DNA of 64,000 bases from Prochlorococcus sp. AG-686-J21. Lineage in GTDB: Bacteria > Cyanobacteriota > Cyanobacteriia > PCC-6307 > Cyanobiaceae. The translations under genes were made by a program, and so were the position numbers. The notes under the pieces were generated by a model that worked only from the letters and a program-made list of their open reading frames with translations, searched no databases and was not told where the DNA came from. How positions within the stretch are numbered: the stretch's first letter is position 1; each line of letters starts with the position of its first letter. Shown one piece after another: positions 1-64,000 of the stretch. Location: assembly GCA_003210285.1 (NCBI GenBank), contig QCVS01000003.1, positions 1 through 64,000 of the forward strand, given 5' to 3'.

Positions 1-924
1 GAATATTAAATTTTGCAAAACAGGAGCAATCTGAATCTTAGGAATATTTTCGCCCATTATTTCAACTAAAGATGATTCCCAATCTTCATCCCATAAAAAA
101 GGATAAATCCCAAAATGTGATTTCTTATTTCGAAGACCTTCTTTAAACGAGTATTTGATAATTTGTTTCAGAGTAGGGATATTTAATTTTCCTGGTTTTA
201 AAAAAGATGAAAATAATACAATTCTTGCCCAACCTTTTTTTCTAGATTCAGTATTATCAAGAAAAGGTTCATCGCCTCGATCTCTCGAATGAAATAATAA
301 AGGGGTAGGATCGAAATCAAATATTTTTGGAGGCGTTGATTCGATGCCAACTATAGCGTCTGTGACATGAAGTGTCCTTGTTGAAGGATGAAAACAACTT
401 ACCTCCTGGTATGTACCAAGTCCTAAATTTAAAGGCCCTAGTGAAGACCATTTAAAACATTCTCCATAAGGAGTTCCATCTTTAAAAAGTATCTTTGTCC
501 TTTTTGATGGGATCCCAAGAAAATCTGAAGGGAGATTAATAGGAAAACTCCATTGACCAGGACATAACCAAATCTCAGCATCCTTAAAAACTCTTACTAG
601 CGCAGGTAATCCAATTTTATGTTCTAAACCAGAAGCACTAGGGAGTACAATTGTTTTTACATTTCCATAAATAGAAATTAATTTTTTTAATTCATTAACA
701 AGTTCCTTAGTAGGGGGTAAAGGGTTAATTAGCATTAGTCCATTATTAACCTTAATTATTGTCATTCTGATTGGAACTGCAACATAATATAAGCCTTGAA
801 TCTGTTCCAAGGACCATATTTCGTTAGGAATTATTTCGGTAAGAATAGTTTTCTTTTTTCCATATGGATATAGGGGAAATAAAGGCCACCAATTCCAACT
901 TTTATTATTTTGGTAATTATCCAT
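1..924 (-). CDS. DUF4336 family protein (partial, C-terminus outside window)
   Basis: An uninterrupted frame of about 308 codons runs from an ATG at 924 off the left edge. The N-terminal half matches my recollection of the DUF4336 family of cyanobacteria and plants: a Trp/Pro-rich start (WPLFPLYPYGKKK), a core resembling degenerate metallo-beta-lactamase strands (GLMLINPLPPTKE, then VKTIVLPSASGLEHK) and a WLCPGQWSFPINLP segment. The HxHxDH metal motif of true beta-lactamase-fold hydrolases is not visible. It starts 5 bp after the manganese-type permease gene, so it is probably cotranscribed with the transporter. Function is unknown; a link to metal handling is inferred only from position. Confidence 0.75.
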   Translation of the reverse strand, partial: MDNYQNNKSWNWWPLFPLYPYGKKKTILTEIIPNEIWSLEQIQGLYYVAVPIRMTIIKVNNGLMLINPLPPTKELVNELKKLISIYGNVKTIVLPSASGLEHKIGLPALVRVFKDAEIWLCPGQWSFPINLPSDFLGIPSKRTKILFKDGTPYGECFKWSSLGPLNLGLGTYQEVSCFHPSTRTLHVTDAIVGIESTPPKIFDFDPTPLLFHSRDRGDEPFLDNTESRKKGWARIVLFSSFLKPGKLNIPTLKQIIKYSFKEGLRNKKSHFGIYPFLWDEDWESSLVEIMGENIPKIQIAPVLQNLIF

Positions 925-929
925 TATTA

Positions 930-1802
930 CTAATAATTAGAAAATAATTTTTTAAATTTAAATATCCCATATCTTGGAGCAAATAAAAATGCAAATAAAA
1001 ATATAAACGTTTGGACTAATACAATTGAGCCGCCAGTTTCAAGATCAAACCAAAAGCTAAGATAGATACCAAACACACTTGAAATGATGGCACTAATTAC
1101 TGCAATGATCGTCATATTATCAAACCTATCAGTTAATAAATAGGCTGTTGCACCAGGAGTAATAAGCATTGCGACAACAAGGACTATTCCAACAGTCTGT
1201 AATCCAACTACAGCAGCTAAAGACAAGCATGTGAGTAATAAATAATGAAGAAATAAGACATTAATTCCTACTGTTTTTGCGTGTCTTGGATCAAAACAAT
1301 AAAGTATTAAGTCTTTCCTAAAAACTGACAATAGCATTACCACCAATAGAGAAATAAATACCGTCTGTTTTACATCTGAAAGGGAAATACCTAGAGGGCT
1401 ACCAAAAAGAATAGAGTGAAGATCAATATTACTTTTAATCTTTGAAACTAAAACTATTCCTAGAGCAAAAAAACCTGTAAAAACCAAGCCAATTACAGTA
1501 TCTTCTTTAACTCTGGATTTTTGTTTAACAAATCCAATTAAAGCGACAGAACCCACTCCAAAAATGAATGCCCCAAGTGAAAAAGGAAGTCCCAAAGCAT
1601 AAGCCACAACAACACCAGGCATTACAGAGTGAGATACCGCATCTCCCATTAAAGCCCAACCTTTAAGTGTTAAATAACTAGATAAAAATCCACAAACAGC
1701 CGCTACTAATGAGCTCATTAATAGAGCTTTTCTCATAAATTCATGAGATAAAGGATCTGTTACAAAAGAAGTTATATTTGTAGATAAAAAGCATAGATTC
1801 AT
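930..1802 (-). CDS. mntB: Manganese/zinc-type ABC transporter permease
   Basis: Inner-membrane permease of the ABC-3 family (ZnuB/MntB type), 290 residues, the usual length, with about eight hydrophobic segments. It follows its ATPase gene by 11 bp and the binding-protein gene lies upstream, giving the order binding protein-ATPase-permease seen in the mntCAB operon of Synechocystis. It would form the translocation channel for Mn(II), or possibly Zn(II), delivered by the lipoprotein partner. Specificity is inferred from the partner's ligand set, not from this protein. Confidence 0.85.
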   Translation of the reverse strand: MNLCFLSTNITSFVTDPLSHEFMRKALLMSSLVAAVCGFLSSYLTLKGWALMGDAVSHSVMPGVVVAYALGLPFSLGAFIFGVGSVALIGFVKQKSRVKEDTVIGLVFTGFFALGIVLVSKIKSNIDLHSILFGSPLGISLSDVKQTVFISLLVVMLLSVFRKDLILYCFDPRHAKTVGINVLFLHYLLLTCLSLAAVVGLQTVGIVLVVAMLITPGATAYLLTDRFDNMTIIAVISAIISSVFGIYLSFWFDLETGGSIVLVQTFIFLFAFLFAPRYGIFKFKKLFSNY

Positions 1803-1813
1803 ATAACTAGATT

Positions 1814-2578
1814 TTAAGATTCAGGTCCAAACGAAACATCTGGTGACATCCCTCCAAAAGTACTTGTAATATTTTCTGGAGTAAATACTTCCGAAGTCTC
1901 TCCATAAGCAACAACGGTCTTATTTATTAAAAGAACCAAATCGCAAAATTCACGAACATGGATCATATCGTGCGTAGATAGCAAAATTGTTTTTCCCTCA
2001 TTTTTAAATTGAATAAATAATTCTGAGATAAGTTTCTCAGTTCTAATATCAACTCCTGCAAAGGGTTCATCAAGTAATAGTATTGATGCCCGTTGTGCAA
2101 TAGCTCTTGCTAAAAAAGTTCTTTTCCTCTGCCCCCCGGATAAGTTGCCAATTGGTATAGATGAAAGTTCCATAAGATCAACCCTATCAATAGCATCCTT
2201 AACAGCCTGGATATCTGATTCTCTTGGAGATCTAAGAATATTCATTGACCCATATCGACCCATCATTACAACATCCCATACACTTACTGGAAATTGACAA
2301 TCAATACCTTCACTTTGAGGAACATATGCAATTGCCTGATCTTGTTGAGCAATTTTTAAAGACTCACCATTTATTCTTATTTTGCCTTTTGAGATATTTA
2401 CAAACCCAGTTAAGGCATTAAAGAAAGTTGTTTTCCCAGCACCATTCATTCCGACTAATCCACAAATTTGGCCGGCCTTTAATCTTAAATTTGCATCGTA
2501 TAAAGCAACTTTACCGTGATAATCAACACAGATATTTTCTGCCTCAATTCTATAACTTTTATAATTAAGTTTATCCAT
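1814..2578 (-). CDS. mntA: Manganese/zinc-type ABC transporter ATP-binding protein
   Basis: ATPase subunit of the metal importer, 254 residues. Walker A is GMNGAGKT at residues 43-50, the Q-loop glutamine is near 88, the signature LSGGQ is at 146-150, and Walker B (ILLLDEP) is at 166-172, followed by the D-loop and a switch histidine in LLSTHD. All catalytic elements are intact. It starts 4 bp after the binding-protein gene ends and precedes the permease, so the three are almost certainly one transcript. Confidence 0.88.
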   Translation of the reverse strand: MDKLNYKSYRIEAENICVDYHGKVALYDANLRLKAGQICGLVGMNGAGKTTFFNALTGFVNISKGKIRINGESLKIAQQDQAIAYVPQSEGIDCQFPVSVWDVVMMGRYGSMNILRSPRESDIQAVKDAIDRVDLMELSSIPIGNLSGGQRKRTFLARAIAQRASILLLDEPFAGVDIRTEKLISELFIQFKNEGKTILLSTHDMIHVREFCDLVLLINKTVVAYGETSEVFTPENITSTFGGMSPDVSFGPES

Positions 2579-2582
2579 ATTT

Positions 2583-3485
2583 TTAATTGAGGCCTTCCTT
2601 AATAAGAGTCAAATTATGTTGAAGCATTTTTAAATAAGTATTAGCACTCCCAATATCATGAGAAAGCGAATCAACAAAAAGATCTCCTCCAAAATTTGCA
2701 CCTGTTTCACTAGCAACAACCATTTGTGATTCATTACTTACAGTGCTCTCACAAAAGACCGATGGGATATTTTTATTTTTTACCAAAGAAATTGTTCTTA
2801 CCATTCTTTTAGGTGTGATTTGACTCTCAGCATTAACTGGCCATAAATAAGCTTCTGTTAATCCGTAATCATTCGTGAGATAAGAGAATGCTCCTTCACA
2901 AGTTACTAGATACCTATTATTTTTCTCAAGATTATTAATAAAAAGTGAAAAATCTTTATCTATTTTAGCTATTTTATTCTTATAAATTTGTCCGTTATTT
3001 TTAAATGATTCTGCTTTAGATGGCTTTAATTCTGATAAAGAATCAACGATAATATCAACATAAATCATTCCTCTTTTAGGGGAAATCCACGCATGAGGAT
3101 TAGGTTTACCTTTATAGAAATCTTCATTTATAAAAATCGGATCTAATCGATTTGAAATCGTTACTCTCTCAATTTTCAAGTTAGAAACAAATTTTTCAGC
3201 CCATAATTCAAATCCAAATCCATTATCAATAAAAACAAAGGCCTTAGAAGCTTTTATAAGATCACTCGGAGTTGGCTGATAACCATGAACTTCTACTCCA
3301 GGTTTAGTAATTGATTTAACAACAAACTCATCTTTAGCAATATTTTCTATCATATCTGCAAGGACTGTAAAACTTGCCAAAATTACTTCTTTGTTCGTTT
3401 CTTTCTCAAATGAAGTCCTTTTGCAAGAATTTGCACTAATACATATAAGAAAAGAAAGTACAAAGAGCAAAAACTTTTTTTTCAT
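2583..3485 (-). CDS. mntC: Metal-binding lipoprotein of ABC importer, MntC-like (cluster A-I)
   Basis: Periplasmic solute-binding protein of the ZnuA/MntC/PsaA family, 300 residues. The N-terminus is a lipoprotein signal with the acylated cysteine at 21 (SANSC). The expected metal ligands are visible: His67 (EVHGYQPTP), His131 (NPHAW), Glu197 (CEGAFSY) and Asp272 (FVDSLS). A glutamate at the third position, where zinc-specific ZnuA has histidine, and the absence of a His-rich loop argue for manganese. It heads the transporter genes, and a YcjF-like gene ends 29 bp upstream. Family is secure; metal choice is an inference. Confidence 0.82.
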   Translation of the reverse strand: MKKKFLLFVLSFLICISANSCKRTSFEKETNKEVILASFTVLADMIENIAKDEFVVKSITKPGVEVHGYQPTPSDLIKASKAFVFIDNGFGFELWAEKFVSNLKIERVTISNRLDPIFINEDFYKGKPNPHAWISPKRGMIYVDIIVDSLSELKPSKAESFKNNGQIYKNKIAKIDKDFSLFINNLEKNNRYLVTCEGAFSYLTNDYGLTEAYLWPVNAESQITPKRMVRTISLVKNKNIPSVFCESTVSNESQMVVASETGANFGGDLFVDSLSHDIGSANTYLKMLQHNLTLIKEGLN

Positions 3486-3514
3486 TTTTTAAAGGAAAGG
3501 GTCAAGATTTAAAA

Positions 3515-4843
3515 TTAATAACTAAATCGAACTAGTGGATTTTTCAACTCTGGTATCAACGATTTCCAATTCATTTTTTCATATTCAAAGGCTCTTTCAA
3601 CGATCTTTTCGGAGTTTTCTTTTATAAATTCCAAATCAGGTTCTGAGACTCCTTTTGTTATCGCCATGAAATCTGCCAAAGAACTTGATACTACTCTTGT
3701 TAAATATGCTGCACTTATTGCTTGGAATGCGCCAGTTACTAACCAATTAGGGCCATGCAATTTTGTTAAGCCTATTAAAGTCTGTCCACTCCATTCAATT
3801 ACTCCCTGTGCAATTGCAGTCTTTATTATTTGTTTGGATACTTTATCCAATATTTCTGGAGACCAATTACATCCCCATATGGACTTAATTTCTTTAATCA
3901 TTAAGGAATTTAAAACAGTCATTGATAAAACATCTATTGATGGAATCGGAGACAAGAAAACAGAAGTCGCAACTATAATTTGATTCCTCCTCTGTAAATC
4001 CTTTAATTGCATTCTTCTTATTCCCTCAATCTCAGATTGCCAATTCGTATGTAATCTCTTCAAAAGTCTTTTTTTAGTATTTTCAATATTATTAGTTGAA
4101 CTTATAAAAAACTTGCGCAAAGAGAAAGGTATATTTGCCAAGTTATTTTTAGTTTTGTCAAATCTAATTATTCTGTTTACATATTCTCCTGAAATCTGAG
4201 ACTTAAGTTCCTCTATTTCATTATTAGAGTCTAATCCTTTTATGTATGAGGCAACTAACCAAATGGGCATACTTTTAGGAAGTTTTTCTAACCACAAAAA
4301 ATCATTAGCGGATAGAGGTAATTTTAAAAAATACAAAATAGCATCACTATTTAAAATTACTTCAGGAACAATTTCAGAGGAATTATATTTAGGAAGTTTT
4401 TCAATAAAATTTAATTCAAACTTATCTTCATTAAAATAATTTTTGAATAATGTTGAATTCGAATCAAATTCTTTCTGCCCAATACAATAAATCTCTTCTT
4501 TTTTTTCTCTATTTAATATTGATTCAAGAGCTTTTTGTCTTTTAATATTTTGTTTTTCCAAATTGTTATGCAATTCAATTTCCTCAAAGAAATCTAAATC
4601 TTCATTACAAAGTTTTATCCAGCCATCTAAGTCCCTAGGCTCATTAAACTTTGGCTTTTCACTCTTTAAATAAAAATATCCCCCAAAACATAAAATAAAA
4701 AATCCTATTGACCCTCCTGCAAAACTTGTTAAATCGCTCAAAAACCATTCTCCAAAACCTAATAAAAGTAAAATTATAAATAAATTTTTTTTGGGAAACT
4801 TTATTAAATTCTTTAAAAAGTTTTCTTTACTAATATCAAACAC
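3515..4843 (-). CDS. YcjF/DUF697-like membrane protein with no recognisable GTPase P-loop
   Basis: 442 residues. Two N-terminal membrane segments lie near residues 20-38 and 42-60. A central region of about 220 residues sits where related proteins carry an Era-like GTPase domain, but no GxxxxGK[ST] P-loop, DxxG or NKxD motif is visible. The C-terminal third (about 280-415), with a hydrophobic SPIPSIDVLSM stretch and Gly/Ala-rich helices, resembles DUF697. It ends 29 bp before mntC on the same strand, so it may lead that operon. Function unknown. The family assignment rests on the C-terminal pattern. Confidence 0.7.
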   Translation of the reverse strand: MFDISKENFLKNLIKFPKKNLFIILLLLGFGEWFLSDLTSFAGGSIGFFILCFGGYFYLKSEKPKFNEPRDLDGWIKLCNEDLDFFEEIELHNNLEKQNIKRQKALESILNREKKEEIYCIGQKEFDSNSTLFKNYFNEDKFELNFIEKLPKYNSSEIVPEVILNSDAILYFLKLPLSANDFLWLEKLPKSMPIWLVASYIKGLDSNNEIEELKSQISGEYVNRIIRFDKTKNNLANIPFSLRKFFISSTNNIENTKKRLLKRLHTNWQSEIEGIRRMQLKDLQRRNQIIVATSVFLSPIPSIDVLSMTVLNSLMIKEIKSIWGCNWSPEILDKVSKQIIKTAIAQGVIEWSGQTLIGLTKLHGPNWLVTGAFQAISAAYLTRVVSSSLADFMAITKGVSEPDLEFIKENSEKIVERAFEYEKMNWKSLIPELKNPLVRFSY

Positions 4844-5012
4844 AATACTTTAATATCTTTATTTTTTACTTTAGTGCAAGTTGTGAATGAAAAAAAGTAA
4901 AATTACATAACTCTTTAATTATGGATAAGAATTTTTATAGTTCAACTTAAGACTTCTTGCATAACTAGGTGGTAAGTTAATAGACTGTTTGAATAAAAAA
5001 AGAATCCTTAAG

Positions 5013-5516
5013 ATGTCAAATTCCAATTACGAAAATAATTATGGTCAAGATAACTACAGAAGCCGTGGTAATAATGATAGATCTAACTTTAAGAACAGGT
5101 CTGGAGGAAATAGAGATGGAGGAGGATTTCGAATAAGGTTAAGTGATAATGAAATGAAAGCTGTTAGATCAATTCAGGAGGCTTTTCAACTTAAATCTAC
5201 AGTCGCTGTTTTAGGATTTTCAGTTAGAACACTTAGCGAAATGATTGAAAATAAAGATTTAATGGAATCAATAACAAAATTTGCAAACAATAACAAAAAC
5301 ACATCTTCTCCGCGTAAAGCAGTAGTTACTGAAAACAAAAGTAAAAACGTAGCACCTGATCCTTTTGCAAGGCCAGTTAAAAAAACTCCCAATGAAGAGA
5401 TTCAACAAAATAAAGAAGAAAGCAAAGAAGAAGTAAAAGAAGAAATAAAAGAAGAAGTAAAAGAAGAAATCAAAGAAGAACTCACAGAAAAAGAAGAAGA
5501 AGGGGATGACAAATAA
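5013..5516 (+). CDS. Disordered RGG-like/Glu-rich conserved protein of unknown function
   Basis: I prefer the ATG at 5013 (MSNSNYENN) over an in-frame TTG at 4989, giving 167 residues. Three parts are visible. The N-terminus is Asn/Arg/Gly-rich with RGG-like character (SRGNNDR, SGGNRDGGG). A short ordered core follows with FRIRLSDNEMKAVRSIQEAF and VLGFSVRTLSEMIENKD. The acidic tail is made of repeated KEEV/KEEI units. Composition suggests a largely disordered, possibly nucleic-acid-binding protein; that is inference. Its last 11 bases overlap the start of trpS, so the two are translationally linked. I do not recognise a named family. Confidence 0.75.
   Translation: MSNSNYENNYGQDNYRSRGNNDRSNFKNRSGGNRDGGGFRIRLSDNEMKAVRSIQEAFQLKSTVAVLGFSVRTLSEMIENKDLMESITKFANNNKNTSSPRKAVVTENKSKNVAPDPFARPVKKTPNEEIQQNKEESKEEVKEEIKEEVKEEIKEELTEKEEEGDDK
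5424..5483 (+). repeat. Five tandem 12-bp units coding an acidic tail
   Basis: Near-identical units of AAAGAAGAAGTA, with variants ending ATA, ATC or CTC, occur five times in succession and encode KEEV-KEEI-KEEV-KEEI-KEEL. Copy number could vary between strains by slippage without breaking the frame. Confidence 0.9.
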
Positions 5517-6522
5517 AAAAAGGATTCTTTCTGGAGTTCAACCTACAGGAGATTTACATATTGGTAACTGGCTTGGAGCAATAAGCAATTGGGTTGCTCT
5601 CCAAGAGAATCATGAAACATTCCTTTGTGTAGTTGATTTACATGCAATTACTACAGAATATGACCCCAAACAACTTTCTAAAAATACACTTTCCACTGCA
5701 GCTTTATATGTTGCTTGTGGTATAGATCCTAAAATTTGTTCTATTTTTGTTCAAAGCCAGATACCAGCACATTCAGAACTTTGTTGGATATTAAATTGCA
5801 TGACTCCAATAAATTGGATGGAAAGAATGATCCAATTCAAGGAAAAATCTGTACAGCAAGGAAATAATGTTTCTATTGGATTATTTGATTATCCAATCTT
5901 AATGGCTGCGGATATTTTGTTATACGATGCTGATTATGTTCCTGTAGGAGAAGATCAAAAACAACACTTAGAACTTGCCAGAGATATTGCACAACAGAGA
6001 ATTAATGCCAAATTTAGTAAGGTAGAAAACATATTAAAAATTCCTCAACCAATAATTATGAAAAAAGGTTCAAAGATAATGAGCTTAAATGATGGATCAA
6101 AAAAAATGAGCAAAAGTGACATTAACGAGGGGAGTAGAATTAATTTGTTAGATACTCCTGAAATAATTACAAAAAAAATAAAAAGAGCTAAAAGTGATAG
6201 TTATATGGGAATGGAATTTAATAATCCAGAGAGGCCTGAATCCAGAAATCTATTAATGATTTATTCATTATTAAGTGGTAAAGAAGTTTCTGAATTAGAG
6301 AACGATTTATCTCAAACAGGATGGGGGACATTTAAAAAAATATTTACAGATCAAATTATAGAATCTCTTAAACCTATTCAAGAAAGATATCAGATTCTGA
6401 TTAACGATCCATATGAATTAAATAAGATACTTATCGAAGGTAAAGACAAAGCTGAAGCAGTGGCAAATAAAACCCTTAGTAGAGTTAAATCTGAATTAGG
6501 ATTCTTCGAAATCGAGAAATAA
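5506..6522 (+). CDS. trpS: Tryptophanyl-tRNA synthetase
   Basis: Charges tRNA-Trp in the cytoplasm. At 338 residues it is the normal class Ic bacterial length. The HIGH-type motif is HIGN at 18-21 (GDLHIGNW) and the KMSKS loop is at 200-204. The start ATG at 5506 lies inside the preceding gene, overlapping it by 11 bp in another frame, and thrS begins 3 bp after the stop. The arrangement suggests an operon with coupled translation. Confidence 0.96.
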   Translation: MTNKKRILSGVQPTGDLHIGNWLGAISNWVALQENHETFLCVVDLHAITTEYDPKQLSKNTLSTAALYVACGIDPKICSIFVQSQIPAHSELCWILNCMTPINWMERMIQFKEKSVQQGNNVSIGLFDYPILMAADILLYDADYVPVGEDQKQHLELARDIAQQRINAKFSKVENILKIPQPIIMKKGSKIMSLNDGSKKMSKSDINEGSRINLLDTPEIITKKIKRAKSDSYMGMEFNNPERPESRNLLMIYSLLSGKEVSELENDLSQTGWGTFKKIFTDQIIESLKPIQERYQILINDPYELNKILIEGKDKAEAVANKTLSRVKSELGFFEIEK

Positions 6523-6525
6523 ATC

Positions 6526-8442
6526 ATGCCAAAAATAACATTACCAGATGGATCTAAAAAAGTATTTGAAAAGCCTGTAACGATTAAAGAAATAGCTCAG
6601 AGTATTGGAACAGGCTTAGCCAAAGCAACAATTGCGGGCAAAGTAAATGGAGTTCTTTTTGATGCAACACTTCCTATAGATAATGATTCTAAAGTGGTAA
6701 TAATTACATCACGAGATAAGGAAGGTATTGAGATAATTAGACATTCCTTTGCACATTTGATTGGTCATGCCGTTAAACAACTTTATCCAAATATAAAAAT
6801 GGCAATTGGTCCAGTAATTGATAATGGCTTTTATTATGATATTTTTTCGGAATATAGATTTACGCCTGATGATTTAATAAAAATTGAAAACAGAATTAAT
6901 AACTTAATAAAAACAAATTATGATGTTGAGATTTTACAAGTTACCAAAAAAGAAGCAATTAAAACTTTTCAAGATAGAGATGAAACTTTTAAATTAAGAA
7001 TAATTGAAGAAATTCCTGATGAAGATCTCATCAATTTATATAAACACGAAGAATATATTGATATGTGCAGAGGTCCTCATGTTCCTAATACAAGCCATCT
7101 TAGACATTTTAAATTATTAAAGTTATCTGGTTCATATTGGAGAGGTAATAGTGAAAATGAATCATTACAGAGAATATATGGAACTGCTTGGGCTAAAGAG
7201 AAAGAACTCAATGATTACTTAATAAGAATCGAAGAGGCGGAAAAAAGAGATCATAGAAAACTTGGAAAAAAGCATTCACTCTTTCATATACAAGAAGAAT
7301 CTCCAGGCATGATTTTTTGGCATCCAAATGGATGGACAATCTACCAAGTTCTTGAAAAATACATAAGAGAAATACTTAAAAAAAATGATTATCTAGAAAT
7401 TAAAACCCCTCAAGCTGTTGATAAATCCCTTTGGGAAAAATCAGGTCATTGGGAAAAATTCAGAGAAGATATGTTCACTACTGCATCAGAAAATAGAACT
7501 TATGCAATTAAACCAATGAATTGTCCTTGCCATATTCAAGTATTTAATCAAGGTTTAAAAAGTTATAAAGATTTACCTATTCGGCTTGCTGAATTTGGTT
7601 CTTGTCATAGAAATGAACCATCTGGAGCCTTACACGGATTAATGAGAGTTAGAAATTTTACTCAGGATGACGCACATATTTTCTGTACAGAAGAACAAAT
7701 ACAAGCTGAGGTGTCTACTTTTATTGATCTTGTTTTCGAGGTTTATAAAACTTTTGGTTTTGATGAAATTATTATCAAATTATCAACCCGTCCTGAGAAA
7801 AGGGTGGGTAGTGAAAATATTTGGGATAAATCAGAAGAGGCACTTACCAAGGCTCTTGATAATAAAAAGCTAAAATGGGAACTACAACCTGGAGAAGGGG
7901 CTTTTTATGGTCCAAAAATAGAATTTTCTTTAAAAGATTGTCTTGATAGAGTCTGGCAATGTGGAACAATTCAAGTTGATTTCTCAATGCCTATAAGATT
8001 GGATGCAACTTATGTTGATTTGAATAACGAAAAAAGAAATCCAGTAATGCTTCACAGGGCAATTTTGGGTTCTTTTGAAAGATTTATTGGAATCTTAATT
8101 GAACAATATGAAGCTAAATTCCCAATATGGCTTGCACCTCATCAAATAATTTTGTTGAGCATTACCGATAGAAATATTGAGCAATGTTTGAAATTTAATC
8201 AATTAATAAATACTAACGGTTATCGTTCAAAAGTTGATATTAGAAATGAGAAAATAGGCTATAAGATAAGAGAAGCAACTATCGGAAGAATTCCATTAAT
8301 TGCCGTTATTGGCGATAAAGAAGAACAAGTTGATTCAGTTTCTTTAAGAGCATTGGATGGAAAAAATTTAGGAATTTTCAAGTTAGATGATCTCTATAAA
8401 TTAATGGATAATTTGATAGAAAAAAAAGGAAGGATAGAGTAA
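6526..8442 (+). CDS. thrS: Threonyl-tRNA synthetase
   Basis: Charges tRNA-Thr; 638 residues, full bacterial length. An N-terminal TGS domain (about 1-60) is followed by the editing domain with an HSFAHLIGH signature (about 70-220), the class II catalytic core and a C-terminal anticodon-binding domain. The active-site zinc ligands correspond to Cys333 (MNCPC), His384 (DDAHIF) and His510 (MLHRAILGS). Motif 2 lies in the [15 protein letters not shown] region. The upstream trpS ends 3 bp earlier and glk follows after 10 bp. Confidence 0.97.
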
Positions 8443-8452
8443 TTTTGAATAG

Positions 8453-9490
8453 ATGAATTTTCTTGCTTGTGATTTAGGAGGTACAAAAGTTCTATTAGGA
8501 ATTTTCAAAAAGGATGTTAATACTGATTCTCCTAATTTAATTTTTAAAAAAAAATATGTATCTTCTGAATGGGATTCATTTGACTTAATTTTAGAAGATT
8601 TCTTAAAAAATGAATGCAAAAACATTAATCATCCCTCTTCCGCTTGTTTCGCCGTAGCAGGTCCTATTTCTAAAAACAATGCAGAAATTATTAATTTGTC
8701 ATGGAATATTTCTGGCGATGAATTAAAAAAGAAATTTAAATTTAAAAGTTGCGAGCTGGTAAATGATTTTGCAGTTCAAATCTATGGAATACCTTTTTTA
8801 AAAAAAAGTCAATATTCTACTATTCAAAATGGAGACCACTCAGTAGGCTTAAACAAAGATTTGCATGCCGTTGTTGGAGCAGGAACTGGGCTAGGTATTG
8901 CAAAAGGCATAATATCCGGGAACAAAGTAAAAGTTTTAGCTAGCGAAGGTGGTCATGTTGAATACTCACCAAAGTCAGAATTAGAATGGGAATTAAAGAA
9001 TTGGCTCAAATATTCCTTGAAATTAAAAAGGATATCTTGTGAAAGAATTATTAGTGGGACTGGTTTATCAAGAATAGCCGAATGGAGGCTTAGCAAACCT
9101 GATGCAAAAAATCATCCTCTACAAAAAGACTTAAAAGAATTGAAAATTTCTGATAATTTAAGAATAGAGCTTCCTCAAAAAATTTGTAATCTATCTAATC
9201 AGGGGGATAAAATAATGATTCAAGTGGAAAAGATATGGTTAGATGCTTACGCCTCTTTATTAGGAGACGTTGCTCTTCAAGAATTATGCTTTGGAGGCTT
9301 ATGGATTTCTGGAGGGACCGCTCCAAAACATATTAGAAACTTTAAATCAGGTTTATTTATGAAACAATTTTCAGATAAAGGAAGATTAAAAGATATTGTT
9401 AAAAATATACCTGTGAATGTAATCTTAGATGAGGAGTTTGGACTATTTAGCGCAGCCTGCAGAGCAAAAATGCTTTCACAAATAGAATAA
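8453..9490 (+). CDS. glk: Glucokinase
   Basis: Phosphorylates glucose with ATP to glucose-6-phosphate. At 345 residues it is of the PF02685 type rather than the ROK type. The phosphate-binding motif DLGGTK is at the N-terminus (CDLGGTKVLLGIF), with a substrate segment LVNDFAVQIYG, a glycine-rich GAGTGLGIA and GGHVEYSP downstream. It sits between thrS and thrB with 10 and 7 bp spacers, so it is probably cotranscribed. In this lifestyle it would link glucose uptake or glycogen breakdown to central metabolism; that role is inference. Confidence 0.9.
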   Translation: MNFLACDLGGTKVLLGIFKKDVNTDSPNLIFKKKYVSSEWDSFDLILEDFLKNECKNINHPSSACFAVAGPISKNNAEIINLSWNISGDELKKKFKFKSCELVNDFAVQIYGIPFLKKSQYSTIQNGDHSVGLNKDLHAVVGAGTGLGIAKGIISGNKVKVLASEGGHVEYSPKSELEWELKNWLKYSLKLKRISCERIISGTGLSRIAEWRLSKPDAKNHPLQKDLKELKISDNLRIELPQKICNLSNQGDKIMIQVEKIWLDAYASLLGDVALQELCFGGLWISGGTAPKHIRNFKSGLFMKQFSDKGRLKDIVKNIPVNVILDEEFGLFSAACRAKMLSQIE

Positions 9491-9497
9491 TTTTCAT

Positions 9498-10445
9498 ATG
9501 TCTTCTCCAGAAGTAGGAAAAAAAATAAGAGTAACAGTTCCTTCTACAACTGCTAATCTAGGTCCTGGATTCGATTGTCTAGGCGCAGCATTAGATTTAT
9601 ATAACGAATTTATTTTTACAAGAATAGATGGTGGAGGAGATCGATTTGATTTAATAATGGAGAGTACTGATGGTAATCATTTAAGAGGAGGCCCAGAAAA
9701 TTTAGTTTTTAGGGCTGCGCAGAAAGTATGGGAAAGTGCCAATATTAAACCTTTCGCCCTTGAAGCTAGAGTAAAATTAGCAGTGCCACCAGCTCGAGGG
9801 CTAGGGAGTAGTGCCACAGCAATTGTTGCAGGACTAATCGGAGCAAATGCGATTATGAACTCCCCTTTACCTAAAGAAAAACTTTTAGAACTTGCAATTG
9901 ATATTGAAGGCCATCCTGATAATGTTGTTCCTTCTCTTTTGGGGGGTCTTTGTTTAACTGCTAGGTCATCTTCTCAGAGATGGAGAATTATTAGATGTGA
10001 CTGGAACGATTCGATTAAAGCTGTAGTGGCGATACCTGCAATACGTCTTAGTACAAGTGAAGCAAGGAGAGTAATGCCGAAGAATGTACCTATCTCTGAT
10101 GCAGTAACAAATATGGGGGCACTTACTTTATTACTAAACGGCTTAAAAACAGGTAATGATGAATTAATAAAAGAGGGAATGTTTGATAAATTACATGAAC
10201 CATACCGATGGAAACTTATTAAAGGTGGATTGGAAGTTAAAGATGCCGCACTACAAGCTGGTGCTTTAGGCTGTGCAATTAGTGGTGCAGGGCCAAGTAT
10301 CTTAGCTTTATGTAAAAAGGATAATGGCAGGGAAGTCAGTCAAGCTATGGTTAAAACATGGGAAAACTTAGGAGTGGCAAGTAGAGCGCCATATTTGAAT
10401 GTCCAAACAACAGGAAGTCAATTTAGAGACATCTCTGGTGAGTAG
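9498..10445 (+). CDS. thrB: Homoserine kinase
   Basis: Phosphorylates homoserine in threonine synthesis. A 315-residue GHMP-family kinase with the three family motifs: an N-terminal PSTTANLGPGFDCLG, the ATP-binding PPARGLGSSATAIVAGL, and a C-terminal GCAISGAGPSILAL. It is 7 bp downstream of glk. The codon usage looks slightly less AT-rich than its neighbours, with no sign of transfer. Confidence 0.95.
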   Translation: MSSPEVGKKIRVTVPSTTANLGPGFDCLGAALDLYNEFIFTRIDGGGDRFDLIMESTDGNHLRGGPENLVFRAAQKVWESANIKPFALEARVKLAVPPARGLGSSATAIVAGLIGANAIMNSPLPKEKLLELAIDIEGHPDNVVPSLLGGLCLTARSSSQRWRIIRCDWNDSIKAVVAIPAIRLSTSEARRVMPKNVPISDAVTNMGALTLLLNGLKTGNDELIKEGMFDKLHEPYRWKLIKGGLEVKDAALQAGALGCAISGAGPSILALCKKDNGREVSQAMVKTWENLGVASRAPYLNVQTTGSQFRDISGE

Positions 10446-10446
10446 T

Positions 10447-10474
10447 TTTACTTAGGCATTTTTAATGTTATAGT
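10447..10474 (+). promoter_or_regulatory. Candidate promoter for ndhD
   Basis: TTTACT at 10447-10452 and TATAGT at 10469-10474 are separated by 16 bp, 49 bp before the ndhD ATG, in the only sizeable gap between thrB and ndhD. The call is by pattern only. Confidence 0.35.
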
Positions 10475-10523
10475 CCCAAGCTAGAACAACTTCAACTAGA
10501 ATAAAAAAATTATTCATTATTCT

Positions 10524-12068
10524 ATGAATTTAGAATCTTTTCCTTTGCTATCCCTCATTGTTTTATTACCCTTAATTGGCGCATTGATAATGCCTTTTTT
10601 AAGTTCTAAGGAAGGAGAAGATAATACACTCCCAAGAAATATCTCATTAAGTTTTTTATTTATAGATTTCTTACTCATAATTGGAGTCCTTTTCCAAAAA
10701 TTCGATACAACAAATAGCTCACTACAACTTGTTGAAAGATTAACTTGGCTTCCCTCAATAGGTTTAGAATGGTCTCTAGGCGTAGATGGATTATCTGCAC
10801 CATTAGTAGCTTTAAGTGGTTTAATTACATTTTTATCAGCTGCAGCTAGTTGGAAGATAAAGAAAAAATCAAATTTATATTTTGCTCTTTTATTAGTTCA
10901 AGCCTCAGCTCAAGCACTAGTTTTCCTTTCTCAAGATTTCTTATTATTTTTCTTAGCTTGGGAATTAGAGTTAGTTCCTGTTTATCTTCTTATTGCTATT
11001 TGGGGAGGCAAGAAAAAATTATATGCAGCTACAAAATTTATTCTTTATACAGCTTTAGCATCCTTACTAATACTTATAAGTGGACTTGCACTTGCCTTGA
11101 GCGGCGATACATTTACTCTAAATCTTACCGAATTAACAAGTAAACATGTCACAGGTAGTCTTGCACTATTATCTTATCTAGGATTTTTAATAGGTTTTGG
11201 AGTTAAACTTCCTATATTCCCATTGCATACTTGGTTGCCTGATGCTCATGGGGAAGCTAACGCTCCAGTATCAATGTTATTAGCGGGAATTCTTTTAAAG
11301 ATGGGGGGATACGCTCTCTTAAGATTCAATGTTCAAATATTACCCGAAGTTCATCTGCAACTTGCGCCTGCTTTAATTATTCTTGGAATTATCAATATAA
11401 TTTATGGAGCCTTAAATGCATTTGCACAAGATAACGTAAAAAGAAGAATTGCATGTAGTTCAGTAAGTCATATGGGTTTTGTTCTTCTGGGCATTGGAGC
11501 AGTTGATGCTTTAGGGATAAGCGGAGCAATGCTTCAAATGATAAGTCATGGACTTATAGCGGCAGCAATGTTCTTCGTCACTGGTTCTTTCTATGAGAGA
11601 ACAAATACTCTGTCAATTCCAAACATGGGTGGTTTAGCAAAGGTCTTACCAATAACATTTGCTTTTTTCCTGGCGAGCTCACTAGCCTCTCTGGCCTTAC
11701 CTGGAATGAGTGGTTTTATAAGCGAAATCACAGTATTTTTAGGGATCACAAGTCAAGAGGGGTTCAGCTCTCTTTTTAGATCAATCACAATTCTTATTGC
11801 TGCAATTGGTCTTGTCCTAACGCCCATATATCTTCTTTCGATGTGTAGAAGAGTATTTTTCGGGCCTAGAATTCCTGCGCTAGCTACTGTAAAAGAGATG
11901 AATGGTAGAGAATTGACAATTGGGTTCAGTTTATTATTACCCACTTTAGTCATTGGTTTTTGGCCAAAAATTGCAATAAATTTATATGAATCATCAACAA
12001 ACGCTCTCAGTCAACAACTTACTTTAGCTAAGTTAGTAGGGTACATCTCAAACATTAGCCAATTTTAA
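10524..12068 (+). CDS. ndhD: NAD(P)H-quinone oxidoreductase subunit 4 (NdhD)
   Basis: Antiporter-like membrane subunit of the cyanobacterial NDH-1 complex, used in respiration and cyclic electron flow around photosystem I. 514 residues, predicted to span the membrane about 14 times. Signature elements include [11 protein letters not shown] with the essential glutamate, [21 protein letters not shown], and [13 protein letters not shown] with the conserved lysine region before it. Thylakoid membrane location is expected. Whether it is the respiratory NdhD1 or a CO2-uptake NdhD3/4 form cannot be settled here, but D1 is likely because Prochlorococcus lacks the CO2-uptake forms. Confidence 0.93.
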
Positions 12069-12079
12069 TCTTCGATAAA

Positions 12080-14167
12080 ATGGAAACTTCAATTTTTAAT
12101 TACGGAGAATTACCAGAATTTGATAAATTTACTTCAGATAGAATTAATCAAGAGTTTCCTAATGTATTAGAGAAGATAAATCTAGATTTCAAAAAAATTG
12201 AAAATTTTTTATCTAATTACGTGGAGCAAGAAAATTTAGAATGGGACAAAGTAATTAATCCTTTAAATGAAGTAAATGAAATATTAAGGTGGAGTTGGGG
12301 AGTTATAAGTCATCTTAATGGAGTAAAAAATTCCGAAAGCTTAAGAGAAATTTACTCAAAGTTTCTACCTGAAATTATTAATATAAGTAATAAGTTTGGA
12401 CAAAGCAAAATTATTTATAATTCTCTGGTAAAGCTTAAAGAAACAAATAATTTTGATGGTATCAAAAATAGAATTCTAGATAAAGAAATTCTCGACATGG
12501 AACATAGAGGTATTTCATTAAATATAAATAACCAGAAAGATTTCAATGTTATTTCTGGAAAGCTTGGAAAACTATCTACAAATTTCAGCAATAATGTCTT
12601 AGATGCCACTAATTCTTGGTATTTAATCTTAAATGATAAATCTCAAATAGATGGAGTTCCAGAAAGGGTTCTAGAATTAATGTCAATATCAGCTCACGAA
12701 TACTTAAAAAAAGAAGGAGAATCTGACGCAAAAAAAGGTCCCTGGAAATTAAGTTTAGATATTCCGACTTATACCGCGTTTATGACATATGCCAATGATC
12801 GTAATCTCAGGGAGAAATTATATAAAGCTTTTGTAAGTAGAGCCTCTCATGGAGAAAAAAATAACTCTCATATTATTGAAGAGATTTTATCTCTTAGGAC
12901 TAAACAGGCTAAGCTTCTTGGTTATGAAAGCTGGGCAGAATTAAGTCTTTCAACAAAAATGGCTAAGGAAATTAAAAATGTTGAAAAACTTTTAGAGGAG
13001 TTAAGAAAGCCTGCCTTTAAAACAGCCAAAAATGAATTAGATAGTCTTAATAAGTTTTCAAAAGATAATGGATTTCCAAATTCTGAAAATCTTCAATCTT
13101 GGGATATTAGCTATTGGTCTGAACGTCTCAGAAAGGAGAAACTTAATTTAGATCAAGAATCACTTAGACCATGGTTTCCTCTTAATGATGTTTTAAAAGG
13201 TCTTTTTAAACTTAGTGAAAAGCTCTTCGAAATTAAAGTAATTGAAGCCTGTAATGAAGCTCCTATTTGGAATAATGACGTTTTGTTTTTTAACATTCTA
13301 AATAAAGATGATAAAAAAATAGCTTCATTTTATCTCGACCCCTACTCTCGTCCCGAGTCAAAGAGAGGAGGTGCATGGATGGATGAATGCCTTAATAAAA
13401 ACAATATCGGTAGAAATACATTACCTGTTGCCTATCTAGTTTGTAATCAAACCCCACCATCCAAAGACAAACCAAGTTTGATGAGTTTTGATGAAGTTCA
13501 AACCCTTTTTCATGAATTTGGTCATGGTCTTCAACATATGCTTACCACTGTAAATCTTCCACAAGCAGCCGGTATTAATAATGTTGAATGGGATGCGGTT
13601 GAACTTCCAAGTCAATTTATGGAAAACTGGTGTTTTCACAAGAACACATTATTAAATATTGCGAAACATTATGAAACAGGGGAAAAATTATCTGATGAGA
13701 ATTTTGAAAAATTAGTAAAGAATAGAACTTTTAATTGCGGGATGGCTACCCTAAGACAATTACATTTTGCAATTACAGATATAAGATTGCACAGCAATAT
13801 TTATAGTCATCAGGGTAAAAATTCTGATGAGATCAGAAATGAAATTGCCAGAAATACAACGGTAATTGAACCTATACAAGAAGATAAATTCCTTTGTTGC
13901 TTTAGTCACATATTTGCAGGAGGTTATTCGGCTGGATATTATTCTTATAAATGGGCCGAGGTTTTAAGTGCAGATGCTTTTTCTATGTTTGAAGAGGCAG
14001 ACTTAGAAAATAATCAAAATATAAAGGCAATAGGTAAAAAATTCAAAGATACAATTTTAAGTCTTGGAGGAAGTTTCTCTCCTTTAGAGGTATTTAAATT
14101 ATTTAGAGGCAGAGAACCAAAAACAGACTCTTTGATAAGACACTTAGGTCTATCATCTGTTAATTAA
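12080..14167 (+). CDS. prlC: M3 family oligopeptidase (oligopeptidase A-like)
   Basis: Cytoplasmic zinc oligopeptidase that degrades short peptides, including cleaved signal peptides. 695 residues, normal for the PrlC/thimet group. The zinc motif HEFGH is at 478-482 (LFHEFGHGLQHM), with the third-ligand region downstream (WDAVELPSQFMENW). It starts 11 bp after ndhD. Its last 8 bp overlap the end of the convergent hydrolase gene, so the two transcripts must overlap at their 3' ends. Confidence 0.93.
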   Translation: METSIFNYGELPEFDKFTSDRINQEFPNVLEKINLDFKKIENFLSNYVEQENLEWDKVINPLNEVNEILRWSWGVISHLNGVKNSESLREIYSKFLPEIINISNKFGQSKIIYNSLVKLKETNNFDGIKNRILDKEILDMEHRGISLNINNQKDFNVISGKLGKLSTNFSNNVLDATNSWYLILNDKSQIDGVPERVLELMSISAHEYLKKEGESDAKKGPWKLSLDIPTYTAFMTYANDRNLREKLYKAFVSRASHGEKNNSHIIEEILSLRTKQAKLLGYESWAELSLSTKMAKEIKNVEKLLEELRKPAFKTAKNELDSLNKFSKDNGFPNSENLQSWDISYWSERLRKEKLNLDQESLRPWFPLNDVLKGLFKLSEKLFEIKVIEACNEAPIWNNDVLFFNILNKDDKKIASFYLDPYSRPESKRGGAWMDECLNKNNIGRNTLPVAYLVCNQTPPSKDKPSLMSFDEVQTLFHEFGHGLQHMLTTVNLPQAAGINNVEWDAVELPSQFMENWCFHKNTLLNIAKHYETGEKLSDENFEKLVKNRTFNCGMATLRQLHFAITDIRLHSNIYSHQGKNSDEIRNEIARNTTVIEPIQEDKFLCCFSHIFAGGYSAGYYSYKWAEVLSADAFSMFEEADLENNQNIKAIGKKFKDTILSLGGSFSPLEVFKLFRGREPKTDSLIRHLGLSSVN

Positions 14168-14759
14168 GAAGTCTGTCGATAATTTTATTGACCGCTACTG
14201 GATTTCTTACTAAATTTTTATGTTTATATATTTTTAATGATATTTTCTCTCCCGAATTCAAACTAGCTCTCCATCCTGGGAAAACCATAAGATCCCAATA
14301 GGTAAAAAAACTAATACAATTAATTTTACCAAGAAGATAATCTGAGCTAGAAAGATCTCTTAATAAAAGACTATTTATTTTCATCTCAGATATTCCTCTA
14401 AAAGGATATTTAGGAATTAATTGAGATGCAAGAGTTCCTTTATGAGGCGACCCAATAGTTATAAATCTTTTAGTTCTTTTATAACCATTAAATTTTTTAA
14501 TCCAATATCTACCAATTATTCCACCCATTGAGAATCCCAAAATATCAAGCTCTTTTTCATAACCATATTTCTCTAAAATTAAATCATTTAACAAATTAGT
14601 TAATTCAACAATAGATGTCATTCCATATGCGTGCTTTAATGTTGGTGCAAAATATTCAATACCAAATTCATCAAGTTTCGAAGTTATCGAAGAAAAAATA
14701 TCTGCGGTATTCCAGAGACCATGAATTAATATTATAGGATTTCTTTTTGATAAAACCAT
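14160..14759 (-). CDS. Alpha/beta hydrolase, esterase/lipase-like
   Basis: A compact alpha/beta hydrolase of 199 residues. The oxyanion-hole motif IHGLWNTAD is at 12-20 and the nucleophile elbow GFSMG is at 75-79 with Ser77. A late histidine in YKHKNLV is the likely catalytic base. It resembles the PGAP1/lipase class 2 family; the substrate is unknown. The ATG overlaps the stop of folB as TAATG, so translation is probably coupled to folB and proA upstream. The 3' end overlaps the convergent M3 peptidase gene by 8 bp. Confidence 0.82.
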   Translation of the reverse strand: MVLSKRNPIILIHGLWNTADIFSSITSKLDEFGIEYFAPTLKHAYGMTSIVELTNLLNDLILEKYGYEKELDILGFSMGGIIGRYWIKKFNGYKRTKRFITIGSPHKGTLASQLIPKYPFRGISEMKINSLLLRDLSSSDYLLGKINCISFFTYWDLMVFPGWRASLNSGEKISLKIYKHKNLVRNPVAVNKIIDRLLN

Positions 14760-15121
14760 TAATTATTTTCAAAAACTCTTACTATTGAGACCTCTCCATC
14801 AAAGCCAATAATTGGAGGTTGGCACTTCGTTAATATAATTTTAATTCGGTTAAGTTGAAACTCTTCATCAATAATTTTTAAAATTTCATTTGAATATTTC
14901 TCAATCGTAAAGCAACATATTTTCTTGGATTGATATTTTAATATTTCAACTAATTTCGAATAATCCACTGTACTCTTAATATCATCATTTTGAGTACAAT
15001 TTTCGAAATCAGTCCATAAAAATACATCTAAATTAAAAAGTTGGCCTAGATCCCTTTCTTCATCTAGAACACCAACTCTTGCCCAAAGTTTAATATCCTT
15101 AATTTTTAAATATGTTTCCAT
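14759..15121 (-). CDS. folB: Dihydroneopterin aldolase
   Basis: Converts dihydroneopterin to 6-hydroxymethyl-dihydropterin in folate synthesis. 120 residues, the standard length. The family pattern is clear: IKLWARVGVLDEERDLGQ with the catalytic glutamate at 21 or 22, the STVDYSKL segment, and Lys99 in LTKCQPPI. It sits 9 bp after proA and overlaps the next gene by one base, which suggests an operon of otherwise unrelated enzymes. Confidence 0.93.
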   Translation of the reverse strand: METYLKIKDIKLWARVGVLDEERDLGQLFNLDVFLWTDFENCTQNDDIKSTVDYSKLVEILKYQSKKICCFTIEKYSNEILKIIDEEFQLNRIKIILTKCQPPIIGFDGEVSIVRVFENN

Positions 15122-15130
15122 TTCTAAAAT

Positions 15131-16441
15131 TTAGACATCTTTATGGGAATAGATTAATGTTCCAGATAAAAAATCCTCAACAATATGGCCTTCGCCTCTT
15201 AAAAAATACTTATAAGTAACTAGTCCCTCCAGTCCTACTGGGCCTCTTGGGGGCAATGTCTGTGTAGATATCCCAACTTCTGCTCCAAAGCCATATCTAA
15301 AACCATCTGCGAATCTTGTTGAGCAATTATGAAAAACGCCTGAACTATCTATCTCGCTCATAAATTTATTAGCATTACTGATATTTTCAGTAATTATTCC
15401 ATCTGTATGTTTTGAACTGAATTTTTGTATATGAGCAATTGCTTCTTGTAAATCATCAACAATTTTTATAGAAAGAATAAGATCTAAATATTCAGTTTTC
15501 CAGTCCTCATAATTAGCTTCAAAAGCAACACCCAGTTGAAAAGATTTTTTATCTCCAATCAATTTAACATCGTTAGAGTTAAACATTGGAATCGCCTTAT
15601 CCAAAAATTCAGAGGCAGTATCTTTATGTATTAAAAGAGTCTCAACAGCATTACATGCAGCCGGATATTGGATCTTACTATCTAAAGCCACTTTTAAAGC
15701 TATATCGAGATTTATTTCATTATCTATATACAAATGACAAATTCCATCAGCGTGACCTAGAACAGGAATTTCTGTATTCTCCTGTATAAATTTAACAAGT
15801 TCATTGCTTCCTCTTGGAATAATTAAATTAATATATTTTTCTAAATTCAACATTGCCATACTATCTTTTCTACTTGTCAGAAGACAGATTGCATTTTCAT
15901 CAAGATTTGAATCTTGTAAACCCTTCTTAAGTGCAGAAACTATTGCAAGATTTGTTAAATTTGCTTCACTTCCCCCTTTAAGCATTACTCCATTACCCGA
16001 TCTAATGGCCAGAGAACTTATTTGCATTACAGCATCGGGTCTTGATTCAAAAATTACTCCTAATACTCCTATAGGTACAGTTTTTCTTTCAAGGATTAAA
16101 CCTTTAGAAAGTTCCCTTTTTAATTCAATTTGACCTACTGGATCAATCAAATTACCAACTTGTCTTACCCCTTCAATTCCTAAATTAAGTTTTTCTTTTG
16201 ATAGCTTTAATCTAGAGAGTAAGGACTTTGAGATGCCTTTAATTTCAGCTTTTTTATAATCTTCAATATTAGCCTCAATTATTTCTTTAGAGTTTTTTTC
16301 TAAAGAATCAGCCATTAAGTTCAAGGCTCTAATTCTGTCATTATTATTTGTTTGACTTGTTTTAATTGAAGCAAGACGCAGTTGCTTTGCTTTTTCTAAA
16401 AGTTTATTATCAGGAGTTGGCACTTCAAATATATCAGTCAT
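15131..16441 (-). CDS. proA: Gamma-glutamyl phosphate reductase
   Basis: Second step of proline synthesis: reduces glutamate 5-phosphate to the semialdehyde with NADPH. 436 residues of the aldehyde dehydrogenase superfamily. The catalytic cysteine is in the conserved QYPAACNAVETLL block, and the family end GPVGLEGLVTYKYFLRGEG is intact. It is first in a likely proA-folB-hydrolase transcript, 64 bp downstream of the TamB-like gene. Confidence 0.96.
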   Translation of the reverse strand: MTDIFEVPTPDNKLLEKAKQLRLASIKTSQTNNNDRIRALNLMADSLEKNSKEIIEANIEDYKKAEIKGISKSLLSRLKLSKEKLNLGIEGVRQVGNLIDPVGQIELKRELSKGLILERKTVPIGVLGVIFESRPDAVMQISSLAIRSGNGVMLKGGSEANLTNLAIVSALKKGLQDSNLDENAICLLTSRKDSMAMLNLEKYINLIIPRGSNELVKFIQENTEIPVLGHADGICHLYIDNEINLDIALKVALDSKIQYPAACNAVETLLIHKDTASEFLDKAIPMFNSNDVKLIGDKKSFQLGVAFEANYEDWKTEYLDLILSIKIVDDLQEAIAHIQKFSSKHTDGIITENISNANKFMSEIDSSGVFHNCSTRFADGFRYGFGAEVGISTQTLPPRGPVGLEGLVTYKYFLRGEGHIVEDFLSGTLIYSHKDV

Positions 16442-16505
16442 AATTAAATTTAATTTAATTAATAGTAATTCAAAATAAGCATTCTTTAAACTTTTATTTT
16501 AGGAA

Positions 16506-19500
16506 TTAATATCTGAAAAATAATTGAACTTGACTTTTCCACTCTCCCTCGGAATCCATAGAACCTAACAATTCCAAGTTTGGATTAGCTTGTAAAGTTA
16601 GTATCCCTAAAGGGGGTAAATCATCTCTATCTGGAGTGGCTTGAACAGCAAAGTTTACTCTATCAGTAATATCAAGACCTATTTCAGCAATCCAAGCCTG
16701 TGTAGACAAACCAGCATTTGAAGATGATTCGTCAGTATCTTCTATATCAAGGTTTTCATTAGAAAAAACATTATTAATTGGTTCATTATTTTCTATTAGG
16801 GCAGGATACAAAGACAATTGAAATTTCTCACTAAATGCATTTGCCGTATTTAGTTGAGAAATAAATGCTCTATTTATTAAATTTGCAGAGTTTCCTCCTA
16901 TCAAACCAATAATCTGAGATCTGTTATAACTTGGAGTACTTCTTAATTGTATTTTTCTATTTTCATCTTCAAATGATAATTGATCTAGAAATCCTTCATA
17001 TGATGCTTCGATTTTTATAAGTCTTGTATTACCGATCCCAACCGCTCCAAAACCACTTGAACTAACATTCGCATCTAGACCACTTGAAATATTGAGATCT
17101 TGATTATTTTCACTAATTGGTATTATTGAATCTGGAACTTTACTAGTGAGTGAAAAGTTAATAAAAGGAACAATACCGCTTCTAGAGGCAAATAAAATAT
17201 AATTTTCTTTATTTTTATCTAATTTGAATGGTGTTGTGTATAAATTTGCTGTACCTTTACTTAAGGTAATAAGGCCTCTTGCATTTAAATCTTCTCCAAC
17301 TTTTCCTTTAAAATTTATATCTAACTTGGTATCTAAATAAGCCTTTACTATCCCTGCATATTGAATTATAAAATCTGGGCCAAGTTTTAATTTTAGATTC
17401 TTAAAACTTAAATTTTCAAGATAATTTGGGAAATTTTCTCCCAAAAGTAAAGAGTTTAACATGTTCTCATTAGAAATTATTTCAATATTTTTATCTTTTT
17501 CCCAAAACAATTCTGGCCAATTTCTTTCATTATTTATTACTTTAAGATTATTTTTTTTATTAGCATTATTTAAATTAATAAACCCATTATTTAGCGCTAA
17601 GTTTCCACTAAATATAGGTTCTATTAATGATCCCCCGACATTAATTTTGGAGTCAGTTAGAAATTTTATATTATTAGATTTTATATTAAAATTATTGGTT
17701 GATAAGCTAATAGCTTTATCATTTAAACTTTCTTTATTATAAAAAGGTAAAACCCCCTTAATAAAAATATTTCCAGAAGCATCATCAGAAGCCTTAAAGC
17801 TTTTGATTTCAATTTGATCAAAATCAAAAATTATTGTGCTATTAATATTTTTAATGACATTACTATAAATATCAATTTCAGAATCCTTTATAAAAACAAA
17901 ACCATTAGCAATAGGTTTATTAACAGTTCCTTTTATTATCATTCTTAGATTTACATCACCTTTATTAAAAGTGAAGTAATCATCAGCAAAGATATCGACT
18001 AATTCAATAAACTTTCCATTACCATTTAATTTCAAATCTAATTTATCCTTTTTATTAAGAGGAATAGAACCTGAAATATTTATTGGAGTGTTTGAATTAT
18101 TCAATAAAAAAGATAAATCTAAATCAAAAATTGAATCACCATATTGGACGTCTCCAATATCTAATATGATCGGGCTATTATTAATAGATGTATTATTCGA
18201 AGAAATATTTGTCGCAAAGAGTTTTTTATCTAGATTATAAATTAAATTAATATCCAAATTTCCTTCGAAATCTCTAGGTTTATCTAAAAAGATATTTATA
18301 GTTTTTAAAGGTAATTTATTAATATTTAAAAAACCTTTTCCAGTAAAAATTCCTCCTTCTAAATCTAGAGAAAACTGTTCTTTAGAACTTTTTTTACTTT
18401 CGCTTTTAATATCAAGATATCCATTTAATTTAGTTTTTAATCTAAAATTAGATTTGTTATTACCTTCTATCGATACATTTGCATCATATCTACTTTTAAA
18501 TTTGCCCAAATATCTTTTCAAATTAAATTTATCTTCTAAAGTAGTTTTATCATTTAAATAATTATCGATAAAAATAATTTTATCTTTAAATGAGCTATCA
18601 ATTTTATTTATTTCTATATCGTCCAAGTTTCTAGACTTACCATTAGGAATAAATTTTTTATTATCAAGACTTAAAATATCTGCTGCTGTTTGTAATGACC
18701 AACTAGTACTAATATTGTTAAAACTTATATTAAAACTATTATCTTTACTAGAGTCATATTCAAGATCAATCATGCCACCATCAATTGGATATAATGATGA
18801 ATTAATATAAAAAGATTTTTCATCAAATGAAAAATCAAATAATGAATTAGCGAACTTTATATTCCTATATTTGCCCAAACTCCAAGCTAAACGACCATCA
18901 GAATAAGCTTGATTTCTAGATACAAAGCCAGAACCATTAACAATTCCACTGACTCTATCAAATTCATTATTACTAATCGCTAATTCAAGCTCATCTAGAG
19001 GAAAATTATTTGCATTCCAACGATACTTATCCTCATCTTTAATTAGATTTAAACTACCTTTATTAGAATTAAATATTCTACTGAAGGTTATATTCTCTAA
19101 CTTAATCTTTGAATCAAAATTAAAGGTAATGAAAGAAGGCACTGGTGAATATCTATTCTTCATATTCACGAAGTATTTATTATTTTCATTTTTGATCTCA
19201 CCTTCCCATATTTCTCTTATTCTTATACCTTTGTAATGAGGATAATCAACATTGAAATTAATTTGAATATCAGGTTTATTAATCTCACCTTTTAATTCTC
19301 CTGTTGCAGTAATAAAACCTCTTATCTTATTTTTGCGGAAAATATTTAAATTTGACAATTGGGTTCTATTTAAAATAAGACTTGAATTTATATTTCCAAA
19401 ATTTATACCCCTCTTATCAAACCAATAGGGTATATCTCCTGATAATTGTATTTCAGGATTCAAACTATCTAAATATCCAACATTTCCTGTAAAATTTATT

Positions 19501-20441
19501 TTATTTATATTTTGATTTAAAGGAACATCAAGATTAAACTCTGAGATTAAGGTACCGTAATTAAGATTTTTCGTATCAGCGATAATCTTATTACCTCCGC
19601 ATAAAAGCCTAATAGAATCACTCTTTATATCCTCTACTAAACTATTAGTTTTCATCCTTAAGTTATTTAAAGAAAGCTTTCCATTACAAAAGGTTTTTTT
19701 AGAGGATTTATAAAATTTCAAATTAGATTTAATTTTTCCTGCTCTAAAAGAAAATTCCCTATCCCCAAAACTATAGTTAGATCCCTTCAAATTTATCCCT
19801 TTCGATAATATCTCGAGATTCAAAAATTCTTTATTTAATTTAGTATTTATTTTCAAATTTAAATTACCTTTACCTTTGGCATATAATTTAATATCTCCAA
19901 AAAAATGCTTAGATTTTGATTTGTATATTAATTTTCCTTTTACTTTAGTTTCTATTCCAATATCCTTTAATTTGAAATTTGTGGATTCTTTAAAATTGAA
20001 ATTCAAGTCATATTTTACTTTGTTTTTAATAAAAATTTTTTCGTTATTATCAAGTTCTCCTCTTTTGAAAAAATCTTTGGTTATTTCAATTTTAGTTTTT
20101 GTAGGCGTTACATTAAAAATCCATCTTTGATTTAAAAATGATCTAATTGGCATAATACCTATATAAATATTCTTGGCTATGATTTGAGAATTTAAATTCT
20201 CATCATCAATAATTTTAAAATTATTTAAAGAAATCCCAAGAAGTCTCATACCAGAATAATCACCCAAATCAATATCTTTATTTAAAAATTTTTCTATCTT
20301 ATTTTCTAATCCTATTTTTCTGGACTTATAGAAATATTCAAGATATTTATTTAATAACAAAGTTCCTACAAAACTTGCTGACAAAAACGTCCCTAAGAAA
20401 AAAAGTTTTTTATAAAAATTTAGAGATCTAATTTTTTTCAA
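16506..20441 (-). CDS. TamB-like (DUF490/Tic236-type) envelope protein
   Basis: Very large envelope protein of 1311 residues. A single N-terminal membrane anchor lies around 12-30, followed by a long Asn/Lys/Ile-rich stretch of beta-strand repeats and a C-terminal TamB domain (about 1000-1311) ending in the aromatic VQLFFRY, typical of proteins that contact the outer membrane. Members of this family span the periplasm and help insert outer-membrane proteins or move lipids; the plastid counterpart is Tic236. The cyanobacterial role is inferred from family. It is divergent from ycf51 across 64 bp. Confidence 0.9.
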   Translation of the reverse strand: MKKIRSLNFYKKLFFLGTFLSASFVGTLLLNKYLEYFYKSRKIGLENKIEKFLNKDIDLGDYSGMRLLGISLNNFKIIDDENLNSQIIAKNIYIGIMPIRSFLNQRWIFNVTPTKTKIEITKDFFKRGELDNNEKIFIKNKVKYDLNFNFKESTNFKLKDIGIETKVKGKLIYKSKSKHFFGDIKLYAKGKGNLNLKINTKLNKEFLNLEILSKGINLKGSNYSFGDREFSFRAGKIKSNLKFYKSSKKTFCNGKLSLNNLRMKTNSLVEDIKSDSIRLLCGGNKIIADTKNLNYGTLISEFNLDVPLNQNINKINFTGNVGYLDSLNPEIQLSGDIPYWFDKRGINFGNINSSLILNRTQLSNLNIFRKNKIRGFITATGELKGEINKPDIQINFNVDYPHYKGIRIREIWEGEIKNENNKYFVNMKNRYSPVPSFITFNFDSKIKLENITFSRIFNSNKGSLNLIKDEDKYRWNANNFPLDELELAISNNEFDRVSGIVNGSGFVSRNQAYSDGRLAWSLGKYRNIKFANSLFDFSFDEKSFYINSSLYPIDGGMIDLEYDSSKDNSFNISFNNISTSWSLQTAADILSLDNKKFIPNGKSRNLDDIEINKIDSSFKDKIIFIDNYLNDKTTLEDKFNLKRYLGKFKSRYDANVSIEGNNKSNFRLKTKLNGYLDIKSESKKSSKEQFSLDLEGGIFTGKGFLNINKLPLKTINIFLDKPRDFEGNLDINLIYNLDKKLFATNISSNNTSINNSPIILDIGDVQYGDSIFDLDLSFLLNNSNTPINISGSIPLNKKDKLDLKLNGNGKFIELVDIFADDYFTFNKGDVNLRMIIKGTVNKPIANGFVFIKDSEIDIYSNVIKNINSTIIFDFDQIEIKSFKASDDASGNIFIKGVLPFYNKESLNDKAISLSTNNFNIKSNNIKFLTDSKINVGGSLIEPIFSGNLALNNGFINLNNANKKNNLKVINNERNWPELFWEKDKNIEIISNENMLNSLLLGENFPNYLENLSFKNLKLKLGPDFIIQYAGIVKAYLDTKLDINFKGKVGEDLNARGLITLSKGTANLYTTPFKLDKNKENYILFASRSGIVPFINFSLTSKVPDSIIPISENNQDLNISSGLDANVSSSGFGAVGIGNTRLIKIEASYEGFLDQLSFEDENRKIQLRSTPSYNRSQIIGLIGGNSANLINRAFISQLNTANAFSEKFQLSLYPALIENNEPINNVFSNENLDIEDTDESSSNAGLSTQAWIAEIGLDITDRVNFAVQATPDRDDLPPLGILTLQANPNLELLGSMDSEGEWKSQVQLFFRY

Positions 20442-20505
20442 GTTAGAAGCCCAAAATATAGTAGGCTTACAAAATATAAGAAATTAATGAGGTCAAAGCC
20501 ACTAA

Positions 20506-20949
20506 ATGTCTTTTTTTGAACTATTAGAAAATACACCTAAGATTTTTGGATTTTTAGGAATATTTCTTTTTCTTGGTACTTTGATTGCATTTATTTTTAA
20601 TTTTGGTTTTAAATTTAGAATTACAGGTGCGACTATATTCTCATTATTACTATCTTTAAGCAGTTGGGCTTTTATACAAAGCTATACTGACAATATAAAA
20701 ATAGATGGAGCAAAATATGTTCCAATCGTTTACGATAATGGATTTGATTTGATTGTTACAAAAGCTGATAATGAATTTCCAGATGAAGCTATAGAGCCCA
20801 CTTTAAAGCAATTATCTGAAAATCTTAACAGAGGTAGTAGATCAGGGTCAAAAGTTAAAATTATAATTAGGAAACTTGAGAAGATCTCAAATGATGTTAG
20901 TAAACCTGTAATTATTGGAGAAATAGAAAAAGGCTTTGCAATGAATTAA
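20506..20949 (+). CDS. ycf51: Ycf51 family (DUF2518) membrane protein
   Basis: 147 residues with two hydrophobic helices in the first 70 residues (about 14-32 and 40-58) and a soluble C-terminal domain containing YVPIVYDNGFDLIVTKAD. The pattern matches Ycf51, conserved in cyanobacteria and some algal plastids, function unknown. It is 8 bp ahead of the DUF4332 gene, suggesting cotranscription, and divergent from the TamB-like gene. Confidence 0.8.
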   Translation: MSFFELLENTPKIFGFLGIFLFLGTLIAFIFNFGFKFRITGATIFSLLLSLSSWAFIQSYTDNIKIDGAKYVPIVYDNGFDLIVTKADNEFPDEAIEPTLKQLSENLNRGSRSGSKVKIIIRKLEKISNDVSKPVIIGEIEKGFAMN

Positions 20950-20957
20950 GTGATTAA

Positions 20958-21365
20958 ATGATAGAAGAAAATTTTTTAGAAGTTTTACCTGAAAATTTCA
21001 GACATGAAAAATCTTTTTTAATTAAAAATAAACTAAACAATTTTAAAAAATTAAGTCAGCTTACAGATTCTGAATTGAATAATATACAAAATTCATACTC
21101 ATTATGTTCATTAAATAATTTAAGAAAAATCAGAGCTATTGCTAATTTTAAAAATGAGCTTTCAATAACTCCATATGAATCTTATTTGTTATTGCATTGC
21201 GGCATAGGGTCAATTAAATCTCTTTCAATTTTAAACCCATATGATCTCAAAGAGAGAATTGGAAGATTGGAGAGAAGTCTTAGAACTAAAACTCAAATAA
21301 GTATAACTTTACCTACTTTAAAAGATTGGATAAATAGAGCTAATGAAATCTGTAAATCTATTTAA
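20958..21365 (+). CDS. DUF4332 family, helix-hairpin-helix-like protein
   Basis: 135 residues, no signal peptide or membrane segment. The C-terminal half has the DUF4332 pattern: PYESYLLLHCGIGSIKSL, then RIGRLERSLRT and LKDWINRANEI. The first half repeats a similar helical layout (LNNFKKLSQLTDSELNNI). The family looks like degenerate helix-hairpin-helix repeats, so nucleic acid binding is possible but unproven. It directly follows ycf51. Confidence 0.72.
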   Translation: MIEENFLEVLPENFRHEKSFLIKNKLNNFKKLSQLTDSELNNIQNSYSLCSLNNLRKIRAIANFKNELSITPYESYLLLHCGIGSIKSLSILNPYDLKERIGRLERSLRTKTQISITLPTLKDWINRANEICKSI

Positions 21366-21417
21366 AATCTTGGTTAAAAGATTTTTTTAATGTAGAATCT
21401 AGAAAAGATTTAAATAA

Positions 21418-21684
21418 ATGTCTAACTTTTTTTTATTCTTATTTTTATCATTAGTCTCTATAAATCCTGTTTTAAGTCAGTCAAGTCTATTAGAGAGTGT
21501 CAAAAAGAATCCTGCTGATGCAATTAAAATGTGTAATAAATTTAAAGAATTAAACTCAAAAGGCATCTCAGCAAGTTCAGATAAAGCTATAGAGTTTGTC
21601 TCAAAAAAAAATAATTTAAATCCAATTAATGCTGAAATTCTATCTATTTATGTAATTGGTCTTCATTGTCCTCAGGTTATATAA
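21418..21684 (+). CDS. Small exported protein of unknown function
   Basis: 88 residues with a clear Sec signal peptide (hydrophobic run at 3-18, likely cut after VLS20). The mature part of about 68 residues is helical and has two cysteines, near 39 and 84, which could form a disulfide in the periplasm. I do not recognise a named domain. It lies 52 bp after the DUF4332 gene and 8 bp before the CocE/NonD hydrolase gene. Confidence 0.7.
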   Translation: MSNFFLFLFLSLVSINPVLSQSSLLESVKKNPADAIKMCNKFKELNSKGISASSDKAIEFVSKKNNLNPINAEILSIYVIGLHCPQVI

Positions 21685-21692
21685 ACACTTAA

Positions 21693-23270
21693 ATGAGGGA
21701 AGTAAAATGGGTTGATAAGTCTTTTAGATTAAATGATGATGTTGAACTAGTATCAAGAATTTGGACACCTAAAGATAAAGGTTCTTGGCCCGCGTTATTA
21801 ATGAGACAACCATATGGAAGAGAAATAGCTTCAACAATTACTTATTCTCATCCTGAATGGTGGGCTTCAAAAGGTTATATAGTAGTTGTTCAAGATGTTA
21901 GAGGTCAGGGATCATCGGGTGGGGTATTTAAAGGGTTTTCTCAAGAACCTAGTGATACGTCAGAAACGCACCAATGGGTAAGATCTCTAAAAGAATGCAA
22001 TGGAAAACTTGGCTTATATGGCTTTTCATATCAAGGATTAACTCAACTTACAGGAACAAAAGATTCAAAGCCTCCTGATTGCTTATCGCCCGCAATGACG
22101 GGGATAAATTTTAAAAATCATTGGAGTTCGGATGGGGGAGCTTTTTGGTGGAATAATAATATTGCGTGGGGATTACAAATAGCTGCGTTAAAGATGAGAA
22201 GGGAAAATAATTCTTTAGGATGGGAAGAAATAACATCAGCGCTGGAAAATAAAAGTTATTTAAGAAAAGGAATAGATCTTTTAAAAAGATATGATCCCAA
22301 TAACTTCGTGCTTGAATGGCTCAATAATTTAAATCAAAATAAAGATTTTCTGGAGATAAAACTAATTTCATCATGGCTAAAAAAACCAATGTTAATTATT
22401 GGTGGTCTTTGGGATCCTCATCTAGGAGGAGCATTTGACCTCTATCAAAAATCAAAAGCAGCAGGTGGAAATCCTGACATAATTATTGGGAATTCTACGC
22501 ATCTGAATTGGTGGGAGGGATCACAAAAAACTTTGTTAGATTTTTTTGATACCCACCTCAAAACAGATAAAGAAGTTAATAAAACAAGTTTATTTAAACA
22601 TAAAAAAATTTGGAATCTTTCATTAAAAAAATGGGATTTAATTGAAGAAGACAAGATTCATTATTACAAGTTTGGTCTTGAAAGTGATGGAACAGCAAAT
22701 GTCGAAATTATTGATGGAAGTCTTCTCCTGAATTCAAGTGGGTCGGGCTGCTTTTCAATTGTTCATGACCCATGGAGGCCATTCCCAGCAGACGGTGGAC
22801 ACTTAGGTCCAAATCCTGGGTTATTTGATAGATATATTTTTGACAAAAGATTAGATGTCGGTATTTTTCAAACTAATTCCTTCCAACAAGATCTTCAGCT
22901 TTCAGGAATACCTATACTTGAAACCACTGTAAAGAGTGATAGAAAAAGCTTTGATATATGTCTTGCTTTGTCTCTTGTTAATGAACAAGATAAAACTGTT
23001 TATCAATTTTCAACTGGATTTTTAAGAGTTAAAAACTCACAAATAGACGAGAAATGTGATTGCAAAATCGCAATGCATCCTACTAATATTACGATTTTAA
23101 AAGGTACAAAACTTAGGTTATCTATATCAGCTGCTGCATACCCAGCTATTGGTGTTAATTCAGGATTTGGTGACGATATGTTTGGTGCTCCAACTATTAA
23201 TCACAATATAATAACTTTACATTTTGAACTTAATAAAACATTTATGAAAATGACTCCATTTTTCAATTAA
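21693..23270 (+). CDS. CocE/NonD family serine hydrolase (X-Pro dipeptidyl-peptidase-like)
   Basis: 525 residues. The N-terminal alpha/beta hydrolase domain has VVQDVRGQGSSGG, the family's DxRGxGxS motif, and the nucleophile elbow GFSYQGLTQ. A second half with SIVHDPWRPFPADGGHLG and beta-rich sequence matches the PepX C-terminal domain. Members hydrolyse peptide or ester bonds (X-prolyl peptidases, cocaine esterase, acylases); the substrate cannot be told from sequence. No signal peptide is seen. It starts 8 bp after the small exported protein. Confidence 0.87.
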   Translation: MREVKWVDKSFRLNDDVELVSRIWTPKDKGSWPALLMRQPYGREIASTITYSHPEWWASKGYIVVVQDVRGQGSSGGVFKGFSQEPSDTSETHQWVRSLKECNGKLGLYGFSYQGLTQLTGTKDSKPPDCLSPAMTGINFKNHWSSDGGAFWWNNNIAWGLQIAALKMRRENNSLGWEEITSALENKSYLRKGIDLLKRYDPNNFVLEWLNNLNQNKDFLEIKLISSWLKKPMLIIGGLWDPHLGGAFDLYQKSKAAGGNPDIIIGNSTHLNWWEGSQKTLLDFFDTHLKTDKEVNKTSLFKHKKIWNLSLKKWDLIEEDKIHYYKFGLESDGTANVEIIDGSLLLNSSGSGCFSIVHDPWRPFPADGGHLGPNPGLFDRYIFDKRLDVGIFQTNSFQQDLQLSGIPILETTVKSDRKSFDICLALSLVNEQDKTVYQFSTGFLRVKNSQIDEKCDCKIAMHPTNITILKGTKLRLSISAAAYPAIGVNSGFGDDMFGAPTINHNIITLHFELNKTFMKMTPFFN

Positions 23271-23321
23271 TTTTTTTTTGGTTGATAATTTGATAAACTA
23301 ATTCCTTAACAGCTACCAGTC

Positions 23322-25586
23322 ATGAAAGAAACTATTCAAGCAGACTGGATTAAATCAGAAGCTCTCAACCTCGAAAATTGTTGCAATGATAATCCATTAA
23401 ATATTTTAGGTCCCCATTTTGTTAATGGACAGTGGATAACAAGAGTATGGATGCCTGAGGCCGATGAAGTAAATATTATTTTTAAAGATAAAACCTATGA
23501 AACAACTACGTTAAATCATAAATGGCTTTTTGAGGTAACTCTTCCTGAAGACCCCAAAAATAATTATCAAATAAATGTATCAAGAGGAGGAGTTTCTCAT
23601 TCACAGCAAGATCCTTGGGCTTATAGGGAAGAATGGATGGGGGAATTAGACAGACACCTATTTGCGGAAGGTAACCACCATCATATTTGGGAAAAAATGG
23701 GGGCTCACATTTATGAAGATACAAATCAAAAAGGGGTAATGTTCTGTATTTGGGCACCAAATGCAAAATCAATCTCAATAATCGGAGAGATAAATTCTTG
23801 GGACGGTAGACACCATCCTATGCAAAAAAGGCAGGGTGGTATTTGGGAATTATTTATGCCCATAATGAAAGAAGGAGATGCTTATAAATATGAAATAAGA
23901 ACTCAACAAGGACATATTTATGAAAAAGCAGATCCATATGGTTTCCTTCATGAAATCAGACCCCAAAATGGCTCAATAGTATCTAAATTAAATAATTTTT
24001 ATTGGGAAGATAGTTCTTGGATAACTAAGAGAGATTCATCTAGTCAAATTAATAAACCTATTTCCGTTTATGAGATGCATTTGGGAAGTTGGATGCATGA
24101 TTCAATTGATAATAAGTATATTGAAAAAAATGGACAGTCAAGATCTCCAGTTCCAGCAGCAGATTTAAAACCTGGGACAAGGTTTTTAACTTATCCAGAG
24201 TTAACAGAAAAGCTTATCCCATATGTGAAAGAAAGAGGATTTACTCATATCGAATTAATGCCTATTTCGGAACATCCTTTCGATGGTTCCTGGGGCTATC
24301 AAGTCACCGGTTGGTACGCCCCAACAAGTAGATATGGCACTCCTAATGAATTCAAAGAGTTTATAAATAGATGTCATGCAGAGGGTATAGGTGTAATTCT
24401 CGACTGGGTTCCTGGCCATTTTCCAAAGGATAAACATGGTTTAGCTTTCTTTGATGGTTGTCATCTTTATGAACACGGCGATCCTCGTATTGGAGAACAT
24501 AAAGAATGGGGCACTTTAATATTTAACTACAGTAGAAATGAAGTAAGAAATTTTTTAGTAGCAAACCTTATTTATTGGTTTGAGGAATTCCATATTGATG
24601 GTATAAGAGTAGATGCTGTAGCTTCAATGTTATACAGAGACTATTTACGCCCAGAGGGTCAATGGATTCCTAATGAAAATGGTGGGAATGAAAATTTAGA
24701 AGCAGTTAAATTTCTTCAGCAAGCAAACCATGTCCTTTTTCAGCATTTTCCAGGTGCATTATCTATTGCGGAAGAATCAACTACTTGGCCAATGGTTACT
24801 GAGCCGACAAATGTAGGTGGACTAGGTTTCAATTTAAAATGGAATATGGGGTGGATGCACGATATGCTCGATTATTTTGAAATAGATCCTTGGTTTAGAC
24901 AATTTCATCAAAATAGTGTGACCTTTTCAATAACTTATAATTACACCGAAAATTTTATGCTTGCCCTTAGCCATGATGAAGTTGTTCATGGGAAAAGTCA
25001 TCTTTTACATAAAATGCCAGGTGATGATTGGAAAAAATTTGCCAACACTAGAGCTTTGTTAACTTATATGTGGACACATCCTGGTAAAAAGACAATTTTC
25101 ATGGGAATGGAATTTGGACAAAGGCAAGAATGGAATGTTTGGGATGATCTTCAATGGGAACTCTTAGAATTTGAACCCCACAAAGGTATTAGAAACTTGG
25201 TTGATGACTTAAATAAACTTTATAAAAATGAGCCCTCTTTATGGAAAAATGACTTTGATCCTTATGGATTCCAATGGATAGATTGCGATGACAACTCTAA
25301 TTCAGTTATCAGTTTTATGAGAAGGGAAAATGAAACTAATGAATGGCTTGTAGTTGTTGCAAACTTTACTCCTAATTTTCATGAATCCTATAAAATAGGT
25401 GTTCCTTTAGAAGGCTTTTATAAAGAAATTTTCAATTCAGACGGTTTCAAATATGGCGGCAGTAACAAAGGTAATATGGGAGGTAAGGAAACTTTAAAAT
25501 ATAATATTCATAATTATGAAAATGCTCTTGAAATTGTTTTGCCACCACTAAGTGTAAGTATCTTTAAGCATCAACTAAAGCGATAA
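23322..25586 (+). CDS. glgB: 1,4-alpha-glucan branching enzyme
   Basis: Introduces alpha-1,6 branches into glycogen. 754 residues, full GH13 length with an extra N-terminal CBM48-like domain. The nucleophile aspartate is Asp431 ([12 protein letters not shown]) and the acid/base glutamate is Glu484 (AEEST), with the transition-state region [10 protein letters not shown] further on. Spacing between the two catalytic residues is 53, as in the E. coli enzyme. It is transcribed 51 bp after the CocE-type hydrolase and followed by a 126-bp gap before hemE. Confidence 0.97.
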
Positions 25587-25712
25587 TAAAGATTTATAAA
25601 TTAGACAATTTCATTTAATTCTTCACATAATGATTTTAATCTGCTCCACGTTGTAAAATTTTTAGATTAAAGATTTTTAATTTTTTTTAAAAACACATAT
25701 TGAACTCAAAAA

Positions 25713-26753
25713 ATGGGTGAGAATTTACCACTTTTACTATCTGCTGCCTTAGGAAAGAAAGTTAATAGGCCTCCAGTATGGATGATGAGACAAGCAGGTA
25801 GATATATGAAGATTTATAGAGATTTAAGAGAGCGATACCCAAGCTTTAGGGAAAGATCTGAGAACCCAGAACTCTCTTATGAAATTTCAATGCAACCTTT
25901 TAAAGCTTTCAAGCCAGATGGTGTAATTCTTTTTTCCGATATTCTCACCCCTCTTCCTGGAATGGGAATCAACTTTGAAATAATAGAAAGTAAGGGTCCA
26001 ATAATAGAAGATCCCATAAGAAATATTCACCAAATAGAAAATTTAAAAGAATTAATTCCGAACGAAAGTTTAAGTTTTGTTGGAGAAGTTCTTTCATCAT
26101 TAAAAAAAGATGTAAAAAATGAAGCAACGGTTCTTGGCTTTGTTGGAGCACCTTGGACTCTAGCTGCATATGTAGTTGAAGGTAAAAGCAGTAAAAATTA
26201 TTCTTTAATAAAGTCAATGGCTTTTAAAGAACCTGATTTACTTCACAAACTTCTAGATCACTTTGCAAAATCGATTGGTGAATATTTAAAGTATCAAATA
26301 AAATCTGGGGCTCAAGTTGTACAAATTTTTGACTCTTGGGCAGGACAATTAAGTCCTCAAGACTACGATATATTTGCTGGTCCTTATCAAAAGAAAGTTG
26401 TTGACATCGTTAAAAAGGATTTCCCAGATACCCCAATAATTTTGTATATATCGGGAAGTGCTGGGGTATTAGAAAGAATGGCTAAAACTGGTGTAGATAT
26501 GATTTCACTAGACTGGACTGTAGATATTGAAGAGGCTTGCGAGAGAATCCCCACAGGAATTGGAATACAGGGAAATGTTGATCCAGGTATATTATTTGGA
26601 AATAAAGATTCAATAAAAGAGAGAATCGATAATACTTTCAATAAAGTAAAAGAGAGAAAATATATTCTTAATTTAGGTCATGGGATTTTACCAGGCACAC
26701 CAGAAGAAAATGCTCAAACATTTTTTGAACACGGAAAAAAACTAACTTATTAA
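25713..26753 (+). CDS. hemE: Uroporphyrinogen III decarboxylase
   Basis: Removes four acetate carboxyls to give coproporphyrinogen III, a shared step to haem and chlorophyll. 346 residues. Recognised by the N-terminal [14 protein letters not shown], the catalytic aspartate region [12 protein letters not shown], and the C-terminal [16 protein letters not shown]. The AT-rich 126-bp region upstream probably holds its promoter. The epimerase gene follows after 8 bp. Confidence 0.97.
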
Positions 26754-26761
26754 TTTATATT

Positions 26762-27745
26762 TTGGCAATTAAAAACTTATTAATAACAGGCTCTAATGGA
26801 TGTGTTGGTCAATATTTGATTGATTGGTTTTTAAAAAACACTCGCTTTAAGCTTTATCTCATGGTAAGAGATAAAAATAAGCTTCCCATTTCTATACAAA
26901 AGAACACACGGATTAAATTGCTTATATGTGATATCAGAGAATGTAATAGATTTAGTAAAGAAATTAGTCAAATAAATTTTCTTATCCACACTGCGACAGC
27001 TTGGGGTGATCCCAAAAGAGCATATGAGGTAAACATAAAAGCGTTCGAAGAGTTGTTAGGAATGCTTGAAAAAAATAAATTAGAGAAAATAATTTACTTT
27101 TCAACAGCCAGCATACTTAATAAACAATGTGAATTAATGCGGGAATCCTTAACTTATGGAACAGAATATATTCAAACAAAATACAAGTGTTTTGAGAGAC
27201 TTAAAGAGAGCTCATTTGCAGAAAAAACATTCGCAGTTTTTCCTACATTGGTTTTTGGAGGGACTCTTAATAAAAAAAGTAAGTATCCTGTAAGCTATTT
27301 GACAAGTGGATTGAAAGAAATAAATAAATGGCTTTGGTTGGCAAGATTTCTAAAACTTAATTCAAAATTTCACTTTATACATGCCAAAGATATTGCACAG
27401 ATTTGTGGATTTCTAATTAAAAATTATAAAGACGAGAATTACAAAGGGTTCAAAAAATTTGTATTAGGTCAAAACTTTATTTCAATTGATGATGCAATAA
27501 ATATCCTTTTAAAGAGAAAAGGAATGAATAGATATTTTTTCATCCCCTTAACAAAAAAAATAATGAAAATATTATTAAGAGTGCTTCCTATTCAAACGAC
27601 ACCTTGGGATAGCTTCAGCATAAAAAAATATAACTTTAACCATTTGCCCATAACGAATCCTGAGACATTAAATTTAAAAAGTCATGCTAAATCACTCCAA
27701 GATGTTTTAAGGCTAGCAAAGTTACCAGGTTGTAATATCAATTAA
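26762..27745 (+). CDS. NAD-dependent epimerase/dehydratase family protein
   Basis: 327 residues, extended short-chain dehydrogenase. The nucleotide-binding motif TGSNGCVG is at the N-terminus, HTATAWGDP follows the expected strand, and an active-site-like YIQTKYKC (YxxxK) is present. The only early start is TTG at 26762, needed to include the Rossmann strand. The substrate is unknown. It lies 8 bp after hemE, so a role near pigment metabolism is possible but only positional. Confidence 0.82.
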   Translation: MAIKNLLITGSNGCVGQYLIDWFLKNTRFKLYLMVRDKNKLPISIQKNTRIKLLICDIRECNRFSKEISQINFLIHTATAWGDPKRAYEVNIKAFEELLGMLEKNKLEKIIYFSTASILNKQCELMRESLTYGTEYIQTKYKCFERLKESSFAEKTFAVFPTLVFGGTLNKKSKYPVSYLTSGLKEINKWLWLARFLKLNSKFHFIHAKDIAQICGFLIKNYKDENYKGFKKFVLGQNFISIDDAINILLKRKGMNRYFFIPLTKKIMKILLRVLPIQTTPWDSFSIKKYNFNHLPITNPETLNLKSHAKSLQDVLRLAKLPGCNIN

Positions 27746-27778
27746 ACTTCTCGCGAATTAGTTCCAAAAACCTTGTAA

Positions 27779-27790
27779 TATATATATATA
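27779..27790 (+). promoter_or_regulatory. TA-dinucleotide tract in the petE leader, possible -10 region
   Basis: Six TA repeats end 13 bp before the petE ATG. They include TATA-type -10 sequences, but the short distance to the ATG would leave a very short leader. Only a pattern; no mapped start supports it. Confidence 0.3.
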
Positions 27791-27803
27791 GTAAATTTAA
27801 ATT

Positions 27804-28154
27804 ATGTTACGTTCAATCTTTGCTGGTTTTTTTGCAATAGTCTTAACTCTCGGCCTAGGCATCTCTTCTGTTTCAGCTAAAACTGTTGAAGTTAAACTTG
27901 GTACTGACGCTGGAATGTTAGCTTTCGAACCAAGTTCTGTAACTATCAGTGCAGGAGATACTGTCAAATTCATTAATAATAAATTGGCTCCTCACAATGC
28001 TGTTTTTGATGGCCATGAAGAGTTGAGTCATGCTGATCTAGCCTTCGCTCCAGGTGAGTCTTGGGAAGAAACATTCGACACTGCAGGAACTTTTGACTAC
28101 TACTGTGAGCCTCACAGAGGTGCAGGGATGGTAGGAAAAGTAATTGTTGAATAA
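27804..28154 (+). CDS. petE: Plastocyanin
   Basis: Copper protein that carries electrons from cytochrome b6f to photosystem I in the thylakoid lumen. 116 residues: a signal peptide ending at VSA25, then a mature protein of about 91 residues. Copper ligands are His64 (APHNAVF), Cys101, His104 and Met109 ([11 protein letters not shown]). Codon use is visibly less AT-rich than surrounding genes, as expected for a highly expressed protein. It stands alone between the epimerase and the ClpB-type gene. Confidence 0.97.
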
Positions 28155-28231
28155 AATTCCTAATTAATTTAAAAAATATTTACCAAATATTGAGATTATT
28201 TTAATCATTCAAATTAATTACACTGGCTTAA

Positions 28232-30814
28232 ATGAAATTTGTCTCAAGTGAATTCTCACATTCTGCTTGGGACATTTTTATTTTATCAAAGAAAAATGCG
28301 CAAAATAATTTTCAGCAAAATGTAGATTCTGAAAATATCCTGCTTTCACTAATAAAAAAAGATATTTTTACCACTCAAATACTTAAAAAAAATTCTGTAA
28401 ATATAAAACGTTTACAAACAAAATTAACTGCTTTATTAAATGCGAAAGCAAAAATGAAGAATAAGCAAAAAACTTTGTTTATAGGAGAAACCACACAAAA
28501 AATTTTCTTAAAAGCAAATGATTTTAGAGTTTCGCTTAATGATGTAGTGATATCAACAGATCACATACTTTACGGTTTATCTTATGATCAAAGCTGTGGT
28601 GAATTAGTTTTAAATACAAAAAAAATCCCAGAATTTTTAGAACTTTTAAATAAGATGAAATCTGAGTCCAAAATAAATGATAATTTTGAAAGTTCAAACG
28701 AAACTTTAGATAAATTTGGCATTGATCTAACAAAATCAGCCAGGGATGGCATCCTTGATCCTGTTATTGGCAGGGATGAAGAAATCAGAAGAACGATACA
28801 AATATTAAGCAGAAGAACAAAAAATAATCCTGTTCTAATAGGAGAACCTGGAGTAGGGAAAACTGCAATAGTAGAAGGTTTAGCCCAGCGAATCGTTAAT
28901 GGAGATGTCCCATCTTCTTTAAATAATAGGCAATTAATCTCAATTGATATGGGTTCATTAATAGCTGGAGCAAAATACCGTGGTGAATTTGAAGAAAGAA
29001 TTAAAAATGTTTTAAAAAAAGTAAAAAGTTCTGAAGGTAAGATTATTCTTTTCATAGATGAAATCCATACAGTTGTTGGAGCAGGAGCAAGTGGAGGATC
29101 TTTAGATGCCAGTAATCTTTTAAAACCAATGCTTGCTAGAGGGGAATTAAGATGTATAGGTGCTACGACAATTAATGAGCATAAACAAAATATTGAAAAA
29201 GATCCTGCGCTTGAAAGGAGATTTCAGAAAATAAAAATTAACGCTCCTTCAGTCGATGATACGATTTCAATACTTAGAGGGCTAAGAGAAAAATATGAGG
29301 TTCATCATAGTGTAAGAATTTCTGATAATGCTCTTGTTGCAGCTGCAAGCTTAAGTGAGAGATATATAAATGATAGATTTCTACCAGACAAAGCAATCGA
29401 TTTAATTGATGAAGCCGCTTCAAGATTAAATATGGTAATAACATCTAAACCAGAAGAAATTGATGAGATTGATAGAAAAGTTTTACAACTAGAAATGGAG
29501 AATTTATCCTTAAAAAGGGAATCAGATGATTTTTCTTTAGAAAGGCTAAAAAGAATTAATAATGAGCTTCAAGATCTTAAAATTAGGCAATCTGAATTAA
29601 ATAATCAATGGAGAAAAGAGAAAGAGGAAATTGATGAGATTAGTAATTTAAAAGAAGAAATTGAATCTACTCAATTAAAAATAGAACAAGCCAAAAGAAG
29701 TTTTGATCTCAATAAAGCAGCAGAATTAGAGTTTGGAACCTTAATTACTTTACAAAAAAAATTAAATACAAAAAGTGAAAATTTAGTAGATTCTTTTAAA
29801 AATGGTAAAAAGAATCTTTTAAGGCAAGAAGTTAATTTTGATGATATTGCGGAAGTTGTCTCGAAGTGGACTTCTATTCCAGTAACTAATTTAAACCAAT
29901 CTGAAAAAGAAAAACTTTTAAAACTAGAATTAACTCTTAAAGAAAAAATTATTGGTCAAAATAATGCCATATGTGCTGTTTCAGATTCAATTAAGAGATC
30001 AAGGACAGGACTAAATGATCCAAATAGACCAATAGCTAGTTTCTTATTTTTAGGGCCAACAGGAGTAGGAAAGACTGAACTAAGCAAAGTAATAGCTAAA
30101 ACAATATTTGACTCAAATTCATCAATCATAAGACTAGACATGTCTGAATATATGGAAAAGCATTCTGTAAGTAAAATTATTGGTGCTCCTCCAGGGTATC
30201 TAGGTTTTGAATCAGGAGGTCAATTAACCGAAGCCGTGAGGAAAAACCCCTACTCTCTTATACTCCTAGATGAAATAGAAAAAGCCCACAAAGATGTTTT
30301 AGATATCTTATTACAAGTTCTTGATGATGGAATTATTACCGATGGGCAAGGAAGAACAATTAGTTTTAAAAATTCAATTATTGTTCTTACAAGTAATTTA
30401 GGAGGTCAATCTATAAATGATTTATCTATTAGGAACGAAGATACAAATGAAATTAAAAATGTTGTGAATGTTGAATTGAAAAAATTTTTTAAACCAGAAT
30501 TCTTAAACCGCCTAGATGAAATAATAATATTTCAAAATTTGGAATTAAATGAATTAAAAGACATAGCTAAAATTCAACTAAAGAACCTAGAAAAAAGGCT
30601 CATCAAAAAAGACTTAAACTTTCAAATTACAGAAGAGGCTATAGACCATCTGGTCAAAGATAGTTTTGAGAATAATTATGGAGCCAGGCCATTAAAAAGG
30701 ATTATTCAAAAAAACATTGAAACAAAAATTGCAAATAACATTCTTAATAACAATTATTTAAATAAAAAAGAGGTTTATATTTCTATTAAGGATGGATACA
30801 TATTTGTAGATTAA
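28232..30814 (+). CDS. clpB2: ClpB-type disaggregase, divergent second copy
   Basis: 860 residues with two AAA+ modules. The first Walker A is GEPGVGKT at 204-211 with Walker [10 protein letters not shown]. The second Walker A is GPTGVGKT near 608-615 with Walker [12 protein letters not shown]. The middle segment (about 400-525) is a long charged coiled coil, the ClpB M-domain, and no IGF/L loop for ClpP docking is obvious, so ClpB rather than ClpC. The N-terminal domain is poorly conserved and Lys-rich, suggesting a specialised paralogue. The name clpB2 is by analogy with two-copy cyanobacteria. Confidence 0.85.
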
Positions 30815-30853
30815 TATTTTTTATAATGCATTATTTTAAAATTTAAATAAAAC

Positions 30854-31318
30854 TTAAAACCACTCTGGGAATTTTTCATAACTAGCAGAATTTGATTTAT
30901 TTTCTTTTGATTCAGCTTTCCAGCAGCATGTTCTTCCTTTATCATTATCCTTTAAGTATTCATTAGCCCATTGCCAAATCATTTCAGAAGAAAATTCCAT
31001 TCCAACATTATCCATAATCTTCAAATTCAAAGCCTCTAAATCATGTAATTTCCTCCAGTAATTTAATAAAGGATCATCACTATTTACAAGAAATGTATGA
31101 TCAAACTGTTCTTTAAGCCTCTTCTCAAGAGGTTTCAAACCAGAAAAATCAACGATAAAACCATTTTTATCAAATTCTTTCGCAGCGAACCAAAAGGTAA
31201 ATGTCCTTGAATAACCATGAACAAATCTACAATGTCCATCATGGCGCCATTGCCTATGAGAGCAGGGAAAATCCTCATAACTTTTGCTGCAAGAAAATTG
31301 GGATGAATGAATATCCAT
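30854..31318 (-). CDS. 6-pyruvoyl-tetrahydropterin synthase/QueD-like protein with altered zinc site
   Basis: 154 residues of the PTPS/6-carboxytetrahydropterin synthase fold. The pattern CSHRQW...GHCRFVHGY gives zinc ligands His21 and His34 and the catalytic-type Cys30, and DHTFL gives Asp73-His74. The usual HGH is HGY here, so the third zinc histidine is Tyr36. This may mark a subfamily with a different reaction rather than a dead enzyme. It stands alone, divergent from hisIE across 63 bp and convergent with clpB2. Substrate unknown. Confidence 0.78.
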   Translation of the reverse strand: MDIHSSQFSCSKSYEDFPCSHRQWRHDGHCRFVHGYSRTFTFWFAAKEFDKNGFIVDFSGLKPLEKRLKEQFDHTFLVNSDDPLLNYWRKLHDLEALNLKIMDNVGMEFSSEMIWQWANEYLKDNDKGRTCCWKAESKENKSNSASYEKFPEWF

Positions 31319-31381
31319 TAATAAACTGATAAGATAAATCTTAGTAAAACAAAGAGTAAGAGATCTAACACATTAAATATA

Positions 31382-32047
31382 ATGGCTTATTCAACAAATT
31401 TTTCCATAGAAGAACTTCGTTTTGATAATAATGGATTAATCCCTGCAATAGCGCAAGATTGGCTAGACGGATCCATTCTTATGTTGGCTTGGATGAATAA
31501 AGAATCTTTAAATAAAACACTCGAAACAAGAAATGTACATTACTGGAGTCGATCTAGATCCGAGATATGGAGAAAAGGAGCAACCAGCGGTAGTACCCAA
31601 TTTCTTAAAGAAATTAGATTTGATTGCGATAATGATGCACTTGTTCTTTCAATAGAACAGAATGGCTCAGGGGCATGCCATACAGGTGAAAAAAGTTGTT
31701 TTTTCAATGAAATCGATAGTAATTCAGTTAATAAAACATCAAAGAAAACAAATCCTTTTTCTAATATTTGCTCAGAATTATTTGATACTATTAATGAAAG
31801 ATCAAATAATCCTTTAGAGAAAAGTTATACCAATCATTTGTTAACAAAAGGAAGTAATACTATCTTAAAAAAAATGGGAGAAGAAACTGCTGAATTTATA
31901 ATGGCCTGCAAAGATAATGACAAAAATGAAATCGCAAATGAAGCTTCCGATATAATTTATCATCTTCAAGTAGCATTGCTGCATAAGGGAGTTCAGTGGA
32001 GAGATGTACTAACCATTCTTGAATCAAGAAGAAAAAAAAATAATTAA
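31382..32047 (+). CDS. hisIE: Bifunctional phosphoribosyl-AMP cyclohydrolase / phosphoribosyl-ATP pyrophosphatase
   Basis: Catalyses steps 2 and 3 of histidine synthesis. 221 residues, a HisI-HisE fusion. The N-terminal cyclohydrolase (about 1-115) has VHYWSRSRSEIWRKGATSG and the metal-binding DCDNDALVL and ACHTGEKSC. The C-terminal pyrophosphohydrolase (about 130-215) has KMGEETAEFIMA and NEASDIIYHLQVALL. It is monocistronic as far as spacing shows. Confidence 0.96.
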   Translation: MAYSTNFSIEELRFDNNGLIPAIAQDWLDGSILMLAWMNKESLNKTLETRNVHYWSRSRSEIWRKGATSGSTQFLKEIRFDCDNDALVLSIEQNGSGACHTGEKSCFFNEIDSNSVNKTSKKTNPFSNICSELFDTINERSNNPLEKSYTNHLLTKGSNTILKKMGEETAEFIMACKDNDKNEIANEASDIIYHLQVALLHKGVQWRDVLTILESRRKKNN

Positions 32048-32096
32048 ATATATATATTTGGAAACTATAAATTAAATAAAATTAATCAATAATAAT

Positions 32097-32129
32097 TATT
32101 AATTAAATATTAATTAAATATTAATTAAT
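32097..32129. repeat. AT-only tandem repeat upstream of the sigma factor gene
   Basis: The 11-bp unit TATTAATTAAA occurs twice perfectly and a third time in partial form, in the 148-bp gap between hisIE and the sigma gene, about 67 bp before the GTG start. It is one of the most AT-rich tracts in the window and may bend DNA near the promoter. Confidence 0.8.
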
Positions 32130-32195
32130 TATTACATGTATAGCTTATTAAGAAATTAACTATAAGTTAAATGTACTAAGCAAAAGGTGTAAATC

Positions 32196-33119
32196 GTGAG
32201 TTCATTGAGCGATTTTCTTGGAGAAATAGGTCGTCATCAACTTTTGACACCAGAGAAGGAACTCACCATGGGAAGAAAAGTCCAAGAAATGGTAGTACTT
32301 ATCAATAGATGTCAAACAGCCGGTGGTAAAGGTCCTGATTGTGAATATTCCGAAGAGGAAAAAAAGAAAATAAAAATTGGGGAAAAAGCTAAGAATGAAA
32401 TGATTACAGCAAATCTAAGATTAGTTGTAAATCTTTCAAAAAGATATCAGGGGAAAGGTTTAGAATTGTTAGATTTAATTCAAGAAGGCACTCTTGGTCT
32501 TACGCGAGCTGTAGAGAAATACGACCCCTCAAGAGGGCATAGATTCTCTACTTATGCCTATTGGTGGATAAGACAGGGATTAAATAGAGCACTCTCAACG
32601 CAAAGTAGAACAATAAGAATACCAGTTAACATTAATGAAAAGCTTACTAAATTAAGAGCAGCAAAATCAAAGCTAATGCAACTTAAAGGTTTTGCTCCAA
32701 CTAGCATTGAGTTAGCAAATGAGCTGAAAATTACTAAAGAGGAGATAGATGAACTTCTTTCTTGCGAGTTAAGAAGTATAACAGTTAGTCTTCAAGGTAC
32801 TGTAAAATCTAAGTCCGATCCATCTGAACTTGTTGATATTCTCCCAAGTGATCAAACTCCTCCTATGGAATTAGCAGAACTAGCCGAGAGGACAGCCTCT
32901 GCCTGGACATTATTAGATAAGGCAAATCTAACTGAAAAAGAAAGAAAGATCGTAAGCCTTAGGTTCGGTTTAGATGGTTCAAATGAATGGAGAACTTTAG
33001 CTGAAGTTGCAAGACATATGAGTTGTAGTAGGGAATATTGTAGACAAGTTGTACAAAGAGCCTTGAGAAAGCTTAGGAAAGCAGGAATCCAAAATGGACT
33101 AGTTGATAGTGTTAGCTAA
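32196..33119 (+). CDS. Group 2 RpoD-family RNA polymerase sigma factor
   Basis: 307 residues. Region 1.2 (LGEIGRHQLLTPEKE), region 2 (ANLRLVVNLSKRYQGKGLELLDLIQEGTLGL and STYAYWWIRQGLNRAL), region 3 and a region 4 helix-turn-helix (TLAEVARHMSCSREYCRQVVQRAL) are all present. The short N-terminus lacking region 1.1, and a diverged region 4, place it among the non-essential group 2 sigmas rather than the principal one. It starts with GTG at 32196, preceded by AGGTG. It is probably cotranscribed with the DUF1232 gene 28 bp downstream. Confidence 0.92.
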   Translation: MSSLSDFLGEIGRHQLLTPEKELTMGRKVQEMVVLINRCQTAGGKGPDCEYSEEEKKKIKIGEKAKNEMITANLRLVVNLSKRYQGKGLELLDLIQEGTLGLTRAVEKYDPSRGHRFSTYAYWWIRQGLNRALSTQSRTIRIPVNINEKLTKLRAAKSKLMQLKGFAPTSIELANELKITKEEIDELLSCELRSITVSLQGTVKSKSDPSELVDILPSDQTPPMELAELAERTASAWTLLDKANLTEKERKIVSLRFGLDGSNEWRTLAEVARHMSCSREYCRQVVQRALRKLRKAGIQNGLVDSVS

Positions 33120-33147
33120 AAATCATTAATTAATTAAATTAAAAATT

Positions 33148-33522
33148 ATGAATGATAGTTATTACAAAAAAAAAGAAAAGATCTATGATGCAGAGGTTTT
33201 AGAAAGTTCATCAATAGATGAAAATATCGTTATAAAAATCTTAATAAGAGCTGGTAGAACTATTGCAAAACCAGCTTTAGAAGTTCTAGAAATGGCCCTC
33301 GATCCTTTTACTCCAACACAAGTAAGAGTTTCCTTAATGGCCGCGCTTGCTTATTTAATAATGCCATTTGATCTATTCCCTGACTTTATGCCTTTAGTAG
33401 GTTACAGTGATGACTTTGTTGCTCTCACTGCAGTTTTAAGTATATGGAGTAGATATATGACTCCTGCGATAAGAGAAAGAGCAGAAAGGAAACTCAATAA
33501 ATTGTTCCCTTTTGTTAAATGA
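33148..33522 (+). CDS. YkvA-like DUF1232 membrane-associated protein
   Basis: 124 residues. The DUF1232 core is seen at about 60-100: LMAALAYLIMPFDLFPDFMPLVGYSDDFVAL, with the typical PxDLxPD motif and one hydrophobic helix. The function of the family is unknown. The stop overlaps the start of the next gene (ATGA), so translation is coupled; the sigma factor lies just upstream. Confidence 0.85.
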   Translation: MNDSYYKKKEKIYDAEVLESSSIDENIVIKILIRAGRTIAKPALEVLEMALDPFTPTQVRVSLMAALAYLIMPFDLFPDFMPLVGYSDDFVALTAVLSIWSRYMTPAIRERAERKLNKLFPFVK

Positions 33523-33839
33523 GTAAACTATCACCGGGAGAAGAAAAAGAACTTATATCTTTTATTAAAGATTGGTTAAAATCCCATGGATATACACAAA
33601 AAGATCTAGCTAATGAATTAAATCTCAAATCAAGCCGAACCTCCGAAATTACCCAAAAAGTTAAAGAATTTTATAAAAAAGGTGGAATTTTCAATATCGT
33701 TAAAAATCTCATAAAGATAGAACAAAATTGGCTAAATAATATTAAAGCAAATTCTCAAGAAATAAACGTAGCCCATCCGTACAATCAATTAGATATCGAC
33801 TCCTTAGTAAACCAAATAAAAAAAGACAGTCGTAAATAA
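33519..33839 (+). CDS. Small protein with a helix-turn-helix-like N-terminus
   Basis: 106 residues, no membrane segment. Residues about 10-50 (DWLKSHGYTQKDLANELNLKSSRTSEITQKV) follow the XRE-type helix-turn-helix pattern: a TQKDLA helix, then a recognition-like helix. The rest is Lys/Asn-rich. It overlaps the DUF1232 gene by 4 bp and lies in the same run as the sigma factor, so it may be a linked regulator; this is inference. Confidence 0.68.
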   Translation: MSKLSPGEEKELISFIKDWLKSHGYTQKDLANELNLKSSRTSEITQKVKEFYKKGGIFNIVKNLIKIEQNWLNNIKANSQEINVAHPYNQLDIDSLVNQIKKDSRK

Positions 33840-34056
33840 AATATTTAAATCAAGCTATTTATTTTATTAAAAACTTACTTACTTACTTACCTATATTTAA
33901 AAATATATTAGATTCATATTTATTGAAAATTCAATTATTTCTATATAATTTTTTCCAATAAATAAAACACTTTTTTTTACAATTTAAAAATTAATTACCT
34001 TCCTAATAAATAAAATTAGCTAAAAGATTATCGCTTTTAAAATAATACTAACTTTA
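33840..34056. other. AT-rich convergent intergenic region with an ACTT microsatellite
   Basis: 217 bp between two convergent genes. It holds four ACTT units at 33873-33890 and a weak hairpin (TAAAAG/CTTTTA) at 34021-34039. I see no open frame with coding character and no recognisable RNA gene. Confidence 0.5.
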
Positions 34057-34329
34057 TTAAAATGCCTGGATCCATGGATAAATATCAAACTCAATCCATA
34101 TACCTTCTTGCCAATAAATATCTTTCTCAATTAATTCTTTTAATTCATTTTCATTTTTAGCATTAAAAATAGCAAATAAATATTTTGTACATTTAGTAGG
34201 TCCTAAAGTAATTAAAATATTTTTATCTTTTAAATCTCCAAGTCTATCAAGATGATTTTTACGAAATGGTTCCCTTTTGTTAACTGCATCGTCACAATAC
34301 TTCCCAAATACTATAAATTTTTCCATCAT
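34057..34329 (-). CDS. YciI-like (YCII-related) protein
   Basis: 90 residues. The order KFIVFGKYCDDAVNKREPFRKNHLDRL, then a LITLGPTK strand and FAIFNA, fits the small ferredoxin-like YCII family, with its conserved histidine in the HLDRL helix. Known members include dehydrochlorinase-like enzymes, but most have no assigned reaction. Two adjacent ATGs (34329 and 34326) are possible starts. It is divergent from the AbrB-type gene across 96 bp. Confidence 0.78.
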   Translation of the reverse strand: MMEKFIVFGKYCDDAVNKREPFRKNHLDRLGDLKDKNILITLGPTKCTKYLFAIFNAKNENELKELIEKDIYWQEGIWIEFDIYPWIQAF

Positions 34330-34389
34330 TAAAAAATAACTTATTGAATTAATATATAATTAATAATTGCACAAATTACACACTAATTG

Positions 34390-34398
34390 CTATGTTAA
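34390..34398 (+). promoter_or_regulatory. Extended -10-like element before cyAbrB
   Basis: TGCTATGTT fits an extended -10 (TGnTATnnT), 27 bp before the ATG. No convincing -35 is present, common for such promoters. Confidence 0.35.
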
Positions 34399-34425
34399 TT
34401 AAGAATAACTTTTTATTAATTTATT

Positions 34426-34785
34426 ATGCTAAGTGGTAGCGATCTCCTTGCTAAAGTTAAAGAACTTGGTGATGTTAGCAAGTCAGATCTTGTACGTGCA
34501 TGTGGATATGTTTCCACAAAAAAAAATGGAAGCGAACGTTTAAATTTCACTGCTTTCTATGAAGCACTTCTTGAAGCAAAGGGCGTTAACCTCGGAGATA
34601 CTGGAGTTGCGGGTATTGGTAAGGGTGGCAGAAAATTAAGTTACGTAGCGACAGTCCAAGGCAATGGTAATCTTTTGATTGGGAAAGCATATACAGCACT
34701 TTTAGACTTAAAAGCAGGCGATGAGTTTGAAATAAAACTAGGGAGAAAACAAATAAGATTATTACCCACGGAAGAATCAGCATAA
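34426..34785 (+). CDS. cyAbrB family transcriptional regulator
   Basis: 119 residues, the size of cyanobacterial AbrB-like proteins, which act in carbon/nitrogen balance and are global DNA binders. An N-terminal helical part (LLAKVKELGDVSKSDLVRACGY) precedes the AbrB-type beta domain at the C-terminus (GNLLIGKAYTALLDLKAGDEFEIKLGRKQIRLL), the reverse placement typical of cyAbrB. It is monocistronic, with a clear terminator 27 bp after the stop. Target genes are not indicated. Confidence 0.9.
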   Translation: MLSGSDLLAKVKELGDVSKSDLVRACGYVSTKKNGSERLNFTAFYEALLEAKGVNLGDTGVAGIGKGGRKLSYVATVQGNGNLLIGKAYTALLDLKAGDEFEIKLGRKQIRLLPTEESA

Positions 34786-34811
34786 AACATTATTTTTAAA
34801 TATTAAGAACT

Positions 34812-34838
34812 AAACCCCTTTTCATCTAGGGGTTTTTT
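34812..34838 (+). terminator. Rho-independent terminator after cyAbrB
   Basis: A perfect 8-bp stem AAACCCCT/AGGGGTTT (34812-34819 with 34828-34835), an 8-base loop, and T residues continuing to 34838. It is the strongest classic terminator I found on the plus strand. Confidence 0.9.
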
Positions 34839-34877
34839 AATGAAATTGACTTACAAAATTAGTTTTTAAAATTACAT

Positions 34878-35717
34878 CTATTGATCAGCAGCTTTACGCA
34901 TTTCTTCACAAAATTTACCAATTTGATTTATAACTTCCTTTTCATTACTATTAGATATTCTTTTAACAAATGCACTTCCAATAATTACTCCATCTGCCCC
35001 CCATTTACGCATTTTATTAACATGTCCAGGGGAAGATATTCCGAAACCAACCGCGACAGGATTTATGCTTATTTCCTTTAATTTAGTAATAAGATTTTCT
35101 ACTCTATTTTCCATTGTGTTTCTCTCCCCTGTTACTCCTGTCACGCTTACTAAATATGTAAAACCTTTTGTATTGTTAGATATCAATTTCATTCTTTCAT
35201 AGGGAGTAGTAGGAGCAACTAATAATATCAAGTCTATAGAATAAGAGCTAATTATTTCTGAAAATTTATTTGCTTCTTCCAAGGGAAGATCGGGAATTAT
35301 TAATCCCGAGACTCCAACTTTAGATACCAATTCACAAAAATTCTCAAGTCCAAAATTTAATATAGGATTAAAATAAGTGAAAAGTATTATTGGAATATGC
35401 AACTTATCTTTGAGAGACTCTAATAATTGAACAACCTTTTTCAATGTAGTTCCTGACTTTAATGCTCTAGATGCTGATAATTGAATGATTGGGCCATCAG
35501 CAAGAGGGTCGCTATAAGGGATTCCCAATTCAATAAAATCAGCACCCTTTTCTTGCAACTTTAATAAAATCTCGGATGTAGTTTCAATATTAGGATCTCC
35601 TGCCATAATGAAAGGCATCAATGCTAGTTTATTGACTTTCTTTAGTTCCAAAAACTTCTTATTAATTTTTGATAAAGTTTCATTTTTAGGAATTTGCGTT
35701 TTCTTGTTTTCTTTCAT
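34878..35717 (-). CDS. trpA: Tryptophan synthase alpha chain
   Basis: Cleaves indole-3-glycerol phosphate; indole passes to the beta subunit. 279 residues, TIM barrel. Catalytic Glu63 and Asp74 lie in FIELGIPYSDPLADGP, 11 residues apart as in the Salmonella enzyme (Glu49/Asp60). The C-terminal phosphate site is in VAVGFGIS and GVIIGSAFV. It is third in an ndhL-DUF3007-trpA run. Confidence 0.97.
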   Translation of the reverse strand: MKENKKTQIPKNETLSKINKKFLELKKVNKLALMPFIMAGDPNIETTSEILLKLQEKGADFIELGIPYSDPLADGPIIQLSASRALKSGTTLKKVVQLLESLKDKLHIPIILFTYFNPILNFGLENFCELVSKVGVSGLIIPDLPLEEANKFSEIISSYSIDLILLVAPTTPYERMKLISNNTKGFTYLVSVTGVTGERNTMENRVENLITKLKEISINPVAVGFGISSPGHVNKMRKWGADGVIIGSAFVKRISNSNEKEVINQIGKFCEEMRKAADQ

Positions 35718-35755
35718 GAATTTTCGAGATTTTTATTTGATAATTCTTAAGGAGT

Positions 35756-36076
35756 TTATGGATTCTTTTCTAAATCTTCCATTAGTTTTTCCTGTTCTTC
35801 TTTTGATAATAAGTTAAATTTAGTTTCTAGTTTATCATTCACAATTTTTTCATACTCTTTTCTATAACGCTTCCTTTGTTCCATAAAAGTCATTTTTCCA
35901 TTTAAAACTCTAAGAACATAAGATGAAACCCAAGTTATGACAATCACAATCAAGATAAAGTTTGAGATAGTACTAGCTGTAAAGTTATCTATACCTAATT
36001 GTGGCACTAATTTATAACTTAATAGTCCTAATAATGAGATTAATAAACCTATTTGTACAACCTTACCTTTAGTCAA
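35756..36076 (-). CDS. DUF3007 family membrane protein
   Basis: 106 residues with two N-terminal helices (about 7-25 and 36-56) and a charged C-terminal tail ending LMEDLEKNP. The sequence after the second helix (SSYVLRVLNGKMTFMEQRKRY) matches DUF3007, a cyanobacterial and plant family of unknown function. It lies 4 bp after ndhL and 38 bp before trpA. Confidence 0.8.
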   Translation of the reverse strand: MTKGKVVQIGLLISLLGLLSYKLVPQLGIDNFTASTISNFILIVIVITWVSSYVLRVLNGKMTFMEQRKRYRKEYEKIVNDKLETKFNLLSKEEQEKLMEDLEKNP

Positions 36077-36080
36077 TTAT

Positions 36081-36314
36081 TTAACCTTTGCTATCTCCTC
36101 TTAATCTGAGATTTAAAAATGGAGAAAATAAAATTAAACCCGGGAAAAAGAGAAATACTAAGCCATAAACTATTAATCTTTCAAATTTACCCATAACATT
36201 CCATCTATTATTCATCCAGTAAAAAAGTATTAACGGAATAATAAATAAATAAATAGAAATAATTCCAACGTAAGCAACTAAGGTAGCAAATGAATTATTA
36301 AAAATGCTTTCCAT
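36081..36314 (-). CDS. ndhL: NAD(P)H-quinone oxidoreductase subunit L (NdhL)
   Basis: Small membrane subunit of the NDH-1 complex, 77 residues with two transmembrane helices (about 11-33 and 45-67). The sequence around [24 protein letters not shown] is characteristic of NdhL (formerly IctA). It heads the ndhL-DUF3007-trpA cluster. A second NDH-1 subunit, ndhD, lies 24 kb away. Confidence 0.88.
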
Positions 36315-36660
36315 TTAAATTTATGGTTTATTTAGTTAAAACATAACAACTATTAAAAGTTATCGTAAGAACTAAAAATAAATAGTTTAAGAATGGGAGT
36401 GGGGGGACTTGAACCCCCACGAGCTAAAGCGCTCGACGGATTTTAAGTCCGGCGCGTCTACCAATTCCGCCACACTCCCAAAAGGAATTTGCGCTATCCA
36501 ATCGTAGCCGAAAGTATCTCAATTAAACAAGAAAAATGCGAATATTTACATTTTCTCTGAATCTTGAGATGAGATTTTATCTTTCAATCATTAAATTAAT
36601 CATTATATGGAAAGATATCACACTCATATTTTTCTGTTGTTAATACAATTTCTTTATTTT
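36315..36660. other. Protein-free region around tRNA-Leu
   Basis: 346 bp without a protein gene. It contains the tRNA above. The remainder, including 181 bp between the tRNA and the end of pyrC, shows no RNA gene, coding frame or strong hairpin that I can support. Promoters for the tRNA and for ndhL are presumably here. Confidence 0.5.
36394..36479 (-). tRNA. trnL-UAA: tRNA-Leu (UAA), intronless
   Basis: 86 nt with a 7-bp acceptor stem (GGGAGTG/CACTCCC), D-arm GGCGGAATTGGTAGACG, anticodon stem-loop CGGACTTAAAATCCG with anticodon UAA, a long class II variable arm (CGAGCGCTTTAGCTCG), and T-arm GGGGGTTCAAGTCCCCC. The discriminator is A. CCA is not encoded: the bases after the A at 36394 are TT. 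The group I intron found in this tRNA in many cyanobacteria is absent. Confidence 0.97.
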
Positions 36661-37710
36661 TTATTTAACTACTCCCTCTACTCGCCAAGTTAAAGTTTCA
36701 CCTCCATGAAATGGTTTTATTTGTCCAACTACCTTATTTTTCTCAATTAATTCAATAAATTCTGGAATTTCATTTGAACTGGATACCAATCTTATTTTTT
36801 CGTTATTAATAGGTAAATTATAAAAACTAGGCCCATTTAAGCTGGCAAATTTTTCGAATTGATTTAGCGCATTTTCCTCCTCAAAAACTTTTAAATAGCT
36901 TTCTATTGCTACTGGAGAATTAAAAATGCCAGCACATCCACAAAAAGCTTTCCACTGTCTTAGGTGAGGTGCAGAATCTGTACCTAAGAAAAAACATTCT
37001 TTTCCACTAGTAGCAGCTTTCCTTAAAGCAATTCTATTATTTTCTCTCTTTGCAACTGGTAAACAGTAAAAGTCACTATTTAAACCTCCAAAGAACATTG
37101 CATTCCTATTTATGTGTAAATGATGTGGAGTGATAGTAGCTCCTAAGTTATTCCTCTGAACAAAATCAACGGCATGAGATGTAGTTATATGCTCTAAAAC
37201 AATCTTTAATTTTGGAAATTTTTGTATTAAAGGTGAAAGTTCTTTATCTATAAAAACTTCTTCCCTATCAAAAATATCTACTTCAGGGTCAGTTACTTCT
37301 CCATGAATTAAAAGTGGCATTCCAAGTTCTTGCATAACTTCAAATATTTCATAAAGATTTTCTATTTTTTTAACTCCATGTCTGGAGTTTGTTGTTGCAT
37401 TAGCAGGGTACAATTTAGCAGCAAAGAAAACTTTATTATTAAAGCCTTTTACTAATTCATGTTTTATTGTCTCGTCCGTTAGATATATCGTCATTAATGG
37501 CTCAAACTTAGAATTATCAGACAATGCTTCAGATATAGCATTCTTATAAGAAATACATTTTTCTATGGATGTTATTGGATCTTTGGTGTTTGGCATCACA
37601 ATGGCCCTACCAAAATATTCAGATGTAAACCTAATAATATTTTTTAAAACAATGCCTTCCCTTAAATGTAAATGCCAATCATCCGGTTTTGATATAGTTA
37701 ATTCTTTCAA
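36661..37710 (-). CDS. pyrC: Dihydroorotase (class II)
   Basis: Third step of pyrimidine synthesis. 349 residues, PyrC/class II size. The zinc-binding HLHLREG is at the N-terminus and the carboxylated lysine lies in FFAAKLYPANATTNS. The metal histidines are in LLIHGEVTDPEVD and LEHITT, and the catalytic aspartate is in FLGTDSAPH. It is monocistronic, divergent from the antiporter gene across 107 bp. Confidence 0.96.
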   Translation of the reverse strand: MKELTISKPDDWHLHLREGIVLKNIIRFTSEYFGRAIVMPNTKDPITSIEKCISYKNAISEALSDNSKFEPLMTIYLTDETIKHELVKGFNNKVFFAAKLYPANATTNSRHGVKKIENLYEIFEVMQELGMPLLIHGEVTDPEVDIFDREEVFIDKELSPLIQKFPKLKIVLEHITTSHAVDFVQRNNLGATITPHHLHINRNAMFFGGLNSDFYCLPVAKRENNRIALRKAATSGKECFFLGTDSAPHLRQWKAFCGCAGIFNSPVAIESYLKVFEEENALNQFEKFASLNGPSFYNLPINNEKIRLVSSSNEIPEFIELIEKNKVVGQIKPFHGGETLTWRVEGVVK

Positions 37711-37817
37711 AATTTTAATTATTTAATTTATCTTAACAGCAAATAAAAATTGACAATAGTTTTAAGATAGTTATTGAATAAATTAAAGATATAATCATCT
37801 AAATAAGTCTTTTAAAT

Positions 37818-38894
37818 ATGAGTGAATTTATATTGCCAATAATAGAGATCATAATTGGAACAATATTACTTTTTGCAGGTGGAGAATTATTCATTCAAGG
37901 GGCAATTTATTTATCGTTAATTTTAGGGATACCTCAAATAGTAATAGGATTGACTATTGTTTCCTTAGGTACAAGTTCTCCTGAATTATTAGTAAGTTTA
38001 AATTCAATCTTTAAGGGGAGTGACTCTCTCGCAGCAAGCAATGTAATAGGAAGCAATATTTTTAATGTTCTTGTTGTCTTAGGAATAAGCTCATTAATAA
38101 CCCCTTTAAAAGTAAAAAGTAGAATTGTCCGAAGAGATGTACCTCTTTTAATAGCTATTTCATGTGCCGTCTGGGCAATGTCTTCAACTGGTCTTTTAAC
38201 TTGGCAAGCAGGAATTTTTCTAATATTTTGTTTAACTTTAAATACAATTTGGGAAATAAATACTATCAAGGAAAATGAGGAGGATACTAAAAAAGCTGAG
38301 CCAGAGATAGAAGAATCTCCTAGCATTGAGCGAGGTAAATTTAATATGATATTGAAATTAATATCTGGAATTTTTCTTCTAAGCTTCGGTTCAAATATTT
38401 TAGTAAATGGTTCTCAATCCTTAGCGACTCTATTAGGCGTAAATGAAATTATTATTGGTTTAACTATAGTTGCCACAGGAACGTCTCTGCCCGAACTTAT
38501 TACTTCAATAATTGCAGCATTGAAAGGTAAAACAGATCTTGCGATTGGTAATGTTATTGGAAGCAATTTGCTTAATCAGCTTCTTATTCTTGGAAGTTGC
38601 AGTATTTTTTCTGGATTAAAAGGTTTTACAATTGATCAAAGCCTAATAAAAGTAGACTTGCCATTTATGGTTTTAACTACTTTTGCCTGCCTCCCAATCT
38701 TTTGGACCAAGGGTAAAATTACTAGAACAGAAGGCTTCTTACTTTTAAATATGTATATTTTCTACATCATTGATAAGATATTGTTCTTAAACGGATTTAG
38801 TAATCTTTATGAATTGAGAGTATGTATTTTTGTTTATTTTGCATTTTTCACAGTATTTCTTTTTGCCCAAGAAAGGCTCAAAATATCTAGATGA
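37818..38894 (+). CDS. Ca2+/cation antiporter of the CaCA (YrbG-like) family
   Basis: 358 residues, about 10-11 transmembrane helices. The two inverted alpha repeats of the family are plain: IVSLGTSSPELLVSL with SNVIGSNIFNVL, and IVATGTSLPELITS with GNVIGSNLLNQL. The paired glutamates in (G)TSxPEL bind the cation. It probably exports Ca2+ in exchange for Na+ or H+. Its stop lies 4 bp from the stop of the convergent gor gene. Confidence 0.9.
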   Translation: MSEFILPIIEIIIGTILLFAGGELFIQGAIYLSLILGIPQIVIGLTIVSLGTSSPELLVSLNSIFKGSDSLAASNVIGSNIFNVLVVLGISSLITPLKVKSRIVRRDVPLLIAISCAVWAMSSTGLLTWQAGIFLIFCLTLNTIWEINTIKENEEDTKKAEPEIEESPSIERGKFNMILKLISGIFLLSFGSNILVNGSQSLATLLGVNEIIIGLTIVATGTSLPELITSIIAALKGKTDLAIGNVIGSNLLNQLLILGSCSIFSGLKGFTIDQSLIKVDLPFMVLTTFACLPIFWTKGKITRTEGFLLLNMYIFYIIDKILFLNGFSNLYELRVCIFVYFAFFTVFLFAQERLKISR

Positions 38895-38898
38895 TAAT

Positions 38899-40263
38899 TT
38901 ATCCATACATAGTTACAAATTCCTCTGAAATAGTTGGATGCAAAGCCATGGTAGTATCAAAATCCTTTTTAGTAATCCCTGCATTTAAAGATATTGAAAC
39001 CATTTGTATAATTTCAGAAGCTGTTTCTCCAAACATATGGCAGCCTAGGATCTTATCATTTTTTTTGTTGACCACAAGTTTTAACATACACTTAGATTTA
39101 TTTTTTTTAAAGGTATTAGACATAGGAGTAAAATCACATTTGAAAACTTGTACATTTGCTTCCGAATAAATTTCTTTAGCCTTTTCCTCACTAAGTCCAA
39201 CTGTTGAAATTTCTGGGATAGTAAATACTGCCTTAGGAATATTCTCATAATTAACTTTTCTTTTAAGATCACCGAAATAATTATCTGCAAAAACTCTCCC
39301 TTGTTCAATAGCAACTGGCGTTAAATTTGGTTTTTTAATTATATCTCCAATAGCAAATATATTGGAATTACTTGTCTGATTAAGTTCATTAACTTCTAAA
39401 TATATTCCATCCATTTTTAGATTTAAAGTATCTAAATGTAATCTTCTGAGAGCAGGCTCTCTTCCTGTTGCAACAAGTATATTATTGGTTAATAATTTAC
39501 TTCCTGATTCTAAAGTCGACTCTAGGTCATCATTTATTTTTTTTATGGACTTCAACTGACTTTTGAATTTTAAATTTATACCTAATGAAGTCATTGATTT
39601 TTCTAAACATTCTGACAAGTCTTTGTCAAAGCCATTTAATAAGTTATTACCTCTAATTAATTGAGTGACTTCAGTGCCTAAGTTTTTAAAAATTGAAGCA
39701 AATTCACAGGCAATATAACCTCCACCAACTATTAACAATTTCTTAGGAAAAATTTTTAATTCAAAAATATCATCGCTACTCCATGTTAAATCTGTTCCCG
39801 GAATATTTAATTTTTTTGGTTTACCACCAACTGAAATAAGAATATTTTTAGCACTTAATTTTCTTAAAATATTTTTTGTATTAGGACAAACTACTTCTAT
39901 TGTATTTTGATTTAAAAATCTTCCTAGGCCCTCAAAAACTTTAACGTTTAATTTTTTTAAAGAATTTGAATGTAAGATACTTAATCTAGAAACTTCTTCT
40001 CTAACATTATTTAGCAATATATTAGATTTAAAAGTTATTTCTTTGCTTGTTAATCCATACCCTTCTGAAGAAACCATATTTCTTCTATTATTGGCAGCAT
40101 AAACCATCAGTTTTTTTGGCACACAACCTCGAATAACGCAAGTCCCACCTATTTTGTTTACTTCTATTATTGCAACTTTGGCGCCATAACTCGCAGCTCG
40201 TTTTGCAGCAGCCAATCCTCCCGAACCAGCACCGACAACAATTAAGTCAAATTCAAATTCCAA
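38899..40263 (-). CDS. gor: Glutathione reductase
   Basis: FAD/NADPH disulfide oxidoreductase that regenerates reduced glutathione. 454 residues. FAD-binding GAGSGGLAAA is at 11-20, redox cysteines 42 and 47 are in GGTCVIRGCVPKKLM, and a second NADPH-binding GGGYIACEFA follows. The C-terminal active-site histidine is in TMALHPTISEE. It is divergent from the GST gene with only 47 bp between starts, suggesting shared control of a glutathione module. Confidence 0.93.
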   Translation of the reverse strand: MEFEFDLIVVGAGSGGLAAAKRAASYGAKVAIIEVNKIGGTCVIRGCVPKKLMVYAANNRRNMVSSEGYGLTSKEITFKSNILLNNVREEVSRLSILHSNSLKKLNVKVFEGLGRFLNQNTIEVVCPNTKNILRKLSAKNILISVGGKPKKLNIPGTDLTWSSDDIFELKIFPKKLLIVGGGYIACEFASIFKNLGTEVTQLIRGNNLLNGFDKDLSECLEKSMTSLGINLKFKSQLKSIKKINDDLESTLESGSKLLTNNILVATGREPALRRLHLDTLNLKMDGIYLEVNELNQTSNSNIFAIGDIIKKPNLTPVAIEQGRVFADNYFGDLKRKVNYENIPKAVFTIPEISTVGLSEEKAKEIYSEANVQVFKCDFTPMSNTFKKNKSKCMLKLVVNKKNDKILGCHMFGETASEIIQMVSISLNAGITKKDFDTTMALHPTISEEFVTMYG

Positions 40264-40310
40264 AACCTTTTAAATCATTTATTATATCGTAAAAATCTTA
40301 ATTTCAATAA

Positions 40311-41540
40311 ATGAATAACATCTTGAGTTGGGCCGATTTAAGTAAATTCAAAATTGATGATATTGATAGAGTTAATGGAATAAATAATTCTTATTCAAAC
40401 TTAAGATTATTTGGTCATAGTGAAAAAGAAGTCGAGCTGATTTTATATAGAGATCGACATTCTTGGTGCCCTTACTGTCAAAAGATATGGTTATGGCTTG
40501 AATTCAAAAGAATTCCTTACAAAGTGAAGAAAATAAATATGTTTTGTTATGGGCAAAAAGAAAAGTGGTATCTCAACAAAGTGAGCTCGGGTAAATTACC
40601 TGCAATAGAATTAAATGGGAAGATCATAACTGAAAGTGATAAAATAATAACTTTTTTAGAAAATGAATTTGGGACACTTGGTTCTTCTCTCTTATCAAAT
40701 GATATTCAAGAAGCTAGACAGTTAGAAAGAGAAATTTTCAGATCATGGTGTAATTGGCTTTGCAGAAAAAGTTTTAGTTATCTAGATGAATCCTTTCGAA
40801 AAAATAAATTTAGAGAATCTATTTACAAATTAGAAAAAATATTAAGCATATCCAAAACAGGATTTATTGATTCGCCAATATATGATTCAGAAAAATTAGA
40901 GCCAGGCACTGGAGACATAATTTTCATTCCTTATATTGAAAGAATGAACGCTTCCTTAATTTATTATAAGGGGTTCAATTTAAGAAATAATTATCCTTTT
41001 ATTGATAGATGGCTAACCCTTTTTGAAAATTTGAGTACATATAGAGGCACTCAAGGTGATTTCCATACACATTCCCATGATCTCCCTCCTCAAATGGGTG
41101 GTTGCTTTAAGGAGGTTAACGATCAACAAATTTCCTTTTCTAATCTAATAGATGTTGGTGAAGGACTAGGGAACTTGGAATTTAATCAAAATCTAGACTT
41201 GGATTACTACACTAAATTCGCACTTAAAAGAGTCCTAAAACATAAAGACAATATTATTAATGCTAATCCTTATGAAAAAGACTTATTTGAGGAATCATTA
41301 AGGTTTGCTCTTACCTTTATGATTACATCTGAAATTAATGAATTTCAAAGCAAGGCAGTTGTATCTATCAACTACTTAAAAAATAGAATTTCTGTGCCAA
41401 GAGATATGCCTTTAATTTCTGCAAGAATATTAAGACAATCTTTAAATAAAATTGAGTCTAATAGTGTTAATTCCAAAATTGATAAGATACCAGAAAAAGA
41501 TAGATATGATCAAGATCCTGCCAAATTTATTTTGAATTAA
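40311..41540 (+). CDS. Glutathione S-transferase-like protein with long C-terminal extension
   Basis: 409 residues, nearly twice the usual GST length. The N-terminal thioredoxin-fold domain has a glutaredoxin-like CPYC at 53-56 (HSWCPYCQKIW) and the conserved cis-proline and acid pair (GKLPAIELNGKIITES). An all-helical GST C-domain follows. The last 150 or so residues (after TYRGTQGDFHTHSHDLPPQ) match nothing I recognise and are helical. Divergent from gor. The CPYC suggests thiol-transferase (omega/xi-like) chemistry rather than conjugation; this is inference. Confidence 0.82.
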   Translation: MNNILSWADLSKFKIDDIDRVNGINNSYSNLRLFGHSEKEVELILYRDRHSWCPYCQKIWLWLEFKRIPYKVKKINMFCYGQKEKWYLNKVSSGKLPAIELNGKIITESDKIITFLENEFGTLGSSLLSNDIQEARQLEREIFRSWCNWLCRKSFSYLDESFRKNKFRESIYKLEKILSISKTGFIDSPIYDSEKLEPGTGDIIFIPYIERMNASLIYYKGFNLRNNYPFIDRWLTLFENLSTYRGTQGDFHTHSHDLPPQMGGCFKEVNDQQISFSNLIDVGEGLGNLEFNQNLDLDYYTKFALKRVLKHKDNIINANPYEKDLFEESLRFALTFMITSEINEFQSKAVVSINYLKNRISVPRDMPLISARILRQSLNKIESNSVNSKIDKIPEKDRYDQDPAKFILN

Positions 41541-41543
41541 AAA

Positions 41544-42935
41544 TTATAAATTTTTTCTTGAATCAATTTGAAGTAAATCTTTTATTTTTTGAACTTGACT
41601 GGCAACATTTGGATCACTTGACAATTTTTTTTCCACTTGATCGATAGCATACATAACCGTTGTATGGTCTTTACCTCCAAATTCATCTCCAATTTTAGGT
41701 AAGCTTAGATTAGTTCCTTGTCTCATGAGATACATGCCTATTTGCCTTGCCTGGCTAACTGGCTTTCTTCTACTTGAACTAACTAATTCTTCAGCTGAAA
41801 CTTCAAAGAATTCTGAGACTTTTTTAATTACCTGTTTAGGAGTCACTACTACACCGACACTGTTTGGATCAAGCATTGGAGCAATTGATTGAACTGTCAT
41901 AGGTAATCCAGTAATTGAAGCAAAAGCCACTGCCCTAGTAAAGGCTCCCTCTAATTCTCGAATATTTGAGGAAAATCTTCCTGCAATAAATTGAATCAAA
42001 TCTCTAGGAAGATTCATTCGTTCTTGTTCAGCTTTTTTCTGCAGAATCGCCATTCTTGTTTCTATATCAGGAGGTTGAATATCTGCTATTAACCCCATTG
42101 AAAATCTAGAGATTAGCCTTTCTTGTAGTTTAGGTATTTGACTAGGAGGCCTATCACTTGCAATAACGATTTGTTTGCCCGCTTCATATAAAGCATTGAA
42201 AGTATTAAAAAATTCTTCTTGTGTATATTCCTTGCCCTCTAAGAATTGAATATCGTCAATTAATAAAAGATCTACCGATCTATATTTATTTTTAAAAGCA
42301 TGCATTCCATCTTTTCTAATAGATTGAATTAAATCACTGCTGAAAGTTTCAGTTGAGACATATAAAACTTTCGCTTCTGGATCAATTTCTACTCGATAAT
42401 GACCAACAGCTTGCATCAAGTGAGTCTTTCCGAGGCCAACACCACCACAAATAAATAAGGGATTAAATTCTCTTCCTGGAGATTCTGCTACTGCTAAAGC
42501 TGCGGCATGGGCCATTCGACTATTAGGACCTACAACAAATCTTTTAAAAACATAACGTGTATTTAAAGAATGAGATTTTTTTGATCTATTAATTAAATTA
42601 TTACCCTGACTTGTCGAAAATGATTTTGACTGAGAATTAATATTTTGAAGGTTAAAAGAATCAGGAGTATTTGAATTGTTATTAATATTAGTTTCAGACT
42701 TAAAAACTACTTTTACATTATGTCCACAAATTTCTTCTGCAGCTTTTTCAATAGATTCACTATAATTTTTTCTTAGCCAATCACTTGTAAAGTTATTTGG
42801 AGTAATTAAAGTTAACAAGCCATTTTCAAAACAATTAAATTTAGCCGGCCTTATCCAAGTTTCGAAAGAAGGCTTGCTTAAATTCTTTTGAAGTAATAGT
42901 TGAACTTCTGCCCAAATAGGATTGGCTGCTTGCAC
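41544..42935 (-). CDS. dnaA: Chromosomal replication initiator protein DnaA
   Basis: 463 residues. An N-terminal domain I is followed by a low-complexity Asn/Ser linker (about 85-125). The AAA+ core has P-loop GGVGLGKT at 164-171 and Walker [11 protein letters not shown]. The C-terminal helix-turn-helix carries the signature [12 protein letters not shown]. No cluster of DnaA boxes is visible in the 171 bp upstream, in keeping with cyanobacteria in which dnaA and the origin are separate. Its end is 3 bp from the end of the convergent GST gene. Confidence 0.97.
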
Positions 42936-43106
42936 TAAATTTATTCAATAGATATCTAATCTAGTGGGAATTTATTAATTGGTCATTCTCAAATCACAAG
43001 ATCATGATAAATTTAAAATTTATTAACAATGCAGATTATAAATTTTAAAAAGTGAAATCTATTAATTGTCCAAACCTTATAATAATTACAACCTGTTTAT
43101 GTTTTA

Positions 43107-43739
43107 TTGGATAAAGCACTACTCATAGTGATGGCTAAGTGGCATGCTTATGGTCGTTGTAAAAATAGATTATCAAAAGATATAGGGAAAATTAGTTCTG
43201 CAAAAGTGCAGAGAGAAATGACAGAGCATACTGTTTCGGTTGCTAAATTTCTGGAGAAAAAAGGTTTGATTGATATTTCCTTAGCCATATCTGGACTAGG
43301 ATTCAAAAATAGTAAAAGGTGGAGTAATGAATTAGGAGTTAAAAACTTTAATTTACAAGGGAGAGGATGTTTAGGAGAAAAGATGAAAAGGCAAATTCTC
43401 ATAAATAAAAAAATTAGTTTAAAAAAACCAAAAAATATTATTTTTATAGGAACTGATCTTCCAGATTTTTGTCATATTGATTTATTAAATACTCTTTCAA
43501 AACTAAAAAAAAATGATCTGATTTTGGGCCCCTCAAATGACGGAGGATATTGGCTTATTGCTTTTTCTGAAAGATTATTATCTGCTGATTTATATTTACC
43601 CTTTATAAAAGTAAAATGGGGTAGAGAAGATGTCCTTGAACAAACTATTAAAAACTTTTCTTCAATGGACTTAAAATATGACTTCCTTCATAGAAAAATA
43701 GATATTGATACAATAATAGATATCGAAAAAAGGGAATAA
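43107..43739 (+). CDS. TIGR04282-type glycosyltransferase (DUF2064, arsenosugar-type)
   Basis: 210 residues with an N-terminal nucleotide-binding pattern LLIVMAKWHAYGRCKNRLS, typical of TIGR04282/DUF2064, then GTDLPDF (metal-binding region) and GPSNDGGYWLIAF. Members pair with TIGR04283 and are linked to arsenosugar synthesis in other bacteria. The start is TTG at 43107, since the nearby ATG at 43099 is out of frame. The partner gene follows after 5 bp. The family is firm; the arsenic role here is inference. Confidence 0.83.
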   Translation: MDKALLIVMAKWHAYGRCKNRLSKDIGKISSAKVQREMTEHTVSVAKFLEKKGLIDISLAISGLGFKNSKRWSNELGVKNFNLQGRGCLGEKMKRQILINKKISLKKPKNIIFIGTDLPDFCHIDLLNTLSKLKKNDLILGPSNDGGYWLIAFSERLLSADLYLPFIKVKWGREDVLEQTIKNFSSMDLKYDFLHRKIDIDTIIDIEKRE

Positions 43740-43744
43740 TTAAA

Positions 43745-44428
43745 TTGCCTAAAATCTCAATTATTATTCCAACGTATAACGAATCTCAACACTTACCATT
43801 GCTTCTCTCGGATTTATCAATTTCTAATGATGAAGCTGAAATTATAATCGTAGATTGCAATAGTGATGATAAAACTAAAGAAATAGGAAAGTTATATGGA
43901 TCAAAGATATATAAATCAAAAAAAAAGAACAGAGGGTTGCAATTAAATATTGGAGCAAAAAAGGCTAGAGGAAAATGGTTAATTTTCATACATGCCGATT
44001 CTAGGATTAGACAAGGTTGGTTTAAAAAATTGAATTCAGTTACTAGATACGATGAAAATTCTGTTTGTTTTTTTAAATTCAAGATTAACAATAAAAAAAT
44101 TATTTATAGATTTCTTGAAATACTTGTAAATCTTAGAAGCTACATCTTCAAAGACCCGTATGGAGATCAAGGACTCTTAATTAAAAGGGAAACATATTTT
44201 AAAAATAATGGTTATCGAAAAATACCTTTGATGGAGGATTTAGATTTTATAAAAAGATTAAAGAATAAGGTAACTTTAAAAATGTTAACTATTCCAATTT
44301 ATACAAGTAGTAGAAAGTGGGAAAAAACTAATATTATTTTTCAAGCATTCAAGAATTGGAGTTATAGGAAAAGATGGTTAAGAGGGGAGTCAATAAAATC
44401 TTTACATAATGATTATTATAAAAAATAA
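43745..44428 (+). CDS. TIGR04283-type family 2 glycosyltransferase (arsenosugar-type)
   Basis: 227 residues. The GT2 fold is shown by ISIIIPTYNES at the N-terminus, IIVDCNSDDKT, the DxD-like FIHADSRI and the acceptor region DPYGDQGLLIKRE. The start is TTG at 43745. Paired with the preceding TIGR04282 gene as one operon. No ArsM-type methyltransferase is seen in the window, so the product may or may not be an arsenosugar. It ends one base from the convergent GNAT gene. Confidence 0.83.
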   Translation: MPKISIIIPTYNESQHLPLLLSDLSISNDEAEIIIVDCNSDDKTKEIGKLYGSKIYKSKKKNRGLQLNIGAKKARGKWLIFIHADSRIRQGWFKKLNSVTRYDENSVCFFKFKINNKKIIYRFLEILVNLRSYIFKDPYGDQGLLIKRETYFKNNGYRKIPLMEDLDFIKRLKNKVTLKMLTIPIYTSSRKWEKTNIIFQAFKNWSYRKRWLRGESIKSLHNDYYKK

Positions 44429-44429
44429 A

Positions 44430-44960
44430 TTAATTTGCATACCAAAAAGCACATTTTGAACCTTTTGGTTCTAATACCCAACCCTGCCTTTTATAAAATG
44501 AAACAACCTCGGCATCAGCGAATAAAGTAACCTTTGATATTCCGATTTTTTTTAATTCTTGCAATATATATTTCATTAATTCTTTGCCTAAACCAAGTCC
44601 TTGATAAACAGGATTTACAGCAACATCCCATATAGTTGCCTCAATAATTCCGTCCCCAGTACATCTAGCGAAACCTACAAGCCTAGGGAATTTTTCATCA
44701 TGTCGCCATAACCCAACTACTAAAATACTAAATTCCAAAGCTCTTTTAACTCTCCTTATTGGCCTCCTACTCCATCCTACAGTCTGCAAAAGTTGATCTA
44801 ACTCAATAAGATCAAACTGCTTTACCTTACTACAAACAAAAATCTCTTTTTTCTCTTGATGGCTGAATTCATAAGAATCTAAACCATAATATTTAATCAG
44901 CTCATCTTGAGAAAGAGTATTTGTTTTCTTAATTGATGCCCCTTTGTTTCTAAAAATCAT
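44430..44960 (-). CDS. GNAT family N-acetyltransferase
   Basis: 176 residues. The acetyl-CoA motif VNPVYQGLGLGKELMKYIL (QxxGxG) is intact, with the downstream strand KVTLFADAEVVSFYKRQGW. The first 60 residues are extra and uncharacterised. The substrate is unknown. Its ATG lies immediately after the ABC exporter stop, indicating cotranscription. Confidence 0.85.
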   Translation of the reverse strand: MIFRNKGASIKKTNTLSQDELIKYYGLDSYEFSHQEKKEIFVCSKVKQFDLIELDQLLQTVGWSRRPIRRVKRALEFSILVVGLWRHDEKFPRLVGFARCTGDGIIEATIWDVAVNPVYQGLGLGKELMKYILQELKKIGISKVTLFADAEVVSFYKRQGWVLEPKGSKCAFWYAN

Positions 44961-46757
44961 TTAAAAGCTAGCAAATCCTTTTTCTTGAAGCTCGGAAAGT
45001 TGGAAATATAATCCTTTTTTGAGTCTTAGCTCTCTATGATTTCCTTCTTCAATTAAAGCTCCCCCTTTTAAGACTAATATCTTATCAGATTTCTCAATAG
45101 TAGCTAATCTATGCGCAATCACTAATGCCGTTCTTTTATTCAATATCCTTTCAAGATCATTTTGCAAGGTCGCTTCTGTAGATGGATCCATAAATGCAGT
45201 AGCTTCATCCATTATCAAGATAATTGGATTTCTTATAGCTACCCTAGCTACTGAAAGAAGTTGTCTTTCTCCGGAGGAAAGATTACCTCCTCTCTCTCTA
45301 AGATAAGTATTCAAACCATCAGGTAACTTTTTCAATAAAGTATTTAAGCCAAGCTCTCTACAAATATTTTCTAAGTCTTGTTTACTAATATCGGTGCTTA
45401 ATTTTAAGTTTTCTGCAACATCACCACTAAAAATAAAAGTATCTTGTAGCACGACACCAAGCATATTTCTAAGTCTTGCTATTGGTATATCCTTAATATC
45501 TACATCATCTATCAAAATCTGGCCTTCTTGAGGCTCATATAGTCTACATAACAACCTTATTATGGTTGTTTTACCAGAACCAGTTGGGCCAACAAAAGCT
45601 ACATGTTCCCCTGGATTAACTAAAAATGATAGATCTTTTATTACATGTTCGCCCTCGTTATAGAAAAAGTTGACATTCCGAAATTCAATTTTCCCTTTAA
45701 ATTTATAATCCTTAGTTAAAATTCCTCCTGAAAGTTGTTGAGAAGAAATAGAGTCTTTAATCTCAATTTCTTCATCTAACAATTCATTAATTCTTTCTAC
45801 AGCCGTAAGTCCTCCTTGAATCTGTGTAAATCTTTCTGCTAGCTGTCTTAAAGGCTCAAATAGTCTTTGGGAGTAAAGAATAAAAGTTGTTAATGTTCCT
45901 AAACCAATATTACCCGAAGTTACTAAATACCCTCCCACAGCCAATACTAGTGATACTGCTGCTAAGGATATCCATTCTATAAAAGCAGATATACTACTAT
46001 CGTAAAAAATGGTCCCATTAACTGCTTTCTGGTACGCAATACCGGTACTAGAAAATTTCCTACTATTGAATAACTCTCTCCTAAACATTTGAACTACCTC
46101 TAAACCTTGAAGATTCTCTTGAAAGTCAGAGTTAAGTTGAGACAATTCTTCTCTTACTTGATAATTTGCTTTTCTATAGCGTTTTTGAAGCCAAATAATA
46201 AAATATGAAACCGGAATTTGAGTTAAAAGAAGCAAAGTTGCCAGCCCTTTATCGATAGAAAGCATTGTTAATGAAATGACTATAAGACTAACAAAATCAG
46301 CAATGACTCCAACTGCTCCACTGCCAAAAACCTCAGCCAAGGCATCCACATCATTGGTAAGTCTTGTAAGCAATTTACCGACAGGCATCTTATCGTGATA
46401 CCTAAGAGAAAGAGAAATAGAATGTTCGAAAAGTTCTCTTCTAATCCTTGCTGTTAATCTTTGTCCAACCGATTGAATATTATAAGATTGATATCCTTGC
46501 AAAACTAATCGAAAAAGAACAGTTATAAACAAAGTGATAATAATTATATTTATTGATTGCCCAAAGAAGGTTTTACTTAACCATACATCTGTGCTCTCAT
46601 TTTTTAAGATTGTTATCGCTTGACCAACCAATAATGGTTGGATAGCCCCTGCAAAAGAAACAGGTAATAAGACTATTAAAATAAGATAAATAGTTTTTTT
46701 ATCTTTAGTTAAATATCTACCTAATTTTTTGATTCTATCAAAATCATTCAAAAACAT
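44961..46757 (-). CDS. ABC exporter, fused permease and ATPase (MsbA/MDR-like half-transporter)
   Basis: 598 residues. Six N-terminal transmembrane helices (about 15-320) carry the coupling sequence RRELFEHSISLSLRYHDKMP. The ATPase domain has Walker A GPTGSGKT near 390, signature LSSGERQ and Walker B ILIMDEAT. It would act as a homodimer or with another half-transporter to export a lipid or other hydrophobic compound. It sits between hisG (4 bp) and the GNAT gene (immediately adjacent), so it is probably cotranscribed with both. Substrate unknown. Confidence 0.92.
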   Translation of the reverse strand: MFLNDFDRIKKLGRYLTKDKKTIYLILIVLLPVSFAGAIQPLLVGQAITILKNESTDVWLSKTFFGQSINIIIITLFITVLFRLVLQGYQSYNIQSVGQRLTARIRRELFEHSISLSLRYHDKMPVGKLLTRLTNDVDALAEVFGSGAVGVIADFVSLIVISLTMLSIDKGLATLLLLTQIPVSYFIIWLQKRYRKANYQVREELSQLNSDFQENLQGLEVVQMFRRELFNSRKFSSTGIAYQKAVNGTIFYDSSISAFIEWISLAAVSLVLAVGGYLVTSGNIGLGTLTTFILYSQRLFEPLRQLAERFTQIQGGLTAVERINELLDEEIEIKDSISSQQLSGGILTKDYKFKGKIEFRNVNFFYNEGEHVIKDLSFLVNPGEHVAFVGPTGSGKTTIIRLLCRLYEPQEGQILIDDVDIKDIPIARLRNMLGVVLQDTFIFSGDVAENLKLSTDISKQDLENICRELGLNTLLKKLPDGLNTYLRERGGNLSSGERQLLSVARVAIRNPIILIMDEATAFMDPSTEATLQNDLERILNKRTALVIAHRLATIEKSDKILVLKGGALIEEGNHRELRLKKGLYFQLSELQEKGFASF

Positions 46758-46761
46758 TATT

Positions 46762-47409
46762 TTAAATATTTAATATGCCTTTAGAAGATTCTATTGATAA
46801 AATTACATCTCGGAGAGGATTGCTATCTAATCTTAGAGAGAGAGGATTAGCTATTAACCTTGCAGTTGAATAAAAAAGATCGTCAATTTTACATAAACCG
46901 TTTTCTTTAAGAGTTTTACCTGTTGCTACCAAATCTACTATGGCTTCTGCCATTCCAGTAATAGGGCCAAGCTCTACTGAGCCAGTTAAATGAACAATCT
47001 CAACTGGTATATTTAAATCATCAAAATAGGCTCTTGCAGTTTTTGTGAATTTACTTGCCACTTTACAATTAGCGGGGAGATCCGTAGGTTTTGAATAATT
47101 ACTATTATTTTTTACCGCAAGTGACATGTGACATCCACCAAACTCTAAATCAAGCAACTTTGCAACTTTCAATTCTGATTCCTGTAATACGTCATAGCCT
47201 ACAATTCCTAAATCTGCTTGCCCATAACTAACATAAACTGGAACATCTCCATTTCTTACCAGTAAGACTTTGGCTCGTTTACATTTCGATTCAATAGTTA
47301 ACGATCTATTATTCTCTCGCAGTGCATCAGAGAAGTTCAATCCTGCTTTTTTAAAAATTGAAATTGAATCTTCTAACAGAGCTCCTTTAGGTAAAGCTAT
47401 AGTAATCAT
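46762..47409 (-). CDS. hisG: ATP phosphoribosyltransferase (short form)
   Basis: First step of histidine synthesis. 215 residues, the short HisG form that lacks the C-terminal regulatory domain and needs HisZ. Motifs: [30 protein letters not shown], and the PRPP loop [18 protein letters not shown]. It leads a run with the ABC exporter and GNAT genes. hisZ is not in the window. Confidence 0.95.
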
Positions 47410-47453
47410 AGATCAATTTATTTTTCAAATAATTTCTTAATTCTAAGGTAATA

Positions 47454-48194
47454 ATGGAATTTAATAAAGAGAAAAAAATAATTGGGATTAGAGTCCTAAA
47501 TGATAATGTAATTTGGCTCTGGAAAAAAAATAATTCAGCAGTAGTTATTGATCCTGCTCTTTCTAAACCTGTAATAGAATACCTAAAAACTAATAATCTC
47601 AATTTAGTAGCTATATTACAAACTCATCATCACTCAGATCATATTGGAGGGACAAGAGAGCTTATAAAAAAATGGCCAAATGTTAAAGTTATAGCCTCCT
47701 TTAAAGAAAAAGATCGTATACCATTTCAGAATTCATCCGTTAAGGATGGAGACACATTAGACTTATTAGAAGAAGAAGTTAAAGTAATCGAAGTAATAGG
47801 ACACACAAGATCTCATATCGCTTTCTACTTAAATAATAACGATCCTATTCTTTTTGTTGGTGATACTTTATTTTCAGCGGGATGTGGAAGAATCTTTGAA
47901 GGTACTTATAAGCAAATGTATAATTCTCTTAAAATAATTAAGACATTACCCAAAAACACTCTTATTTACTGTGCTCATGAATATACGAAGTCAAATCTTT
48001 TGTGGGCATTAGATCTTGAACCAGAGAATCAAAATATTAAAACTAAACTCATTGAAGTCGAAAAAAAAATTGCTTTAAAAGAACTTACAATTCCATGCCT
48101 ACTTGAAGAAGAGATGAAAATCAATCTGTTTTTGAGAGCAGATAATTTAAAAGGATTTTCTTTTTTAAGAGCAAATAAAGATTCATGGGTTTAA
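47454..48194 (+). CDS. gloB: Hydroxyacylglutathione hydrolase (glyoxalase II)
   Basis: 246 residues of the metallo-beta-lactamase fold. The binuclear metal motif is [10 protein letters not shown] (His58, His60, Asp62, His63), with further ligands in [28 protein letters not shown] and CAHEYT. It hydrolyses S-lactoylglutathione to lactate and glutathione in methylglyoxal detoxification. It is divergent from hisG across 44 bp and 24 bp upstream of ridA. Confidence 0.92.
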
Positions 48195-48218
48195 ATTAAT
48201 ATAAGTATCCCAAATCAA

Positions 48219-48611
48219 ATGTCTTCAACAAAAGTAATTAAGACTTCTAATGCCCCAGAACCTGTTGGTCCTTATAACCAAGCAATCAAAGCAGGAAATT
48301 TTATTTATTGTTCGGGTCAAATTGCCATTGATCCAGTTTCAAATCAAATAAATTGCCTTGGTAATATTGAGAAAGAAACTACTCAAGTTTTAAAAAATCT
48401 TTTAGCTGTTCTTAATGCCGGAGGAGCAAGAGCAGAAGATGTAATTAAGACAACTATTTATTTAACTGATTTAAAAAATTTTAAAACTGTTAACAATATA
48501 TACAGTGATTTTTTTAAAGTAGAGAATCCACCGGCTAGAGCATGTGTAGAAGTTTCTTCTTTGCCAAAAGGCGTTTTAATAGAAATAGATTGTGTCGCTT
48601 TTCTAAATTAA
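48219..48611 (+). CDS. ridA: RidA family enamine/imine deaminase
   Basis: 130 residues, YjgF/YER057c/UK114 family. Hydrolyses reactive enamines and imines such as 2-aminoacrylate. Key Arg107 (PPARACVEV) and Glu122 (LIEIDCVA) are present, as is the N-terminal APEPVGPYNQA. It follows gloB by 24 bp; both enzymes remove reactive metabolites. Confidence 0.95.
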   Translation: MSSTKVIKTSNAPEPVGPYNQAIKAGNFIYCSGQIAIDPVSNQINCLGNIEKETTQVLKNLLAVLNAGGARAEDVIKTTIYLTDLKNFKTVNNIYSDFFKVENPPARACVEVSSLPKGVLIEIDCVAFLN

Positions 48612-48696
48612 TTTATTATTATTTAGAAATTTTAAATAAGAGCCAATTGTGCGCCATATTTGTATAGATTATTATTTAACAAAACTTCTTTGATCT

Positions 48697-48924
48697 ATGA
48701 CAGCAGCAAAGCTAAATATAGACGAACTAGAAGCAGGTTATCCTTTATTTTGTAAAGCGCTAAGGATATTAATTTTAAAAGGAAATTCACTAAAAGATAT
48801 TGAAAGGACAGTTTGTTGGGGTCATCTTGAAACATTAAATAGATGCCTTCCTGGAAGATATAAAGCCCCTACTTATTTAATGGCTCTAATCAAGAGAGAT
48901 ATAGATAAACCTAATCATTATTAG
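48697..48924 (+). CDS. Small cyanobacterial protein, DUF3136-like
   Basis: 75 residues, helical, no signal peptide. Contains ELEAGYPLFCKALRILI, RTVCWGHLETLNRCLPGRYK and ALIKRDI, which I associate with DUF3136, a small family often found next to the carboxysome locus of marine cyanobacteria. Function unknown. It ends 5 bp from the stop of the convergent pterin-dehydratase-like gene. Confidence 0.7.
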   Translation: MTAAKLNIDELEAGYPLFCKALRILILKGNSLKDIERTVCWGHLETLNRCLPGRYKAPTYLMALIKRDIDKPNHY

Positions 48925-48929
48925 GCAAA

Positions 48930-49169
48930 TTATTTTTCTGAAAAGTAATTATCTAATCTTGTAGAAAATTCTTTTTCATTACTTGGTATTTTCTCAGAAT
49001 CTAAAAAGATAGATACACTAACAAAATTCATACCAAAACTAATATTGGGATAGATATTTTTTTCTTTACATAATTCATCTATTTTTTTCAAAAATATACT
49101 AATTTTTTGATACTCTTCAAACTCAAATCTTTTTTCAATTCTTGAAGGCGACTCCCTTTGTTTCCACAT
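48930..49169 (-). CDS. Pterin-dehydratase-like protein, likely Rubisco assembly factor acRAF
   Basis: 79 residues with a pterin-4a-carbinolamine dehydratase-like core (RIEKRFEFEEYQKISIFLKKI, then NIYPNISFGMNFVSVSIFL). The catalytic HHP of true dehydratases is YPN here, so enzyme activity is unlikely. A degenerate dehydratase-like protein encoded by alpha-carboxysome loci acts as a Rubisco assembly factor (acRAF), and the position, 100 bp after csoS4B on the same strand, fits. The 100-bp gap may hold a separate promoter. Confidence 0.8.
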   Translation of the reverse strand: MWKQRESPSRIEKRFEFEEYQKISIFLKKIDELCKEKNIYPNISFGMNFVSVSIFLDSEKIPSNEKEFSTRLDNYFSEK

Positions 49170-49269
49170 AAAGACATAATTTATAACAGCAATTATTACT
49201 ATACATTTATTTGATATTTTTACTAATTATTTTGACAAATAAATCAGGACAAGCAAAAACTATAAAAGT

Positions 49270-49518
49270 CTAATTGGATTCCCAGTAATCAATAATTCCG
49301 CCAATGGTTAAATCAGTTTGAACTTCTGGATTAGGGCAAGCAAACCTAGCGGCTGAACCACTAGCTGTAAAAACCCAATTACCTTCTCTAGCTCCAACAG
49401 GATCAACTGCAACGACTTTTTTACCTTTATTATTTTCTAAAATTCTCAAATTCATGTGTCCAAGGCCAGCTACTCTCTGGGTGCAGACCATTCTTCCACA
49501 TACCTTCATTATTTCCAA
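49270..49518 (-). CDS. csoS4B: Carboxysome shell vertex protein CsoS4B
   Basis: 82 residues of the CcmL/EutN pentamer family. Forms the pentamers that cap the vertices of the icosahedral shell. The pattern MKVCGRMVCTQRVAGLGH, the AVDPVGAREGNWVF turn and SGSAARFA are diagnostic. It follows csoS4A by 5 bp and is the last of the tightly spaced csoS genes. Confidence 0.94.
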   Translation of the reverse strand: MEIMKVCGRMVCTQRVAGLGHMNLRILENNKGKKVVAVDPVGAREGNWVFTASGSAARFACPNPEVQTDLTIGGIIDYWESN

Positions 49519-49523
49519 AATTT

Positions 49524-49790
49524 CTACACCTCAATTTGTTTTGGACTATCGGGATCCCAATGATCAATAATTCCAACAATCGTTAAATCACTTGGATATG
49601 ATTTACTACCTGCAGCTTCTCTAGCCGCCGAACTACCAACACAAATAACCCAGTCACCGGGCTTACATCCAACAGCATCAACGGCAACCTTATTAGAAGA
49701 GCCATCTAAAACTACTTGAAGATGCTTATGCTCGAATCCAGGTATTCTATTTGTGGAAACAAGTGGTTTTAATACCTTACAAATAAGCAT
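49524..49790 (-). CDS. csoS4A: Carboxysome shell vertex protein CsoS4A
   Basis: 88 residues, CcmL/EutN pentamer family. Vertex protein paralogous to CsoS4B; MLICKVLKPLVSTNRIPGFEHK, AVDAVGCKPGDWVICVGSSAAREA and IVGIIDHWD are the family pattern. It starts 3 bp after csoSCA ends, so it is cotranscribed and probably translationally coupled. Confidence 0.94.
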   Translation of the reverse strand: MLICKVLKPLVSTNRIPGFEHKHLQVVLDGSSNKVAVDAVGCKPGDWVICVGSSAAREAAGSKSYPSDLTIVGIIDHWDPDSPKQIEV

Positions 49791-49793
49791 GAT

Positions 49794-51323
49794 TTAATGG
49801 GCCTCCTTTGTTTTTTGATCTAAAGACATTCCAATAATTTGGGCGGAATGAATGTTGTCCCTATCTCTAATAGTAAGACAAGTGTGCAACAACCCTTTAT
49901 CAACTAAACTTTTATATCTAATTGATATCGCATTATTAACTCTATTACAATCTTTTGCAGCTCTTTCTTTTGCTCCAGGAACTTTTCCAGAATAGTCAAA
50001 TCTTATTACTACGGGAATAGGTAGATCTTGAGAAACATTTAATCCTGTAAAAATCTTTACACCTACATCCAAATCAGGAGCACCTTCTTCGACTGTATCA
50101 AGATGAGCAAAATACGTTAAATTTCTTAGATGAACCTCTTTGAAACCAATCCCAACCCCAATAAACCTTTCAGCATGACCAATATCTTCATAAGAACCTT
50201 TATGAAATTTCTTAACGTAATCAATCTGAGAAATATTATTGACTATTAATTTGAAGACAAACTTATCCAATCCCTTAAGTTGGTCCTTACTAATACTTCC
50301 TGAAATAATCTGACAAATTTCTTTTTCGGCTTCATCTTTTGAAAAATTTATTGTGGAATTATAGATTTCTAAACTAGAAATAGTATTTTCTAAATCAATC
50401 TTTCCGTCACTTGAAGATAAATGAATCTTTAACGAATCAGTATCAGTATCAAGACCAATTAACATAAGATCAACTGAAGCCCCGCAGCAAAAGCTATTTT
50501 CTACAGCCTCCTTAAAAGCTAGTAATTTTTCACGACCTTCTTTAGCTGCTAATTTATCATCACTACCATGAGCAGCACATCCCTGATGCAAAGGGTCAAC
50601 AGAACTAAAATGATATGTGACGATTTTTAAGTACCTTGTGTCTTTATGGGCTTCATTTGGCTTATTTTCTCTATATCTTTTATGTTCAGTTTTCACCCAT
50701 CTATTCACAGTATTTTCAATATCAAAGAGTGCCCCTGCATGTGATCTTCTTCTAACTGCACTAAATGGAATTCGCATTACATAGGCTACGGAATGAGCTA
50801 ATCTCCCATCAGAGCAAGGTGTTATATCTAACAAGTGAATTCCGCAATCTAGCAATGTTGTCTCAAAATCATTTGCGTTACTACTTCCAGATGAACCCTC
50901 TAAAGGATCATTTTCGAAAAAATTATCGCTTAATTTCTCATGCTGCTTAAAAGCGCACCACGCATATAAGGCCCTCATATCTAATGGTTTAACCCAAGAT
51001 TTATCTAAAATATGTATTGGCAAATCTATTTTTAAATTTTGCTTAGATATAGATTGAGATCTATTTATAAAATCCTCATGATGTTGTATACGAGCAATTT
51101 CTTTCAAAGTCGGAACAATTTTGTCAAAACTACTTTTTATTTGACTTTCATATTCATAAAGTTTTTCATTCTGGGAATTATTAGTTAATTTATGAGTCTT
51201 AGCAGTATTTCTTAAATTATCTACCGCATTATTCTGTGAGTGAATATTTTCAGTGAAGGTTTTCATTGGAGCGGTTGGCCCCAATGTGAAGTTCTTGGCT
51301 TTAGCCAGTCCTCTCAAAGGCAT
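49794..51323 (-). CDS. csoSCA: Carboxysomal carbonic anhydrase CsoSCA
   Basis: Converts bicarbonate to CO2 inside the carboxysome. 509 residues of the epsilon/CsoSCA beta-like class. Zinc ligands are Cys170, His238 and Cys249, spaced as in the Halothiobacillus enzyme, and the Asp172-Arg174 dyad lies in PCSDGRLAHS. The N-terminal stretch of about 50 residues looks disordered and may mediate Rubisco binding, as reported for the Halothiobacillus protein. The C-terminal domain is a degenerate duplicate. It starts 7 bp after csoS2. Confidence 0.95.
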   Translation of the reverse strand: MPLRGLAKAKNFTLGPTAPMKTFTENIHSQNNAVDNLRNTAKTHKLTNNSQNEKLYEYESQIKSSFDKIVPTLKEIARIQHHEDFINRSQSISKQNLKIDLPIHILDKSWVKPLDMRALYAWCAFKQHEKLSDNFFENDPLEGSSGSSNANDFETTLLDCGIHLLDITPCSDGRLAHSVAYVMRIPFSAVRRRSHAGALFDIENTVNRWVKTEHKRYRENKPNEAHKDTRYLKIVTYHFSSVDPLHQGCAAHGSDDKLAAKEGREKLLAFKEAVENSFCCGASVDLMLIGLDTDTDSLKIHLSSSDGKIDLENTISSLEIYNSTINFSKDEAEKEICQIISGSISKDQLKGLDKFVFKLIVNNISQIDYVKKFHKGSYEDIGHAERFIGVGIGFKEVHLRNLTYFAHLDTVEEGAPDLDVGVKIFTGLNVSQDLPIPVVIRFDYSGKVPGAKERAAKDCNRVNNAISIRYKSLVDKGLLHTCLTIRDRDNIHSAQIIGMSLDQKTKEAH

Positions 51324-51330
51324 TATTCAA

Positions 51331-53613
51331 CTATCCTCTTGCACCACCTGAAAAGGTAACGAGTTGTCCATCACGAGTGTTGCCACTAGATCCAGTTATA
51401 AGAAAATCAGGTTTTTCTGTCTCATTATTTCTCTTAATATCAACTGGTGGCATGGCTCCCATAAATCCCGCTCTTGAAGGATTCCTCTTCCTAGCAGAAA
51501 CTCCTTCTGTCCCCGTTACTTTATCTCCTCTATCCCAGTCATCACCTGTTATATTCCCTGCAGACTGACCCTCGCCTGTTATTCTAGAAGGTTCTTTTTT
51601 ATCTGTAGGAATATCAATATTTTGACTTTCTTCAAGTTTCATTTTTTGTTTATAAGTCATATTTTTATTAGGTTCAAATCTAAATTGCTCAGTCCCTGTA
51701 ACTTTATCTTCTGCCATATCAAAAGGTCCTGTAATCTTTGAACTATCTTCATACTTATTACCCGTTACTCCTTCTGTATTTTTAGCTGAGTACTTCTCTC
51801 TTGATGGCGAGTTAACAGAAAATCCTTCCCAAGAATTTGAGGCTGATTTCTCTTGGTTTGCATAGGAAGCATCGTTTGGAGGTGTTTCACAATTTGATAA
51901 AAACTGATCTCCTCCAATATAGGGAGTTCCCGTTAAATTTTTACAAGCACCTTTTTTAGCACCTGTCATAACACCACCTATCCCAGGCTGTTGTCCAGTA
52001 AGTCTTGCATTTGAATTGTTACCAGAATTTATAGTGGCTCTAGATTTCACATCTTCAACAATTTGCGAGTTGCAGTTTTCATTTATTTGATCTAGACCTG
52101 CATAAGGAGTTCCAGTAAGAACCTTGCAAGCTCCAGGCTCATCACCAGTAACTAATTTTGATCTACCTGTCATAGTTCCACTTATCAAATTAGATTTTGA
52201 AGAAAGACTAACGCCAACTTTTTTAGCTTCAGCGTTTGGTTTAGATCCACAAAATTTTTCATATTGCTTAGAACCTATATATTCATCTCCAGTAACGTTT
52301 TTACAACTTCCATGTTCATTCCCAGTAACAAATTCAGATCTCCCTACTCCAGTTCCTGTAACTTGATTGCCATTTAAGGTGTCGTATTTTCCAACTTTTT
52401 CAAAAGATTTACCTTTAGGCATTGGTTCTGAACCAAGATATTGATCACCAGTTAATTGATGCCCTGAACCAGATTCATCTCCAGTAACTAAAGATGATCT
52501 TCCAGGCAAGGATCCAGATACTTTTAAACCATCAGAGGTAATACTTTGTTTAACTTTAGATGGATTTTTATATACTTCTCCACAAAATTTTTGAGATTGA
52601 TTAGCAGATATATATTCTGTTCCAGTTAATTTTTTACAAGTTCCAGGCTCATCCCCAGTCACCTTTTCGGATCTACCTACTTCGTTTCCTGTAACGATAT
52701 TTCCAGAGGAAGTTGAAGTAACAGAAGATCTTAATGGCTGTTTATATTTTGGTTTTGTTTGGCAAAATTCATTTATTACCTCTGCTCCCATGTATTGAGT
52801 ACCTGTAACTGTTCTACATGTGCTTGCCTCATTACCTGTTGTTTTGAGAGATCTATTGGCTTGTGTTCCTGTTACTGTTTGACCTGAATCAGTTTCACTT
52901 ACACCAACTTTCAAGTTTAAATCGGAGATATTTAGCTTAGATCCATTCTTATTAGGCCCACAAGGTCTACATTTTCCATTACCATTTTTAGTTGTTGCTC
53001 CAGTTTTACTTCTTAGTTCTCTTACTCTTTGTGAAATTTCTCTACTTGATAAATCTGGATCTCCCCTTCTGGCTAAAGACGCAGCACTAGTATTTTGTTT
53101 AGATGCTGATTTTCCATGTTTTGATTGTGCTTCTCTTCTGGCTAATACAATATCTCTACTAGTATTTGTAATAGGCTTTCTTTTTTGAGAAACTCTCCTT
53201 TTAATATTCTTATTAATAACATTAATATTCTGATTCTCTGAATTGTCTGTTTCTTTTGTGGGGGTAGTTGAAATTACTTGGGGTGCTTTTTTAACTTCAT
53301 TACGAGTTCTATCAGAAGTATTTAAGGCTGATTTACCATGAGTAGACATTGCTTTTCTTCTTTCTATACCAAAGTCTTTACTTGATAATTTTGATGAAGT
53401 AGATTTTCTATTAACTTTACTCGCTGGAATATGGGTTTTACTTGGTGCTGAAAAAACTTTTTTATTAGAAGACGTCGATCCAGCTGTATGTATATCTTGA
53501 GATGATCTAACTCTATCTTTAGTTGAAGAAGAATTTGAAGCGGCTTTTTTCCCACCATCACTCATAGCCTTTCTTCTTTCAAGCGCAATCTCTCTACTGG
53601 TTTTTGTTGACAT
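51331..53613 (-). CDS. csoS2: Carboxysome assembly scaffold CsoS2
   Basis: Intrinsically disordered scaffold that links Rubisco to the shell. I start at the ATG at 53613 (MSTKTS), not an in-frame TTG at 53622, giving 760 residues. Four N-terminal Rubisco-binding repeats (for example IALERRKAMS, FGIERRKAMS, IVLARREAQS, then a weaker REISQRVRELR) are followed by six middle VTG-type repeats and a C-terminal shell-binding region ending VTFSGGARG. Five of the six middle repeats carry a cysteine pair 18 residues apart. I found no clear frameshift site for a short form. A terminator-like hairpin precedes the gene. Confidence 0.95.
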   Translation of the reverse strand: MSTKTSREIALERRKAMSDGGKKAASNSSSTKDRVRSSQDIHTAGSTSSNKKVFSAPSKTHIPASKVNRKSTSSKLSSKDFGIERRKAMSTHGKSALNTSDRTRNEVKKAPQVISTTPTKETDNSENQNINVINKNIKRRVSQKRKPITNTSRDIVLARREAQSKHGKSASKQNTSAASLARRGDPDLSSREISQRVRELRSKTGATTKNGNGKCRPCGPNKNGSKLNISDLNLKVGVSETDSGQTVTGTQANRSLKTTGNEASTCRTVTGTQYMGAEVINEFCQTKPKYKQPLRSSVTSTSSGNIVTGNEVGRSEKVTGDEPGTCKKLTGTEYISANQSQKFCGEVYKNPSKVKQSITSDGLKVSGSLPGRSSLVTGDESGSGHQLTGDQYLGSEPMPKGKSFEKVGKYDTLNGNQVTGTGVGRSEFVTGNEHGSCKNVTGDEYIGSKQYEKFCGSKPNAEAKKVGVSLSSKSNLISGTMTGRSKLVTGDEPGACKVLTGTPYAGLDQINENCNSQIVEDVKSRATINSGNNSNARLTGQQPGIGGVMTGAKKGACKNLTGTPYIGGDQFLSNCETPPNDASYANQEKSASNSWEGFSVNSPSREKYSAKNTEGVTGNKYEDSSKITGPFDMAEDKVTGTEQFRFEPNKNMTYKQKMKLEESQNIDIPTDKKEPSRITGEGQSAGNITGDDWDRGDKVTGTEGVSARKRNPSRAGFMGAMPPVDIKRNNETEKPDFLITGSSGNTRDGQLVTFSGGARG
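51883..52911 (-). repeat. Six middle (M) repeats of CsoS2
   Basis: Each unit contains VTG-type triplets, as in VTGDEPG..C..LTGTxYxG, and most end in a cysteine. Counting from the 53613 start, pairs are C266/C284, C326/C344, C437/C455, C496/C514 and C557/C575, always 18 apart. The third unit has no cysteine. The N-terminal repeats upstream are a different type. Confidence 0.88.
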
Positions 53614-53636
53614 AATCTTCAAATGTGTAACTCTTT

Positions 53637-53680
53637 AAAAAAAACTTTCTCCAATAAAAAATATTTTTAAAAGGAGAAAG
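53637..53680 (-). terminator. Terminator-like hairpin with T-run between cbbS and csoS2
   Basis: On the minus strand, CTTTCTCC (53673-53680) pairs with GGAGAAAG (53645-53652). The loop contains the inner palindrome AAAAATATTTTT, and the stem is followed at once by eight T residues (53637-53644). This is the layout of an intrinsic terminator placed inside the operon, 22 bp after cbbS and 23 bp before csoS2. Confidence 0.72.
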
Positions 53681-53702
53681 ATATTGACTACTAAAATAAG
53701 AT

Positions 53703-54044
53703 TTAGCGTCCTTGGAAAACGGCAAAAGCTGTTCCTTGGCTTTGTGTGTAAGCGTCGTAACCGATTATTCTTACGTGATGATCAGGATATGCCCTGTGGC
53801 ATGCCTCTAACTCACTTACAACCAAGTTCAAATCTTTTTCCCCAAAGAAAGGGAGTTTCCAATAAGACCAATAAGTTTGCATACTTCCACTAGGGTGGAC
53901 ATGCTCTATAACAGGACTCCATCCTTGAGCAATAATGTATGCAATTTGGTCATATATTTCTTCCTGGGTCATCGGTGGTAAAAAACCGAATGTTTCCAGG
54001 GTAGCAACTGTTTGATAGTCACCAACTGTGCTCTGGAAAGGCAT
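53703..54044 (-). CDS. cbbS: Rubisco small subunit (form IA)
   Basis: 113 residues. Typical small-subunit order: FGFLPPMTQEEIYDQIAYII, then QTYWSYWKLPFFGE and CHRAYPDHHVRIIGYD, ending SFAVFQGR-like (TAFAVFQGR). The short form matches proteobacterial-type form IA. It is separated from cbbL by 88 bp with two hairpins, and from csoS2 by 89 bp with a terminator-like element. Codon use is visibly less AT-rich than the window average. Confidence 0.96.
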   Translation of the reverse strand: MPFQSTVGDYQTVATLETFGFLPPMTQEEIYDQIAYIIAQGWSPVIEHVHPSGSMQTYWSYWKLPFFGEKDLNLVVSELEACHRAYPDHHVRIIGYDAYTQSQGTAFAVFQGR

Positions 54045-54069
54045 AATTAAATAATTTGTGAATGAAATT

Positions 54070-54083
54070 CTCGTAAAAACGAG
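54070..54083 (-). other. Short hairpin in cbbL-cbbS spacer
   Basis: CTCGT/ACGAG with a 4-base loop, 26 bp upstream of cbbS. It is one of two stem-loops in this spacer and may shield the start of the cbbS message. Confidence 0.6.
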
Positions 54084-54094
54084 TTTTATAAATT

Positions 54095-54116
54095 GAGGAG
54101 AAAGATTTTTCTCCTC
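54095..54116 (-). other. Strong 9-bp hairpin in cbbL-cbbS spacer
   Basis: GAGGAGAAA pairs perfectly with TTTCTCCTC around a 4-base loop, 16 bp after the cbbL stop. No T-run follows, so it is more likely a 3' stability element than a terminator. It shares the GGAGAAAGAT sequence with the hairpin before csoS2. Confidence 0.75.
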
Positions 54117-54132
54117 TTATTTGAATTTTGAA

Positions 54133-55548
54133 CTAGCCTTGAACGTCAAGCTTATCAACGGTATCAAACTCAAACTTGATTTCTTTCCAAGTTTCGAGTG
54201 CAATAGCTAATTCAGGACTATGCTTAGCCGCTTCCATTAGAATGTCTCTACTCTCTTTTTCGATTTCGCGACCTGCATTACGTGCTTTCACACAAGCTTC
54301 TAATGCAACACGGTTTGCAGCAGCTCCGGCAGCTGAACCCCATGGATGACCATGAGTTCCTCCTCCGAATTGAAGACAAGAATCATCTCCAAATATTGCA
54401 AGCAGTGCTGGCATATGCCAAACATGGATACCACCAGATGCGACAGCAAACACTCCAGGCATTGATCCCCAATCCTGATCAAAGAAGTTACCTCTTGATC
54501 TATCTTCAGGAACAAATGATTCTCTTAAGTTATCAATGTAACCAAGAGTGGTTTGGCGATCACCTTCTAGTTTTCCAACAACGGTTCCAGTGTGTAATTG
54601 ATCTCCTCCAGAGAGTCTCAAACATTTAGCTAGAACTCTGAAGTGGATACCATGCTTTGGATGTCTATCAATAACAGCATGCATAGCTCTGTGTATGTGC
54701 AGAAGCATGCCATTTTTACGACACCAGTTAGCTAGTCCAGTATTTGCTGTAAATCCACCAGTTATGTAATCATGCATGATGATTGGCATATCAAGTTCTT
54801 TAGCAAATTCTGCACGTTCGTACAGTTCTTCAGGAGTATTCGCAGTACAATTTAAATAATGACCTTTGACTTCTCCAGTTTCTTGCTGAGCAAGTTTCAC
54901 TGCCTCAGCAACGAACTCAAATCTTTCTCTCCAACGTTGGAATGGTTGAGAATTGATATTCTCATCATCTTTAGTTAGATCAAGACCACCTCTTAGGCAC
55001 TCATATACAACCCGACCGTAGTTCTTACCAGATAATCCTAATTTAGGTTTAATGGTACAGCCGAGGAGAGGTCTTCCATACTTATTTAGTCGATCTCTTT
55101 CAACAACTATTCCATTAGGTGGTCCACCACAAGTCTTAATAAATGCGATTGGGAATCTAATGTCTTCAAGACGTAAATGTCTTAAAGCTTTAAATCCAAA
55201 AACGTTACCAACTAAAGAGGTTAATACGTTTGTTATTGAACCTTCTTCGAAAAGATCAAGAGGATATGCAATAAATGCATAAAAAGCTTCTGGATCTCCA
55301 GGGACGTCTTCTATGCGATAACAACGACCCTTGTAAAATTCAAGGTCGGTAAGTAACTCGGACCAAACAGTTGACCAAGTACCGGTAGAAGACTCAGCCG
55401 CTACTGCCGCTGCTACTTCTTCTCTTGGGACACCTTCTTGTCCTGTGCATTTAAAACAGGCTAACAAGTCAGTGTCAAGGGGGACATATTCAGGAGTCCA
55501 GTAGGTATCTCTGTACTCCTTTACCCCAGCGTCATACTTCTTACTCAT
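54133..55548 (-). CDS. cbbL: Rubisco large subunit (form IA)
   Basis: Fixes CO2 onto ribulose-1,5-bisphosphate. 471 residues, complete. The carbamylated lysine is Lys193 with metal ligands Asp195 and Glu196 ([11 protein letters not shown]); catalytic Lys167 and Lys169 lie in GCTIKPKLG. The association with csoS genes and the proteobacterial-like sequence fit form IA, known to have entered the Prochlorococcus/marine Synechococcus lineage by transfer. GC content is clearly higher than in flanking genes. Confidence 0.98.
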
Positions 55549-55587
55549 AAGGATAAATTTAGGTCTATTAAGGGAAATTATTTTTAT

Positions 55588-55604
55588 GCAAAATTAGATT
55601 TTGC
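55588..55604 (-). other. Hairpin between csoS1 and cbbL
   Basis: GCAAAAT/ATTTTGC, a perfect 7-bp stem with a 3-base loop. On the plus strand eight T residues follow; on the minus (message) strand eight A residues precede it. It is more likely an mRNA processing or stability element than a terminator for the operon. Confidence 0.6.
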
Positions 55605-55614
55605 TTTTTTTTAA

Positions 55615-55926
55615 TTAGTCCTTTTGACCAAGGAAATCTCCATTACCAAGTGCTGGCTCAACTTCTCTATGAGGACGAGCAATGATATGAGCTGCAACAA
55701 GACCGTCGCCAACTCTCTCACAAGCATCAGCTCCAGCTCTTACTGCTGCGTTAACAGCACCTGTTTCTCCTCTAACTAAAACCGTGACATAACCGCCACC
55801 TACGAATTCACGACCAATAAGACGAACTTCTGCTGCCTTGGTCATTGCGTCTGCTGCTTCTATTGCAGGTACAAGTCCGCGTGTCTCGATCATGCCGAGT
55901 GCGATACCCATTGTTTCTGTAGCCAT
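55615..55926 (-). CDS. csoS1: Major carboxysome shell hexamer protein CsoS1
   Basis: 103 residues, single BMC domain. MGIALGMIETRGLVPAIEAADAMTKAAEV and the pore-lining EFVGGGYVTVLVRG segment are diagnostic. It tiles the shell facets and is expected to let bicarbonate pass. It is first in the main operon (csoS1-cbbL-cbbS-csoS2-csoSCA-csoS4AB). Its GC content is among the highest in the window, in line with strong expression. Only one single-BMC gene is present. Confidence 0.96.
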   Translation of the reverse strand: MATETMGIALGMIETRGLVPAIEAADAMTKAAEVRLIGREFVGGGYVTVLVRGETGAVNAAVRAGADACERVGDGLVAAHIIARPHREVEPALGNGDFLGQKD

Positions 55927-56254
55927 TGCCTAACTAATTACTAAATGTGGAATGTTCAATTGGAAGAATGGTCCATAACGTACTTATAAGTCAAGCGTTT
56001 TTCACTAAAAACTCTATTAATGTTTTTTCTATCATTGATAAGTTAAACTTATCACCCTTGCTACTATTGATATGTCAATACTTATGAAAATTAGTTAGAG
56101 CATCAAAACATACGGTTGTGTTAAGAAAAAATTTACATTAAGTTATCTGCGTACGAGACAGGCCCTGTCTACACAGGTGTGGAATGTTCAACCTCTTCTG
56201 TCTCAGTATCAAGTTTTAAAGTAAGATGATATCCCAGATAATTTTTATATAATT
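55927..56254. promoter_or_regulatory. Divergent control region between csoS1 and rdgB
   Basis: 328 bp without a gene. It has a 14-bp direct repeat, TGTGGAATGTTCAA, at 55946-55959 and 56178-56191, one copy near each gene. A 15-bp inverted repeat AGACAGG-C-CCTGTCT lies at 56156-56170, followed by ACAC-AG-GTGT at 56171-56180. CGTAC cores are at 55979 and 56150. A -10-like TATAAG (read leftward) lies near 55985-55990. I expect the carboxysome promoter here; no factor can be named. Confidence 0.6.
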
Positions 56255-56839
56255 TTGAACTTACCTGTTCTTACAATTGCCAGTGGAAATCCAAAGAAGG
56301 TATCTGAAATATTAGAAATGTTAGATGTTCTATCTTTAAAAGTAAAAAAACAACCCGAACATTTAAATGTAGAAGAGACAGGTAAAACCTATTTTGACAA
56401 TGCTTTTTTAAAAGCCAAAGCAGCTTCTTTAGAAACTAAGACCTGGGCCTTAGCCGATGACTCAGGGCTTGAGGTTGATTATTTAGATGGGAGACCTGGT
56501 ATATATTCTGCAAGATATGCCAACAATAATAATGAAAAGATTGCAAAATTACTTAAAGAGCTAAGTGATATCCCTTACAGAAGCGCAAAATTCATTAGTT
56601 GCATGGTCTTATGTGATCCAGAAGGAAATTTAGTAAAAGATGCAACTGGTATTTGCTGGGGCGAAATCCTTAAAGAGGCAAGATATCCTAACGGAGAATT
56701 TGAATCTATTTTTTGGGTTAAAGAGGCTAATTGTGTATATGGAGAATTAAGTCATTCTCAATTGAGTAAATTAGGTAGTAGAGGTAAAGCGGCAAAAAAT
56801 ATAGCTCCTTTTTTAAAAAAAGAATTTGGAATAGATTAA
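56255..56839 (+). CDS. rdgB: dITP/XTP pyrophosphatase (RdgB/Ham1)
   Basis: Hydrolyses deaminated purine nucleoside triphosphates to keep them out of DNA and RNA. 194 residues. Motifs: TIASGNPKKVSEI at the N-terminus, then NAFLKAKAA, ALADDSGLEVDYLDGRPGIYSARYA, and a C-terminal SHSQLSKLGSRGKA. The start is TTG at 56255. It splits the carboxysome genes, being divergent from csoS1 and convergent with csoS1D (8-bp gap). No function in carbon fixation is implied. Confidence 0.93.
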   Translation: MNLPVLTIASGNPKKVSEILEMLDVLSLKVKKQPEHLNVEETGKTYFDNAFLKAKAASLETKTWALADDSGLEVDYLDGRPGIYSARYANNNNEKIAKLLKELSDIPYRSAKFISCMVLCDPEGNLVKDATGICWGEILKEARYPNGEFESIFWVKEANCVYGELSHSQLSKLGSRGKAAKNIAPFLKKEFGID

Positions 56840-56847
56840 AAGTCTAT

Positions 56848-57618
56848 TTAATAGTTTGATATTTGCTCAATTGCTCTTATTGCAGCTGCTGCAGCCTCTT
56901 CAACATCTCCCTCTTTTCCTGCAAGAGTAAGTCTCCCAAATGCTCCGACAGCCTTTACATCAATTATGGTTATATTAGCGGATTTTTCAGCTTCATTAGC
57001 TGCCTTTAGTACATATCCAGCTGGTTCAGTCTCTAAAATAAACATGCTCATTCCTGATTGAATCATAGATCCACTTCTATTTTGCCTATTTATTAAAACT
57101 GCATGATCTGGAGTAATTGCACGTATAACTTCTGTCCAACTTGTTGATGGCTTAGTTCTTTTCCTCACTTCACTCCCAATAGCATCTAAAACTACATCTC
57201 CTGAATGCAAAACTGTACTTTGGTCCTTATGGTAAAGAGCTAAAGAACCAAAAGCTCTTTCCACAATCATTTGACCTAGCCTTACATTACTTGCTTTTAA
57301 GGCAATATCAGTAACCCTATGAACTGCCATCCCTGGGGATACTTCCATCCATAAGCAAGAATCACCAGGTATTGGTAAGAAACCTCTACTAACAGTTCCC
57401 ATATAGGCCGCTAACTGAGGTTGTAAAGAGTCTAAAAAAACATATGTCCTTAATTCTATTTGCTCAACTTGACTCGCTTGTCTTGAAACTAATGACTTTT
57501 CAGAGTCAGTTGTTATAAAACAGCTGGCTCCATTGGACTGAGATTGAACTTCAGATCCAGTAACAAGAGCGCTTCTTTTTCTTCGATCTCCTCTATTTAA
57601 GCTAGAAGTTGGTTCCAT
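56848..57618 (-). CDS. csoS1D: Gated carboxysome shell protein CsoS1D
   Basis: 256 residues: a tandem-BMC protein with a disordered N-terminus of about 50 residues. It forms a trimeric pseudohexamer whose pore can open and close. Glu120-Arg121 (VERAFGSLA), the gating pair described for the Prochlorococcus protein, are at the same positions. The second BMC unit is around 160-256 ([18 protein letters not shown]). It is separated from csoS1 by the opposing rdgB gene, so it needs its own promoter in the 98 bp upstream. Confidence 0.95.
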
Positions 57619-57674
57619 TCAGGAGACTATAACGGATTAGGGTTCTTTTTTTTCTATTAAATTAACTTGCATGC

Positions 57675-57684
57675 TTCGTACGAA
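57675..57684. promoter_or_regulatory. 10-bp palindrome in the csoS1D divergent promoter
   Basis: Perfect TTCGTACGAA, a CG-containing palindrome rare in this AT-rich DNA, 57 bp before csoS1D and 33 bp before the winged-helix-like gene. CGTACGA recurs at 56150-56156 near csoS1. Confidence 0.45.
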
Positions 57685-57716
57685 CCGATAACTTCAAATT
57701 AAAGATATGAAATTTT

Positions 57717-58085
57717 ATGGTAACTTCTCAAAAAAAAGCACCAGATTCTTCTGCCTCTGAAAATGAATTAAGTCCTGATCAAACCCTTGGTTTAGTGAGC
57801 TTAAGTTTAATGCAAAAGTTATCTCGGAAAGATCCTTCATTTAGTTGGTTGGGAGAGATGAAACCAGATCAATTAAATCTTAAAAATCTTCGAGATAGAC
57901 TAGAGTTAACTGAATTAGCTATTAACACAGGAGCACCTCTAACAACTTCCGAAGTCTCAATTTTAATGGGAGCAAAGCCTGGCAAATCAAAGATAGAGAG
58001 AGGTGGATTATTAGCCATAAAAGTTGCTAGGAATGTCTGGAAATTATCTAAACTTGGCCAAGGAAGTTCCTATTACAGAAATTAA
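57717..58085 (+). CDS. Conserved protein with putative winged-helix segment
   Basis: 122 residues. I do not recognise a named family. The first 25 residues are polar and probably disordered. Residues about 75-115 (PLTTSEVSILMGAKPGK, then RGGLLAIKVARNVWKL) resemble the two-helix-plus-wing pattern of MerR/excisionase-like DNA-binding domains; this is my reading, not a database match. It is divergent from csoS1D and sits 156 bp before chlN, so a regulatory link to either is possible but unproven. Confidence 0.72.
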   Translation: MVTSQKKAPDSSASENELSPDQTLGLVSLSLMQKLSRKDPSFSWLGEMKPDQLNLKNLRDRLELTELAINTGAPLTTSEVSILMGAKPGKSKIERGGLLAIKVARNVWKLSKLGQGSSYYRN

Positions 58086-58122
58086 ATTTCAGAGTAAATA
58101 AATTAATTTAATTATTCTTATT

Positions 58123-58138
58123 AAAGTTTTTAAACTTT
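58123..58138 (+). terminator. Weak hairpin after the winged-helix-like gene
   Basis: AAAGTTT/AAACTTT with a 2-base spacer, followed by a T-rich stretch after 11 bases. All AU pairs except one, so it is a weak terminator at best. Confidence 0.3.
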
Positions 58139-58152
58139 CATATAAGTTTTTT

Positions 58153-58166
58153 AAATGTATACATTT
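58153..58166. promoter_or_regulatory. 14-bp perfect palindrome upstream of chlN
   Basis: AAATGTATACATTT lies 75 bp before the chlN ATG. The symmetry fits a dimeric regulator's operator. No regulator can be named from sequence. Confidence 0.45.
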
Positions 58167-58226
58167 TGTAAGAGAACTTATCAATTAGTGCTTAAATCCA
58201 AAAGTTTATGCAAGCTTGAAGAATAA

Positions 58227-59498
<1,272 letters not shown>

Positions 59499-59501
59499 AT
59501 T

Positions 59502-61082
59502 ATGGAATTAACTCTTTGGACATATGAAGGGCCTCCTCATGTAGGTGCAATGAGAGTTGCATCATCAATGAAAGATATTCATTATGTTCTCCACGCTCCT
59601 CAAGGAGATACTTATGCAGATCTTCTTTTCACAATGATTGAGAGAAGAGGTAAAAGACCACCTGTAACTTACACAACATTTCAGGCTAGAGACTTAGGAG
59701 GAGACACAGCAGAACTAGTTAAAAGGAATATTACTGAAGCAGTTGAAAGATTTAAACCAAAAACTCTTTTAGTAGGTGAAAGTTGTACTGCTGAACTAAT
59801 ACAAGATCAGCCAGGTGCTCTTGCTAAGGGGATGGGTTTTGATATTCCAATAGTGAACCTTGAACTTCCTGCTTATAGCAAAAAAGAAAACTGGGGGGCA
59901 TCAGAAACCTTGTATCAAATAATTAGAACTCTTTTAAAAGATAAGGTGAATGAAATTGAAAAGGTTAATCCTCAAAGATGGAAGTCTTTAGGTCGAAGAC
60001 CTAAAGTAAATATATTAGGTCCTACGTTATTAGGATTTAGATGCAGAGATGATGTTATCGAGATTCAGCGTATACTTTCAGAGCAAGGTATTGATACTAA
60101 TGTTGTCGCACCACTCGGTTCAAATCCAGATGATATTGCAAGATTAACTGATGCTGATATTAATATTTGCCTTTATCACGAGATTGCTGAGACTTCTTGT
60201 GATTGGCTTAAACGTAATTGCGGAATGGAATATACCACTACCATTCCAATTGGTATAAAAAATACAATTAATTTTATTAACGAAGTTCATGAAAAACTCG
60301 ACCTTCCATTAACGAATCAAGAAGAACTAGAGCACAAGTCAAAACTTCCATGGTATTCAAAGTCCGTTGACTCAAATTACTTGACGGGGAAAAGGGTTTT
60401 TATATTTGGTGATGGTACCCATGCTATTGCAGCTGCCAAAATTGCCAAAGATGAATTAGGTTTTGAGGTCGTGGGATTGGGAACTTACAGCAGAGAAATG
60501 GCAAGACAAGTAAGAGCTGCAGCTAAGGATTTAAATATAGAAGCACTAATTACTAACAGTTACCTAGAAGTCGAAGATGCCATGAAAAAGGCATCCCCCG
60601 AATTAGTTTTAGGGACCCAAATGGAAAGACACAGCGCAAAAAGACTTGGTATCCCATGTTCAGTAATTAGTACTCCAATGCATGTTCAAGATGTTCCGGC
60701 AAGATATAGCCCTCAAATGGGATGGGAAGGAGCAAATGTAATTTTTGACGACTGGGTTCATCCTCTAATGATGGGTCTTGAAGAACATCTTATTGATATG
60801 TTCAAACATGACTTTGAATTCGTTGATGGCCATCAAAGTCATCTTGGTCATACTGCTACAAAAGGCCCTGAAAATAAAGAAGATCAGAAAACTAGAAGTA
60901 ATATAAGTATTCAAAAGAAGGGAAATGTTATTTGGACAGACTCTGGAAGAGCAGAACTTACAAAAGTTCCATTTTTTGTAAGAGGTAAAGTTAAATCAAA
61001 TACTGAGAAATATGCTCTCTCAAAAGGTCTTCCTGAAATTAGTGACGAGACCCTATACGACGCAAAAGCATATTTCGGCTAG
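59502..61082 (+). CDS. chlB: Light-independent protochlorophyllide reductase subunit B
   Basis: 526 residues. Asp36 ([10 protein letters not shown]), the unusual aspartate ligand to the DPOR [4Fe-4S] cluster, is at the exact family position. The protochlorophyllide-site region ([21 protein letters not shown]) and the C-terminal PCP_red-like domain ending [11 protein letters not shown] are present. It is translationally close to chlN (3 bp) and separated from chlL by 190 bp. Confidence 0.97.
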
Positions 61083-61108
61083 TCCTTACAAGAAAGTTAT
61101 TATTTAAG

Positions 61109-61128
61109 CATGAGTATTTTGACTCATG
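61109..61128 (+). other. Hairpin in the chlB-chlL spacer
   Basis: CATGAGT/ACTCATG, a perfect 7-bp stem with a 6-base loop, 26 bp after the chlB stop. No T-run follows. It may stabilise the 3' end of the chlNB message. Confidence 0.5.
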
Positions 61129-61228
61129 ATGAAAATAATAAAGTCAAAATATCTAGTTATAAACATATTTCTTGTATCTTTCATCTTGATAAATAACTAT
61201 TTGTTGAGAAATACATTTTTAAAAGCAT

Positions 61229-61250
61229 ATACCTGCAAGAATGTAGGTAT
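61229..61250 (+). promoter_or_regulatory. Leader hairpin directly upstream of chlL
   Basis: ATACCTGCA pairs with TGTAGGTAT (nine pairs, one of them G-U in RNA) around the tetraloop AGAA, ending 22 bp before the chlL ATG. It could be an mRNA leader element or an operator in DNA. Confidence 0.5.
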
Positions 61251-61272
61251 TAATTGAGTTAATTAGTTTTAA

Positions 61273-62160
<888 letters not shown>

Positions 62161-62164
62161 CTCC

Positions 62165-63169
62165 CTAAGATAATCCAACCAATTTTCTAGTTAATTCATA
62201 AGTTTGTCTTGAAATCTTTGAATCAATGATTCTCTTAGACAATTTTTGAGAAAAAGCTTTTCTCCCTAACTTTTGGCGATTTCCCCAACTCCAATGAACT
62301 GCGGGTTTAGCATATTCTTTAAGAGTAGATACTTGAGCGACTCTTTCTCCAGCTAATCTTTGAGTTACATATCCTTTTGTGATGAATTTTTGAAAGATTG
62401 GGAATAAAAATCTAAACAGCCAAGGGGTATCTCTAAATAGTTTTGTATCGGCCACACATCCAGGGTATAGAGAATTAACAATTATTCTTTCTTTAGAATA
62501 TTTTTTTGATAATTCTTGTACTGTTACCATATTGCAAAGTTTGCTATCTTTATAGGCTTTCCCTGGTTTAAATTTTTTTCCATTTGCCATACTAATCGGA
62601 GATAAAAATCCATTTTTAAATCCAGATAAATTACCGAGATCAGCTGGGGCAGGTATCGGAATTCTTCCGCCTAGTTCTGAATAATTTGCCGTAACAGTTC
62701 CTAATACTGTTATTCTTGGCTTGAATTTGGTAGTTCTACCATTTAAAACAATTTCTTTCTCAGACGACAAAATATTATCTAGAAGAAGATTAATCAAAAG
62801 AAAATGGCCAAAATGATTAACTGCCATAGAATTTTCAAATCCTTGAGGAGACCTTTCAGGCTTTCGTAATCTTGGTTTATAAACTGCAGCATTACAAATA
62901 ATAGAATTTATGGGTTTTTCAAATTTTTTCAATATCTCACTACAACCATCCCTTACATCATCTAAATCAGATAAGTCAACTTCTATAAAATGAATATTTT
63001 TTATTTCGGAATCTGTTAAGGAATCCTGAGCTATTTCTACCGCCCTTTTATTTGAACGATTTACTGCTATAACTTCCCATCCAAAACTCAACAAAGGTTT
63101 TAAGGTATTTAATCCTACTCCTGATGTTGTTCCTGTTATTAGGACTAAACCTTTAGTAATCTTACCCAC
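62165..63169 (-). CDS. por: Light-dependent protochlorophyllide oxidoreductase (LPOR)
   Basis: Reduces protochlorophyllide with NADPH, driven by light. 334 residues of the short-chain dehydrogenase family. Nucleotide-binding TGTTSGVG is at 13-20 and the catalytic Tyr206-Lys210 pair is in AYKDSKLCNM, followed by a conserved Cys212. It catalyses the same step as ChlNBL and is convergent with chlL, so the two routes face each other at this locus. Confidence 0.96.
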   Translation of the reverse strand: MGKITKGLVLITGTTSGVGLNTLKPLLSFGWEVIAVNRSNKRAVEIAQDSLTDSEIKNIHFIEVDLSDLDDVRDGCSEILKKFEKPINSIICNAAVYKPRLRKPERSPQGFENSMAVNHFGHFLLINLLLDNILSSEKEIVLNGRTTKFKPRITVLGTVTANYSELGGRIPIPAPADLGNLSGFKNGFLSPISMANGKKFKPGKAYKDSKLCNMVTVQELSKKYSKERIIVNSLYPGCVADTKLFRDTPWLFRFLFPIFQKFITKGYVTQRLAGERVAQVSTLKEYAKPAVHWSWGNRQKLGRKAFSQKLSKRIIDSKISRQTYELTRKLVGLS

Positions 63170-63223
63170 TAGCTATAAAAATTAATTAAAAAATTCGATA
63201 ATTAAATGACCTTATAATCATAC

Positions 63224-63574
63224 TTATCTACGCCATATTACTCTGATTATGTCTCTAGAAATCATTTGATCTTGATCCTTCATAAATCTTTGCTCGCCTT
63301 CAAAAGAGATTAAATCATCAAATCTACGACTTAAACCATCAAACCTTGATTTTTCATATATGTAAGAATCTTTAATCTCGCTCAATCTAGTTAATCTAAC
63401 TTTTGAGCTATATCCAATTTTTACTAAACTCACTATTGCTAAAAGAGAAAAACAAACTTTTAACCCTAGAAAAACAGAACTTACAAAATCTTCTTGTTCT
63501 TTATAGTTTATCTCTATAGCAGATGCTAAAGATCTTTTGTCCGTAGAAGTACTTTTACGGTAATGTTTAGGCAA
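63224..63574 (-). CDS. Small single-pass membrane protein, unknown
   Basis: 116 residues: a charged N-terminus, one hydrophobic helix at about 34-55 (VFLGLKVCFSLLAIVSLVKIGY), then a helical, charged C-terminus (RLTRLSEIKDSYIYEKSRFDGLSRRFDDLI), probably a short coiled coil. The topology is like FtsL/DivIC division proteins, but I see no sequence match, so I do not assign that role. It is between por and psaM on the same strand. Confidence 0.68.
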   Translation of the reverse strand: MPKHYRKSTSTDKRSLASAIEINYKEQEDFVSSVFLGLKVCFSLLAIVSLVKIGYSSKVRLTRLSEIKDSYIYEKSRFDGLSRRFDDLISFEGEQRFMKDQDQMISRDIIRVIWRR

Positions 63575-63662
63575 ATTATTTTTCAGTATTATACAAAAGA
63601 CTCAAGAATAAAAATATTCTTTAATTAATAACATAAAGTTTTTTATAGTCAATATTAGTTTT

Positions 63663-63767
63663 TTATGTTCTAGCTAAACTTATACCAAGCCTTAAAGCCA
63701 ATACACCTGCATGCATTACAACAATAAGACCAAGTATTATTAAATTGATTGATTGAGTTGGCTCCAT
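63663..63767 (-). CDS. psaM: Photosystem I reaction centre subunit XII (PsaM)
   Basis: 34 residues: [20 protein letters not shown], then [14 protein letters not shown]. One transmembrane helix and the ending [10 protein letters not shown] fit PsaM, the small peripheral subunit of cyanobacterial photosystem I; the size and position near por agree with other Prochlorococcus genomes as I recall them. Too short for routine gene finding. The 57-bp gap after por and the small membrane protein place it in the same direction as both. Confidence 0.8.
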
Positions 63768-63900
63768 AATAAATGCATACTTATTTTCTATATTCTCTAC
63801 CCAAAAGTGAAAAATTGATAGACTATTACAAAATGATGTTACGTAACTAAATCAAAAAATAGTTTTGAGAATAGATAATCGAGCTTTAATTATTTCAACA

Positions 63901-64000
63901 ATGAAATTAACTGGAGTTGAACAAATGGCTCTAGATTTACATTTTTTAGAAAAAACTATTTCCAAAGTTGAAATTCTTTTTACATTAAGGTTCTATCATT
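63901..64000 (+). CDS. Possible partial gene at right edge
   Basis: An open frame from ATG at 63901 (in-frame TTG at 63865) runs to the window end: MKLTGVEQMALDLHFLEKT and about 14 more residues. Only 33 residues are visible, so coding status is uncertain and the product unrecognised. Confidence 0.3.
   Translation, partial: MKLTGVEQMALDLHFLEKTISKVEILFTLRFYH

Follow-up and report, generated by a model that had tools for sequence, protein, structure and literature searches.

The spacer between cbbS and csoS2 in the Rubisco-carboxysome cluster of this Prochlorococcus strain carries, on the message strand, a hairpin with a U8 tract directly behind it, which we interpret (probability about 0.6) as a conserved element that forms the 3' end of the message for csoS1, cbbL and cbbS. 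In this strain it is probably a leaky intrinsic terminator; elsewhere its role would be that of a less efficient terminator or of a barrier to exonucleases. The window referred to below is the whole stretch of DNA analysed, 64,000 nt in length; its source is Prochlorococcus, the nearest loci being Prochlorococcus loci and the CbbS of strain AG-686-P16 being identical.

The cbbS-csoS2 hairpin and its setting in the operon

Read along the minus strand, the cluster consists of csoS1 (55615-55926; BMC shell protein, PF00936, first gene of the cluster), cbbL (54133-55548; Rubisco large subunit, PF00016 and PF02788), cbbS (53703-54044; Rubisco small subunit, PF00101, stop codon 53705-53703), csoS2 (51331-53613; carboxysome scaffold, PF12288), csoSCA (csoS3) and two csoS4-type genes. 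A pterin-4a-carbinolamine dehydratase-like ORF comes last (48930-49169, minus strand), its match of 24.5 bits lying below the Pfam cut-off of 26. The first gene 3' of the element, csoS2, starts at an ATG (53613-53611); the ORF list begins it at a TTG further upstream. The spacers 3' of csoS1, cbbL and cbbS measure 66, 88 and 89 nt, those of csoS2-csoSCA, csoSCA-first csoS4 and csoS4-csoS4 measure 7, 3 and 5 nt, and the last spacer measures 100 nt. The cso genes are termed an operon in PMC4499774.

The 5' arm (CTTTCTCC, 53673-53680, minus strand) and the 3' arm (GGAGAAAG, 53645-53652) form a stem of 8 bp, four of them G-C, around a 20-nt loop (53653-53672) with a predicted inner A/U helix, and the U8 tract (53637-53644) adjoins the stem. 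The original prediction of an 8-bp stem and then eight T on the message strand, between cbbS and csoS2 at 53637-53680, was exact in both coordinates and description. The 52-nt hairpin with its tail folds at -11.1 kcal/mol (z -3.2), a value equalled by 3 of 200 shuffles; the complete 89-nt spacer is weaker (z -1.0, equalled by 32 of 200). The hairpin is not provable from the spacer of one strain, and the proof comes from relatives.

A strict pattern (perfect 8-bp stem with at least four G-C pairs, loop of no more than 20 nt, then at least seven T in eight positions beginning with T) has a single occurrence in the 64 kb, both strands included; 60 block shuffles gave a mean of 0.05 and a maximum of 2. 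Laxer rules applied to the same window gave 1 occurrence against 0.63 expected, 2 against 0.92 and 4 against 2.55, the cbbS site being absent from the two laxest lists because the search shortened its stem and left a gap over the limit; as the excess fades under these rules, the strength of the site rests on the full combination. A general hairpin scanner, whose rule covers loops of 3-8 only, omitted the site. When the 61 ORFs chosen as genes in the window were ranked at their 3' ends by hairpin energy and U-tail, using an ad hoc score by which 14 of the 61 scored at all, cbbS took rank 1, ranks 2 and 3 both came from a single hairpin at 34.8 kb that lies between convergent genes and was scored from either side, and rank 4 was the 3' end of cbbL. 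The hairpin shared by these convergent genes (34785-34878), ranked next after the cbbS site, is a bidirectional ACCCCT/AGGGGT element with a T-tail.

At the curated threshold Rfam placed no family at the site, its sole match in the window being a tRNA elsewhere; five sub-threshold matches fall within 53500-56300. The Rho_RNA_bind domain found no match in this genome and is present in 9 of 14 control genomes, which suggests that intrinsic signals matter here. A dispersed genome repeat was considered and rejected: the pattern TTTCTCCN{3,30}GGAGAAA occurs at this place and one other, a number equal to that of a reversed control pattern. When 10 further genomes of the family were scanned, 2 contained the exact pattern AGCCTCGAN{0,12}TCGAGGCT, each a single time and, by coordinates, just 3' of cbbS.

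Hairpin and U-tract among the relatives

For the comparison, a search of 200 genomes of the genus detected cbbS in 154, the family sample of 151 genomes had it in 135, and named genomes gave 436 stretches, from which we retained the best 80. Besides the window, 239 loci were analysed, of which the genus search supplied 30 and 40, the family search 29 and 60, and the named genomes 80; one locus of the genus search is the window's own genome and the sets overlap, so that counts are given on distinct spacer sequences, and even these are counts of non-independent events. Two loci were dropped from all counts, L137, where the contig ends inside the spacer, and L202, where a csoS2 start was not found within 400 nt and where repeats of a ACTGATTCAG-like unit lie 3' of cbbS. 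The 238 usable loci gave 179 distinct spacers, which we sorted into a high-light type (94 distinct spacers, 151 loci), a low-light type (54 from 56 loci, with CbbS identity of about 91% or more and a different stem) and a Synechococcus/Cyanobium type (31 from 31 loci). These labels are our own and draw on stem type, CbbS identity and the clade names of such named strains as MIT 9302 and HNLC2.

The best hairpin was more stable than at least 95 of 100 shuffles in 169 of the 179 distinct spacers, that is in 89/94 high-light, 54/54 low-light and 26/31 Synechococcus/Cyanobium-type spacers, and failed this test in ten (5/94, 0/54 and 5/31). Median energies of the best simple hairpin were -13.7, -16.3 and -17.9 kcal/mol in the three groups, in that order, against shuffle means of -4.2, -5.6 and -8.9. 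The stem itself changes between groups: commonly CTTTCTCC/GGAGAAAG in high-light strains, commonly AUAGCCUCGA/UCGAGGCUAU with many variants in low-light strains, and commonly GAGCCCUGA/UCAGGGCUC and GGUCCCGG/CCGGGACC, again with variants, in Synechococcus/Cyanobium. The most stable hairpin fell outside the usual stem types in 7 of the 31 spacers of this last group, two of which (L205 and L208) do contain a GGTCCCGG-type stem.

Compensatory change is evident in the low-light set, where both sides changed at 8 of 10 pairs, involving 31 cells. Of the stem cells in this set 98.0% are paired; sliding the 3' partner by 1-3 columns lowers this to 33.7-44.4%, a comparison that favours the unslid version since the structure was derived from the same alignment (MAFFT, on sequence alone). 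The low-light stems contain 27 G-U and 2 A-C cells, an imbalance that points to folding of the message-strand RNA. All stem cells are paired in the high-light set (57-72% in the slid versions), with compensatory change at 0 of 7 pairs, and 94.4% are paired in 11 aligned Synechococcus-type spacers, with compensatory change at 0 of 13. The high-light arms are almost invariant (91/93 and 88/93 exact), and the 20 nt 5' of the stem are also similar, with a mean column identity of 0.84 (n=87); part of the constancy of the arms therefore reflects recent descent.

A quick tree of cbbL and cbbS was calculated for 128 rows, representing 43 of the 94 high-light spacers and the other 85. With the caveats that base composition is unequal among rows and that good support is limited to 49 of the 125 inner branches, the high-light stem type forms a single clade (support 100*), and stem labels require 9 changes on this tree against 62 when the labels are shuffled.

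The position of the hairpin ties it to cbbS. High-light hairpins begin 22 nt from the cbbS stop codon (IQR 22-22, sd 1.3; 93 spacers) and end 31 nt from the csoS2 ATG (IQR 30-41, sd 5.6); the low-light values are 18 nt (sd 3.6) and 57.5 nt (sd 6.3), and those of Synechococcus/Cyanobium are 20 and 56 nt, both scattered (sd 22.8 and 33.0). Over all 178 spacers the medians are 22 nt (IQR 18-22) and 42 nt (IQR 30-57), position counts that require the csoS2 start having left out L040 and L232. As the distance to the stop codon varies less than that to the ATG, the hairpin is tied more closely to the cbbS end than to the csoS2 start.

These measurements bear on two readings in which the element would serve csoS2. 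Inverted repeats can be operators, and the csoS2 start lies just some 31 nt 3' of the high-light hairpin, so a palindrome acting in the DNA as a regulator-binding site or csoS2 promoter element, with no role for RNA structure, might be proposed. We consider this highly improbable: the spacing of the half-sites is not fixed (10-24 nt between TTCTCC and GGAGAA in the 94 high-light spacers, and low-light loops of 3-10 nt), the distance to the csoS2 start is the more variable one, and both the compensatory changes and the ratio of G-U to A-C cells speak against it. The other reading is that the GGAG within the 3' arm controls csoS2 translation or binds a small RNA, and the MED4 sRNA Yfr10 is reported to pull down csoS1 and csoS2 mRNA (PMC6778093). 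The GGAG lies about 35 nt 5' of the ATG, beyond the usual Shine-Dalgarno range, however, and the letters of the stem differ in the other groups, which makes this reading very unlikely as well.

The U-tract varies far more than the hairpin. A run of at least five U follows the stem immediately in 71 of 94 high-light spacers, where 1.0 would be expected from T content, but in 2 of 54 low-light and 1 of 31 Synechococcus/Cyanobium-type spacers. Under the looser measure of at least five T among the eight positions directly 3' of the hairpin, the counts are 83/94, 22/54 and 9/31, and the corresponding frequencies exceed those of other 8-nt windows in the same spacers in every group (88% against 18%, 41% against 20%, and 29% against 3%). 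T enrichment is thus general across the groups, and an uninterrupted run is found mainly in high-light strains. The state of leading with U5 or more changes 11 times on the 128-row tree, which suggests that the full run comes and goes, being lost, shortened or offset by one or two bases within the high-light group too.

The proposal of an intrinsic terminator accordingly stands in part: the element is terminator-like, on the right strand, with stem and U8 in place, but it is not so family-wide, given that the hairpin is kept in the other groups with the direct U-run in just the few spacers counted above. The conservation looked for in related strains was likewise found for the hairpin in general and for U5 or more in most high-light spacers, with the run rare elsewhere, and a lack of conservation, which had been named as evidence against a terminator, is not what the relatives present.

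Could an A+T-rich spacer have produced hairpin and T-run by chance? The unremarkable z of the whole spacer in this strain and the laxer window scans, which barely exceed expectation, would allow for it. Set against this are the shuffle tests, the strict scan, rank 1 among the 61 gene ends, the excess of T after the hairpin, the 27 G-U against 2 A-C cells and the finding of compensatory change in the low-light set, the very observation named as contrary to chance, and we regard a chance origin as extremely improbable.

Possible termination and processing, and the other hairpins of the operon

A second hairpin, GAGGAGAAA-AATC-TTTCTCCTC, which the original prediction does not mention, lies in the cbbL-cbbS spacer (54095-54116, minus strand), with no U-run on the message strand; here the whole spacer reaches z -4.7, a value that 0 of 200 shuffles equal. 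A small third hairpin, CTCGT/ACGAG, was seen by hairpin scan and folding in the same spacer (54070-54083, minus strand), and a weak, A/U-rich one, GCAAAAT-CTA-ATTTTGC, lies in the csoS1-cbbL spacer (55588-55604, minus strand). The csoS1-cbbL hairpin is also weak among relatives, with a median of -4.9 kcal/mol, reaching -4 kcal/mol or below in 39 of 52 distinct spacers and -6 or below in 9.

The cbbL-cbbS hairpin, in contrast, passes the shuffle test (equalled by at most 5 of 100 shuffles) in 99 of 100 high-light, 52 of 52 low-light and 22 of 29 Synechococcus/Cyanobium-type distinct spacers; 181 of 186 were tested, those read as shorter than 50 nt as well as L137 and L202 being excluded. It follows the cbbL stop codon at a median of 14 nt. 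The T-run leading from it never exceeds two in any of the three groups (100, 52 and 28 hairpins), and at least five T in the eight following positions occur in 10/100, 12/52 and 0/28. Support for this hairpin comes from shuffles of single sequences; alifold found no common structure in the high-light set of cbbL-cbbS spacers and, in the low-light set, just one downstream helix of five pairs. By eye, both stems read UUUCUCC/GGAGAAA in high-light strains, and GAGGCU/AGCCUC recurs in both in many low-light strains. Cross-pairing between the two hairpins flanking cbbS was considered and rejected, as changes in the cbbS-csoS2 stem (L046, L184 and L034) are unmatched, by eye, at cbbL-cbbS.

Two conclusions can be drawn from this second hairpin. 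Its lack of a U-run indicates that the run at cbbS is no by-product of base composition. At the same time, a conserved hairpin with no U-run suggests that the hairpins of the operon are kept for something besides termination at cbbL, and it lends real weight to 3'-end protection of mRNA, as either a partner or a rival of termination. In its rival form, an endonuclease such as RNase E would cut the spacers, the hairpins would protect the 3' ends of cbbL and cbbS, and the Rubisco mRNA would outlive that of csoS2 with no termination at all. The two conserved hairpins, each shortly 3' of a Rubisco-gene stop codon, fit this scheme, as do the lack of a U-run after cbbL and, in the low-light and Synechococcus/Cyanobium types, its interruption after cbbS. 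So do two plasmid-borne proteobacterial cso operons with a hairpin in the cbbS-csoS2 spacer and no direct U-run, namely a perfect 21-bp stem of -43.1 kcal/mol in a 226-nt spacer on a Thiodictyon plasmid (L243, 3900-4000) and a 10-bp stem including G-U of -15.8 kcal/mol in Nitrobacter hamburgensis, although these energies come with no shuffle control and two cases make no rule.

The closest precedent for such processing is the cip-cel operon of Clostridium cellulolyticum (PMC4423207), which encodes a machine of many subunits, the cellulosome, and where intergenic stem-loops that terminate the strongly expressed genes at their 3' side are reported to set stoichiometry, mostly with no U-run (it is present in just 5 of 33). 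Processing sites were mapped there, however, and the cbbS hairpin described here has a direct U8. Against processing and stabilisation as the sole explanation, the U5-U8 attached to the hairpin in 71 of the 94 high-light spacers looks like termination, as does the T excess after the hairpin in the other two groups, and there is no known processing site here. MED4 half-lives are reported to lengthen the further a gene lies from the promoter, contrary to an upstream part that lives longer, and 5 of 9 MED4 genes for CO2 fixation belong to a stable cluster drawn from the middle to the end of operons (PMC2897979). We therefore judge this explanation unlikely on its own, though it deserves to be taken seriously.

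Partial intrinsic termination remains the best reading for the present strain, on account of the stem, the U8 tract, the rank within the window and the control hairpin. High-light strains, with the hairpin and an immediate U5-U8, would most likely possess a leaky intrinsic terminator at which some polymerases stop after cbbS and the rest go on to transcribe csoS2, csoSCA and both csoS4 genes. In transcripts that end there, the terminal hairpin may in addition guard the Rubisco message against 3' exonucleases. Termination of every transcript is less probable, since csoS2 to csoS4 would in that case depend on a promoter that starts within the 23 nt from the U8 tract to the ATG. With the U-tract interrupted in low-light and Synechococcus/Cyanobium-type strains, the same hairpin would serve as a less efficient terminator or as a barrier to exonucleases, and if a direct U-tract is required, the rarity of the run outside the high-light group implies that termination is not the common function. 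Partial termination and 3'-end protection may also act jointly.

Termination, its leakiness, protection and an effect on the Rubisco:CsoS2 ratio are all inferred from sequence. Both termination and protection predict more cbbLS mRNA than csoS2 mRNA. Published work lends this prediction indirect support: rbcL is named among the top transcripts of MIT9301 (PMC10294614), transcripts of the Halothiobacillus neapolitanus cso operon are said to follow protein abundance (PMC2760150), and the cpc operon (PMC3219970) and the clostridial operon (PMC4423207) offer precedents. MED4 transcript levels fall along operons generally (PMC2897979), for which reason only a step at the site itself would show termination.

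Known systems and carboxysome stoichiometry

The nearest known case of termination is the cpc operon of Synechococcus elongatus PCC 7942, in which an internal partial terminator is reported to set the ratio of cpcBA to rod-linker mRNA at 6:1 (PMC3219970). It resembles the present case in that a terminator lies within one cyanobacterial operon, between abundant subunits and a linker, in a host with no Rho. The operon and the group of organisms differ, and 3' ends and RNA levels were measured there, whereas our account is drawn from DNA comparison; moreover, the hairpin described here is family-wide with a changing sequence, and the direct U-run largely belongs to one group.

Among carboxysome operons proper, steady-state transcript levels of the Halothiobacillus neapolitanus cso operon are said to correlate with protein abundance (PMC2760150, citing Cai 2008); a cause of this correlation was not found in the portion of that text available. 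For the cbb operons of Acidithiobacillus ferrooxidans, Rho-independent stops have been predicted, including on a Rubisco/carboxysome operon (PMC2942843), where they are drawn as stem-loop symbols; an analysis of their conservation was not found in the text available. Our literature search, which did not extend to the MED4/MIT9313 primary transcriptome study or the H. neapolitanus transcript study, either of which may report relevant RNA ends, found no description of the hairpin. The kind of device is known and its place appears new; the two conserved hairpins that follow cbbL and cbbS, the change of stem from clade to clade and the U-tract of high-light strains likewise appear not to be in print.

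Carboxysomes need far more Rubisco than scaffold chains, yet both are encoded in one shared operon. A particle of H. neapolitanus is reported to contain 447 Rubisco, each with eight large subunits, against 248 and 192 CsoS2 chains, or about 8 CbbL per CsoS2 (PMC9040747). A cis element at the junction of the two would be a directly testable answer to this need, in very abundant photosynthetic organisms. More tentatively, and with rather less confidence than for the element itself, we suggest that alpha-cyanobacteria, possibly together with cso-bearing proteobacteria, share a stoichiometry device coded in RNA, in which hairpins close the cbbL and cbbS messages, the sequence is re-invented between clades while the place is kept, and the U-tract at cbbS turns the high-light version into a leaky terminator. 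If this holds, variation of the stem and the U-tract from clade to clade and from strain to strain would adjust the Rubisco:CsoS2 ratio and, through it, the filling of carboxysomes. For the transfer of cso operons between hosts, the spacers may carry information of their own, which a foreign set of RNA polymerase and RNases may read differently.

Some smaller features of these spacers were recorded along the way. By eye, GGGCGGAC stands immediately 5' of the csoS2 ATG in many low-light and Synechococcus-type genomes (L041-L059 and L160-L219), and AGGTTCACC or AGGATCCCC stands 5' of the cbbS ATG in many genomes of the same types; both are missing from the high-light spacers inspected in this way. 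Many low-light genomes have a second helix of the GCCGAU/AUCGGC type in the cbbL-cbbS spacer (54045-54132 in the window), closer to cbbS. Read on the opposite strand (54095-54116, plus strand), the main hairpin of that spacer is followed by TTATTTGA, with five T in eight positions, and could end antisense transcripts.
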